A model generated the notes under the pieces. The model saw nothing but the letters and a program-made list of their open reading frames with translations, searched no databases and was not told the DNA's origin. Source: Polytrichum commune (lineage: Eukaryota > Streptophyta > Polytrichopsida > Polytrichales > Polytrichaceae). From it: a DNA stretch of 64,000 nucleotides. The stretch covers positions 32,116,001 through 32,180,000 of the forward strand of contig OX485803.1 of NCBI GenBank assembly GCA_950295325.1, written 5' to 3'. Made by a program: the position numbers and the translations under genes. Each line of letters starts with the position of its first letter. Position 1 is the first letter of the stretch. This document shows positions 1 to 64,000 of the stretch, piece by piece.

Positions 1-343
1 AAGCTATAAAATAATTGACTACATTTTCACCTTGGCTAATGTTGGTGCATGCCCAACTCAAAGAGGTGGGTGTCTAGCCCTAGCCATGTAATTGTATTAC
101 ACCGTTTATGGTATTTAGTGTCATGTACACTATTTGTGAAGGGCCTAAACTAGATGCCTAGATGTCTCAAAGTGTCCATCCTCTAATTGTCAATATGACA
201 CTATCCGTCAACATAAGTCAGACAAATTAAATGAAAAAATTGTTCACATTATGACATTTAGCATAGCACATTGGGATACTTGAGATGATAGTGTCGTGTT
301 TTAGTATGCAAGAGGAAGACATTATTGAGCATATTGATGGCAT
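1..343. other. Gene-free AT-rich leading edge
   Basis: I see no coding region. Around 100-140 there is a fragment of the TAGTGTCA-type transposon terminus that recurs through the window. The stretch 293-351, with a motif reading GCAAGAGGAAGA, resembles the spacer at 687-762, so this flank was probably duplicated before the MITE insertions described next. Confidence 0.5.
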
Positions 344-351
344 GTGTCATG

Positions 352-686
352 CTCGGGGGGGGTAGTCATTGGTTGGAGTAGCAATATACGTGCGAACAAA
401 TGATAGGGTAATTTAAAAACATGGGGGCTAAAAATTATAAATGGACTTAAGAGTAATATAGGGTATCAAAAATGACACTGGACATCTTTAAAGTACTATA
501 GGGTATGGAATAATAGGTAATTTGGAATTATAAGTAATGCAAGCCATTTTTCTATTAACCCAAAGTAGAAATTTACATAATGATAGCATGTGAAAAAAAA
601 AAGAGAATTGAAAGTAATACCCCCCTATAAAATAGTGGTTGTTCGCACCTATATCCTTAACTTTTCAACACACTGCTCCCCCCGAG
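352..686. mobile_element. hAT-like MITE, copy 1, with perfect 8-bp target duplication
   Basis: This non-autonomous element of 335 bp begins CTCGGGGGGGGTAGTC and ends in the inverted counterpart (CTGCTCCCCCCGAG). Further in, GTGCGAACAA on the left pairs with TTGTTCGCAC on the right. It is flanked on both sides by GTGTCATG (344-351 and 687-694), a perfect 8-bp target-site duplication. Terminal inverted repeats, no coding capacity and an 8-bp duplication point to the hAT superfamily. The superfamily is inferred from duplication length; no transposase is present. Confidence 0.75.
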
Positions 687-773
687 GTGTCATGTGTATA
701 CATTTTAGTTTGCAAGAGGAAGATGTTCTTGAGTATATTAATACCAAGTGTTATTTGTGTACACTACAATCAC

Positions 774-1108
774 CTCGGGGGGGGTAGTCATTGGTTGGAG
801 TAGCAATATACGTGCGAACAAATGATAGGGTATTTTAAAAACATGGGAGCAAAAAATTATAATTGAGCTTAAGAGTAATATAGGGTATCAAAAATGGCAC
901 TGGACATCTTTAAAGTACTATAGGGTATGGAATAATAGGTAATTTGAAATTATAAGTAATGCAAGCCATTTTTCTATTGACCCAAAGTAGAAATTTACAT
1001 AATGATAGCATGTGAAAAAAGAAGAGAATTGAAAGTAATACCCCCCTATAAAATAGTGGTTGTTCGCACCTATATCCTTAAATTTTTAACACACTGCCCC
1101 CCCCCGAG
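774..1108. mobile_element. hAT-like MITE, copy 2
   Basis: This 335-bp element is nearly identical to the one at 352-686 and lies 87 bp downstream in the same orientation. Its own flanks are ACAATCAC (766-773) and ACAATCAT (1109-1116), a target duplication with one mismatch. Different target duplications mean two separate insertions of one family rather than a single tandem duplication. The short open frames inside are not genes. Confidence 0.72.
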
Positions 1109-1299
1109 ACAATCATTTTGTAGACCCATGTGTAACATAGGCATACACCTCGTAAGACTGTTGAACATACTCATGCCAAGATGTTAATAAGCACACGTGA
1201 ACGCCAAGTGTCATGAGGTGACACTAATGGTAAAGTTGTTGATCAGTAGTGTAACCCACCATAAGCCTCAAAATAGGGTACATGACACTATTATGCATG

Positions 1300-1965
1300 T
1301 GACACTAAACACCATATTAAACAATGTACAACCTAACCTCCATAATCTCACTCCCTCTCATATGTCCCGAAGCCCTAGGGAACGGATGTGCTCAATTTAA
1401 ATCTCCCTCCTCATTTTCATGTTTCCCTCCCATATATCACAGGCTTTGTCATTAAAAATAACTCACCAAAGAATTCAAACCACACTCATGCACTCATCAA
1501 GTTGTCATTATTGTAATGTTGACTTTGTGTTATTCCATAATGTCACACTCTACTATCACACATCCATATTAACACTACAAACCTCACATATCCAAAACAC
1601 ACTAACCTCCCTAATATCAAGCTTGTGACAACCAAAGTGCACGTGATATTAAGGAGGCCCACAATGTTAACATGGATGCCTGATAATAGAGAACTAGTGT
1701 AACCTGTGACTCTATGGAATAACACCAAGTCAATAATTGCAATAATGATGATTATGACAACGATGACAACGTGATGCGTGTGAGCATGTGGTTTGAATTT
1801 CTTGATGGATTATTTTAATGTCAAAACCCATGATATATGAGAAGGAAATGTGACAACAAGGAGGGAGATTAAACTGAGCACATCTGTTCCCTACAGTTTC
1901 AAGATACAAGAGAGCGAGTGACATTACAACAGGTGACATTAAAGAGGTTAGGGTGTATTAATTAT
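1300..1965. repeat. Large foldback (inverted repeat), arms about 310 bp
   Basis: The arm at about 1305-1615 is complementary to the arm at about 1645-1965, with the axis near 1632. For example GGAACGGATGTGCTCA at 1379 pairs with TGAGCACATCTGTTCC near 1875, and the segment around 1455-1545 pairs with 1715-1810. Pairing is imperfect but runs the full length. The outer ends carry GTGACACTAAACA and related termini like other MITEs in this window, so it is probably an old foldback transposon. It lies about 1.2 kb upstream of the CCCH gene start. Confidence 0.7.
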
Positions 1966-2179
1966 CTATGTCAAATGTGGAAATGGGTTTTTCTTTTAAT
2001 AAAATCATAATAAAATAAATAAAAACATGAGAAACATGTTTTGGGGAGAGAGGGGGAGGGTGGGGGCAAATTGGAGTGGGTCCGGGGAGCGGGGAATGCC
2101 TAACGGCCTAGCAACCGCCCCACCTCATTGGGAATTATTTTTCTTCCTTCCCCTGCCCGCTGCCCGCCGCCTGCTTTCT

Positions 2180-2218
2180 TGATCTGCCTCCTCGCTCTCT
2201 CTCTCGCTCTCGCGCTCT

Positions 2219-2256
<38 letters not shown>

Positions 2257-2412
2257 TTCTTGTAGTAGCCACCGAATCCCTCTTCTTTCCTTGCACCCAA
2301 TCGTTGCGAAACAATCACAACCACAGAATCCCCTGTTCTTGATCCAATCCCCCACCATTAACAATTTTCCTCACCCGAGTCTCCTTCTTCTTCTTCTTCT
2401 TCTTCTTCTTCT
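2180..2412. repeat. CT and CTT microsatellites upstream of the CCCH gene
   Basis: A (CT)n tract fills about 2194-2254 and a (TTC)n tract about 2386-2412. Pyrimidine-rich microsatellites like these are frequent in plant promoters and 5' leaders. The surrounding 2100-2560 is richer in G+C than the upstream sequence, consistent with the proximal promoter or an upstream leader exon of the gene starting at 3149. Confidence 0.7.
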
Positions 2413-2544
2413 TGTTGCATGCAGCATCACTGCCTGCACGCATGCATCAGCACAGGCTAGGGGGCACTAGGCTTTGCAAGTCTTCATGTGCTGCCACCAT
2501 TAGGGGTTGTTTAGGGATCTTGGGTGCAGGAGTTTCTGGCAGCC

Positions 2545-2676
2545 ATGATGATGTTGCGAGTGGGGACCTCAGAGGCTGTAGTCAATGAGCAGAGGGTGAA
2601 GGAGCTTGACATGTGCAAGGAGATCAGGAGAGGGCAATATCATTCGGATGTGATGAGACGAGACGAGATGAGATGA
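2545..2676 (+). other. Possible upstream ORF or alternative first exon (43 codons)
   Basis: An ATG-led frame of 43 codons begins MMMLRVGTSEAVVNEQ and ends at TGA 2674-2676. It lies 470 bp upstream of the CCCH start codon in the GC-richer leader. I do not recognise the peptide. It could be a regulatory uORF, part of an alternative leader exon, or chance. No splice join to the main CDS was needed or found. Confidence 0.2.
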
Positions 2677-3032
2677 GATTAGGGTTATAAAGTTCAGGGT
2701 TCGCCGGATGCATTAGGATTCGGAGGGAGGGGGATCGATGTGGCCACCCATGCCGACAGCAGCAGCAGCACTGATCATGATTCATGGAGGATGCCATGAC
2801 ATGTGTTTGTGAGGCGTAGAGTACGTAATAACATTGTGCTGATGCAGCAATTGCAGAGATTTTATGCATACACCTGCAAGCCTGAATCTGATGAAGCATG
2901 AAGGAGGAGCTCCGGGAGGCCAACCAACGGGAAGCAGATGAAAGAATATTATTCATCATAACCTATATTAACCGATCTTGGCAGGGATTGAAAATGGAGG
3001 GAACTCTACATAGAAGTTAATTAGTAGGTCAA

Positions 3033-3040
3033 TATATATA
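3033..3040 (+). promoter_or_regulatory. Candidate TATA box of the CCCH gene
   Basis: TATATATA lies 109 bp upstream of the start codon, followed by a leader containing a (GA)n tract at 3101-3121. A TATA at this distance would give a leader of about 80 nt. Transcription could equally start further upstream in the CT-rich region. This is a sequence match only. Confidence 0.35.
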
Positions 3041-3148
3041 GGGTTAAGGTCAGCATTTATCGTGTTTTATAGGAGAGTGCAGCTAGCCGTAGGGATAAGA
3101 GAGAGAGAGAGAGAGAGAGAGAAAATTTGGTTATAATAAAGACGAATC

Positions 3149-3410
3149 ATGGGCTCGGCATATGAGCCAGCATTGAAGAAGGCCAGGATCTTCGAAGTGC
3201 CTGCAGCGCCGGAAGTGAATGGAAGTGGAGCTGCTGTTGTGAATGGGTTCGGGAGTAATATTGCTCTTGTGAATGATGGGAGTGTAAGCGGGGCGGATCA
3301 GCAAGCTGCTGCTCTGGCTGCATTGAATGGAGACTTGGAGTGCCGGCGGTTCAGTACCATGGAAGGATGCCCTTATGGAACCAAGTGCAGATTCAAGCAT
3401 GGCGCCTCTG
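3149..3410 (+). CDS. CCCH-KH gene exon 1 (extra N-terminal finger)
   Basis: Encodes residues 1-87 plus one base of codon 88. It starts MGSAYEPALKKARIFEV, a basic region resembling the N-terminal lysine/arginine patch of the family, then an Ala/Gly/Asn-rich linker and a complete CCCH finger ending at H84. The donor is CTCTG|GTAACA. Reading through the donor runs into intron sequence that stops at codon 102. Confidence 0.82.
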
Positions 3411-6400
3411 GTAACATACTTATATTACATCACATGCTTATCTATTGTGACACATGACTCATATGTATGCATTCTGTTCTACTCTCATGCATCATCTTTC
3501 CTCTGCATATACCTAGCGCAAGGGCCCTGAAAAGCTTGACATCACCTCTGTCCAGTACCTAGGGTAGGGATAGATGTTAACATTGGTGAAAGTGGCACAT
3601 CTACCATTAACCTGCATATTGGGACATACGTGATGAACTTCAGGCCCTTGTGTTGAAATGCCCACTCACTCATTTGCATTCTCTTCCCTCTTCATGCATT
3701 ATCCGCCACTGGAATCCAATGGACTAATGTCATATTCATTTGTCACCTTTGTGACATTCTAAGTTTCCATTGAGAGGGTGTCATATTTGTGACATTATTG
3801 TACTCAATAAAGTTGACATCAATGTAGTCAAAATACATTAGTGATCTCTCCTCTATATAAGGTAGACAACCTTTATTTGGTTACTTTTCTTAACCAGACC
3901 ACCTATATTTGAGTGGTATGTGGTTAGGTGTGGCTCCAAAAATAGATACCAAAAAGACATATCTTCAAAAGTGACTGGACTATGCACTCAAAATATGACA
4001 ATTGATCTAGGCTCAATAGTAAACATAAATGGGAGGGACCCATGACCATTTAATGAGCACAAGAATCTTCACTTTGATATTGACTAAGATATTCATACGA
4101 ACTCTGAAAATTATCTCGATTTGGAGCTGCAAATAATCTTGTGCTAATTGCAAATTTCGTATCCTATAAGTGGGCTAGTCAGGAAATAATTATAATAGTA
4201 ATAAAGTAACCATTTATGACCCATCTATCTTAAAGCACAATAGCACCCTGAATTGCTCTACGTCACCTCTGTCCAGTATGTAGGATAGGAGTAGATGGTA
4301 CTCTTGGTGAAAGTGTAATATCGTAGATATTGATGCATAGCTAAGTGATGGACTTCGATTCAGGCCCTTGTGATGAAATACCACTTACTGCTTGCTTTGC
4401 CCCACTCACTCAACCACATGTCCCATTGACTGTGATACCCATTCACATTCATTCTGATGATCTCATCGATCTATGTGCTACATACTGCGTAATGCACAGG
4501 GGGGCTGACCTGAAGTTCCTCACCTCTCCCTCTCTCTCCCAATATCTAGGATAGGGGTAGATGTACACTTATCACCGAGTGGTACTATCTACCCCCAGTC
4601 CTAGATATTGGACAGAGGTGATGAACTTCAACCACATATCCCATAATTTGACTCATGAACCCCAATTGTGGGGTCCTCTCAGAACCAAGACAATGGTGAT
4701 TGGGTTCTTGACCTACTTCTTGAAGATGTAAGACTCTTGAAGCCCATCATGAGTTGGCATACATATGTAGTGGACAACTCATGGTATTATTTGGAGTGAG
4801 TATGGTGATGCACAGATGATGAGCCTGTAATGTCCTCAATACACATTGATGATTCAATTTTACTTTTACAAAAGAGGAGCAACATGCTTGGAAAGAGGGC
4901 ATGGAGAGGAATCCATTGATACTTTATTCTATAAATTAGAAAAGGTTCAAATTTTTGGTTTCGGTTTTGAAACAAGTTTGTGTGAAGCTGTGTAAAGCAG
5001 AGGTCATCGTCTAGACCCTCAACGAATTTTTTTCACTTATTAGCAAAATTATATTCTCTTTTAGTATTTACACTCATAAAATTCATTATAGTACAAAAGC
5101 AGCTCAAGACTAGTGCTTGCTAAAAACAATTTAGCAGCCCCAAAGTCTTAACCGCATGAAAAAAAGAAGATGAACAACTTATTACTCAATTATGATAACA
5201 TACACAGTGAGGATAGGCACATACCTATATTATATATCAACCACTTTATCAGTTTACCACTTCACCACATATTTCCCCAAGTGGTAAATTGTCCAAATCT
5301 TCTGATGTATTTACCCTTCTTTGATTGGTATCCTTGTCTAGTACCTTTGACTAGTATCATAGAGCTTCATGTTGGTTATTGGTATTTGATTTCAATATTG
5401 TAAGGAAAGAATATTATTTCCTTGGGTGGGATATGTAAGTGAGATTGCCTCATATTGTGGGCATGATTGTTTGCAGACGAGAGAAATATGGAGCAACCTG
5501 TGTCTGCTCTAGGAAGCAAAACCAAGCCATGCACCAAATTCTTCAGGTATGTTCCTTTGATCACATGACCCATGAATACTCCCCTCAATTATGATATAAT
5601 AGAGGGCACCCTATTTATCTTTACTATTGTTGGAATGTTGTTTCCACATGGGATTCAAGTGGGTCTCAACAAATGTATGAAAAACACATGGCAAGGTGTG
5701 ATAGGAAATTTGCAATTCTCCATCAGAATAGAGAGCCCTTTACTATATATTCTGAGCAGCTCTGGTAGCAGCATTGACACCTGCAGCTTCACGCACGCTC
5801 TGCAACTTTCAGGGCGTTTAGGATTGACGTTGAGCCTAGTAATTAAGTATCACACCCTGGCCAGAAATACTGATGTGAGGAGGACCATCGTCTAAGGTAA
5901 ATTGTTAAAAGCTATCCATTGGGATGAATTACCGCATAATATGGATTGCCAATATCTCAGTGCAGTCAGTCTAGTGAGGGTCACTTTTCAAATCGCATTC
6001 CATATCGATTAATGTTTATTTAATTATGGACTATTTCTTTCAGAGGGGTACGCGTCACCTGTAGTAACTTCAATGTAGGCTATCAGTTGGCCAGTCACTA
6101 GTACTTCAAAATCAAGCAGAATCAATTGTACAGTTTCTTTTGGATTTCCCCCTTTGGGACCAATGATCAACCCACCCAGCAGCTAGCCAGGCCCGTGTTG
6201 ACGATAGTGACCATGTGGTTTTGATCACAATTAATAAACATAAATTCACGACCAGTCGTATTAGTATCCTATTGATTTTGTTTACCAGGTAAAGATTTGT
6301 GGCTGGCTACTGAAATTTGATCGGTCTCTGGCACAATTAAATCTTTAATTCAAGCTTGAAATATGGTCTCTTAGGAAGTAGATAATAGATATCCTGCTGA

Positions 6401-9400
6401 AAACTAACTTGCCTCCTATTACCCTAGAGCAATATTCTGGCTCTACTGATAACAGATATTCCATTGTCTCAAAACAAATAAATAAAAGTTATTATCAACT
6501 AGTTGTCTGTCAACATGCTACCTTGAACTCTCCAAAAGTTTTTCAGGTCTCTAGGTTAAGGGCCACTTGACACTATGGCCAAGGGCCTTGCCTGTGAACA
6601 TAAAGTTTTGTGGGCCCTTGAAACTCATCCAAAGGCCGTACCATGGAGAATTAAAATTGAATACCTTGTGGTCAAGGGCCTTCAAGTGTATTGTAAAGAC
6701 CATATGCAACGGGGCTCTCAACTAAATACTATTTCATTATCATCTAGTTTATTTGGGCCTTTTTACATAAATAGTGATAATAAATCAAGGGTTAAAATAT
6801 TTTTAAATGTCATGGGCTCCCGGTTTTGTGTTAGACTCGCCTCTTTGAGATCAACTTGGCATAAAATTTGGAAAGCATGAAATCATCCATTGCATGCCAT
6901 GTAGGACTTCATTTAGGTTTTTCATCCATTCAAGTTTCCGTGGTCCCTTGGCCCTAAAGTTCTAGTTAAGCCAAATTTCAACTTCCTCAATAAGGGAGAA
7001 TCTTCCAAAAAATGTGAGATTTCTATCACTCACCAAGGACCGCTATGGGACCATGTGGTCTTAACCCTAGAGCTGTAGTTCTCTTCAACCATATAAATTT
7101 ATGATTTTCTACAATGATAGATGCTAGAATCACATTCATAGATTTCATAACATCTACATAGTGGAAGAAATTCTATTGAAGACCACTCATTTAGATATGC
7201 TTAAAACATCCAGTTGCCAGCATTTTGTGCAACCACTCTGTTTTGAATCAAATTCACATAACTGCAGAAACGCATTCATTTCAGATTTATGATATTCAGC
7301 CTATCTGAGTCAGCTGTTGGTTGAAAAATTTGTGATTGATTGTCCACATTGTTCTTACCTTACCTATGTAGGAACAACCCTGTAATAAAGACAAGGGAAA
7401 ATGACATTCTCTTAGCTGCATTTGCCCAGCCTGCATGGCATAGGGAGGATGATAAGACATGACCTGTAACTTATCAAACTAAAGATCTTCTGATGGGCTT
7501 ACTAATCTTTCTGATAGTAGCTGGTCTGAAAAATCTGATCATTTAGATTCTGATAATTCTGCCTTTCAGACTTCCTCCTTAGCCATTGTTCTGGCAAGGT
7601 CAAAAGGGAGGCTGTGTCTGTGAGCCTTTGTATTTTGGGTCAAGGCCTTTGGCTTACTACTAATGAGTCCTGCTGCTACTTCAGTAATTTAGACATTGTA
7701 AGCCATGTACAGTCCTCCTGGTTTGAAGTTACTTCTTATGCCACTGAATAAATGTCATATTTATTGGTTTCTATTTTGTACTCTCTAAATTTATGTGATT
7801 AAAAGCATAGGCCATCGACTATCACAGACTACAGTTCTACCATCTCTCCTTATTACCACCTAGTCCTTAGTTTTTAATCATCCTCTATATTGGTTCATTT
7901 TCAAAGTCGGTAGTCAAGGACACTTACTTAATAGAACTTGTTCAAGGCCTGCCTCTTAGGGTCTATTGGATCAGCGATATTACATAATGACAGATTAGTA
8001 GCTACTAGGCCTTTCCTCTCTTTCTTATTAAGCAAGATATTTTTCAAATAGGATCCTGATAGAAAGCTTAAGATATTTTCAATTGTTTACTTTGATTAAT
8101 GAGAAGATCCAAAGAATTCTGTAACACTGGGTGGCAAGCAATTATGCGTTACAAGATTCTGGATTTGACCAAGATTGGAAGGAGTTTTACCTATTTTTCT
8201 CTATATTGTACTAAATATTTTCATCCATGCCATATCAACAACACATTTAAGAAGTCTTCCTTGCAGATTCAGCATTGCAATTTGCATCTTGAATTAATGT
8301 TGGTGGCTTTTACTTGACCTCCAGAGGTGTCACTAACCATTTCTTACAGTTGGAAATACTCCTCTACTCCCATAGTCCATTTTGTAAATTGTCGCAATTC
8401 ATATGGAGATATTTTTCAGTTGCTTACTCAATGTTCGTAATAACTGCCAAGAAAGAATCTCAAGTCCTGAGCTTCTGATATCTGAGATGTGATGTAGATT
8501 AATGGTGCTCTTGAACTACACAGTACAGAGCTCAGTGTATATTCAAGACAAACCTTCAAAGAAATCTCAGTTAAATACAATGTACCAATTTTGGGCACCA
8601 AATTAACATCTCACAAGTTCAAATCACCCCCTAACTTTCCACAAGAATTCTATATGGTTCTCACGATGTCTTATCAGTTTTAGCACCATAATAGCCACTA
8701 TCAATTGCAAGTTCCTCCACTACCTTGAGATAATGGTCCATTTAAGACTCTCTTCAAGAATCCATCCACCATGGCTATCACAAAATAAATTGTCAAAAAA
8801 GTATCTATTTATAGACTATAAGTCATATTGTGAGAGCATTCCAACATTATAGAGTGTTGAGTCCTCTCAATAATCCATGAACCAATACTTATGCACTGAT
8901 TCGATTGCTCTGCTGCATCCATTCTTTTCTTTGTTTTGTCCTTCCTAGCATAAGGATGCTTTTGTAGACTAATTGATTTAAGGAAGTGGGCGTAATTCAC
9001 TAACCCATCTTAAACGGACACTTGTATTTGAGCGGTAGGTGGTTAGGTGTGGATCTCATAATGGACAAAAAGATGTGTGCTCAAAAGAGATTGGACTACC
9101 GTGCTCAAATTTTGTTAACAAGTGTAGGCTCAATAGTAAACATAATTAGGGGGACTTGTATGACCCTTTAATAAGAATATGAATCATATCTTCATATGAG
9201 CTCCAAAAACTATGAGGGATTGATTTAGGGATGTGGATACAATTCGGATTTGCTAACCATCTTGCATTAATTACTTGGTTTATATGCTACAAGAATTGGG
9301 TGCTAAAAGTGTCCGTTTATGGCCCACTTCCTTCATAAGTCATATTGTGAGAGCATTCTAACATTATAGAGCCTAAATAATCTCAATAATCCATGACCCA

Positions 9401-12400
9401 AGAATCATATATTGATTTGTTGCAACCAATATTTTTCTACGTTTTGTTCTAACATAAGGGTTCTTCTATAAACTAATTTGACTATTTGTGTTGGATACAC
9501 AGCACATCCGGGTGCCCATATGGTGAGGGTTGCCATTTTTTGCACTACGTTCCGGGCGGGATTGCGGCTTTGGGTCTTGTACCCTTGGGAATGACTACAT
9601 CCACCACAACAGGGGCAATTTTGACCCCCACATCAGGTGTGTTACGCACCACGATTGGTGGGTTTGGGCCAACTACATCTTCCCCCATCCCCACATTGAG
9701 CTCATCTAGTGACCCGAGTGTCACCGTAGGGGGTTACAAAACAAGGTTGTGCAACAAGTTCAATACCGCAGAAGGTTGTCGATTTGGGGATAGGTGTCAT
9801 TTTGCTCACGGGAAGAGCGATTTGCGACCCTCCAATGTTCGCTGCAATGACCTTGACTACATGGTAAGTGCATACTCTTACCCTTCTCTTCACACCTTTC
9901 TTTGCTACCAAGCCTAAATCCCATTATTTATGTTTTGCAATGACAGGAATTGTGATGTCTTCATTTTGATTCTCTTCCACAAGATGGTTGCAAACGTAGA
10001 TTGTAGAACCATCTAGTAGAAGAAAATTACACTAGATATCCGATTTAGTGTGGCATCAAAATTGATGTGCCATGTTAATTAGGACTAGTCTTCTTGACTT
10101 GTCATGTAACATTAAATATCATATATTACCTTCTCGAGTTGCCACCCATTTGTCACAAGACAATAGTTGTGGGTTGATGATACATAGTATGGGCCACAAA
10201 AATAGATGTTTAGTGTAGTGGTAAGACCATGTGGACATTGAGTTGTAGATTGTAACATTGTTGTTGGCCATAGTCATATTGTGGAAACCAACACAGACAT
10301 ATATAATTGAATGAATGAACATGACCAACTTAATGAAATTGAAAGAACCAAGGATGGAATTCTTCTTCAGCTTCGATCATGACCAAGAATATTGAGCATG
10401 GAAATTCTCGCTGCAGCTAAGTAAAGTAGGATAAATTTTATCAAACTCATGGATGCACTAGAAAATTAACTGTAGAACCCTGTATGTACAGTTTTCAATC
10501 CTCTGGCAGGAATTGAACTATAATCAAATTAAGGGTTGGGTGGGTGGGGTAATACTTGCTAGTTAGGAAAATTCTAAATGATAAAGCAAATACCACTTTG
10601 ACGTTTGGTCCCTTTGGATCATGCTTCAGAAAACGAGAGCCGACTTGAAGTCTTCAATTCAAGAAAAGATCATATATTTAAGTTGTATTGGAGGACAGAA
10701 ACCTCAAGTTAGTAAAACTACTCAACTTAACCAAATGTTTATGGACTTGACCACTCTGCCACCTTCTCGGAGCAGGAAAAAAATTTATACATCATTATGT
10801 AATACAAAAAGATTGAAACTTGGTTTTACTGAACATATATGCAAATATAAACACTTTCTTCAGAGTTCCTAAATACAAATTGGTCAAATTGATTGGTGGA
10901 AAACCTCTTTCACAATTGCACTATAATTTGTAAGTTTGATGACCTATGCCCCTAGAGCAATTTATATCTTATGAAAGAAAAAATGAACATTTATATCCTA
11001 TCTTACTAAAGGTATGTGAATCGGGGATAATCTAAATTATAGCCAACTTGTTGTTGGATAATATTTTGTTGGTATACTTAGGTGAAGTCTATATTTCAAT
11101 GGTCACATTAAGCCCTATAATAGCAATAGAATCTATTAACTCTGCAATCATGTAAACAACTTAATCTCACTTTGAATCCCCAAACCCACTTCGTAAAGTT
11201 TTAATTATTATCCAATTTAACAAAATCAAAGACCCACATACCATTATGCTCAATCAAGATACTCTTGGTCGTTCTGGGAATGCAAACTTTTCCAACAAGT
11301 ATATAGCATAGGGCTTAAACTATTGTGCATTTTGAGTTGGGTCACGTTGAAATGAACTCAAAGGTGTCTGTTCTTATAAATGCATCCAAAATAATCACGT
11401 TAAAAATCATAAGATTCAAATATGCTCTTAAAAGATTAATCCAATCACTTGTATTCTATTGTTAAAGCAAAATGCACATTTGTTAGATACATCCAAAGTC
11501 GTACATGGCATCTAGATGAAGAGTCACTAGGTTGAACTTGACTTTTGAGGTTCTGTTAAAATATTAATCATATGCACATTGCATGATCATCGATTTGGGG
11601 CGTCTATAATCAAAAAATTAAGATTAAAATTAAGCATCTATGGATGGATGAGACCATGGGTGAGTAGAATAGTGTCCAGACAAAGGTTTGAAACAATCAA
11701 ACCTTGGATAAGTTAAGTGCAATCAACTTCCACTTGTGGAAGCATATATTTCATGACTTGACCATTGTGAGGCCCGAAACTGTCTTGGGTTCTTTACATG
11801 TGAATACTGAAAGGTTGCAAGGCTAAGGGTGCCTTGTTACCTTGTTTTTTCAATGGTCCATGCCACCTTGGATCCTCAACTCTAATGCAAGAGGCCCTAT
11901 GTGCTCTACTCCCAAATCCTTGACCTTGACCAAGGTTGTAGAGTTGCTTTTCCTTGCTACAATACAAGTGGCACGTGTGCATGGCGATGAGCAAGGACAC
12001 TGGGTACTATAAAAAATAAATTAAATGTTATATATATGAGGCAATCATCATGGTAAGGGTTGATTGAGATTATGGGGCGTTCATTTGTTGACACAATCCA
12101 CCTTCATAGTAAATATATATCCCAGTTTGATTCTTCTAACATTCCAAAATGTAAGGCAGATGTTGTGTGTTTAATATATTTTACGGATCATAGGATGTGC
12201 ATGACTTGTACATGCATAAACTTGGATTTCAATTCATGACATGTATCCTTGGTGTGCGGTAAAAGCATGGTGCAAATTTGTTGTTAATTCAGTCAAATAT
12301 GAGTCCCACATAATTACATCAGGTGGTTGACTCCATGATTCATCGGACTATACGATGATTTCTCTCATTTTCACCCTCTCGCATGTTAGATGTCGTAAAC

Positions 12401-14309
12401 ACGGTAATGCCCAAGGAGATTTTAGATTGTTGTTACAGTATGAATGTATGTGATTTGGTATATTTAGATATGCATAGTTATGAACAATACTATGGATAAT
12501 AGGTCCCAATATCATCCTAGGAATCTAATATAATTGAATTTAATGTGGGAATTTCCAGCAAGGAACATACACAAGCAATGGTGGAGCCGGAGGGACCCAC
12601 CTCCTCCCGCCAGTGGCATCGGCAATCTACTATGGCGAACCTACCCCTCCAGGTGTGGCAGCGTCGGCAGCCACATTTGGAGTATTGAGTAGCACCAGTA
12701 CAAAGATGTGCATTGACGCGGTTCTCGCAGGAGCCATAATCGGCAAAGCCGGTGCAAATGTGAAACAAATCAGTCGTCTCACAGGTATGCATCCATCACA
12801 AAAGCGTTATGGATTCACGCAAATCATTGTTCTAACTTTAGCAAGAGAATTCCATATTATTCAATCTCACAAAATTTGTAAATCAGAAGGTTTTTTACTA
12901 GCTAGGAAGGAATGGGCGCATTGCTAGCCAACTTCAATCATTATTGTGTTTAGCTATTATTTACATATTTGTACACTACATTGAAAACTTTGGGCCATAG
13001 TTTTGAACTTATTTTCACACCAAAAACATTGGAGATAATATTGTGGGTGCACATCATTTATCAACCTATAGTATTTAATACCAGATTTTCATATTGTAGG
13101 TTGTAATATTTCTATTGGATTGAAAATAATGTGCATTTGGAAAACTTCCAACCTAGGGGAAGGAGGTGGCTACCTATATCATGCACTACGGGAATTGCAT
13201 GGTCTTGCCACTAATTCTCTTCCACTAAATGGTTCCAAAATCTATGAATGTGGATTTGACGTCTACAAAGTGCATAGATCATAGAACCGGTTGGTGAAAG
13301 AAAACTACACCATTTATGGTTTAGTGTGACCTACTCTTTGAAATTACACAATGTTATAACTATGTACTGTAGCTCTCATTAGTTTTCAGCAAAGATTAAA
13401 TTGGTTGGTTGGACATTAGAGAACATTAACATCTTTACTTCGTAGAAACTTACATCAACAATAAAAAGTTATAGCATTGTGTAATTCTGAATAGTAAGTG
13501 ACACTAAATATCATAAACAGTGTAGTGATAAAGCCACGTGATTCCTGTAACAGTAGAGACATGACAAATGTGAGTAGAATTTCACTTTCATACATGATAA
13601 TGTACATTGTGGATCACACTATAAGGTTGCCCATGGTAAGTCACACTGTACATCTGTCCACACTATTTACCATAATCAGTTCCATAAACCCTCGTTCTTT
13701 TCTACATTCAGATATTTTCCAGGTATACAGATTACATTGTTATTTTCACAACTAGGTTTGTTGATGGCTATGTTGAGTATCACATCATCATTATTATTAT
13801 TATGATTATTATTGCTTGTCGATGAGTATATTTTGTTGAGTGAACCCTCTCCCTTTTTTACATTCAGATAATTTCAGATAAACAAACTATTACGTTATCA
13901 CCACAACGAGGTTCGTTGATGGCTTAAATTGTTGAGTATCACATCATCTTCATCATTAGTAGTAGTAGTAGTATCAGTATTAGTATTGCCTGTTAAGTAT
14001 TGGTTTGATGATGTCATAAGGAGAGGTAATTTTGCAGGTTGCAAGCTTTCAATTCAAGACCATGAAACGGATACAAGCATGCGTTGCGTGGAGATGGAAG
14101 GCTCGTACGAACAGATTGAACGCGCAACGGACATGGTTCGACAGTTTTTATCGCACCGAGAAGTGGTGCCGCAACGGACCGCGTCCCTCACTTCACACAA
14201 CTTCAAAACCAAGTTGTGTGAGAATTTTGGGCAGGGCACATGCACGTTCGCGGATCGTTGCCATTTTGCCCACGGCGCTCATGAGCTTCGGTTTGTGAAG
14301 AGATCGTGA
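3149..14309 (+). CDS. CCCH zinc finger and KH domain RNA-binding protein (KHZ/C3H14-type), five exons, 396 aa
   Basis: Predicted RNA-binding regulator of the plant CCCH-KH family; Arabidopsis KHZ1/KHZ2, which affect flowering and senescence, are family members. Exons 3149-3410, 5477-5546, 9503-9863, 12559-12784 and 14038-14309 join in frame to 1191 nt. Order: finger 1 (C65, C74, C80, H84), finger 2 (C106, C115, C121, H125; split by intron 2), finger 3 (C194, C203, C209, H213), KH domain about 279-345 with GKAG loop at 293-296 (split by intron 4), finger 4 (C367, C375, C381, H385). Fingers 1-3 are CX8CX5CX3H and finger 4 is CX7CX5CX3H. The start is the first ATG after an in-frame TAA at 3137-3139, with A at -3 and G at +4. 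Fingers 2-4 plus KH match the family layout I know; finger 1 looks extra. Very sure of family, fairly sure of exon ends. The exact orthologue is not determined, so no symbol is given. Confidence 0.88.
3520..4640 (+). repeat. Three copies of a ~125-bp hairpin element in intron 1
   Basis: Copies lie at about 3520-3649, 4243-4369 and 4506-4630. Ends read AAGGGCCCTGAA and TTCAGGCCCTT in copy 1. Each carries CACCTCTGTCC near the left and its complement near the right, around a core such as ATATCTAGGATAGGGGTAGA. Copy 3 is a near-continuous hairpin (CCTAGATATTGG on the right pairs with CCAATATCTAGG on the left). Right flanks of copies 1 and 2 are also similar, so larger intron segments were duplicated as well. 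Confidence 0.7.
3879..4211. mobile_element. MITE-like element, family with GTGGTTAGGTGTGG core, copy in intron 1
   Basis: A 333-bp segment bounded by GGTTACTTT and AAAGTAACC. Its core (TTTGAGTGGTATGTGGTTAG, then GGACTATG and GGCTCAATAGTAAACATAA) is shared with copies at 8982-9331, 15800-16080, 27590-27730 (inverted) and 61098-61215. No coding capacity. The superfamily is not clear because the target duplication is not convincing. Confidence 0.6.
4641..5476 (+). other. Remainder of CCCH-KH intron 1
   Basis: I see nothing coding here. The pyrimidine and branch region immediately before the acceptor at 5476 reads TGATTGTTTGCAG. Small open frames in this stretch lack any recognisable similarity. 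Confidence 0.6.
5477..5546 (+). CDS. CCCH-KH gene exon 2
   Basis: A 70-nt exon between TTTGCAG and GTATGT, encoding GSKTKPCTKFF (residues 100-110), the conserved lead-in of the second finger. Phase 1 in, phase 2 out. It is too short to be found as an open frame and was located by family conservation and splice sites. Confidence 0.85.
5547..8811 (+). other. CCCH-KH intron 2, 5' part
   Basis: Gene-free. Moderately AT-rich sequence without a clear transposon terminus or repeat. Intron 2 totals 3956 bp. Open frames up to 107 codons occur but show no family similarity and cross no conserved exon. Confidence 0.6.
8818..9484. repeat. Direct repeats (~150-164 bp) flanking a MITE-like element in intron 2
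   Basis: The segment 8818-8981 recurs at 9335-9484 (both start ATAAGTCATATTGTGAGAGC), offset 517 bp. Between them sits 8982-9331, which begins GGAAGTGGGC and ends GCCCACTTCC with inner inverted AAACGGACACTT/AAGTGTCCGTTT. The second direct repeat ends just before exon 3. This could be a duplication followed by insertion, or a miniature element with long terminal direct repeats. Confidence 0.65.
8982..9331. mobile_element. MITE-like element in intron 2
   Basis: A 350-bp element with terminal inverted repeats GGAAGTGGGC / GCCCACTTCC and sub-terminal AAACGGACACTT pairs. Its interior shares GGTGGTTAGGTGTGGA, GATTGGACTA and GGCTCAATAGTAAACATAA with the element at 3879-4211. No open frame of interest. 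Confidence 0.65.
9503..9863 (+). CDS. CCCH-KH gene exon 3
   Basis: Encodes the rest of finger 2 (TSGCPYGEGCHFLHYVPGG), a Ser/Thr/Pro-rich linker, and finger 3 (CNKFNTAEGCRFGDRCHFAH), ending in DYM before GTAAGT. The acceptor is ATACACAG. The linker has no recognisable domain and is probably disordered. Confidence 0.9.
9864..12558 (+). other. CCCH-KH intron 3
   Basis: Gene-free, 2695 bp. The segment 9915-10100 is related to 13180-13345 in intron 4 (shared TTCTCTTCCAC and GAAAATTACAC-type blocks). The segment 10137-10240 is related to 47480-47590 far downstream (shared TCACCCAT, CAAGACAAT and GTTGGTGATGA-type blocks). These are dispersed repeats of unknown class. Confidence 0.5.
12559..12784 (+). 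CDS. CCCH-KH gene exon 4 (first half of KH)
   Basis: Encodes residues 232-306: a Gly/Ala/Pro-rich linker and then TKMCIDAVLAGAIIGKAG, the first strand, helix and GxxG loop of a type I KH domain. Acceptor TTTCCAG, donor ACAG|GTATGC. The next codon (G307) is split by the intron at the position where the family has TG(A/C)KLSI. Confidence 0.9.
13689..14000 (+). repeat. 156-bp tandem duplication in intron 4
   Basis: CATTCAGATA at 13705 recurs at 13861, and the two following stretches align throughout (ACTAGGTTTGTTGATGGCT versus ACGAGGTTCGTTGATGGCT, then GTTGAGTATCACATCATC in both, then an ATT- or AGT-rich tract). The second copy abuts the acceptor region of exon 5, but the duplication does not include the exon. 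Confidence 0.75.
14038..14309 (+). CDS. CCCH-KH gene exon 5 (rest of KH, last finger, stop)
   Basis: Acceptor TTTTGCAG. Encodes CKLSIQDHE, the second half of the KH domain, a short linker, and the final finger within NFKTKLCENFGQGTC...HFAHGAHELR, ending at TGA 14307-14309. Lead-in and finger match the C-terminal finger of the family closely. Confidence 0.92.
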
Positions 14310-17300
14310 CACTTGATCAATCACCATGGTACTAGACACTGTGTATTAATTCCTCTTCTTTGCTAATCAGCCTCTTTCTTTGTCCAGGTTCTGAAAATTA
14401 TCACAGATTTGTGCAACAGTTTTTCTTTCGTCTTCATATGATTGTCAAACAAGTTACTGGAATTAGTGCACCCCTTACCAGTGAGGGCAATAAGAAATGA
14501 ATCCCATAGCCATAAGACTGAGTCCACAATCCTAGACAGTAGGTAAGCACAGATATACACTCATACACACAAGTTTATTATTATCTGCCCTGGTTGGGTA
14601 CCAGTGTAGAAAATTACCACTGGGATCTGGATGTTCAGGACAACTGATTCACCTCTGAAGGGTACAGAATAACCCTGGGGAGGTAGGATGCATGTGAAAG
14701 TAAGTATATGTTTCAAGAACTCCCTGTTTATTTTTACTTGAGGTGTTAATTAGATCTGATGATTCAGTGCACAGTTTTTGTTGCAGTGAACAGTTGTGGT
14801 TCAAACACTGCCATCGGTATGCCACACAACATCATGGCCCTTACAATATTGTACTCAGTCGGAAATGAACCACACCTATCACACTCTGCTTTCGTCCCTA
14901 ACCTCAACAGTGACAATGAATATGAAGATAATCGTAACTTTTACTTTTACCAAGTTGCATTGAGGTAATTGTTACCTACTCTTGGGTGCATTATTACCAG
15001 GAGAAACTCTCACAAAGAGATTCTAACCCAATTTCGGAAGTAAATCAAATCATGTCTGACACATGATTAAAACCTTGGTTTCAATTTTTAAATGACATCT
15101 GAGAACACAAACGGAAATTGATTGATTCCCCTTCAAGCTGCCCCCAACCTCCAAAACCGGGCATCACGAACCGGGATTATGACAGATAGTCCTTTCAAAA
15201 AGATGTGTATCTTAGCAGAAACCTAGTCAAGCTTGAAACTGCTTAATCTCTCAGGTGTTGTGAAGTTGAACTCACACCAAGGTCATTGTAGGCTTGGACT
15301 TCTGATGGACAAATTCTACATACATGACCAAAGTGGATTTTGTTGGCCAAATTATAGGGTAATGGTTCAAGCCTACCTCTGAAGTTGGGCCTAACAAAAG
15401 TACAGCGGCCACTACATCAAAACTTACAACTGTTGATATTGGACAAGAGGTCCCAAATGACAGATCTTCATTGAAAAAAGAGACAATCTCAACTAGGATC
15501 ACACCTGGTACAGTTTATTTGTCAAAGAGACAAATCGCTGCATCTTCCCGTTTAAAACGTTTAATTGCACCCTCACACATAACAAAGTAAAGCTTTCGAA
15601 TTGTGGGAAATGCTAATAAAGTATTGGATATAGTTTAGCTTCATTTTGACCATGGCAATTCAAGAATCTTGCCATCTCATAGTTGTTATTTCCACAAATC
15701 GAATTCACTAAAACCTAAACAAGTTATTTGCTGGAATCCATCTTTCCCGGGCTTGACACTCAGGTAACCCATATGGGCACCATGTGTTCAGTCTCCTTAG
15801 TTGGAGGCCTATATTTGAGTGGTTTATCATCACACATGTAGTTGAGAATGGACATCAAAAAGACGTGTCACAATGAGATTGGACTATGTGATCCATATAT
15901 AGGCATCATTCTAGACTCGGGATTTGACAGAATTGAGAAACCTCACTTCAGCCTCTTATGACTTTTGCACTTTAACTCCGCGTCTGAAACTTGAAATGAC
16001 AAACCTTCGTGACTTACAATTGCTTACCTTAGATAGTTCCAGTTCCGATCAAAACAGCCACATTTGTTTGTGAAGTTGGAAATGCCCACAGTAGGGCCGC
16101 ATACCTTACAAACCAATTAGGCCATCCCACAGTTGAGAGTTTGAATGTGTACCTATGGTGCCCTAGCATTTATTTACCAAAGGAGACAGGCAAGGAAATT
16201 GTGCATATGCAGGTACCTTTTGGATTCCTCTAAATCACAATATCTACTCATTGTATAATGAATTTGTCGAGAACGACAACAACTAATTATACGACTAAAC
16301 TAAACTAAACTAAAGCGAAGCTAAAATCCAAATCTCACCTTTGTCAGAATTAATTACCCTAGCCAACTCAACTGAAATTACCTGTTCGCGGCAGCAACTC
16401 CATGTATCTGATGACGGTCATTTAACTGGCAGCTGCTATATACGGTTGAATCTAAGTAATTAATCGCATGCTAATAATATGTATCAAACAGCATGAATTT
16501 AAATTCTCGGTGGACCAAGAATTGGTGTGTGAAAATGCCGTTGTGTGCAGTAAGAACGGAATCTAGCGTTGGCATTGGGAACTGGGGCTCGTAGCTAGGC
16601 TGGTGTCAGATTGCATAAGCATTTAAATGTTGAAAACAGGGAGGTAGATATACTGTTGTTTCATGCCTTCAGAGTCTTACTTTTAGGTTTCCAAAGTGAT
16701 ATCTAGCTTTGTCAGGGTTTAGGGTTGTCTGATTAGGGTTCACCAGAGGTATATCTACAATTTGGAACTATCAGCATCTCCAGAACCACTTGCACATCCA
16801 TAATTTCTCTCTCCTGCAATTCTATCATTCGAGGACCACAGCACTTAAAATAGACACACCAAAACCATATTCCCAACAAAATTGAAGCCGGGTATATTTA
16901 TAAGCAGCCAGCTTTCTTTGAACGTGTTCCAAACTTACTCAAAAATGACCTTCAATTCTGAAAGTGTGACAAAATTACCATTCTCTGCGAAGGAATCCCC
17001 AAAAACTCAGCAGAAGGCAGTACTCACTCAAGATTCAATGAAAGTAGGAGGGTCGGAGATGGATGGAAGAGTGAAATAGCCTCTGTACAAAGACTGGAAT
17101 AGAGACCAGACACACATAAGTGAGAGTTCAACTTAAATGTCAAGTATGCTGATACCAGTCTGTGGTGTGGATTTTCTGGACTTGCAATGTCGGGAGGCAT
17201 GCAACCCTTGCTCAAATCCTTCCAAAAACCACTTAACCTTCACAGCAAAGTAGTCCAACTGCCACTCCTCTTCTCTGCTCTTCTCTTCTCTTCTCTTCTC

Positions 17301-17367
17301 TTCTCCTCCAGTCATCATCCTCGGGCAAACCCCCCACCTTGACTTGACCACCTAATAGGAAGATCGA
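14310..17367. other. Intergenic region between the two convergent genes
   Basis: Contains both 3' untranslated regions. No canonical AATAAA was identified just after the CCCH stop. A degenerate copy of the GTGGTTAG-core element lies at about 15800-16080 (ATATTTGAGTGG, GATTGGACTATG). A (CTTCT)n pentanucleotide microsatellite lies at about 17276-17308, just downstream of the TEL stop codon. No RNA gene seen. Confidence 0.55.
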
Positions 17368-17856
17368 TCATCTATGCTGCTGCTGGGGCATATTACTAGA
17401 CCTATGTCCCCCTGATGAAGACGAAGAAGAAGCTCTAGGTTGGCCCCCGGCCACTCCCATATCTAAATCTTGTGCAGTAGAATCTTGACTATTACCATTT
17501 CCTAATGAAGCCCGCTCTCCATTCCGGGGCACCCGACTGTGATCCTCCTGTGATGAGCTGTTGTTGTTGTTGTTGTTGTTGTTTGTCAGGACTCGGCTCG
17601 ATTGATGAACAGCTGCAACAGTCGCGGGTATAGAGGAATTTTTACCATTTCTTGGTGGGCGAAATATCAGAGGCAGATAGTCATCTGTGTCGCAAGCAAA
17701 TCGAGAATTCTTGAAATGTTCCTCTAAAGCAATTCGCCCCTGTTTAGTGTCATCAAAATAGATGGAGGTTAATATGTCATTTTTCTTAACTTCGTTGCCA
17801 TCAGTGCCGTTAACAATTCGATAATTCTTGCAATGTTCCATTAAAGCAGCCAGTCC
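17368..17856 (-). CDS. TEL gene exon 5 (C-terminal exon with two tandem acceptors)
   Basis: Starts after AACAAACAG (17856) or after ACTAAACAG (17739), both in frame. The canonical family sequence ([19 protein letters not shown]) follows the inner acceptor. The outer one adds 39 residues beginning [14 protein letters not shown], a diverged copy of the same exon start, followed by residues translated from copied intron sequence. The tail carries poly-Asn and poly-Ser tracts and ends MPQQQHR at TGA 17370-17368. Which acceptor is used cannot be told from sequence; the outer has the better pyrimidine tract. Confidence 0.8.
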   Translation of the reverse strand, partial: GLAALMEHCKNYRIVNGTDGNEVKKNDILTSIYFDDTKQGRIALEEHFKNSRFACDTDDYLPLIFRPPRNGKNSSIPATVAAVHQSSRVLTNNNNNNNNSSSQEDHSRVPRNGERASLGNGNSQDSTAQDLDMGVAGGQPRASSSSSSGGHRSSNMPQQQHR

Positions 17857-20800
17857 CTGTTTGTTGACATTAAGAAGGATAAAGTGTCAGCAAAATAGAC
17901 GCAGTTAACATGACATTTCTCTTAACTCATTGCCATACGCTCATGATCAGGACAGATTTCAGGGAAACAGAAATAAGACTTTACCTGCACTCTTGCATAT
18001 GTCACATGACATACTTTTCGTGAATTAAAAGCCTCCCATTGTTGAGCATGAAAGGCCTTATAAAGTCGATAAGTAGCCTGTACTGTCGTGAAATTAACAA
18101 ATGCATACCCCAGATTACACCTATTTCTGCAATACCAGGGCCAGTGTCAGTGGACCAAGCACTTGTCTCAATGCAAACCGCACAATCTATGTCAATTATT
18201 TTAGATAAATCAGTGGCAAGCAGAACCTCAAAACCTAACCTTGCACTTCTGTGCCCTGACAGTCGCTCATTAAAAAAAATTCAGCATCATTTTAAACTCG
18301 ATCAGTGATGTTGCGCTGGTGGTGGTTCTTACAAACATGTTTTAGGAGAATAAACGTCTTGCCACAGGGACAAACACAAACACACGGCACCTACTAACCA
18401 ATTATAAGAACTACACCAGGTGAGTTGGGCATTGTTTCCACTTCAAAGAACACCAGAACCTTAAGGTCACAGAAATGAGGCGATCAAGAAAAGAGAGCGT
18501 CTTACTTGAAATCTATGGGAAGGTAAACAAAATCATAAGCAGATTCTGGTTCTTTAGGCTCCAGATGTGAATTGCTAAACAAGCAGTGCTGGTCAAGAAG
18601 CTGAAGCAGCATCGCCTGACTGGCGAAAGCAACACAATTCCAAAGAGAACCTTAGTTATCTCTTCCAGCAAAACATGAAACATGCAAAACAAAACTTTGA
18701 AGGGAAAATATGTAAGTCACTTGCAACCGAGGACAGACAAACCTTGAATACAATACCACCATAAACCTTGACCAGAGAGAATACCAGACTACTAATAATC
18801 ACAACTGATAGTTTCTGGGTAACTTGAACAACATCCTGCTATTCATATGATCTCATGAACCTCGGTGAGTGACAGGTAGGTTGAAGACTGCTGAGAACTA
18901 CGGCAAGAAACACACCTGTATTTGTTAGGTATGTTCTTGATCATAAGAGTGGTCTTCGAAGTCTCATTTGCTTGCACTTCGCTTTCAACAAATATATACT
19001 GTGCTGGAATAGGATCTCGAGAGGAACACCTGGACGTTAAACCGGCCTTCCCACAGCGAGGACTATCTCTCATACTCAGCTTTCCTCCAGGCTGAGACGA
19101 ATCTACTTTTCCAAAAGCACCACCATTTCCGTTTACGGAGACATTTCTCTTTCTACGTCCTGAAGCAGCATCCCCTCTTCCTTGGCCAACATTGCCACTT
19201 GGCCTTCCAAAACCCTGACAGTTATTGAAAGACTCAGCGGGCGATGCTGGTCCACTGTAGGCCATGCTAATGGCCCTTGCTGGAGCTCTACCATATGGTA
19301 AAGGCTCTGCCCCCCCAACAACCATGACTGGTTGGCCTGGACTTTGAGGACCTCCATGCATTGTGGCGTATGGAAATGGCTGTAATTGCCCGGCCGCACT
19401 GTTCCAGTGTTGTGGCTGCACCATGCCAATTGGTGCCATCGGTGTTCCCCCTGCAATAGAGCCAAGGCTTGCCAAATAAAACGGATGGCCACCATGTGGT
19501 AGGGTAAGAGGAGCAGCTCCCCCAGTATCACCATTCCATCCCAAAAACATGGGCTGTCCTCCAACTGGACCCCCTGCACCTGGTAACGTGGGCCTACTAG
19601 CACTAATAGGGAACAACGCATTCTGCTGCTGTGTCTGAGCTTGTTGAGCTTGCACTCTAGCCTTATGTGCTTGTCCACCTGGTCGACTGAACTCGATCTT
19701 CACACGCTTCCCACCAATCTCAGTGCCATCCAGTGCTTTCAGAGCTCGCGCAGCATCACGCACATCAAAGAACTCCACAAATTTGTGTTGCTTTTTAGCT
19801 GGAGTTTCCCGCAACTCTTTCACTGCACCTGCCTCATCACAAAACCTCCATGTCTTGAGTCACTGTAGGGATAGAGGACATCTCTCAAATAGATCTCTAG
19901 TGTGGAGTTTCAGTGACCAAACGTTTAAAAAATACACTGTATGCCACATGAAAATCAAAATACCACATATGCCACATCTAAATGTAGATCAGTACCCAAG
20001 AAACCTAAATAGAACATCTAATGTTTGACAAGCACTCGCTGACAAGCACAATATATGTCAGCTTGCAACCCCTGCAAGACACAGGAAACACCACTAAATG
20101 TCTGGGAAACACTGCCATGTGTGTCTAATTTCCATTCAAGTCAGTGACGTTGGTACTAATCATCTCCATGGCCAACTTCTTGCAGCCGCCATGATGATGA
20201 GACCTCAACAGATGCCGCACATTTTCGAACAAGGATGGGCATCACTAAGGGCCATAAACTGTGACCTTATTGCAGGGTTAAGTGAGCTATGTACTAGGAC
20301 ACTAATGCAGAGAGAGATTTACTTGCACAAATGAGTGCATTTGTGTGCAATACAAACGGATACTGGATGCTGCTGAGGTCTTCCACTTGAGCTAACATTG
20401 GATTGGTCAATTCACAATTAGCAATACTAAGTAAAATTGATACTAATCAGCAGATGCTATGTCAGCAGATTGATACTAATCATCTGGATGTGCCCGACTT
20501 CTTGCAGGCACATGCTAAACAGAGCTCGACAGATGCGGCATGCTTTCAAACAGGATTGGGTATCGATAAGAAATCATTACTGCAACGTTAGTGCAGGGAT
20601 AAGTGAATTTTGTACTACGACACTCATGCAGATATAATCTACTGTTATAAGCGAAAAGGACATTCCACTGAAATGTAACAGGAGTTGCTGAGGTCTTCTT
20701 CCACTTAATCTAATCTGGCATTGAAGTACTCAATTCTGAATTAGCAATAATAAGTAGAATCATGGTCATGTGAACAGACTTACCAAATTACTCCAAACAA

Positions 20801-22865
20801 ACTAACCTACCAAAACGGTTGGCTGTGACTGGAAGGAAAAGAGAAAGAAAAAAGAAGGGAGGGGAGTAGTAGTACTGCCATCATACATACCATGAGCCTC
20901 GAATACAACTTTCAGTTGATCCATCGTCGTCTCCACATCCAAGTTAAAAACCACCAGGGTGCCCTGATTCAGACCATCCGGGCCTGCCGCAGCTCCTACA
21001 GGAACCGTGTACTGAGCCCACATGACAGTTCCACCGATGAGACCCCTTGTGGAAGAAGAAGAGGTAGAAGTAGAAGAGGTAGTGGTGGTGGAGGATGAGG
21101 ATGATGATGATGACGAACCCCCCACAACAATATTATTGTCCACAAGCACATTATTATTAGTATCCAAATGCTTGCCCGCATCCTGCCTCTCAAACGCCTG
21201 CAAGTCGGTGTGCTGCTGCTCACGAGAAGAGCAAGCACCTCCTCCTCCTCCCCCCCCTCCTCCTCGCTGCTGCTGCTGCTGATGTTTCTGCGACTGCTGA
21301 AACTGGTACTGCATCCGCTGCTGTTTGTTCAGATGCTGTTGTTGGATATCCCGCAGTGCATCTTTGGCATGGCGAAGATCATAGTAATGCACCGTAACCA
21401 AACCTTCCTGCCTTCTCTCGGAGCCTATAGCCCTCACCGGACCCCACTGCTCCATCTCCGTCTTCAGCTGTACATCATCCATATCCGGGGCCACACCATT
21501 CAGCAATATGGCACGGGAGACATGCTCCCTGCCTGTGATTGTAGGGTGGGACACTAAAGCTCCACTGGGCCCAGTGGGCAAACCCATCGACATGAAAGGC
21601 TGCATACTTGTGTACGTCCGCAATGTATGATGGTGAGGCTGCAACGGCTGGCCGATTCCCACAGGCGGGATGGCCATAATATTATGGGACGCTGCACCAC
21701 CACCACTCTGAGCAGCAGCACCACCACCAACTGGGTGGCCCATGTCGGCCATTCCCAGATTCTCCCAGGCAGGAGACGGTGCACCGGAAACTGGAGCAAA
21801 ACCCATGGATGCACCATTGCCATAGGGGAGAATGACGGAACCTGACGCAAAATCAGCGGGGCCATAGGCTGCAACCACCCGGCCGGTGTCCACTCCACCG
21901 GTATACACATGTGAAGAAGGGTCGAGAGAGTACGGTGCAGGTAAAGCCATGTAAGGGAGGCCAGGGGACGGGCACGGAGACGGCGACGGCGTGTATTCCG
22001 AAGGGGAGGGTGTATATTCCCGTGCATTGGGATCCAGCACCTTCCCGTCATTGCAATGACCTCCCGAGGGGGACATCGACATTGCGTGGCAGGATGGAGA
22101 GACCGCCAGCGTTGCGGGGAGAGAGAAATTATGATGATGGAGGTGATGATGGGAAGATGAGCCTGCTGTGTATTCATTCTCGGTAGACTGGTGGAGGTGA
22201 TGGTGATGGTGATGGTGAATGCTTGCGAACTCGCTCTCCATGACGGTTTGGTCCGGGAGCTGCAGCGACGGTGGCGGTCTATATTCATGCAGCTTGGGAG
22301 GCGGTGGGGGTTTCGGGTCGTATGGCCTTAGTAGCTCGCAACTGCTGCTCAGGAAATCTGCCTGTTTATGCTGATGCTGGTGATGCTGTGCCTGCTGATG
22401 ATGGGCTGGGATGATGTAATCTACAGGTCCCGGGTTGGTGTCAGCTTGCCTTGATAGCTCAGGAGGGCTGGACAATGAACGGGTTTCATCAACAACAACT
22501 CCACTGTCAATGCCCTCCGGGGCTGCTGATGAATCTCTCTCTTGCTGTTGCTGTTGCTGTTGCTGAAGATGATGCCCCGACTCCAAGCTCAACGCTTGGA
22601 GACCGGCCTGGAGGCTAGCCTCGTTATCCAGGGTGATGTTGGTGGTGGTGGCGGTGGTGGTTGTAGTTGTCCCACTATTGTTGTTGCCTGATCTCTCGTC
22701 GCTCACCATCTTCCTCTTCGTCTTCTTCTCCAAAGACGACGATACACTACTGGCAACTTGCACGGCGAGTGTTGTCAACACAGTTGTGCTGTCGAGACCA
22801 ACGCTAGTTGTCAATGCCAAACTGCACACCTGCACATCGACACCCGCATTGGTTTTTACTCCCAT
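17368..22865 (-). CDS. TERMINAL EAR1-like Mei2-family RNA-binding protein, five exons, 1210 aa (1171 aa with alternative acceptor)
   Basis: Mei2-like proteins carry three RRMs, the last specific to the family. The TEL branch (maize TE1, rice PLA2/LHD2) controls leaf initiation rate at the shoot apex. Exons on the minus strand: 22865-20891, 19828-18916, 18619-18506, 18126-17985 and 17856 (or 17739)-17368; all join in frame. RRM1 about 450-510 ([12 protein letters not shown]), RRM2 about 633-708 ([26 protein letters not shown]), RRM3 from about 951 ([50 protein letters not shown]), then [22 protein letters not shown] rather than AML: divergent RRM1, [10 protein letters not shown] motif near 277-286, and the short tail. 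TE1-type proteins are usually about 500-680 aa; the excess here is low-complexity Gln, His, Ser, Gly and Thr, mostly N-terminal. The first ATG (22865) has A at -3 and G at +4; an alternative ATG at 22709 would shorten it by 52 aa. Confidence 0.9.
17740..17945 (-). repeat. Tandem duplication of an intron-exon junction in the TEL gene
   Basis: On the minus strand, the intron end plus exon start at about 17930-17815 is repeated at about 17810-17700. Shared blocks include ATGGCAA, GTTAAGA, AATG(T/A)CAT, GTTAAC or ATTAACC, TCTATTTTG(C/A)TGACACT, AAACAGGG and GGAACATT(G/T)CAAGAATT. The upstream copy carries about 20 extra bases (TTATCCTTCTTAATGTCAAC) before its acceptor. Acceptor spacing is 117 nt. 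Confidence 0.85.
17985..18126 (-). CDS. TEL gene exon 4 (RRM3)
   Basis: A 142-nt exon encoding [14 protein letters not shown], then [20 protein letters not shown] and CHVTYARVQ, the RNP1 strand, helix 2 and final strand of the Mei2-type RRM3. Acceptor ATTGCAG, donor GTGCAG|GTAAAG. It ends in phase 0, so either of the two downstream acceptors keeps the frame. Confidence 0.92.
18506..18619 (-). CDS. TEL gene exon 3 (RRM3)
   Basis: A 114-nt exon encoding [17 protein letters not shown], a short spacer, and [11 protein letters not shown]. Acceptor TTTCGCCAG, donor TTCAA|GTAAGA. It matches the Mei2-type RRM3 helix 1 and strand 2 and was found by conservation, being too short to stand out as an open frame. 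Confidence 0.92.
18916..19828 (-). CDS. TEL gene exon 2 (rest of RRM2, linker, start of RRM3)
   Basis: Acceptor GAGGCAG, restoring [10 protein letters not shown], the canonical RRM2 continuation. After FSRPGG comes a linker rich in Gln, Gly, Pro, Met and Ala of about 240 residues. The exon ends in [10 protein letters not shown], the RNP2 strand of RRM3, with donor TACAG|GTGTGT. Phase 1 in, phase 2 out. Confidence 0.9.
20140..20775 (-). repeat. ~320-bp tandem duplication in TEL intron 1
   Basis: TACTAATCATCT at 20154 recurs at 20474, and alignable blocks continue through both copies (CTTCTTGCAG, ACAGATGC, GCAGGG then AAGTGA, TGCTGAGGTCTTC, AATTAGCAATA). Intron 1 spans 19829-20890 and is otherwise featureless. 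No exon sequence is included. Confidence 0.75.
20891..22865 (-). CDS. TEL gene exon 1 (N-terminal region, RRM1, start of RRM2)
   Basis: A 1975-nt exon encoding 658 residues plus one base. It contains poly-Gln (about 101-108), a His-rich tract (about 217-223), SPS-rich repeats after LDPNARE, RRM1, then poly-Gln, poly-Gly and poly-Ser tracts, and the first strand and helix of RRM2 up to FEAH. Donor CATG|GTATGT. No ATG lies upstream in the same open frame; the frame continues into GA-rich leader sequence, so the start is a best guess. Confidence 0.85.
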
Positions 22866-22904
22866 ACTCCACCGGGCTCCTTGCAAGTTCCTCCCCTCTT
22901 GAGA

Positions 22905-22945
22905 GCCCTCTCTCTCTCTCTCTCCCTCTCTCTTTTCTTCTCCCC
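22905..22945. repeat. CT (GA on the TEL strand) microsatellite in the TEL leader
   Basis: A (CT)n tract 40-80 bp upstream of the TEL start codon, with a second at about 23160-23190. On the TEL strand these read as GA-repeats, common in plant 5' untranslated regions and core promoters. Confidence 0.8.
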
Positions 22946-25200
22946 CTTCTCTCAGACGGAGGCAGCAGCCACCATCATGCCAAAAGCCTCTCTAACACAC
23001 ACAAAAGTAAAAGTAGTAGTACGCGGGCTCCGCTCTAACCACCTGTTCACAAAACCCTCTTATGATGCTGCTGGTCGGCTTTCACCGCCTGTCTGTCTGT
23101 GGCTCCACAATTCATGAGGGCAGACGACCACGACCGTCCGTCCGGTTCGAAACTCCCAGCTCTCTCTCTCTCTCTCCCTCTCCCTCTCTCAAAGCCCGCG
23201 TCACAAAAGTACAGCAGTCGGAACCAACCTCCAACCTGCAATGCACCAGCAGCCTAAGTTCTCATCCTGGCACAATGCAAACTAGCGGGCGGGACAATGC
23301 GGGTGACTGACTGACTGACTATCCGTAAGCCTCTTGGAGCCTTTCAACCCTACAGCGGGACTCATGTCAAGAGTGAGAGCATATACAAAAGGAACCCACT
23401 CCCAACGTCTGCGAACGAGTACGGGCTACCTTCAGTAGTTCCCCGACCCGTTCATTGGACGCAGCAGCTGATCCGACCAACTTCGGTCCTTGCCTCTTTC
23501 TCCTCTCAAGGACAGCGGAAAGAAGAAGAAGGAAGGGGCAAAAAATAGTTGCAAGGCGAAAAAGAGCGCCAAGCAAAGAAACCCGACCCAATCCCGCGCC
23601 AACGCAAGGCGAGGGGAGGCTTCCACCCCAAAACCTTTCAGTTGCAGCAAGAAAGAAAGGTTGGCGCCGGGCGGCAATGCTACGGTGCGGGCAAAAAGCT
23701 GTAGGTGCAGGAGAATTTGGATCCCCTCGCGAAATTGCAGTGCACACCGCGCGCGCATGCAATGCGTGCGGGATGGCCTGCCCTTCCCAGCGCCCCCAGG
23801 ACCCCACAGTATTATGATGATGGTGATGTTTATATATTCAACAAGCGTCTTCTTATCTTACCTTACCTTTCCCCCGCACATGCATCTGATATACACACAC
23901 ACTCTCTCGCAGGCAGGCAGTGCAGTCGCTCGCTCCCGGGCCTGCCCTCGCCCGCTCCCCACGATGGGATCACCGTGGCCCCCAAACTCACTCCACACTC
24001 AACTCAAGAACCTTCGATCGCCCACCTCCACCTCACTCCCTCCCCCTCCCCTCCCTCTTCACCCCACCCCAAACCAAAACACCCTCCAAACTCAACTCGC
24101 CGCTTCTCAACTCCACTCCACTCTACTCTACTCAACTCAACTCAACTAACTCAGATGAACCCGACCCAACCCAACCCAACCAAAGCACTCCTCCACCCCC
24201 ACCCCACCCCCGCTCCCGTCACCACTCGTCCAGTTCTCCTCGCAAGAACACAGACAATTGCTTCCACCCGAACTCGTCCCACCTGTACCTAATCCCCCCG
24301 AAACGCGATCACCCCAATTCCCCCTCCCCCTCTCCCCCCTCGCTCGCGCGCGCGCGCTCCCCTCTCTTTCACGCACCCTGGCGCCGTCGCTGTGCCTCTG
24401 GCTCTGGCTCCTGCGCTCGCTCGCTCGCTTGCTCCATAACTGCGGAGCGCATGTGCGTATGCGAGTATGTACCTATGCGTGAGTCTATGTATGCGAGGCC
24501 AATTCCGCAAGTTGGCGGCGATCGGAGGGCGGGAGGCTGGCGGGGTTTGTAGCGAGGGACGCTTGATGAGCGAGGAGCCCAGGGAGGGAGAGAGAGAGAG
24601 AGAGAGAGGGAGGAAGAGAGAGAGAGAGGGAGAGAAGAGAGGGAGGGAGAGAGAGAGCGAAGAGTCACTCAGCCCTGCTGCATAGCGGAGGGAGAGGGAG
24701 ACAAGACAAAGGGCCAAAAGGCTCGCTCCGCTCTAGGCTTACCAAAGGCGCAGGGGCAGGGCAGGGGCAGGCGCGGGCAGCGCACGGGCAGCCGGGCGAA
24801 GGCCCGGGTGCGCCCTGCCCTGCCCGGCGGGGCTGCCCGGGGGGGAGGGAGGAGGGGAGAGGCAGGGGCCAGGTGTGGCGGCGCTGGCAGGGACCAGTTG
24901 ACGGCTTACTCTTTTCGTCCGATATGCCCGCTGCCCCGTTCCCTTGGTCGACTCCCGTTCCCCTCCCGTTCCCTCTGCTTGCGACGGGAGACGCTTGGGA
25001 CGTGTGTTTTTTTACCCTCCGTCTCTCTCTCTTTCTCTTTCTCTCCCCGTCCCAAACATCCAAAGGGTTGTAAGAGTGTTGTTGTATGTGTGTAATATAG
25101 AGGTAGCTTAGAGGGCTCTCTATTCCGATTTTGGAAGAAGAAAAAATCAATTATTTCCCCTTCGAGTTTTGCCACGTGTCACGCGCGCGTTTTCCACGAC
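22946..25200 (-). promoter_or_regulatory. GC-rich, GA/CT-rich upstream region of the TEL gene
   Basis: This is the most GC-rich long stretch of the window, with a (GA)n block at about 24588-24660, a C-rich block at 24010-24200 and a G+C-rich block at 24740-24900. Overlapping open frames up to 219 codons exist on both strands but are low-complexity by-products of composition. Near the distal end GCCACGTGTC (25171-25180) is a G-box/ABRE-type site. The length and composition suggest a CpG-rich promoter or long leader. Confidence 0.45.
23831..23837 (-). promoter_or_regulatory. Candidate TATA box of the TEL gene
   Basis: On the minus strand TGAATATATAAACATC lies about 970 bp upstream of the start codon in an otherwise GC-rich region with few AT tracts. 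If used, it would give a long leader of about 900 nt. Positional inference only. Confidence 0.3.
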
Positions 25201-25732
25201 CCCCGTGTATCCCGAGTGGAAACTACATTTTCAACACATGTAAAGATGAAATAGAGAGTCCTTGGCGGTATTTGTGATGTGGAGCGGGCAAAACCGTCAT
25301 GTGTTGTGTTCCCGGCCCTGGGGTTTATGAGAATTAACTCAGCGTCGCCCAAGTTTTCTTATTGCTTACATTACCGTACACATGAAGAGTGGTGTCGGGC
25401 TATTGGGAACTGGCTTCCGATTTGTCCTACTAGGGTGGGCGGGCCAAGCCATGTAGCCTTGCGTAGGCCGATCCGGGACTTAGGACAGCGGGTCCCGTGC
25501 AAATGCCCACCGTAGTTTAGATCCCAAGTTTTGAGAGGTGGACAAAGGAGGTCCCAAAAGTTTCACCCAGCTCTCAAAACAGTCTCTGATTGCATGACGA
25601 GCTAACGAGCTCCTAGTAGAAAGGTTTCTTTTAAAAAAGGATCGAACCCATGATTTCGTCCCTCTCCGACAGACTTTTAAGTGGATGGCTCTAATGTCAA
25701 GGTTTTTTTACATGAAAGCCATTCGCCCATGG

Positions 25733-26048
25733 CTCTTGAGAATCTTTGGATTGTCATTGGCGGAGAGTGTCACGGCCCCTGGTTTTAGGTTACACGAGGG
25801 CGGTTTTGGACTCCAACCCATTTAAAATTTTAGTCGATGGAAAATCCACGTGGAATCCCACGTGGCAAGTGTGGATAATGTTGGTCATGGCTCTTGAGAA
25901 TTGTTGATGTCTCATTGGTTGAGATTGTCATGGGCCCGTGTTTTAGGTTTACATGAGGACAATTTTGGACTACAACCCATAACATTTCTAGTGCATGAAA
26001 AATCGGCACAGAATTGCACATTGCAAGTATGGTTAACGTAGGCCATGA
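25733..26048. repeat. 158-bp tandem duplication with a paired G-box in one copy
   Basis: CTCTTGAGAAT at 25733 recurs at 25891, exactly 158 bp on, and the copies align throughout (GTTTTAGGTT, TTTTGGACT then CAACCCAT). Copy 1 contains two CCACGTGG palindromes 14 bp apart (25848-25855 and about 25862-25869). The matching part of copy 2 has GGCACAG and GCACATT instead, so one copy gained or the other lost the sites. Confidence 0.75.
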
Positions 26049-26157
26049 TTGTAGGGGGGTTTTCCGGGCAACTCTTGAGGTAGGCATGGTGGAGGAATGT
26101 GCAGTAGGAAGTTGGGTGTACACTAAGGGCTTGTGACCTCCACTACACTGTTATGTT

Positions 26158-26348
26158 TAATCAATGCGGATTACCATTTGGAGTACCGCATTGCTGTAAC
26201 ATTTCAATGAGAGTATCATTCTCAACCCAAATAACACAAGTAGTTAGTATGCACAACAAATAACATGATGTAACTATTAAAAAACAATAATGTCGGTAAA
26301 AAGCTATAGCAACATGTAACTCCCAATGGTAACACACACTAATTAGAC
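26158..26348. mobile_element. MITE with TTACCATT...AATGGTAA termini, copy 1
   Basis: About 190 bp with imperfect terminal inverted repeats of roughly 35 bp: GATTACCATTTGGAGTACCG on the left pairs with TGTAACTCCCAATGGTAAC on the right, and GCATTGCTGTAAC pairs with CTATAGCAAC. A second copy lies at 43808-44011 and a fragment at 45500-45560. No coding capacity. Confidence 0.7.
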
Positions 26349-28815
26349 AAAATCAGTGTAGACTATGGGCAATATAGTCCATGGACTTCTCGATCCTCTC
26401 ATCTGAAAAGCGGGGTACCATGGTTTCTATTTTGAAATCCATGGCTTAATGCCTTCAATGTAAACACATCCTTAGGTTATAATAACAATGACGTCTACTA
26501 ACATTGTTTACGATATTTAGTGTCACTTAGTAAATGACATCACACCTCCATGGATGAAAATGTGCAACAAACCTCCGTGGGCCCGGGATCCCCCCCCCCC
26601 TCCTTTTCCTTCACTCCTTGGGCGTTTCCTTGCCCTCTCATACATTGTTTCAAGCTCTAGTCAGCTCTAGGAATTTAACTACGTGTTCCGAGGACATGAT
26701 ATGGGTGTGCAAGAAGCAATAGAATAACCCTAGGAAAATGAAATACGGATATATAGCTGCTAGTTGATCACTTTCATTTTCAAACTTCTACAATAAACGT
26801 TTTGAATTAGAAGAGATCGCATTGACAACCTAATTTTGTCCTTCAATTCACTTTCAATGGTTCAAGGTTTGAACCCTAAACCCAACCGGTCCCTATCCCC
26901 GGTTCTTCTTGGTTGTTGTTATGTGATTTCCGTAGGTTTTGTGGCGTCTTAAAATCAATGACCCAATTGGAGTGAGACCCGCGTGTTGTTTACTAGGCAA
27001 CTCCTCTTCTTTTAAAACTAAGGTACGTTGTGGGTTCAATGTCCTTCATCAAATTACCAAATTTGAGTTGGTATATGGCAAGACTTGTAGTCGTTTTTGG
27101 ACACCAAAAAGATGCTAGTTGCAATGACATTGTACCACGAGGCTCAATAGTTCACACAAATTTAAGAGATTCTTCACTTTGAATGTTTATAGTGTTTTCA
27201 TTTTTACCTAGGTTATGAAACTTGACATGACAATCTTTGTGATCACAACCGCTGACCGTATAAGAAAGTTCACGAGTTGGTCTAGCGGTTGCATGTAAAT
27301 GTTTGTGGAGTTTGGAGTGCAATAGAGTCACATACCCAAGTGTGTCCATGCCGCCCCACACTACATTTTGTAGAGAGAGAGAGAGAGAGTTGGTCCCACC
27401 GCTTTTTGTAGGATATTAAATATGCGATTAACAAAATAAGATTAGTAGATCCAAATGGAGGTCCCACCTATTTTTCCTCAATGTTTTCCAGAACCCATGG
27501 AAACATCTCATTCATTATCAAAGCGAAGATTATTTTCCTTATTGCATAATTATACATGTACTCAAACAAAACACCCCCTTATGTCGATTATCGGACCTAT
27601 GATAATCAACAAAGTTTGAGCACATAATTCAGTCACTTTTAAACACGTGTCTTCTTGGTGTCCGCTTTTAGATCGACATCTAACGCCACACCACACCACT
27701 AATAACACGCATCCGGTTAAGAAAAGTAACGGGATCGGACATACTACTAAATCTCCTTACCACTACTTACAAACTTGCAATGGATAGTGCACTTCACGCT
27801 CCGAAAAGGTGAGTTATTTTGGTAGTTGAGGTGTGAACCGACGGTCTCCGGCGGGTGAAGTTGTTTTCATGTATAAATGGGTAAGCAAATGGAACAAAAG
27901 TAGAAAGAAATAGAAAGAAAACAAGAACAACGAAGAGATCAAACACACATGCCGGGTCGTGGTGTGAAAAATCATTCATAAATCGCCCAAGGATGCACCC
28001 GTGATGATATAATAGAAAACTTGGAATGGCGTATGAGCCAATTCCAAAGCACACTCAAAGTGGGCATCGATTCATGTAGAGGAGGATGTCATACAACTCG
28101 AGGTCCGTGAACACGTTCTAGTAGAATCGAGTCCCTTACAAGATCGAGGATTAATTCGTTCCCAATTGAATCTCAATAGACCGATTTGGGTTATGTGTTT
28201 CTATTTTAAAAAACAAACGCTCTAGCATTTACATGCTATAAAATGGTTTGCTACGTTTTCACTTTTACAAGAGACGAGTTTACGGAGACACCGTACATTG
28301 CTTCTTGGCCATTGTAATATACCATCCGGGTCGGGTAGTTTACACTATACACCCGTACACATAATATAGCCTTATTGATGCTCACACGATATTGGGTAGA
28401 CCGGAACGCGAGATTAGGATCATGGAAACAAAGGGCGGCCCAAGGATTTGAGAAGCCTATTTATATACACACATTATAGATTGAGGGAGTAAGATACGAG
28501 AAGAGATCGTAGATGTGTATTATATGTTAATATAACCGGAACAATGCCAACATGTGTGGGGTTAAAAAAACGGGCTCGTTCCCATGCTCGTTCCCATGCT
28601 CGTTCTAAGTTGGGCGTTTGTTCCCCGCACCTATTTTAACTTGGCAATAACTCCATGGCCACTACTACAGTGGGATCGAAGTCTTAACTAACAGAATGGC
28701 CGGTCTCTATTTATGTATGTATAGATATACGTAATCTTATGATGTATGTGGGAGGTTCCAATTTTGAAACACATTGAAATGGAGGTTGTGAACAATGAAC
28801 GGGGGGAGAATCGCC
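26349..28815. other. Intergenic, repeat fragments only
   Basis: No gene seen. Holds a C11 run at 26590-26600, a fragment of the GTGGTTAG-core family at about 27066-27250 (GGACACCAAAAAGATG, GGCTCAATAGTTCA), a (GA)n tract at 27373-27390, and an inverted copy of the same family at 27590-27730 ending GGTTAAGAAAAGTAAC, the exact complement of the left end at 3879. Confidence 0.5.
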
Positions 28816-29200
28816 AACTACACTAAATTAGTGTCCTATTAGTGTGGGTGGAAATTTTAGTGTGAAAATAAGTAGTGTGGGCTGCACTAATTTCTAGTAG
28901 AGGTGAAATTAATGTGGGTCCAAGATCTCGGGTCTTTTTCTAAGTCAGCATGAAGACTTCCAACCAATGTCTTACGTGAAATAGAATAGTTGTCTTCTAT
29001 CAAAAGTAGCACAAAAACAAGTAATCGCCCACATTAATTCCCTAGGAGAAAACCAATTACTATGGCTCACACTAATTTCCTATGATAAACTTGGTGTGGG
29101 TCAAAAGTTAACGTGTCCCACATTGATTCTCATTATGAGAATTAGCATCTGCTCTAGCAAATTATTGTGGCCCACACTAATAGGATTGTTTAGTGTAGTT
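28816..29200. mobile_element. MITE with ACTACACTAAA / TTTAGTGTAGT termini
   Basis: About 385 bp. Left end AACTACACTAAA followed by CCTATTAGTGTGG; right end CCACACTAATAGG followed by TTTAGTGTAGTT. The interior is rich in alternating AGTGTGGG and CCCACACTAA blocks, so it can fold extensively. Blocks of the same kind occur at 43470-43800. The ends recall CACTA-type termini, but the superfamily is uncertain. Confidence 0.7.
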
Positions 29201-32200
29201 ACAAATAGATTGGTTGACTCAAAGAATTTAACATGTTGAAGTTCAAGACTCCAAGAAGATTACCCATCGTTTTTAGAGGAGTCGTTGGAACATGCCTCGA
29301 GCTATTAAAGAAAAACCGAAAGATCACAACATGTAACCGGTTCGAATTGGAAACACTGGGAATTTGACTGATATAAGGTATGTGAATGTAATTTGGTCCG
29401 TTTTTCATGTTCCCCGACTTCAACCGATTAGATTCACACGACGAAACTCGTGGTGCTTTAGTGAATCTATGATTTTATCTAAAGTGCATGTTCGTTGGCT
29501 TTGTCCCATATCATGGATAGTGGAGGCATTGTGGAGAATTGCCTTTGTGGGGGGGGGGGGAACATGGCCAAGCCTAATGCATGTCACAATGGGTAAGGTT
29601 TGTTGAAGCTCGATGAAAGCTCAATGGAAGCTCAATGAACATTTTCAATTTCATATGAATTAAAAAAATTACTTTTAAGAATGCCATTTTCGGACCAGGC
29701 CTCTCGTGGCAAAGACGAGACTCTTTGTCGATTTCTTTCACTGGATACATAGATCCTCCCAATTGTATTCATTGTCGAGTGTGGAGTAAATTATTAATAG
29801 TTGAAGAAGCAATCCAATCTCTTCTAAACACGTTTCTTTATAACATATTAGCTCCTTGATCCTCACCAAACCACCTACCGATCGAATGTCGAAGTCCAAT
29901 CAAGAAAAACGAGCCACTTTAAAGGCCAATCTCTTACCTTAGGCCCCGAACTCTCCCCCATTGAAATACGACTTTCTTTTAAGTACAAACTACTAAAGAT
30001 GTAAAGTTGTAGCAAGGGGCTTATTTTAATAAGATTTTGTTTAGAAAATAGTTTATTTAACAACGGAAAAGGGGACGCGATCACCCGTTTGAAGGAAGTT
30101 CCCATGCAACAACAACAAACAAGGGGCGGGGAAGGGCTCTCGTCCTCATAAACGGGCCATAACTCCACCGGCGACTGCCAAAGCGGTTAGTTGCTACTCT
30201 TGTGGGGAAAAGATGGATAAAGGGAGGCTCTATTTAACCGAATGATAAAGCTTGTCCCTCCCATGTCCCTCTCCCCCCCCCTCCCCCTCTCTCTCTATCT
30301 CTAACTATATATACATATATATATATATACATATCGGCTCCATAAAGAACACTTTCTTTTAAGAGTTTCAAATATGTATAAATAGACGCGCTCTTAAATA
30401 ACGTACACAGGCTCCCCCGTGGATATAAAAGGTGGCGTGCTATTAGTACACCATGTCGTAAATGACGGGACGTGATCCCTTTGCCGGATCCCCCCACCCG
30501 TGTGCCAAATTTACCCCACTCGCAAAAGAAAGAAAGAGAGATCAAACGGTTTTATAATGCATTCCGTTTATAACCGGAAACTCCCTTCGAATATCATTTA
30601 ATAACTGCGATTGAAAGACACCGAACGATCTCTACGGGTGGGTACCTAACTTACTTGCTTATAAAGACGGTGTGTTAGTTTTATTTGTTGTTCTTGAAAC
30701 ACCATATTGAATTGGAATAGAAGTAATGTTCGGAATGACGGCTACATGTTTACATCATGTTATACCATTTTTATCTTGTTTAGTTGTGTTTTGAATGTAA
30801 ATAAAGACCCTCACATTTTCAAGAAACAAGATTGTAGTGAGAAGGGACTACGCACCCTCATAGAGGTGGAGTTTATTGTGTATGCCTCTCGTCCAAGTAA
30901 GTAACGTGGAAAAACTTGACCCCCTATAGGTTTGGTTGTCGAGTCGTTTGAAATGGTCTCGAGTAGACTGGTTCAAGGGGTTTTTGGAGCTGGTTTTGGT
31001 GTCGAATCGACTCAAAAGAAGTAACCTCCGGGCTGCATATTGTTTTAGGGTTTTGGTTTTTGGTTTTCTTAATGTCGGGTGAATGAGAGGTATGATCGTG
31101 TACGATTTTTTCTCTCTCCCCAAACCCATCTACTTACTTTGCATATGATAACAACTAATTTTAGAGCGTAATTAGGATAACCAACCACAAACCACCCCAA
31201 AAAACCATAGCCATTCGATGACGTATCCTCGATTCAAGTGAAGATTGTTCCATTCTTCATCTCACCTTCCCGTGTTGGGAGCCCTAATACCTAGCGTGTG
31301 CTCAACATTGACGTGAACAATATCATCCACCAAATTAGAAGTCACACATTATTAAGCTCGTTAAGGATCGTATGGTATGAATGCATGGAAATTTTTATTC
31401 AAAAGACACCTATTTAAGTTTAAGAACATTCATACTCAAGTGTTTTAGTGGGTGAATAACTTCTGGTTATTGTGACCAAGTTGTGGACATCTTTGGAGAG
31501 AGAGATGACCTTGGTCATAGATGCAAGCTTGTATGTGAACTAGGGGTTGGTTTATTGAAGGGATCGAGTGATAAACGAGTATTAGATGGGTTTTACACTA
31601 TTATTCAATATAGTAATGGGAATATCCTTTAAGAAGTTGTGAGTTCAAAACCATGATGTGTTTATCTTCACCAAAGTTATAGTTTACTACACTAGACAAG
31701 ATTGATAAATAGACCCACCTTTTGGTCACACAACTTGGAGTTATTCGTTGGGATTAGAATGACTTACTTATCCAACTTGATTGATGTAACAACAATTTTG
31801 AAGAATATAACATGTCCACATATATTTGGATAAGTAAAAAAAATGCATGTCACCCAAGTTCATGTAAATACCCTCATTTTACGTCTTTCATATTTACATA
31901 GGTATATTGAGCATGTTGCATTTGCTTCGTAGCCTTCATTTGTATGAAATTGAATATGCATTTGAAAGTGAGATTACCGTCATACTATTTTTTTTTTAAA
32001 CCACCGATGTGATTTTTTTACTTGTATTTATCACAAGTTGCAAAGAATACGTTAATTGGTTATATGTGTTTATGAAACAATGTGGTGTTAAACTGCAACT
32101 TTTGATTTATTTATTCATGTGAATTTAGCAGAAAAGATAGTGAAATTTTTCATTTATAAAAAATAAAATAAAATCCTAGAGTATGTTGTGAGACTTTTAT

Positions 32201-33761
32201 GCTATATAAAGTATGTTAGAATTTAAAAGAATTTGAGCATTAAATTTAAATTCGATCTATGATTTAACCACGTAATTTGTATCTGCAATTTACCCCAAAA
32301 TCTAGGTTCTTGAAACTTTCAAAGTGAAATCTAGCATCCAAGATGATCGATGCGTTACTAAAACAATAAAATTAAACATTGTCCTATTTATTTATGTGAA
32401 AGAAAGTCACAATCATAAGCATGTTCACAATAATCTTACTCTTGAAAACATTGTAGGGTATTTCTAAGGAATCAACCGATTTGAAGCCATCATGATGTAC
32501 TTTAAGACCTAGTAGCGTTTTGGTTTCCTGGGCTCTAAAATCAATTTCATTTCATAAGGATTTTCAGTTCCAAACAAAGAAACATGTAATCAATCGTAAT
32601 TGGTTATTCACATTGTTGTGATTTTTGTGTCTTAAAAAAAAGTTCTACAAAAATTCAAGTTGCCCGTCACTTCATGTTCATTTTTGCACCAATGCTAGAG
32701 GCATTCAGTTTTTGTAAACTTTTACATAAATTTCATACATGCTAATTCCACATAGAAATCAAAAATAAATGAAAATCGTATCTTGCATAAAATACAACTA
32801 TATTTTATCTTTTTCATTGGCTTCAAGTTCACTATTTTTTCTTTTCAATTGGATTTAGACATATAAAAGTAATAGGTGAGCAAGCATGCATTCGTACCTC
32901 AAAATTAATAACTTAAGTTCATTCACCAATTTAAGGAAATCTTTTAATTTGTAGATAATCGGTATTTGAAACGTCACTTGCAAAACTTTGTATTGCAAAA
33001 TTTGGTATCACAACACTCCCAAATTGTACTATCAACGAGAATGATTCAAAATAACACAAGCCTCTTACACAATAACCTAAAGTGTTGCTTTTAAAAATAA
33101 AATAATAATGAATATGCATATCGAGTTTTTTTTTCTTCTTCTTAAAATTTGAAAGGTTTTTGTATTGTTTTCGAAGTTGATTTGTTACTACTTTGGCCAT
33201 TATGTAATAGTAATAAAAATATATTATTTATAAACCAACATATTTCTTGGACCATACTAGTATATCTAAACATTACATAAAAACCAATCCATCATGTCAT
33301 CCAAATTTACATGAACATGGATATATTTTAATATTATTATCATCATCAAATGCCCACATTCAAAACTTCGAGTTCATAACAACTCAATTTTTTCATTGTT
33401 GTCGAATGATATACATCCCGCATGATCGTTATGAAGTTGGCATATGTGTGAGATATTCAAGTAAGGTAACAATAACTAGGCCAAATGCCCTTGAGAGAGA
33501 TGACGCCAACCTTTAGGGTTGTTGTTGTTGTTGTTGTTTTTTTTTTTTTTTTTTTTTTTTTTGGTTGTTGTGGTTGTGCATTGGTTTTGGGAATAATTTG
33601 CTAAATTTCATGGATTCGTTCCTCATTCACCCTAGACCCTAAACCCTCGTAATCAAACAAATCTAGTGTCGTCATTTCATTAGGTCTTCGCCAAGAATTC
33701 AAAGCTTTGATTCATCATCCAAGTCTAAGTTTGAATGCACAGGGAAATGCCTCGATCTCAA
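29201..33761. other. Intergenic, no gene seen
   Basis: Sequence without recognised coding potential. Holds a G12 run at 29549-29560, a (TA)n-rich tract near 30305-30330, and a (GTT)n plus poly-T tract at 33517-33562. Open frames here are under 105 codons and show no domain similarity that I can recognise. Confidence 0.5.
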
Positions 33762-33774
33762 AACCTAGTTTTTA

Positions 33775-33969
33775 TGGTCCGAGATGACCTTAAACTACCA
33801 GATGATGGTGGACAGATACCCAAATCTGAAGGAAGAGGTTGGCGGTTCGAATCCTGGCTGTGAAATCTCCTCTCTACTTGACAGAAAACTTGTCAGGTGG
33901 TCAACCGCCTCCTGTGCTATGGCACTGGCCTATCGGCCTTCTGTCTGGAAAAAAAAAAACAAAAAAAAA
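33775..33969 (+). mobile_element. SINE, copy 1, with B box, A-tail and target duplication
   Basis: Short interspersed element of about 195 bp including its tail. It starts TGGTCCGAGATGACC, has an exact pol III B box GGTTCGAATCC at 33844-33854, a GTCAGGTGGTCAACCGCCTC block, and an A-rich tail (A11-C-A11). Flanks AACCTAGTTTTTA (33762-33774) and AACCCAGTTTTTA (33970-33982) form a 13-bp target duplication with one mismatch. The A box is weak. tRNA-derived origin is inferred from the B box. Confidence 0.85.
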
Positions 33970-33982
33970 AACCCAGTTTTTA

Positions 33983-35640
33983 GATAAATGTTGAGATTGG
34001 AATTGGATTTTTTTTAATTTGATTTTTTAATTCTAAGGAGTAACTTTGGCACTCCATCTGTTAGGTGGATGTTGCATATACAATTCGCATCGTGGTTTAA
34101 GTCGCAGCATGAAACATGTGTAAGTAAACCAAATTTTAAAGAACTGGAATAACTTTATTTATTTCTTATATCTACATTTTAACATATCCAACCTGTAGAC
34201 TAGTATCGATTTGAATCGATATATGATATTGCAAGCATACCAATACGCATATTTTGTGTCAAAATAACTCCTTCCACACAACTTGTGCAAGCTCTTACAT
34301 TTGGACTTAGAAAGTGGTTCAATCTCTTAACACTTCTTACTCCTAGTTCATGTTTGGACACTCCTAGTTTTAACAATAACAATACTCCAATACCATGAAT
34401 CAAATACATCTTTATGTTTGTGATACTTGAGCCAAGACCACTAGATGCCATTGCAACTTGTTACTATAGGGATTTAGCATTTGGATTCCCACTTTGGTGT
34501 ACTTCTAGTCCCATAAGTTTGGTAGTTTTATGGACTTTCAACCTTCACTATAAGATTGAGTCCACTCTAAATCTACGGATTAGTGATCTTGTGCAAGTCA
34601 TTTCTAGATGAATTGACCTCAAAGATATAGGGACTCCTTTCTATATTTACATATGGGAATGGGTTTAGGGTTTGTGGCAGCCATGTAAACTGAATGTGAA
34701 AATGTTGAAATTTACATTAAGTTGAAATTTTATTAGTTCTTTCAAATCAAATTTAACCTCTGGATAGGTGTACTAAAATGAATTGGTTATGAACCCTAAA
34801 AATGATCCTTCCTTACCCCTTTAAAATGATTGCCATAAACTCCAAGCCATTTGGAACTCGGGTTTGAGATCTTACCATAAAAATGATCAAGACTTGTTAG
34901 TTGGACTAAATAAAGGTGGGGCGTACACTAGGGTCCAAACCCCCCCCCCAAAAAAAAAACTTTTCAAAAAAATCCAATGATCTTATTGGATGAGAGCAAA
35001 GATTTGGACCCCAAGGAGTTCACGTTCGGGTTTGGATCCGAGGTATGAAAAAAATGAGGTGGCACTAATGCAACTGGAGGTCCTGGCTCAAGGAAACATT
35101 CTACTGAACTTGGGAACTCCAAACTTCAAGGTCGTGTCCGATCTTGAAGCCCCTGAAGTAGCTTAATCCTTAATGGACGCAAGGTCTCAATATAGGGTCA
35201 TATACAAAATTCACATGAACCTCACCGAGTTCAAGAATCACACTTTATACAATCATGGGTTCGACGCCTCTAGGGGTTAAGGTAGACACGTATTTTTAAA
35301 CCGTTCGCTTTCATTACTTGCTACGAAACGCAACTCCGGTCCGCAAACTCTATATCCCTGGGCCAGTCCACACATAGGCACGAAAACCACATTTGTTCAT
35401 TAGTAGAGAAATAGGGAACCCGCCTTGAATCGATACGATACAAATCTCCAAAAACGTGACAGTCACGAAGGATTCACCCCATGTAGTCATGTTCATTGTT
35501 CAACCTAGATTGAATCGATAGAAAAACAAACTCGTATCCGTTTCTAGATACACACCACTCGAATTATGAAGTGTTCAATTCAAGAAAAGTTAACAAGCCA
35601 CCCAAATCCAAATCCAAATACGAAGCGAAGATTAATTAAG
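33983..35640. other. Intergenic, no gene seen
   Basis: Sequence with no recognised element apart from a C/A homopolymer junction at about 34940-34960. No open frame over about 85 codons. Confidence 0.5.
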
Positions 35641-36800
35641 CCGTAAACCCCCCCCCCCCCTTCCTCCCTCCCTTAACGACGAGTGTTGTGTGTGGCCATT
35701 GAAGGGTGGGGGGATGGGGATTGGATCCTTTGCTTTGCTTGGCTTGGCTTGGCTTGGCTTGCCTTCCCTCCCGAGGGAGCTATTCCCACCAAAAGGCCCG
35801 TTTAATAGCAGCTTGTGTGCCCATAATTGAGATTGGTGGAGTTAAATAAGGGGCGTAATGGAAAGGACGCGCGGGGGCTTAATGGGCGTCCCCAAGTACG
35901 CTGCCTCCCTCCCCTAACGACGGCCGGTCAAACACCCCCCCCCCCCCCCCTTCCCCCTCCGGCCGCAAAAACCCCACCCCCCCACAACGCCAATGCATTA
36001 AAGGAAAACGCCCTCCCTCCCTCCCAACCCCTACTAACTACCTACTAGTGGGGTCCTACTAGGTAAGTAGCTAGTGGGAACCCTATTCATGGAATAGCAA
36101 CACTAACTTATTTAGTGGTGAGAAAACAAACAAGATGGAGGAAGGAGGGGAGGGGGAAATTGGGTGCCATTGGAGGATGGCTTGGTGTCGGCGGCCTTGT
36201 TGTTCCCTATTTCCTAGGGTGTTAGGAGGAGTGAATTCAGGGGGTTTCACAACACCCCCCCCCCTAGAATGTACCCAGGGGCGACATCTTGGCGGTGCCC
36301 ATGGAATGTGTGTCAGCTGGTGATGTTCCCACCCCTATTGGGGTTTTGTGGATTATTAGAGGGGTGGGGGGTTAAATTAGGGGTCCACAAAACTTGGGGG
36401 TGTGTGGGTTGGGGGGGGGGGGGAGGTTCCCAAAAGCGTTGCTTCCTTACACACGGACCATGGGCCGTGACCGTGAGATTGTGAGAGCCCAAAAGAAAGT
36501 GTCCAAAGGCCGTCACAAGACCGTCTCCGAAATCATGTAGTGTGGTCACGGGCCCTCAAGTGTAGTGTGAAGTCGTACGTAACCAGGCCCTCGACCAGAT
36601 GTTGTTTCGAGGGGTTTCTATTTGTGTGGGTATGATCAACTGGGATCGAATAAACGGTTGTGAGCGTTCGGAGTGCCATGGTCTCCTGTTTTGTGGTAGG
36701 CCTACCTCCAAGAGGTGGTTTTTGAAAATGGTCCAAGTGACCATGGAAACGTGATCCATTCGATGGTCATGTAGGAAGCCATGTGGGCTTTACATCCATT
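35641..36800. other. GC-rich patch with long C/G runs
   Basis: Locally GC-rich, with C13 (35648-35660), a (TTGGC)n microsatellite at about 35733-35762, C16 (35935-35950) and G13 (36411-36423). Short open frames on both strands are low-complexity. It could be a decayed transposon or an unrecognised promoter; nothing coding can be supported. Confidence 0.4.
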
Positions 36801-39800
36801 TCACATTCACTTACTCCGTTGGTCCCTCGAGCGGAGTGTGAAGCAAACTTGGACCGGCCCCGCCTTTTCCACCAACAAGAGTTTTCGAAGTGCAATGGTT
36901 ACGGGCTCTCAGTCTCGTGTGTGAAGTGGCCCTAAGGTTTAGTTTCACGCAATTCTCTTGCCTGCCCACCATGTTCTAGTGGAAATGTAGATTAAACCCT
37001 AAACCCTAACGGAAACTAGTGCTAAGAGGTCCAAACCAAAAACAACGTATTTGAACTACATATTGTTTGTTTTTTTCACCAACCGTGTCAAAAGTGACAT
37101 TTGAAATCAACTTATTCGTCAAGCGCATTATTTGAATAAAATTAAACACTTTGGTGTTATCAATGATTTAAGTTCAAATATGCAATATGGGTGGCCCTTG
37201 GATGCAAACACATATATTATGTTTTGATCCTCAATGTCTAGTATGAGTATGTGTGTATCCTCTCTTTGACATAAGACAATGTATATAGTAAGAATTCGAG
37301 CACAAAATATATATAGGATGTGATTTTTGAATTTGGTGAAGCTTGTGTCTATATAGCCGTACATTGACACCCCCGCATCGTTTTAAGGGTTAAGAATCAC
37401 ATAGCTTGAGAATCGACTTGTATAGGTGTTATGAGCACACATGTCATCTTGTGATTGATGCACATACGAGTTAATAACAACTATTTGATTGACACAAAAA
37501 AGAATGTTGGTTTGAATGAAAAAGAATAATAAAATGTTACATATGCTTGTTGGTATGCATACCGATGATGGTTTATGTGTGTCAATGCATTTCATTGTGA
37601 TTTGACATGTGTTTCTTATACATTGTGAATATTTGAAATAGTTCAAACCAATTTTGGAACATTTATGGTGTTCAAGCCATGTAAAAATTGCACATGGAAA
37701 CTTCTTTCTCATCAAGGATCTTGTGATTCTCACATTCGAGCCATGAAAAACATGCATTAGTTTCACATCGAGTGTCATTACATTCGTTATAAAAAGTTCA
37801 ACTCCTTGAGAATTTGTATAGTTTATATGGAAAAAAAATATACACATAGCATTTGTCTCACCGGGGATTTTGAGCAAACATGATTTAGCTAACATCCACC
37901 TTTCCAAATCATTTGGACTAAAACAACCTCATCGGACATCATGATTTTAACTCTTTTATTGTGGATGAAGGGGCTATAATAAGAGGGAAAAACCCCTATT
38001 CGGCCTATGCTTACACTTAGTGGTCAAGGGCCATGTGAAAGAACGGTGTAGAATTTCTCATGAACACAACCCTTGGTCTGGAGTCATTGTGAAGAGAAAC
38101 CCTCGTCATTTTTCTAAGGCATTGGTCAGGATATAATTTAAAGTGGATGGTGACCTTCATTTTTTTCATGACGAGGCAACTTATTGGAGTTTGGTATGGT
38201 CGCAAGATTCGGGTGCCCACAAAACACTGTCCATTTCATCACATGTAGTATTCCATGTCATTTTCCCATCAGTTTCATGACATGATCGGTCTTGTCTTCG
38301 ACGACCTAGTTCGCGGCTAAGTGGGACCACCACACATTTTTAAAACCAATTAGATAATGTGGGCATTGTGGTCACACAACCCTTCATCAATAATGTCAAC
38401 ATATCCTGGGCCGAGGGCCGATTCATTTCGATTTGGTCCCACAACACTAATTTGTGGTGCTAATAGCATTTTTCCATATAGATCAATTGATTCAACCTAT
38501 GTGTTGAATTGTGTTGCATTGCATTGCATTTTCACCTTCCATGAGCACAAATTTTCTAAGACATTGCTGAGCAAAAGCCTGAACCATTGTTTCCAATAAC
38601 ATGTACTCCATCGATTCTAAGCATCCACATGGTAAAATTGATGTGGACCGTGTTAATTATTATGTTAAAATAACCTATGTGTTTCTCGTTTGCCACACTA
38701 GGCCACTCGTCATGAAAGATGGTAATGAGCCACCCAATGGAAATAATTTTGGTTGTCCATGTGGCACAATGCTATCATAGAGGGAATGGTGTTTCATCTT
38801 TATATGTTACGAATTATAGGTTCCACGTGTACTCAAGCAGGTCCCAACCAATGTAGGAATGGCAAGTGACAAAAATTGGATGGAAACATAAACATCGAAA
38901 TAGAGGACCAAATGTCGTCGTCAAATTATCATCACCATTAGGTTGCTTCCATGAACAAAATTGTGATGTAAATCATCTTAAAATTTTGTATTTTGTGAGC
39001 AATACTACAACAATGTGAAAATTCGCGGTTATATAGACCATGTGGCAATAACTTATGCATAAACTCTTCATTTTTTTTGAAATTGAGCTCACTTTCTCGT
39101 GGGTGCACTTCATTTATTGTATTTGTAGCAAGTGTGGTGGGGGGGATCGAAAGGGTAGAAATTGTGACTAAGGGTTGTAAAATATACATAATTAGGTCCT
39201 TAAAAAAAGATCAAGGATTTGGTTTGGTAATATAGATAGATTACCCCATGATAACATTGGAACTCACACATAGTTTTAGCATGGATTGATATATACATGG
39301 ACTCAACATCTCCATATTACATTCAATCCTTTAAGGTTTGGGGCTAGGGCTTTTAGAACCTCTAGGGCTTTTAGGGCATGTAAATCATTGCAATGGAGTA
39401 TTTTTGCCTATAAATATTGGGGGCTTCTTTTTGACAAGTTTTTTTTTTTTTTAATTTATTCACATGTACGTGTTATGAAAATTTGTTTTATATCTTTAAC
39501 TTTTGTGTAGTATATCATAGAGTTATCCTTAAAGTCGAGCTCATAAGCTTATGTATTGGTAGGTGTACTTAGGCCACTCATTATGATTTATGATGTTTAA
39601 GGAGCGTTCGAGTGGTGTCAAAATTGAAACAAATCTATACGAACTTGTGCAAATCTAAACGAACCCATCTTAACCCTCAAAGGTTTCTTGAAGGTAAGAT
39701 AACTTAAGATATATGATTTTCCATACTACATTGTTCGCAATAAAGAGGAAGTTGTTACAAGTACCCAATGGTTACATCAATATGGTTCACATCTAAATTT

Positions 39801-42800
39801 GACATCTTGAAATGGCCATATATAAGATTTTGAATGCAAACATTCGTAAGGAGTTCACATTATGGTATGATATATCGGAATCGTGGCCTTTTAGCTCAAA
39901 CTATGTATGGGTGTGCTTGTGTGTGTGGAGTAGTTTGAGGGATTGAGAAGAAAGAAAGAAAACACATTTGAGTGTGAAAATGGTGGATATATATACCATA
40001 GATTGCATAGAAATGCATGTTGTATTACATGTACTATTATTCCTCATTGTTCATCCTATTCTCAATTTACTTCTTCAATTGGAGAAGCACACTAGGAGGA
40101 TGAAGCTATTTCAAAAGCTGTTACTTTTCTAAGAATTCACTAAAATTGAAGTAACAAACAAGGCATTTTTTTTCGTTAGTCTCCCTTAAGGTCAAAGTGC
40201 GATTCTTGAAAATTGGGATGACTTATGATGAAACATTCTTACTATATAAATGTTTTTCACATTGAAATGTTAGGACTCATTTTACCCATTACAAGAAAGT
40301 TGTTTTTTCACATCTTGACATGCCAAAAATACGTGTTAGATTTTGACTAAAGGTGTTCATGATTATTTTTAGATAGCGGGGTTGTAATTTAATCGTGTCA
40401 CAAAGCTCAAAACTAAGTTTTGTACGACATAGTTTGAAGAAAACACAAATGCAGTCATAAGTAAAAAAAGGTGGTTCAAAATAATAGACACTTCACAAAA
40501 AATGTATGTTGGATTCCTTCGCGTACTTGACCTTTATTTGAATCCTTGCTTCAAAACATAATCTCCTGCTAGAAACCTTTGTAGAAATGTAGATCTATTT
40601 CAATACGAGTTGCTTCTACGAGAAAAATGACTAAAGATGAAGTTATCAATAACAAATTTTTGTTTTGCTTGTCTCCAAACAATGAGCCTTACTTGTCACG
40701 GGTGTTGAAAACTCCAACATGGACATATGAAAGCATTTTATCTTGGGCATTTCTTTGAGGACAACTCCTTAAAATCAATTGCAACCTACATCATACAAAT
40801 AGTATGATGTATGAAGCGAGAAGCAACAATAACAACCAATGTCAAGATTTGCACGCATCAAATACCCGTCTAATGTCTATCACACCTGTCAAATGTGTGT
40901 CATGTATACAATTGAGGTTTTTGACAGGTACAAATTTCAAACCTAATAACAACACAAGAAGATATACAAGCAACAAAATCTAAGAATAACACAACAATTA
41001 TAACCCACTTATGCACGGCATTAAAGCTAAAAGGTTGAAAGGCATATCCCCTTGTAGTAATCACAACATGTGTACAAGGATTAATACATAATTCAAAATT
41101 CAGCAACCTAGAAGGACTACACATACAATCCTCACAAATATATAAAGCTCAAAAGAATCATACATCAAACAACTATAACGTACACAACTTATCTCGCCTT
41201 AAACAAAAGGAAACCAAAACACACACACATACAACTGAATTTATTACCCCTCCCATAGGCTCGTTTTGGAGTTTAAGCACCAAACGTATTTTGGATATAT
41301 GTTAGATCCTTAGTGTCAAATGAGCTATTCATAATTTTGGTATCGAGGTTTACAAGTTCCCAATACACCTAAAAGTTTGATTTTTTTTTTTTAAATATCA
41401 GGGATAGAAATCTTCCTTGTTTTGACACTGTGTTACATAAATCTTGTGATATTCTTGTTAGAGACATTTGGATGGCCTATACTTGTTCTAAAAGGCGCTT
41501 CCCACCAACACAATGTAAACATCTATACAATTGAGTATGTCATTTAATCTTTGGGATGTGGAGGCAAAAATGCTCAAAATGTTGGCTATTAATGGAGGGT
41601 CCTTCAAGTCCGTTTGGGATGGCAATATGATTGAGGCACACTATATAGGGTTTCTAAATGGAAAGTTTGTAATGGGCTTTCTTTGATGACATAATCTTAA
41701 AATAATAAAAGGAGGAGAATATCGCTATGGTTGAAATGTCTCTCTAGGGATTCAAACTCAAGATTGGGCCCGTAATCCATGCTCTTCTTGACCCAAAACT
41801 TTATCTTTCTTGAAATTTGTTTTTGGATATAATAGAGGACACAAAAATAGGATTCTTCAAATCGTTATCTAAAACCTTTGTTTATAGTCCTCGCTTTACG
41901 AATTTTACTAATGACTTCAATATCCTTTTATTTACTTGGCATATACCAATGTTGGACCGGTATATAGGTGAATGCATGGGTATCAATAACCAACATCAAG
42001 AATGGTATCAAGGAATCTACATGTAGTTAGTAAAATTATAAATTCAGTCACATATTGATATTCACTAGATGCATGCAGTTGTCGGAATTTATGTTTACTC
42101 AACTCATTAAATGCCATACATAACTAGAATTCAGACTAAGAATTGTTTTACATAGGTATGAAGGCTCTTGCACATTATATTTGAACCTGAACGGAATTGA
42201 CGGAAAACAAAATTATTGTCGAACATCCATACGTATGTAGAAAAGAAAAATGTGAAATCCTTGTTATAGATATAAGATGGAATGAGAATAAGACAATAGC
42301 AATCCAACATTAGTGTATACCTTGTGTGCATCTTGCCTTTGTGTCATGCTTGGGATTTGTGACAATCGTTTTAGGGTTATTGTGAAAACAAGTCCCCTTG
42401 TAGGTTTGTGGTTGATTCGTCCAATTTCATACCCACTAGACAATATAAGACTTTGTGGTCTTAATCTCAAGATGTGATCAATTGAAAAAAGAGAAATTTC
42501 ATGTCGATAAGGTGTTTCCAATTTTGTTTCCTTTAGTTACATTGTCTCTTTCATAAGACATGCATTATGAATAACACTGCAAATTAAGCTTGTGATTTGG
42601 GCTAACCAACGGGGGGGGGGGGGGTGGCGGGGGGATTCCCTTGGTAGCATTATATATCACGTGCAACTGAGGGGTATTATTGTAAGGGGTTTTTTGGATG
42701 GCATGGATTGATTAAATGGACCATTCAATCACCTAATTATTTAAGTCATGGTGTTTTAAGGGTTCATATAATTACTTCCAAAATTGTGAATTGGGTATAC

Positions 42801-43807
42801 TCTTAGCCCCTAAATTTACTATAACAATTTGGAGTAAAGTCAAAAGGTGAAATTCAAATATTAAAGACACAAATATTTCAAACAATTTGAGTGCCAAAAC
42901 TAAAACTTAGCTATCAAGGACTAGCACCATGAAACATTGAGTTCCAAATGGTTGTTGCTTTTGTAATGACAACCATAATTACTAAACTTCAATAACTTGG
43001 GTTCTAGAAATGCCACCATCACACACTCAAGGGCACAAACAACATGCAAGTGCTCTCTTATGAACATGAACATATTCTATCTGAAATGGTATATCATGTC
43101 TATAAAAAGTTAAACCATATATGTTATATAGGACCTATATTGTTTATGCTCCAATATGGCATATTTTATCCATCATATATTACCTATGATATTTTATTTT
43201 ATTTTTTGGCACAAATTGAGAAAATCAATTGCAAAGGTACCTTCAATATTTTCAAAATCTTAGGTACAAATAATAAACTACACCATATCTTTGGCTCTCC
43301 ATTCCATGTCAATTTTTCTAAGACACCCCCTAGGGAGGTAACTTCATGAGCAATACTCAATGACACAATAACTTTTACTTTTACTGATACTCATGCTACA
43401 CTATTACAGCTACAGTTACAATTATTGTTACTGTTACAGTGATTGCATATTAGAAACTACATTGTTTTGTTTACTTAGTGTGGGCCACACTAATTTCCAA
43501 TTACCCATATTATTTTTTGATTATAATATGAAGTGGCCCACTGTAATTTTTAGTGTGAAAAATTATCGTGGGTTTTTTTGTCTGCATGTTTGGATGGAAA
43601 TTCAAAATCTCGTCCAATTGTATGTTTCAAAAAGCTGCTCAATTAAACTAATGTAGGTGGGTGAAGTGTTTGGGACGATACTACGAGTTTCTTCCAAAAT
43701 GGTGTAAACTAGGGCAAATACTATATAATTAATGCGGGCCACACCAATTTCCAACCTACCTGAATTGCCCACCCACACTAAGTAGACATAACAATGTCAA
43801 TCTTTTT
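36801..43807. other. Intergenic, dispersed repeat fragments
   Basis: No gene supported. 41820-42030 is related to 50885-51075 (shared GGTGAATGC, GGGTA, CAATAA and AATGGTATCAA blocks). Inverted AGTGTGGG/CCCACACTAA blocks fill 43470-43800. A G14 run lies at 42611-42624. One 174-codon minus-strand open frame at 37383-37907 has no recognisable domain. Confidence 0.45.
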
Positions 43808-44011
43808 GTCTGATTAGTGTGGGTTATCATTTAGAGTTACACGTTGCTGTAACATTTTCCCAATAATATTATTTTTTAATCCAAATAACATAACTTATTT
43901 AGTATGCACACCAAAGAATATGATATAGTTTGGCAAAAAAACAATAATGTCGATAAAGAATTTATAGCAACATGTACATTAAATCCTAATGGTAACCCAT
44001 CCTAATTAGAC
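43808..44011. mobile_element. MITE with TTACCATT...AATGGTAA termini, copy 2
   Basis: About 204 bp. Left end GTCTGATTAGTGTGGGTTAT, right end AATGGTAACCCATCC then CTAATTAGAC. Interior blocks GTTACACGTTGCTGTAAC and ATAGCAACATGTA match the copy at 26158-26348, and both share a central run reading AACAATAATGTCG. No coding capacity. Confidence 0.72.
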
Positions 44012-46730
44012 AATTTAGTGTAACAAATAAGCAAAAACAAATAGTATGTTAAAAGAAGGTATATCCTCCCGTACTTATTTTTTTGTGGGTGCTAAAAATA
44101 ACATTATCTAGCTACTAGACCGTGCACTCATATGAGAGCAATTAAAGAACCCAACTATGTTAGAATAAATCAACACTTATCACACCCTATTCATAACACT
44201 ATTAAGCGATGTGTTTTCTTCATGTGGGCGTTGAGAATATAACCCTAACCTTGCGCAAGCATACTCGAGTTTAGACTGAGCTCCTAGCATCTCATAGTTA
44301 TATTCTCAAGGTCCAGATAACGAACGCAAACTACCTTTTAATGTTGTGTTCTTCATACTCACCATTGAATTGAATAGGTACGAGAGATAGTTTAGACTTC
44401 TTGGTATTTTATACATGTCACAATGGTTACATGTAGTCTAACAAGAAAAGACATCCTCTATGCTCGTGACTTTCAAAAGAAAAAGGAAATATACATGTGA
44501 CCATACTATACTATCAAAAGACAACTACACACTTTCTTGAGCAATGTTATGAATATTATGTAGCATTGATAGAATATTAGCAACTCCATTAGAAATGGGT
44601 TTGTTTCCATGTTTCGTAATGTAGTATCAGACAATCTCGAGTCTCTCTTCTAATCGAACATCAAGTTGATGTTATTAGACTCTATCTTATTGAGGCCATT
44701 GCACTCCATATGTCCAAGGAATCAACCTTTTTGACTTGACTGCACCATCTTGATGAAGATTCCTCTAGTTTCATAAACCTTTTGGCTTCCCCGAACTATA
44801 CAACAAATTCCATTTCATTTCATTTCATTTCATAGCTAAGCAATTGTGCTAGGACATACTTGAGGAAATCTATAGAGTTGAGTCCACTCTAAATTTAGTT
44901 GCGATGGTTGCTTGTGACAATTAAATACATACTTGGGAGTTATATTTAAAGCACATAAAATTTAAGTAGTTAGTAGGTTGTCGGGAGATTAGATGTAACA
45001 AGACCTCCCCCAAATACTTGGAGCTCCATAAGTGGCCTTTTCTCCATTTTTCTCCAAACTACAAGTAACGAGTAACCTAATAGTGGATACCCAAACTCCC
45101 GAGCACGTACTAATTTGTTCGTTACCTATTGTGCCCCATATGTTTGCTCATTGATCTTTCATCCAATCCCACTCCTTGTGCATATATGTTATTTTTAATT
45201 CATGTCACTTAATAAACTAAGTGTTCGGATATCTTTGCACTAAAATGGCGGAAATGATTGACACAAAATGAGGTACTCGTGATTTACATGCACATAGTGC
45301 GCGTGTGGAATTATGACCTAGTTTATACTATTTCCAAACCTAATTCAAGATGTGCATGTTGTGTCATCTCTAACGGCGATCAATTTGAGCGTTTCGGGTC
45401 TTTAAGAAACTCTTAGTAACTACACGAAGGGGAAATTTGGAGGACAAACATATGGGAGAATCTTGTATACTAAAGAATACGACATTACTTAATTGGTAAA
45501 AAATATCATAATATCAATAAACAATTATAACAACACGTAACTTTGAATGGTAACCCACACTGGTCAAACAAAACCATCTAGATGTCACATGACACTATAA
45601 ATAAGATAGACCACACTAAATTAAATGTATAGTGTAGTGTAGACTAGTCGAATGCATGCATTGTATAGCTCCTTCACCGCATGTCCATTAATTACCACGT
45701 TTATACGAGGGACTTATTCACCGATGTTTTTTAAATTATCGGGTTCTTGTCACGATCGGTGTATACACATTCTTGGGGGTCGGGACACAATAAATTGGGA
45801 GTGTTTTACCGTGATAGTGTCAATCATCTACACATGCGTCGGGAAGCAATTCCAAGGAGCTCCCAAAGCACCGTAACTTATTAGCCCTCGGGCGTTCATT
45901 GATGTGGTTTTTAAGCCCCATTAAACCCACCCACCCTTGAACTCCGGATCTCTATCGTAAAGGTAAGAGAGATCATGGAGTCACCCGAAACTAAGATCAA
46001 AAAATGTACCCCACTTGTAGATGTTCGGGCCGCTAATGAACCGCAAGTTTGTGTGTTGTGTTTGTTTTTTTTTGTCACCTCTATTATTGTGAGGGTTTTA
46101 GTAGTTTTTGCGACCAAGTTTGTGTGAGTGGACGTCGTGTCGATTAACAAGTGGGGCGATCAAAAATATGATGAAAATTTTCTCTTAATGATGACGGGGT
46201 CCTTTGAGTCCGAGGGTGGCGGCCAAAAAGGACACAGCCGGCGAAAAGAAAAAATTTAGGGGAGATGGAGTTGGCACGAGTCCCCAAACTTAAAATTTCA
46301 CTTCACCCGGGGCCGGTTAATGGAACGCATCCGTCAAATCCCAATTAAAACTTCCACTTATTACCTTCGCCCTTCACCTCACTCCGGCTTCGTGAAACTT
46401 GAACTTGAACTTAAACCCCAAAACGTCTTTTCGACCACCCTAATAAGTTAACGTGACATCCCACACATTTGATTTGCCAACAAACTTAATTATGACCCCC
46501 AAACTTCGCGTCGCAAGCAAAATATCTCATGGATGAATGGGGAAGATGCATACATGACATCCATCCATCCATTGGATGAATGTACCCTCACTTGTTGATG
46601 TGTCCAAGTGATGTGAGGTTTTCTGACTTGAGAGGCCCTTCGTGCTTTCTACCCCTTGCTTGGGACACCCGTGACCGATATCTACCGGGTATGAAGATTT
46701 TAGGATTTGGAGCATAGCAAATAAGAAGTA
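44012..46730. other. Intergenic, MITE fragments
   Basis: No gene supported. A truncated member of the TTACCATT family lies at about 45500-45560, and a (CATTT)n microsatellite at about 44811-44834. The remainder is unremarkable. Confidence 0.5.
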
Positions 46731-47012
46731 CACACTAAATGCGATGTTTTAGTGTCGCAACGGTAACTTTTCGGAGGACACGTCTTATGAATAAGTGAAC
46801 AACGATTGTCGTGGGTGATGGATGAGGTTCATCCGTTGGCCCAAACCCTACCCTTCTCTTGTCATCAACTTGTGGTGAAATATTGTCATGAAATATTGTT
46901 GGGTTTTAACAATTTAGTGTTGGTGGCACACTATATTGCGGTTTACATTAGTGTTGAGAAATACCAATTAGGATAGGTGACACTAAAATGTTGTACTTAG
47001 TGTAGTGTGTGT
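46731..47012. mobile_element. MITE with CACTAAA...TTTAGTGTCRC termini, copy 1
   Basis: About 280 bp. Left end ACACTAAATGCGATGTTTTA then GTGTCGC; right end GGTGACACTAAAATGTTG then TACTTAGTGTAGTG. The terminus is itself an inverted repeat (CACTAAA facing TTTAGTG). Related elements: 49848-50440 and 55340-55720. Ends in CACTA/TAGTG hint at a CACTA-like non-autonomous family, not proven. Confidence 0.65.
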
Positions 47013-48700
47013 TGGTATTTATGATGTATGTGCATTTGAGTTAATCCATAATAATAAGGTGGTCTCTCAACCATGGGGTTTGATCCTTCGTTGAGAAGTC
47101 TTTTCTATTTAGGGCCCGTTTGGACGTTGTGTGTTGGAGCCTGTTTTGAAAGTTAGGTGAACTTTGGGGGATTTCTTCTTTCCACCTCCCAAGGTTTGGG
47201 AAATGTGTAGGTTTTTATAAAGGGGATGTGCGTGGGATCCAGTACCCTGAAACCATGATCGGCTGTGAGCTTCGTCTAGTCACCGATGTAGAGGCTTCCA
47301 ACCCTCATAAAATACAACAAAATACAAGATGAGCACTACTTATCTTTAATGAACTAGATGTAACACGATCACCTATGTAAGAAAAGAAAAGAAAAAATTA
47401 CATGCCTACATTTGGACATATGATTTAGTGTGCCATGCCGATTATGGTGATCTTTGTGACTTCTCCTTTTAACACTAGCCGTTGTCTCACACCTTTTAAG
47501 TTGTCACCCATGATTGCAAGACAATTCATGTAGGTTGGTGATGAATATTATGGACCACACTAAATCAAATGTACGGTGTAGCGATGTGCATTGCATGTTA
47601 ATATTTTACAGACCGACTTCGTATGTTGAGTCTTTTTCACATTGGTGACATTCTTGTGGCATTATTCCAACTATGAATTACATCTCATACCAATCATTCT
47701 CTATGAATGGCCATCAAATTAGTTCCGAATTGTATTTTTTTTTCCTTTTACAATCCATTGTAATTATTCATTCTTTTTTGGGCTCAACATTGCATCTCAA
47801 ATACCTCATTCGCTTGTTGCTTGTTATATTGCACCCATTTTAGAGCTATACTTACAATCCATCGAGCTTGCATTGAAAATCAAAGATTTAAGCAAAGAGT
47901 GAAAACTCTCTTAGAGCCATTCACCCCAAAGGGACTGCGAGCCACGTTCGGTTCATTGCATATAACTTAGAACACGGTCATAGTTTAGAGTTGAAGATTG
48001 CAAGCCTTCTACAAATAAACCCTTGTGTATCAATATCCCACAACCTTCAACCCCTAGAGCCTACGTAGAGAGCTTCATTGTTTGTGAGAAGGTAGTTTTG
48101 GTGATGAGATTCACAACTCAAAGTGGTCATATAAGAGCACAAGTGTAGTGCTCTATCAAACTTACATTTACTTTATTTCTAGCCTTCGGTTAACCAAATT
48201 ACATACACTCCAAGGAGTCCCTTGGGACAAAGTTATCCATATGAACGAGGTAGAAAACCTCCTCTAAGTTAGGGTACGATCACAAGGGCTACCGAAACCC
48301 CACCCCAAAAAAACACCGCAAGTTACTACGTTCCATCCCATAATTTCAAGTTGCATAAGCATGCATGCATGCATTATGTTTGATTCTCAAGGCGAGGACA
48401 TGTTCCGAAACCAAATTTGGTTGTAAAAAGCTCACACCTACTTAAATGGGGAATCCCACCTCGTACCCACTCCCAAATATTAAACATGGAATTGAACATT
48501 GGTTTCACTCTTTACTTCTACAACCGTGTGTAGAGTAGTAACTCTTGTGGCGTACAATTCCCATTCTACGTTGTTGTTGAATATTTATGGGTGAACAACT
48601 TCTCCTCACCCACAATAGATACTATTTGTTGGGTAGTTATGAAGTGGCGGTTATTTTTTTACTTTCTACTCCGAGTCGCTCGGCCTAAGCTAAGCTAGCT
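47013..48700. other. Intergenic, no gene seen
   Basis: 47400-47590 is a dispersed repeat related to 10081-10240 in CCCH intron 3. A (CATG)n microsatellite lies at about 48360-48373. Nothing coding was found. Confidence 0.45.
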
Positions 48701-49160
48701 AGCGGTAGACTAACTAGCCCCTCCACCCCCCCCCCCGCCCGCCCGGGCATGGGGTTGGGGGGGGGGGTGGGAGTAAAAGCGTCCCAAGGGGCTAGGGTTG
48801 CAAAAGAATCCGAGAAGAATCGGCCGAGATTTTCATGCATCTTTCGATGTGAGATGGAAGTACCGGCCGGGGCCTTGAGGGGCTAGGAGCGGCCCTAGCC
48901 CTAAATTTACTACGGGCGGGGCTTAAAGGCCTTGCCATAACTTCGACATTTAACGTATTATTACAACATCCAAACAAAACCTTAAAGGGCCCCGTGGGGC
49001 CCGAACCTCCTCCGGGTGTCCTCAAATTCATTGAAGAACTTAAATAAGCCTAGTTGGGGGCCTCCTTCCTCCCTTCCCTTGTTTGTCTTCTTGTTGTCTA
49101 TTCTCGTGTTTTTGTGAATGGTTTGGAGGTAATAAATGTGGGCCTCGTCACGGGGACTCA
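48701..49160. other. GC-rich patch with C/G runs
   Basis: Contains C11 (48726-48736), a GCCCGGGC palindrome, and G11 (48757-48767), followed by moderately GC-rich sequence with minus-strand open frames of 60-79 codons. No product recognised. Confidence 0.4.
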
Positions 49161-49847
49161 CCACACAACATCATCCCGTGCGTAGGAGGCGAAAATGAAT
49201 TGGTTTTTTTTGTTTTGTTTTATAAATTGTTTTAAAGGGTTTCTTTTCATTTGAAGGAATTGCAAAGCGGTTCATTTTCGTTGTTGTTGTTGTTGTTGTT
49301 GTTGAGACATTTGTGAATGTAGAAGGATTCATGAAATTTATAAGTACATTTGGTATTTGGTATAAGAGAGTGTTTGGTATCTATGTACATGTAAATCGCT
49401 ACCTACTACATAGCATTAGCAAACTTGCCTTCAAATAGAGTGGAGGTGCCTATAACCGATCACGTGAGAGATTCTATGTTGTCTTTGGAGAAGTATAAGG
49501 TGGTGTAATTATGTTTTTTTCATGTAGGAAAATAGTAATCAGGAGGACTACAAATCGTTTGATAATTTTATTCCTTCAATTTAGATTACTATGAGTTTTT
49601 TGAAGCCAAAAGTTGGTCCAAACATATTACCAATGTCTATAGTCTGACACAATTGCTCATTTTAAAAGCTCGTTCCTCCTCACTCTACCACTCATAACCA
49701 AGATATTATGTGTCATGTCACTATTGGTTCCGGCCTACTCAAAATTCCAAGTCCCAATTAGATTGAAATTATGGTACCCTATAGATTGTTGATGGGGCCT
49801 TGATCGAGAACATGCACCTCTACTATAGTTCACACACTACCAATGCA
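49161..49847. other. Intergenic, no gene seen
   Basis: AT-rich; includes a (GTT)n microsatellite at about 49281-49303. Confidence 0.45.
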
Positions 49848-50440
49848 CTACACTAAATATTGTAGTTGGTGTCACCAATATTCTTTGTCCTGCTCAATAC
49901 TTAGGGCTAGTTCACATGGGGTGACACAAATGCCGTGAATAGTTTTGCACAAACTAATCAAAATCTTGCTTTAATGATAATTAACCATCTTTCAGTGGTT
50001 ACTTGAGGCTCACAAGTTGGGACTTTGCCTCCATGTTGGGAGTTGCTAACATGAGTGGGACTTGGGACTTGGGACCTGTGTGAACCGGCTTAATTGTCAA
50101 CCATCCATGTAGTGTCACCCACACTATTTGTAAACCTAATATTATTTGTCATTCCTTTGTGAAGCATTTTAGGCATTCTAGGTTTACAACGTTGCAAGTA
50201 TTGTCACTTACTAAAAGATACTTCATCCAAACTTCAATCATCTATGACAATATTCATTACATAAATAGTAGGATGTAGAATATACCAAACCTTGTTTCAA
50301 TAATTGGCATTTGGATGAACTAAAATTAAGTTGGGACAACGATACTTGTAAACTTGTTCGTAAGAAGTTTCATTAGAAAATTTACCAAAATGGCATAAAA
50401 ATACCATGCGACACTAAATACAATAATTAGTGTAACTCGA
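49848..50440. mobile_element. MITE with CACTACACTAAA termini, copy 2 (long)
   Basis: About 590 bp. Left end CACTACACTAAATATTGTAG then TTGGTGTCACC; right end GCGACACTAAATACAATAAT then TAGTGTAAC. The interior shares GTAAACCTAA(T/C)ATTATTTGTCA and CATCTATGACAATATT-type blocks (as complement) with 55370-55720. No open frame of interest. Confidence 0.6.
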
Positions 50441-52799
50441 CGTGTCCAACGCTTAAACATCTTTGCATAATGCATGAATTGTTGAAAGCACACAAGAATA
50501 AGTTGAGGTTCACGTGCCCAAATTTTTCAATAGTTTAAACGAGGTGTCTAAATAACACATGTGTTAGTATCCTATGAAAATATTAGGCATAAACATGCTC
50601 GATCTAACTTGATCGGGGTGTAGAAAGATTTACAGTTTTTGATATTTTCTAGATGAAATAATTTAGATAGATTTTCATTCTTCTCTATCGCCCGTTTCGT
50701 TCTTTCTTAATGTTAGAGATTTATATTTGCAAGGTCTATCAGTTGAAATTATGATGTAGTAGACTAAAAATGTTCTTCATGATTTTCCCATGTGAAGCCC
50801 TTGCATGTTTCCAATTAGTGTGGATTACTCTTTGAATTATTATGTGCCATGGCTTCTTGCAAAGAATGCATATTGTTGAAGTTTTGTGGTATTCTCTAAG
50901 AAAGGTACATACTATTCATTTGAGTTTCTAGACCGTAGTGCTAAATTTTCAACCAAGTATAATTCCCAAGGCTACCTATTCCATAAACCAATGGTGGTTC
51001 GGTATAGAGGTGAATGCGTGGGTAACAATAATCAACATTTACAATGGTATCAAAAGAACCAACATGTAGGTATCTATTTTGTGATATCAATCAAATGTTG
51101 ATATTTGGTGGGTATCTCAAGGTGATAGAATCTTTGTATACTTGCTTTGTTATTAAAGGTCAATACCATGTTAATACTAGGGCGATATTACATGGTTATA
51201 CATGTTCTTGCATGGTATATAGATCCAAACGGTTTCCAAAAACACATATATTGTCAAGTTCTTGTTCCTTACTAATATTGGAAAACACCGAATGGTACCA
51301 GTCCAATAGAGGTTGAAATCAACGTTGGAAATACACCATGTTGTTAATTGTATATACCATTCAGGGTATGTCTAGCAAAGTTATTCATTAAAAGGGTCGG
51401 GTGCAACCATCTATTGTTTGGAAGAGCATTTTGTCTTTTACGTGTTAAGGTAGTAGGAGCCTCTATGCTTCCAACAAATAATCAAGGCATACTATTCATG
51501 CTACTCCCACCAGCCTCACCACTCCCTGGTGACTCCCAAGAAGTTCCCAAGCTCAAATACACATTCTTGAGAGAACTTTATCAAACTTGGGGCTAAATTG
51601 TGGTGAGGCCCATAGGTAATAGAAGGAAAACTCTTTGATTTGGTGCTTATTCACGAGTCCCAACACGGGAGAGGGCAAGCTATACAAGAACATACATGCA
51701 TTGAATATCGAGATTATGTAGATTTTAGATTTCCACCCTTTAGTCCAACCTTTAAAAGATAACTTCAACTAGGACAAGGTATTTGTGGATATTTTTGTTT
51801 TTGATACTATTCATATTTATATACCATGTTGTACCTTTCCTACTTAGGTACAATTATCCTAGTGCCAACATGACATTAGGGATAGTATTGAGCCAAACCA
51901 TGATTGGCTACACAAAGATCTATGATCATGTGATACCTACCGATCATCAATGTTTCATATGCATTACAATTTAAATATGGAAGTTGTTGAATTACTATAC
52001 ACTGGTTAAAATGACCACATTCATTATACAAGGTGTTGACTAGGCTTTGACTTCTCATCCAAATTGGCCAAGATTATTAATTCCAACATGGAACTAATAC
52101 ATGGCTCCTCTTCATGTGTGCGATGAAATATCAAATTCTAACAGGCTACGTGACCACGCGACATGTCTTTGTGGTCGTCTTTACAAACTACATGGTTGAC
52201 TTAACGATTCCCTTTTCATAATGGGTAATAATTAGGGTCTTTAATATCCTTATTGCAATGATGAAACCATCTATTCACCTATATATTGGTCCAAAATTGT
52301 TTCAAGCCCGCTTATGATCCTGCAAAAATTCCACGTGTTTTCTTCCTTAAGGGATTCACTTTGAAGTCACTCTACCTACACCAATTTTCTTGTCAAAGCA
52401 TGTATCATTTGTAAAAACATAAATTAAAATAAAATTAGAAAACGGAGGGATTTGCTCCATAAATCACAAAATTGATAAGTTTATAGTGACCATACAAGAT
52501 TGAAAAGATCAACCCCCTGAAGGTCGAGGTGGACGTTTTTGTTTGGGGATTCATCATTGCTTGACAATATCTTTACATACAAGTTCACATAATTTCTTGA
52601 TTTCAAATGGCCAAACATTTGTGTGAATAATCCTAACCCTACAAATATGTGTGGGTGCGAGTAGAGAGTAGGTGTGGCCACGTGTCAATTTTGAGGTTTG
52701 GGCAAAGTGTGCAGCTGGGGTTGGGATATGTTAGTGGCAAGAAGGTGTTCTTTCGGTGGTTTCTGATGTATTATGTGTATTGTAATTTTTTAAAAGGTT
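50441..52799. other. Intergenic, dispersed repeat fragments
   Basis: 50885-51075 pairs with 41820-42030. No gene supported; open frames up to 90 codons have no recognisable domain. Confidence 0.45.
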
Positions 52800-52819
52800 T
52801 TATGTAATTTCTACATCAT

Positions 52820-53420
52820 ATATGCTTGAGGCTTTCCAAAAGTGGTTTGAGAGTATATGATTGATTTCCTTGTTAGACACCCATTTGTCAATGTCTGTGA
52901 ATTTTGCAATTCGTAGGTCTTGTTTGTGGTAGTATTTGTTTATGTATATTTGGAGGTTGCGGATTTCTTTGTGATGTTTGCTTGTTGGGATTTTGTTGAG
53001 CCAATAAGGTATGGTGTGTACGTGGGATGTGGGGGTTGGTTTGTGCAGGTGGTTCCTTTGTTTGCTAGTTGGTATGCAACTTCGTTGCCTAAGATTCAAT
53101 GTGTGCTCTAACTTTTTGTATTGTTATAATGTGTTTGGTCCATAGAATTTGGTGGACCATGGCTAAAATAAGTAGTTTGTTGGGCAAGTTGTGTTAGGAT
53201 GAGGGGTGGCGGATGTGATTATTAATGATATATGTGTTGTTGAGGTTGTGAGTAAATACGTATGTGTTTTGTGATCGGTCTTTTGTGGCAGCGAGGGCAA
53301 TGAACAAAGCATAAAGATTCGTGTAGTATGTTTGGTAGTCTAGGCAGTCTTTTGCGTTACAAAGGTTATTATTTGGAGTATATATTCATGAACCATCAAT
53401 GTTTCCAATGCCATGTTCGT
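52820..53420 (-). pseudogene. Degenerate RNase H domain of a non-LTR (LINE-like) retrotransposon
   Basis: The minus strand, read across at least two frameshifts and several stops, shows an RNase H-like series: GNIDGS (about 53390-53405), NLYALFIALAATKDRS, YVFTHNLNNTYIINNHI, HQILWTKHIITIQKVRAH, GNEVAYQLANKGT (about 53055-53095), then PYWLNKIPTSKHHKEIRNLQ. The first catalytic Asp (DGS) survives. The expected Glu before LYAL is Asn, the second Asp (FTDS) is His, and the last (GNE.AD) is Tyr. Inactive relic; the family call rests on motif order, not a search. Confidence 0.6.
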
Positions 53421-55195
53421 TTGGTGTTATGAAGGAATCGTATGTGTATATATATTGTTGTGGGTTGTATTTGGGGGTATTTAAGTGGTAGAACATGTCA
53501 AGGGGGGGGGTATATCTATTGAAGGTTGATGAGGTGGTTTTGGGGGTTGCTCGCTATAGTTTTGTGAATTTGACTTAGTAATCTATGGATGTAGGTTGTG
53601 TAGGGTTGGCTTTCATGTGTTTTATAAAGTTCCAATAAGTTAGTTGTGAGGTTTTGAATTGGGTAATAGTTTCCTAGAGGGGTTCTTTGGTTGTGTTTCT
53701 TTTTTGGGCACAAATTGAAAAATCAATTGCAAGAAAGGGAACCAAAATACAACCACTATGGGCGTAACAATGCAACTCGAGGGGAAATTGGGGTTCTTTG
53801 GTTGTGGATGCATATTATTGATGTGTATTGGGTTCCGTGTTGGTGTAGGTATCAGGGCCATTCAGGTGTGGGGGTGTATTCTCAGGTGTTTGGGGGGATG
53901 GTGAGGATTGGATGCATATCTTTGTGTGCTTCTAGGATTTTTGGGGTTTGGTGGTTACATATGATTATGGTTGTAGTGGAGGGGTCTTCTTTGGTGTCCA
54001 TTCTTGCCTAGTGGATAACTTCTATGGTGGATTTATGATATGGTGGGTGCGCTATTCTGACACCCATCCATTTTGAGGATTTGCTAGTCCAGATGAGCCG
54101 AAGATCATGTTGGGATTGTGTGGCAAGTTGTATTGTGTGAGTTGTGTTGGGCATGTGAGTGATGAGGAATAATACGATAATGTAATTTGGTAGGCCTTTA
54201 TTAGTTTGTTTAATGTAGATGTGTGGAATTTTTGGTGGTTGTTGTTGGGGTTGGATTTCTTTGGTTTCTTCTTTGGTTTGACTATGATGTATATGTGAAT
54301 TAGCCATAGTATTTTGGTGGCAAAATTTTGTGGGGGTGGTTGGACGAAGCTAGCCATATGACATGTTTTATTTTGTGTGAATCTCTCCCATGACCATTAG
54401 AGTCTCGTGAGTGGGATGGAGATGATGTGTGCTCATGTGTGGTCAAATATGTGTGCATGAGGTCTTTGGATTTTGATAGTGGGTTGAGATACGTGAATGT
54501 TTTTATTTGGGCTGCATTCTTTGATGTTTTGGGTTTAAGTGCGGGGCTTTTATATGTTGAATCTCCAATCTTTGGATTGCGAGAAAATAATACATGAATC
54601 GTAGGTGGCTAGTGTGTTCTTATTGTACGCGTCTTGTGGAAATTTATGAAATAGGATTAAGTTGTGGTTTAAGGCAATGTTGTTTGTGTGTAGAAGTTTG
54701 GACTCTCCTACCCATTTGTTGGTGATTGGGGTTGTGTTCCATTGGCATAGGTGGGATTTCTTGTAGGCTTGGGCTCCCCATCTATCTATGCAGGAAGTGG
54801 TTTTTGTGTCAGTGATAAGATGTATTTGTTTTCCGAAGTGTTGATCATTGTTCTTGGTGTTTAGAGCATGCGTGGGTTCTTGTGGTGGGGGTGTGGCTGT
54901 TGGTTGTGTCGGGGGTTGGGAATAGGATTTGAGCTTGTTGTAAGGCTTCTTTGATCAGTTATGGGGAGGCTTTGAATTTGATCTGAACTTTTGTGGGGAT
55001 AAGATATGTTGGGTGGTTAGATTTTGGATTTGGGCGATGGTGGTGATGGTGATACTATACATGTGGAGTTTTGTTGAAGTAGTTAGTGGCATGTTTTCTT
55101 TTCTCATCTTGAGATAGTAAAGCGTATTGGGGTGCATGTTTCCAAGCGTATTTGACAGATGTTTGTTGTATGGGAAAATCTTTATTGGTGGCATT
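53421..55195 (-). pseudogene. Probable upstream part of the same decayed retroelement
   Basis: This stretch is strongly strand-biased (GT-rich on +, so CA-rich on -) like 52820-53420, and the minus strand carries successive open frames of 65-101 codons with Asn/Pro/Gln/Thr-rich content broken by stops. A segment reading CIDRWGAQAYKKSHLCQW and similar pieces look protein-like, but no reverse transcriptase motif could be identified. Adjacent position and composition suggest one element. Confidence 0.4.
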
Positions 55196-55339
55196 CATTT
55201 TTTCAGAATATTTCAAAAACAACAATACTTATACAAGCCAAGTTATCCCAATTTGAAAATTAGTAAAATTGTGGAAAATATATATTGTAGAGAGCACTCT
55301 AGTTCATCTTTAGTACATTAATATTGTGTTCAGGATCAT

Positions 55340-55720
55340 ACGGTATTTCATGTCACCGTGGTGACTTTTCTAACGATACTTCTTATGAGCAAGTTTACGA
55401 GTGCCATCATGGATGATTTAAAATTTGGATGAAATCCATGTCGATTTATTGAAACAAACTTTGGTGTACTATGCATTCTAACATTTCTATTAATGAAATA
55501 TTGTCATGGATGATTAAAATTTGAATGAAAATCCACCTAATAAGTGACAATAATTACAACACTGCAAATCTACAATGCCCTAATTCTTTTTACAATGAGT
55601 GACAAAATAATGTTAGGTTTACACTTAGTGTTGGTAACACTAGACAGGCGCTTTACAATGACTACTGAGCAAGATAAATAGAATTGGTGACACTAAATAT
55701 TTAGCATAGTGACGGAGTGT
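55340..55720. mobile_element. MITE-like relative of the 46731 and 49848 elements
   Basis: The right half carries TGTTAGGTTTACACTTAGTG, TTGGTAACACTAGAC and GGTGACACTAAATATTTAGC, matching (as complement) the left half of 49848-50440. The left end (GTCACCGTGGTGAC) is degenerate, so boundaries are approximate. Confidence 0.5.
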
Positions 55721-58700
55721 AGTTTGCACTTGTGATTAAAAGTAGGTCTCAACGTCCCAACCAATGAATGTATGGCACGTGGCAAAATTTTAGCACAAAG
55801 TGATAATTTTTTTGAGATAGAGACACCCTACACTAGTATTTTTAACATTTTGTAGATTCGGGTCACTTGTAATTGATGAATGATAGTGTAGAGTATTCTA
55901 TACGATGTCTATGATTCAAAAAAATAAAATAAAAATGTTGTTTGATTATTGTTTGAGACTCACTAGATATCTAATGTGCAAAACTAGTGCATGGCTATAA
56001 GTTAATTACAACAAAGCATGGAACTTCAAGAAAACACACAAGGCGTCAAGGAACCATGTGTGTGTAAGGAAGTTGAACTAAACTTCATGGAAGACAATGC
56101 AAAGCAAAACTCCCACTTAGTCAAAGTTTAAAACATGATAGGTATACGCTACGGCTTATGTTGTCTTCTAGATTTTGATTGTGCACCCTATTGATTTTTC
56201 AACAAATCGATTCTATTTTGCAATCGGGCGCGGTCACAAAAAGAATGCACATTTTGTTCGTTTGCATGGCTCTTTTGACTTCAAATTTGTTGAATCATAG
56301 AACTTGTGTGTTTTGAAGTGATCACTTTCACCGAATGTTGGTCACAAGGTGAAGGCATTTATAACCAATAAAATAAGAGAGTTTGCATTCGTTTAGGAGG
56401 AGTAATAGTTGGGGACTATTTTTCTTGTAAACAAAAACATATTCTTAAGGAAAATGCAAGTATTTTTCCTTTTTTTCATGAAAATGGGAATTGTTACAAA
56501 TTTTGAAGCAATTTAGTTTATTAGAACACAAGTCTATTGGATGTTTCGACCTTTATGTTGTGCAAAAAATCTTCCAAAGTAAAGTGGCTTAAAAAAAAGA
56601 TTCCAAGTCCACACACCACCTTACATGTTCAACATGTAACTTATATTTAAGTAAAACTAGATGTAGTTTGAAAACTTGAATTTTTTTATTACTTCATTTC
56701 TATGGGCATATTCATTGATGCACTTTCAATATATCTATATTGTATTGAATCTTCAACAATGTTTTGAATGTTATGATATTTAGATCGGATCATAGAAGTG
56801 GTTCCTAAATTGGTTAGTTTATACCCCACTTCTTTTTACCCATGAACTTTGAGTACTTGTTCCAATATATTTTGTGTTTTTATAGCATATTCAATAATGT
56901 AGCACCCATCTATGTGCAATATATGTTCATGTATGTTATGTTTCATCTTCATAAAAATGGTCACAAATTTCTTGAATCTATCATCAACTAAGAACCTACA
57001 AGTGATGACTCAATGGCAAAAATTATGTCAACCCATTGGCCCATACACTAAACATACATTAAATTTGTGATCTTTTGAAAACATCCAAAATATTTTCCTT
57101 TATTATGAAATTTTGGTAACATTGGACAACAATTGAGATGGAAATAATCTAATGCAAAAATAAGTGTAAAATATATATTCTCAAAGTCCCATGTGTCTCC
57201 ACGTGTCAATAAGTGAAATGGAATTTTATCTCCTAATCTTTGGAACCGCAAGTCGATACCAAAAAAAAAAAACGAAATTTAAGAGACCACACTATCATTT
57301 TAATCCCATGATCAGTCGGGCCCACTCCTTGGTGCAAAGATTTCTAAGATCCATTGCAAAATGGTTGAATCTCACTAAGTTTTGGGACCAAGCTTTAACT
57401 TGCTTGATGGGAGAAGTTCTTTTTTAAAGCGAGATTCGTAAATTGGCATCACAATACATGTAGCATTGATGTACTCTTAGTCCCACTAGCCTTTGCCTAC
57501 CTGGACTTTAAAAAATCGGTTTCATTTCATTGACATATAAATAAATAAAACAAATAAAAATGATCTCCGTTGACGAACATGAAAACATATATTGTTGAGA
57601 TCCTAAAAATTGGTGTGGCCCATGCGAAACAAAGTATGAGTAGAAGCACACGTTGATGCATTTGTGATTAGATTACCCGTGTCAAGCATTGTATATAACA
57701 ATGTTTTCAAAGCTCGATCCAATGTTGAGATGTTAGCGTTGATTTTTAATTTTTGATTTTTGATTTTGCCATGATGCATGAACACCTACCCAAAAAGGAA
57801 AAAGAAAAAAAAAGAACCAACAATTTTACTTTTCATTTTTTACTCAAATTGAATATTCAATTTCAAGAATGGAACCAACATATAACCACCTCAGGAGAAC
57901 CAATGCAAAACCAACAATTTTAAATGAAGTGCATGTATTTGGAAGGTGACCTTTTGGCAAACAAGAAAGATCTTAGGTTTTTTTTTGCTTCGAGTCTCAA
58001 ATTTGTACAATACTCTAGGTAGAAATGGATTTGTAGCTAAAATCAATTCCCCCATATTGTTCGTTCCGGCTTGGATGAGAAATAGTGAAGGGGTTGGGAT
58101 TTGGTATGAGAAATAGTTGAAGGTTCATCCCATAAAGGTTCATTATCATTAACTATCCCATATTTGGAGCTAGAATTGTTGCATTTAAAATTCTTGATAT
58201 GGTCATTGCATATAATGTTTCATGAATGATGTTCTTTTTGATGTACACGTTCAAACTTATATATTTGATAGCATTTAAGGCCACATGTCCATCGAGGGTT
58301 GGAAATTTTGGGTGTCTATATAAACTCATCCATCATATAATGAAAGGTTCCTATAATAACAAGTTACGTATAGGTTGCTCCATGTCATCACCATTAGAAT
58401 AATATGGGATCTATGAAATCAATACCAAAATTGAGTTCCTCCCCCAAAAAATAAACTACCACGAGGCTATATGGTGTATAAATCATAGGGATGGACATTT
58501 CACTCAAAACCTAAGTGGCGTGTGTGAAGTGACAATGAAATCAAACCCCTTGTGTATGAGAACTTTATAGAGGAAAAAAAAATTATACACACTAACGGTA
58601 TCCTAGAGAAAATGGACTCCTGTGTTAATATTAGGATTTTCAATATACTGTGATAAATGCCTCCACTACATACAAGAAATATAAATCATCAAGGAAACAC

Positions 58701-60300
58701 GCCTTCTTTACACATACAATCCATTTTCACTAAACACGTGTAATTGAAAGTAAGGTGATGAACTAGTATTTAGATAGTTCCGGACTTTTGGCCAATTACG
58801 GATTATATTGTTGCCACACGCCTAGATTAATGTCTCCCACTCTGGTGCCAACTATTTATGCACATCATGTCCACATTCCTTTAATAATATTAAAAAAACG
58901 ACCTACATAATGAAGACATGGCAAGTACAATTAACCACATTTGAAGCATGAGTGTTCACATTTCTAAAAATTGCTTGTTTATTTTTGAATTCATCAACTA
59001 TCTATGTAATTCCCAAGTTACCAGTCTATAATAGCATTTGAATTCACCATCATTTTTTTAATTAATTCATAATTTCACTATAACCCATTTACTTTAGATA
59101 CCAAGATGACTTATATCCATCCTATAGAAGACATATCATTAGGTTGATAAGCTCCCTATATTCTACCCACCTATTTCCAAAATTTTGACACATTTTATAA
59201 ATACTTCCAGTTCACCAAGTCTTAGTAGTGAAAGAGTTTGTAGTTGTAGAACCTACTAAGGCTCAAAAACTCAAAACGATTGAAATGACCTACCTCAAGG
59301 GTCTTCAAGCGCTGACGCAATGGTATCTTCACGATTGCATCATGCAAACAAAGGCAAGAGCACAATAACTTGGCCATAATCTGATGAGCATATGTCAAGA
59401 AAGCCAACGAGCTCTCCAATAGCCTCTAATATGGGGGAAAAAAACATCCATAGCCCAAATGCAAACTCTGACAAAAATGGATAAGATAATACGAGGGGTC
59501 TATTACCATGTGACAACAATGGATGCAAACATTAATTGAATGAAACCAATGCATAGACTGCCAATGTTTTCTCTAAATCTTAGAGCCCCCTTTTGTACAC
59601 CTACCTTTATTTCTAATTCTTAATAGCATTTTAAATTATGCACACTAGAAAGAGGAAAAAAAACAAAAAAAAAACACGATACCTTTCCTTTATGTATATT
59701 ATATACATCAATACATCAAACAATACCCCTTTTTACAAGCCTGGATTTAAAAAGGAAAATAATCAAATTTTCCATATTAAATTTTGAGATTAAAAAACAT
59801 AAAATTTCAAAAATATCGGTCTTTGTAAAAATAGCTTAATTAGTGTCGAAATGGTAAAGGGTACTACGGTATTGACCCAAAATAATAGAACTATGGCACA
59901 TTTTATAGAGTTTTCTCTTGCCTTGACATACCCACGGGTGGGTTCTTCAACACCACAATTGATGTTGATCATTGACACCCCACGTACCCGTTTCCAACGT
60001 CAGTTTTTACCCTCCCCTCCGCCCTTTGAAAGAAAATTGTATACTCTCTCTCTCTCCCTTTCTTTGTATAATCTCGAGGAGTCACACGAAGGTCGCTCCA
60101 AGGCTTTTGGAATCGGTTACTCACATTGGGCTCCACACAACTCCACTTTAAATGGAAATTGTTAGGGTTTGGTCATCGTGTCCAAATTAGCCCGTAAGAA
60201 GTTAATAAGTACGTTTGCCCGACCGCCACTAATAACAAGGACGGGCTCTATCATTACCGAGATGTCTTCTCCGCCTTCGCCTTCCCTTCTCCTTTGATCA
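55721..60300. other. Intergenic, AT-rich, no gene seen
   Basis: 57840-57895 carries a short dispersed repeat (AAATTGAATATTCAATTTCA, GAACCAACATATAACCAC) also seen at 43207-43240, 53703-53757 and, inverted, at 61894-61940. Nothing else supported. Confidence 0.45.
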
Positions 60301-60339
60301 TCCCCCCCCCCCCCCCCCCATTGTCGTCCTTTTCCCATC

Positions 60340-60499
60340 TCTCCCCTCCAACTTGAAAACTTAAACATGCAATATATTATTATTATTATTATTATTATTA
60401 AGAAGAAAACCCACATGAAAGAGATTACTAACCCCATGAAGTTTTTTCCCCACTCCTCCAACTTGAAAAGTTTGAAGTACAATAGTAAACACACTTGAA
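60340..60499. repeat. Repeat module CTCCAACTTGAAAAGTTTGA and (ATT)n
   Basis: The module CCAACTTGAAAA...GAAGT(A/G)CAATA occurs here twice (about 60350 and 60453) and again at 61830-61860 and 62045-62075, linked each time to CATGAAAGAGATT(A/G)CTAACCC or CACTTGAAATTA blocks. An (ATT)n microsatellite occupies about 60377-60400. A C18 run precedes it at 60302-60319. Confidence 0.6.
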
Positions 60500-60676
60500 T
60501 GGTCCAAGATGGCCCTAAACTACTGGATGACAATGGAGAAGTACCCAAACCGAACAAAGTGGTCGGGGTTTCAATTCTTGGTTGTGAAGTCGTCTCTCTA
60601 TTTGATGGAAAATTAGCCAGGTGGTCAAGCACCTCCTGTGTTCCAAGAAAAAGAAAAAGAAAATGAACACACACAA
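60500..60676 (+). mobile_element. SINE, copy 2, with target duplication
   Basis: Same family as 33775-33969: starts TGGTCCAAGATGGCCCTAAA, keeps CCAGGTGGTCAAGCACCTCC, and ends in an (AAAAAG)n tail. The B box has decayed to GGTTTCAATTC. Flanks AAACACACTTGAA (60487-60499) and ACACACACTTGAA (60677-60689) form the target duplication, which lies inside the older CACACTTGAA repeat module. Divergence from copy 1 is substantial, so it is probably older. Confidence 0.8.
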
Positions 60677-61097
60677 ACACACACTTGAAATTAGGAATCC
60701 AATCAAGTTTTTCGCACTACTCCCATTTTCAATCAAAAAACTATAAAGTTTAGTAAGGTTGGAAGTGGTCACATGAGGGTTGTATAATGTATTTGGCTCT
60801 ATTGTAGGCACTTCCAACTCCACGTGCATTCGTACTTATTAATCTGACTTCTTTTTAACTTTTTCATCTCGATAATCAACTATCTTTCTCTTGTGACCTT
60901 TCACACATACCCTACCCAATTTATTAAAAATCGAACCTCAAATGTTGTGTATATTTTAAGAACATGGTCCAATCTCATTGTAACACATTGTTTCTCATTG
61001 TAGTCCAATTTTGACAACAAACCTCGCTATATACCACTAAGAGATAGGCCTCCAACTCATAAAAGTCAACACATAAGATATGTGGGTGTTATTCGGT

Positions 61098-61215
61098 TAA
61101 TCAAACACCTATACTTGACTGGTGTGTGGCTAGGTGAGGATCCAACAACAAACATCATACAAACACATGTTCAAGGAATATTGGACTGTGTCTTCAAATT
61201 TCATTAGTTGCTCCA
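61098..61215. mobile_element. Degenerate GTGGTTAG-core element
   Basis: Shares TTGACTGGTGTGTGGCTAGG and ATTGGACTGTG with the family at 3879-4211; left end GGTTAATCAAAC resembles the GGTTACTTTTCTTAACC terminus. Truncated. Confidence 0.45.
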
Positions 61216-62830
61216 CACTCAACAATGAACACAATTGGAAAGACCTACACATTCAACAAAAATGCACTTTCAGTAGTTATAACTACGAACTAAGAGGAGC
61301 TCCAATTCCCAATACGATTCATGGTCTATGCTTCGTCGTAGATTTCTTAATACAACCCAATTTTTGAAAACATTGGAAAAAAAAATGGAAAACATGAAAA
61401 ACCAAATCCAGGTCCAAATATGATATGGGATGGGAGATTGACGTATCTTTGTTTAGATTGGATTGCGTCTTCAAATCTTATGAACTAGTCCACACTCAAC
61501 AATGAACACGATCGGGAAGACCTATGTATTCAACTCCATGCTCTTTAAGTAACCATAACTAAGAACTAAGACGAGGTTTGACTCTCAATACGATTCATGG
61601 CTAATGCTTCATCATAGGTTTCCTAATACAACACAACTTTTGAAGACATAAATAAATTAAAAAGGGAGAATATGAAAAAACAAAAAAAACCCCAAATCCA
61701 CAGCCAAATATGATATGGGAAGGGAGATTGAACATATATTTATAAAGATTGGATTACGTCTTCAATTCCTATTAACTAGTCCACACTCAACAATGAACAC
61801 AATTGGGAAGACCTATGTATTATGTTTCTCCCACCCCTCCAACTTGAAAAGTTTGAAGCGCTTTCCACTCAAGTTGCGTTGGTTTGCATGTGTTGTTTGT
61901 ATTTAACTTCCTTTCTTGCAATTGAATTTTCAGTTTGTGCCCCCCCCCCCCCAAAAAAATAAAAAATAAAAAATGTTGAAGTGCAATAAAAAGAAATACT
62001 AAACACACTTGAAATTACAAATCTGATCAAGTTTTTTGCACTCCACCAACTTGAAAATTTTAAAGTGAAATAAAAGAAATACTAAATGATAATTACAAGA
62101 GAGCACACATGAAAGAGATTGCTAACCCAATACAAGTTTTCCCCACCCCTTCGAGAGGTGCCAAGGTGTATGAAACTTAAGGTATGTGGGTGTTATTTAG
62201 TTTGTGTTTCTCAATGTTCTCCAACTTTCACTGAATAGATTTACACATTGAACCTTTGTGACGCATTAGCGTTCTACGTTGAAGCGTCATAAAAAATCGG
62301 ATTGAAAATAGGACATCCTCTAATTTAGAACTATATTACGGTTATCGGAAGTGTACGTTTGTTGATTTCTTAATTGAATACAAAAGGTGTTACCAATCGA
62401 ATGTTCATTTATGAGTGTGGAATAGTTAGTAACGTTTGAAGACGTAGTCCAATCTATTATTAACATGCCATCTTTTTTAACGATGTTTGTTTTTTGATCA
62501 TCACTGAACCACACACTAATCAAATATAGACTCCAACGAAGAAACATAGCTTATATCTATACTTACTCTTCCCGCTTAGTCGATTACATATATTTGAAAG
62601 ATATATGATGGCTCTTATGAAGATTGGATCGCGTTCTCAAATCCTTTTAACTAGTGCACACCCAATAATGAACACAATTGGGACGACCTATGAATTCAAG
62701 ATAAAATGCACTTCCAATAACCATAACTAAGAACTAAGAGGAGGTATGATTGTCAATGCGATTCATGGTTGATGTTTTGTCATGGGTTTCCTCCTACAAC
62801 CCAACTTTTGAAGACACAAACAATATATAT
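61190..62830. repeat. Tandem ~285-bp repeat (about 2.3 copies) plus one separated copy
   Basis: CCACACTCAACAATGAACAC recurs near 61211, 61490 and 61780 (spacing about 279 and 290 bp). Each full unit continues with TAACTA(A/C)GAACTAAGA, AATACGATTCATGG and AAATATGATATGGGA. A separate copy lies at about 62600-62830 (CACACCCAATAATGAACAC, GCGATTCATGG). The interval 61827-62170 holds the CCAACTTGAAAA module. No coding capacity. Confidence 0.75.
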
Positions 62831-64000
62831 ATATATATTGAGAATATGGAAGGGAAAAAAACGGATTAACATATGCACACCTCAATCCATTCAATCCATG
62901 TACCTCCCTTACCACCCTTCAACCCAAACGAGAAACAAGAAGTTGCTCGCTCACTCGCTCTGGGGGCCATGTCACTGAGGCGCTGTGAATGGAGGGTGTG
63001 GTTTTGTGGGCATACCCCATCCGAGCCATCCATTCACATCGCCCCATCCTACGGTCTAGGAGACTTCTCGGGCAACCCGAAATTTTGTCCGATGGATGAA
63101 ATTTTAACGGATGAAAATTTAACATTTGTAAGATGAAAGGGATGATTGTTCGTCCAGTTGTGTGAGAACATTTGCGTGAGATTTTTGAAAGTTCCCAAAG
63201 TTCCCAATGAAGTTCCCCGGAGGAGCCGGGCACGCCCGGGGGGGGGGGTGTTCCTTTCTTTCTTTCATCCGTCCGTCGGGGGTGGTGGGGGGGGGTGATT
63301 TGGTGGCAGGAGGGGAGATCCTTGGGGTCAGCCCCCTGCCCTCGCCCTTTAAAATGAAATCTTTTCGACCAAATCCCCCCTCTTTCATTGGGCCCGTACT
63401 CACTAGGCCTACTACCCTAACCCCCAAAAGCCCCCCCCCCCCCTCCCTAAAACCCCAACCCCCAACCGGAAGGAAAAGAAAAAGAAAAGAAAAAGGAAGT
63501 TGACGCTACAGTGGCCGGCATGGAATTTCTTCTTGTCGGGGCCACTCCCTCGTCCTATATATCCACCCCTAACGTCTTACTATTCTAACCCCACCCCTCT
63601 CCTTCCTTCTTCGACCCCAACTATATATACATGTATACATACATACAACTCCCCTCCCCGCGCGCCCTCCCTCTTCCGTCCCTAATAATACAAGGTCGGG
63701 ATATAACCTATATTATATAGAGATATATCATGTCTTGTTTGTTTCCCTACTAAATATATAGCAAGTGCAAATTGTAACCATCCACATGCACCATGCACGC
63801 ACTGCTGCTCATACCATGCACAAATAACTCATGTCAACCCTAATTTTGAGTATGTGAAGAATCTCGCGCTTAGCTTACTCTACGATCATTGCCGGGGACA
63901 CGAAATATTGAGTGTATTTTAGTGTCACCAAAGAGAGTTCATTATGTCTTGCTCGATGTGAAACTCTCAACCACCTCTCACTTACGAAGTGTTTTTTCCC
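62831..64000. other. GC-rich terminal stretch with promoter-like AT boxes
   Basis: G11 (63238-63248) and C13 (63431-63443) runs flank a GC-rich block. Further on, CCTATATATCCACC (about 63555-63568) and CTATATATACATG (about 63621-63633) are TATA-like and are surrounded by CT-rich sequence, as seen in plant core promoters. A plus-strand gene could start beyond the window, but nothing downstream to 64000 is coding. Confidence 0.3.

Follow-up and report, generated by a model that had tools for sequence, protein, structure and literature searches.

We describe a minus-strand gene for a Mei2-like protein, in the window (the whole 64,000-nt stretch of DNA analysed), in which the boundary region of the last intron and last exon is present as two diverged tandem copies. 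The last intron consequently has two AG acceptors, both preceded by splice signals, and they delimit an optional segment of 117 nt (17740–17856, minus strand) that is read in phase 0 as 39 open codons. We lean towards the view that an appreciable share of transcripts uses the outer, upstream acceptor. Should the long form exist, the gene would offer a clean natural example in which duplication of an exon boundary has made intron sequence protein-coding at the border of an RNA-binding domain; with splicing confined to the inner site, the segment would be an ordinary decaying duplicate.

Organization of the gene

The short form of the predicted protein matches the RRM_2 profile of Pfam (PF04059) over its entire length (1–97 of 97) with 109 bits at a cut-off of 25, and its PDB matches at E up to 0.01 are four sequences, all S. 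pombe Mei2 (best E 8.8e-25); the protein is therefore Mei2-like. The subfamily label TEL (TERMINAL EAR1-like), used in the earlier note, presumably suits such a gene. Coding exons, all on the minus strand, were positioned by splice consensus and the expected protein. The coding part of exon 1 (20891–22865, from a presumed start ATG that is a guess) joins the start of exon 2 to give RRM2, matched by Pfam RRM_1 with 55.4 bits. Exon 2 (18916–19828) holds the remainder of RRM2, the linker and the beginning of RRM3, which exon 3 (18506–18619) also encodes. Exon 4 (17985–18126) contains the RRM3 core with the sequence VTYARVQ; its start was inferred from a gap in the Mei2 alignment, and placing it at 18126 restores two residues of the Mei2 chain that are absent with a start at 18120. 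The last exon, E5, ends with the stop codon at 17368 and begins at 17739, the canonical start, from the inner acceptor (17368–17739) or at 17856 from the outer one. Joined as the short form, the exons amount to 3516 nt with a single, terminal stop. A Pfam scan of the 727-residue N-terminal part gave no match to an RRM1 at E up to 0.01.

The end of intron 3 (18120–18130) reads GCAG/AAATAG/G (slashes mark splice junctions) and itself offers a choice of two acceptors in the same frame, separated by 6 nt. Splicing to the upstream site yields KNRCN, as in Mei2, and splicing to the downstream site loses two residues.

Searches for protein relatives of RRM3 returned 25 stretches that fit a pattern in genome contigs and two in viral contigs, none of them confirmed, and six RRM3 peptide strings found no match in paper texts. 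Among the titles and abstract openings of the gene-family splicing literature there was no TEL acceptor duplication, and the strings “intron” and “splic” have no occurrences in the main text of PMC8882779, as far as that text was available.

The duplicated intron–exon boundary

Local alignment and a BLAST self-comparison delimit an outer (upstream) copy of 138 nt (17799–17936, minus strand), made up of the last 80 nt of the intron and about 58 nt of exon copy, and an inner (downstream) copy of 120 nt (17682–17801, minus strand), with 62 nt derived from the intron and 58 nt of canonical exon. Both acceptors read AAACAG/GG in phase 0, with exon starts at 17856 and 17739. The earlier note had reported coordinates, phase, the 117-nt spacing, AAACAGGG at both junctions, the absence of stops and two peptide strings from this region, and all of these were recovered as described. 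Its proposal that a tandem duplication across the boundary had made two in-frame acceptors is borne out as well: in a local gapped alignment the copies score 58.5, whereas 2000 pairs of first-order Markov sequences average 13.9 and reach 27 at most. Chance similarity is thereby rejected, and the duplication of this intron–exon boundary is confirmed as real.

The two copies abut with an overlap of 3 nt (ATG), a microhomology at the join, as expected of a single tandem duplication joined in this way. We infer one event, in which a unit of roughly 115–137 nt, reaching from the 3´ part of the last intron into the 5´ part of the last exon, would have been copied and joined at the ATG. The exon copy extends to the breakpoint at 17801–17799 and the intron-derived codons occupy 17799–17740. 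Of the residues in the insert, about 19 thus derive from the exon copy and 20 from copied intron, which replaces the earlier division into 15 and 24.

The copies are 68.6% identical by BLAST with gaps counted, and differ at 23 of 120 aligned positions and by three indels. In the intron parts 7 of 60 aligned positions differ, and all three indels (1, 1 and 20 nt) fall there: 20 nt of pyrimidine-rich intron present in the outer copy are absent from the inner copy, which has two extra single bases of its own. In the exon parts 16 of 60 aligned positions differ. The exon part is, if anything, the more diverged (Fisher p 0.12 to 0.03, four lengths tried), which argues against use of the outer acceptor. 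Near-identical short tandem copies can in general be assembly errors, according to the available parts of PMC4974935, but here substitutions are numerous and three indels separate the copies, and an assembly duplication error was rejected as very unlikely because they are only 68.6% identical.

Splice signals of the two acceptors

Spliced to the outer acceptor, intron 4 is 128 nt long (17857–17984, minus strand; GTAAAG...AAACAG) and has a CTGAC at -31 as well as pyrimidine-rich sequence ahead of its AG; spliced to the inner acceptor it is 245 nt (17740–17984, minus strand), with TTAAC at -30. Matches to the branch-site-like motif YTNAY upstream of the outer site are TTAAC at -49, CTGAC at -31, TTTAT at -24 and TTAAT at -14, and those upstream of the inner site are TTAAC at -30 and TTGAT at -14; the inner copy has ATGAC where the outer has CTGAC. 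Pyrimidines make up 14 of the 20 positions from -26 to -7 at the outer site and 13 of 20 at the inner one, and 8, 13 and 11 of 20 at the other three acceptors of the gene. Only one of those three has a YTNAY within 56 nt of its AG. The motif is a weak guide, since two of the gene’s other acceptors lack one over that distance, and its looseness counts against reading much into the outer site. No earlier AG occurs within 60 nt upstream of the outer site. The signals of the two acceptors are alike and sequence alone picks neither; their similarity, together with the lack of an earlier AG, argues for use of the outer one.

Composition points the other way. GC rises from 33% in the intron-derived part to 47% in the exon at the inner acceptor, and from 37% to 40% at the outer. 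In plants, a larger intron–exon GC step would favour the inner site. That the difference in composition between intron and exon matters is also stated in the available parts of PMC4974935.

Frame, codon use and divergence of the insert

The finding was singled out partly for its open frame, and the earlier note had taken the openness of the intron piece as telling. The absence of stops holds. As notable evidence the openness does not hold, since stops make up 104 of 1857 intron triplets (5.6%), and 24 intron codons are open by chance with P = 0.25; in the gene’s own introns the frame is open in 378 of 1581 windows at a length of 24 codons, and in 102 of 1401 at 39 codons. Openness alone was accordingly rejected as evidence for selection.

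Frame and openness taken together say slightly more. Of the eight combinations of the three indels that separate the intron copies, only the present one is both in frame and free of stops, whichever copy’s letters are used. When duplications were simulated at the acceptor of the last intron with the intron letters of the outer copy, 375 of 7861 (4.8%) were in frame and open; the same simulation at the other three introns gave 408 of 7861, 251 of 6788 and 65 of 7726. The single productive indel state and the 4.8% both argue for use of the outer acceptor. With the intron letters of the inner copy, however, 1616 of 4895 simulated duplications were in frame and open, so that the productive state could be plain luck. 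Because the ancestral intron letters could be those of either copy, the argument from frame and openness is worth a modest factor at most.

Codon use is similarly mixed. The intron-derived part scores -0.02, close to the -0.03 of the true exons E3 and E4, and the exon-copy part scores 0.12, close to the 0.11 of the canonical exon start; both resemblances are in the direction of outer use. Among intron windows 9% score -0.02 or more, and among coding windows 8% score as low, which says nothing either way for the intron-derived part. For a score of 0.12 the corresponding figures are 3% of intron windows and 21% of coding windows, and the exon copy still looks coding-like, as expected for a copy of coding sequence.

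A Ka/Ks comparison, suggested in the earlier note for the whole 39-codon segment, gave a ratio of about 1 for the exon-derived part (14–20 codons), with no sign of protein-level conservation. By NG86, Ka is 0.295 and Ks 0.258 over 14 codons, and 0.347 and 0.272 over 20; the ranges across these lengths are 0.30–0.36 for Ka and 0.23–0.30 for Ks, tiny numbers that rest on two to three synonymous changes. The differences fall 4, 9 and 3 on the first, second and third codon positions in 60 nt. With Ka about equal to Ks there is no signature of protein constraint, and that Ka is at least as large as Ks, like the distribution over codon positions, argues against use of the outer acceptor.

Position of the insert in RRM3

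In the Mei2 alignment, the canonical last-exon stretch pairs with the helix-and-strand extension on the C-terminal side of RRM3 in the yeast protein, and the short form runs through the junction without a gap there. With F634 and F644 as anchors, the junction Q/G would correspond to Q682/G683 of yeast Mei2, which would put the insertion site two residues after N680. The main chain of N680 takes part in RNA recognition, and UU(U/G/A)G is the motif reported for yeast Mei2 (PMC7859202, available parts).

In queries that all lacked the two residues at the start of exon 4, RRM_2 scored 109 bits with the canonical exon, 107.4 with the exon copy and 99.6 with neither, and the match to the Mei2 structure fell from 90.6 bits for the short form to 77.9 with the insert. 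The claim that the inner site gives the canonical family sequence agrees with both comparisons, although the difference in RRM_2 is small. The RRM_2 match of the long form has its end on the exon copy and that of the short form on the canonical exon; that the exon copy still matches the RRM_2 end (107.4 against 99.6 bits) argues for use of the outer acceptor.

In the long form the 39 residues would fall exactly between the RRM3 core, which ends in VTYARVQ, and the C-terminal extension. The likely effect would be a longer, altered RRM3 tail, in which the diverged copy of the helix could replace the original. One could go further and imagine two versions of RRM3, one with the usual extension and one with the diverged helix copy and the original moved by 39 residues, such that the choice of acceptor retunes RNA binding; we consider this improbable.

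Use of the two acceptors

The weights given here to the possible outcomes are judgements and were not computed. The outer acceptor retains the parental layout, with the same intron upstream, the branch-site-like CTGAC at -31, the pyrimidine-rich stretch and the first AG beyond it, and the canonical exon follows the inner acceptor. Within the view that the outer acceptor is used, competition between the two sites, that is, alternative use, is a tentative proposal.

A real though less than even possibility is that the outer acceptor is dead or negligible. The junction from 17985 to 17739 would then be the sole splice, the 117 nt would be intron and their open frame luck. The near equality of Ka and Ks in the exon copy, the odds of an open stretch given above, a shared phase expected in about one case in three, the canonical form of the protein, whose RRM_2 and Mei2 matches are the better ones, and the larger GC step all fit this outcome. 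Against it, the AG, CTGAC and pyrimidine-rich stretch of the outer site are intact and come first, and just one indel state is productive.

It is rather unlikely, and a special case of use of the outer acceptor, that the inner acceptor is dead and the insert always present, the copied intron end being now exon. In favour of this outcome, 20 nt of the pyrimidine-rich stretch are missing from the inner copy, which has ATGAC for CTGAC and is open and in phase. It nevertheless retains TTAAC at -30, with CCTCCATCTATTTT and an undamaged CAG after it, so that it is not clearly broken, and the 20-nt change could have gone in either direction.

Very unlikely is the gain of a new intron, in which the outer acceptor would be used and a 75-nt candidate intron (17740–17814, minus strand) would then be removed from the weak donor ATT/GTTAAC to the inner acceptor, leaving a 14-residue in-frame insert. 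The insert contains only two GTs, ATT/GTTAAC and GAA/GTTAAG, and both are poor donors by the consensus and by comparison with the gene’s own donors (GTATGT, GTGTGT, GTAAGA, GTAAAG), which makes this outcome unlikely; the second would give an intron of only 51 nt. In its favour, splicing from the GT at 17814 would retain exactly 14 codons of the exon copy, and there is a close precedent in potato RdRp (PMC4974935, available parts). Anything else receives as little weight from us.

Relation to known systems

As far as the available parts of PMC4974935 describe it, the boundary-crossing duplication is of an already known kind, and the potato RdRp gene is the nearest case. There, too, the 3´ end of an intron and the 5´ start of the next exon were duplicated in tandem, the acceptor, branch site and pyrimidine tract were carried along, and one of the gene’s introns contains a second duplication. 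In potato a new intron arose through a GTAAG donor and is proved by 106 RNA-seq reads, whereas the Mei2-like gene offers only weak candidate donors, and the potato copies differ at ten nucleotides, compared with 23 of 120 positions and three indels here. Plant NAGNAG tandem acceptors (PMC3095350 and PMC2375911, available parts) resemble the present pair in being two in-phase acceptors of one intron that give proteins with and without certain residues, but they are spaced by 3 nt instead of 117, and the present pair differs in its origin by duplication and in that its two protein forms are predicted ones. The structures of S. pombe Mei2 RRM3 (7EIO, 7EIU, 6YYL and 6YYM, 7DUS) likewise extend the classical fold at its C-terminal end by a helix and two strands (PMC7859202, available parts); unlike the long form of the Mei2-like protein, S. 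pombe Mei2 has no insert at the junction.

Other local duplications in the window

Self-comparison of the window gave 15 rows of direct repeats within 1500 nt at E up to 1e-3, which were merged by eye into eight places, the acceptor duplication included. Five of the seven others (all but 299–1104 and the 60433–62861 cluster) were aligned, and 17–21% of their aligned positions differ. Intron 1 of the Mei2-like gene contains a diverged near-tandem duplication of about 300 nt (20140–20437 and 20461–20760, 20% mismatch), and further diverged near-tandem duplications lie at 3506–4449, 13672–13993, 25729–26042, 299–1104 and 60433–62861; the remaining one of the eight is at 8788–9508. Old local duplications are common in the window, and one across an acceptor is therefore no great surprise.

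On the plus strand, frames at 3140–14309 match CCCH zinc-finger and intron-split KH domains in Pfam and apparently form one gene. In this neighbouring CCCH-KH gene a stretch of intron is duplicated (8788–9009 and 9294–9508); the duplicated stretch seems to extend up to the acceptor in front of the exon near 9503, where the upstream copy has no AG, with an uncertain alignment end that BLAST places at 9478.
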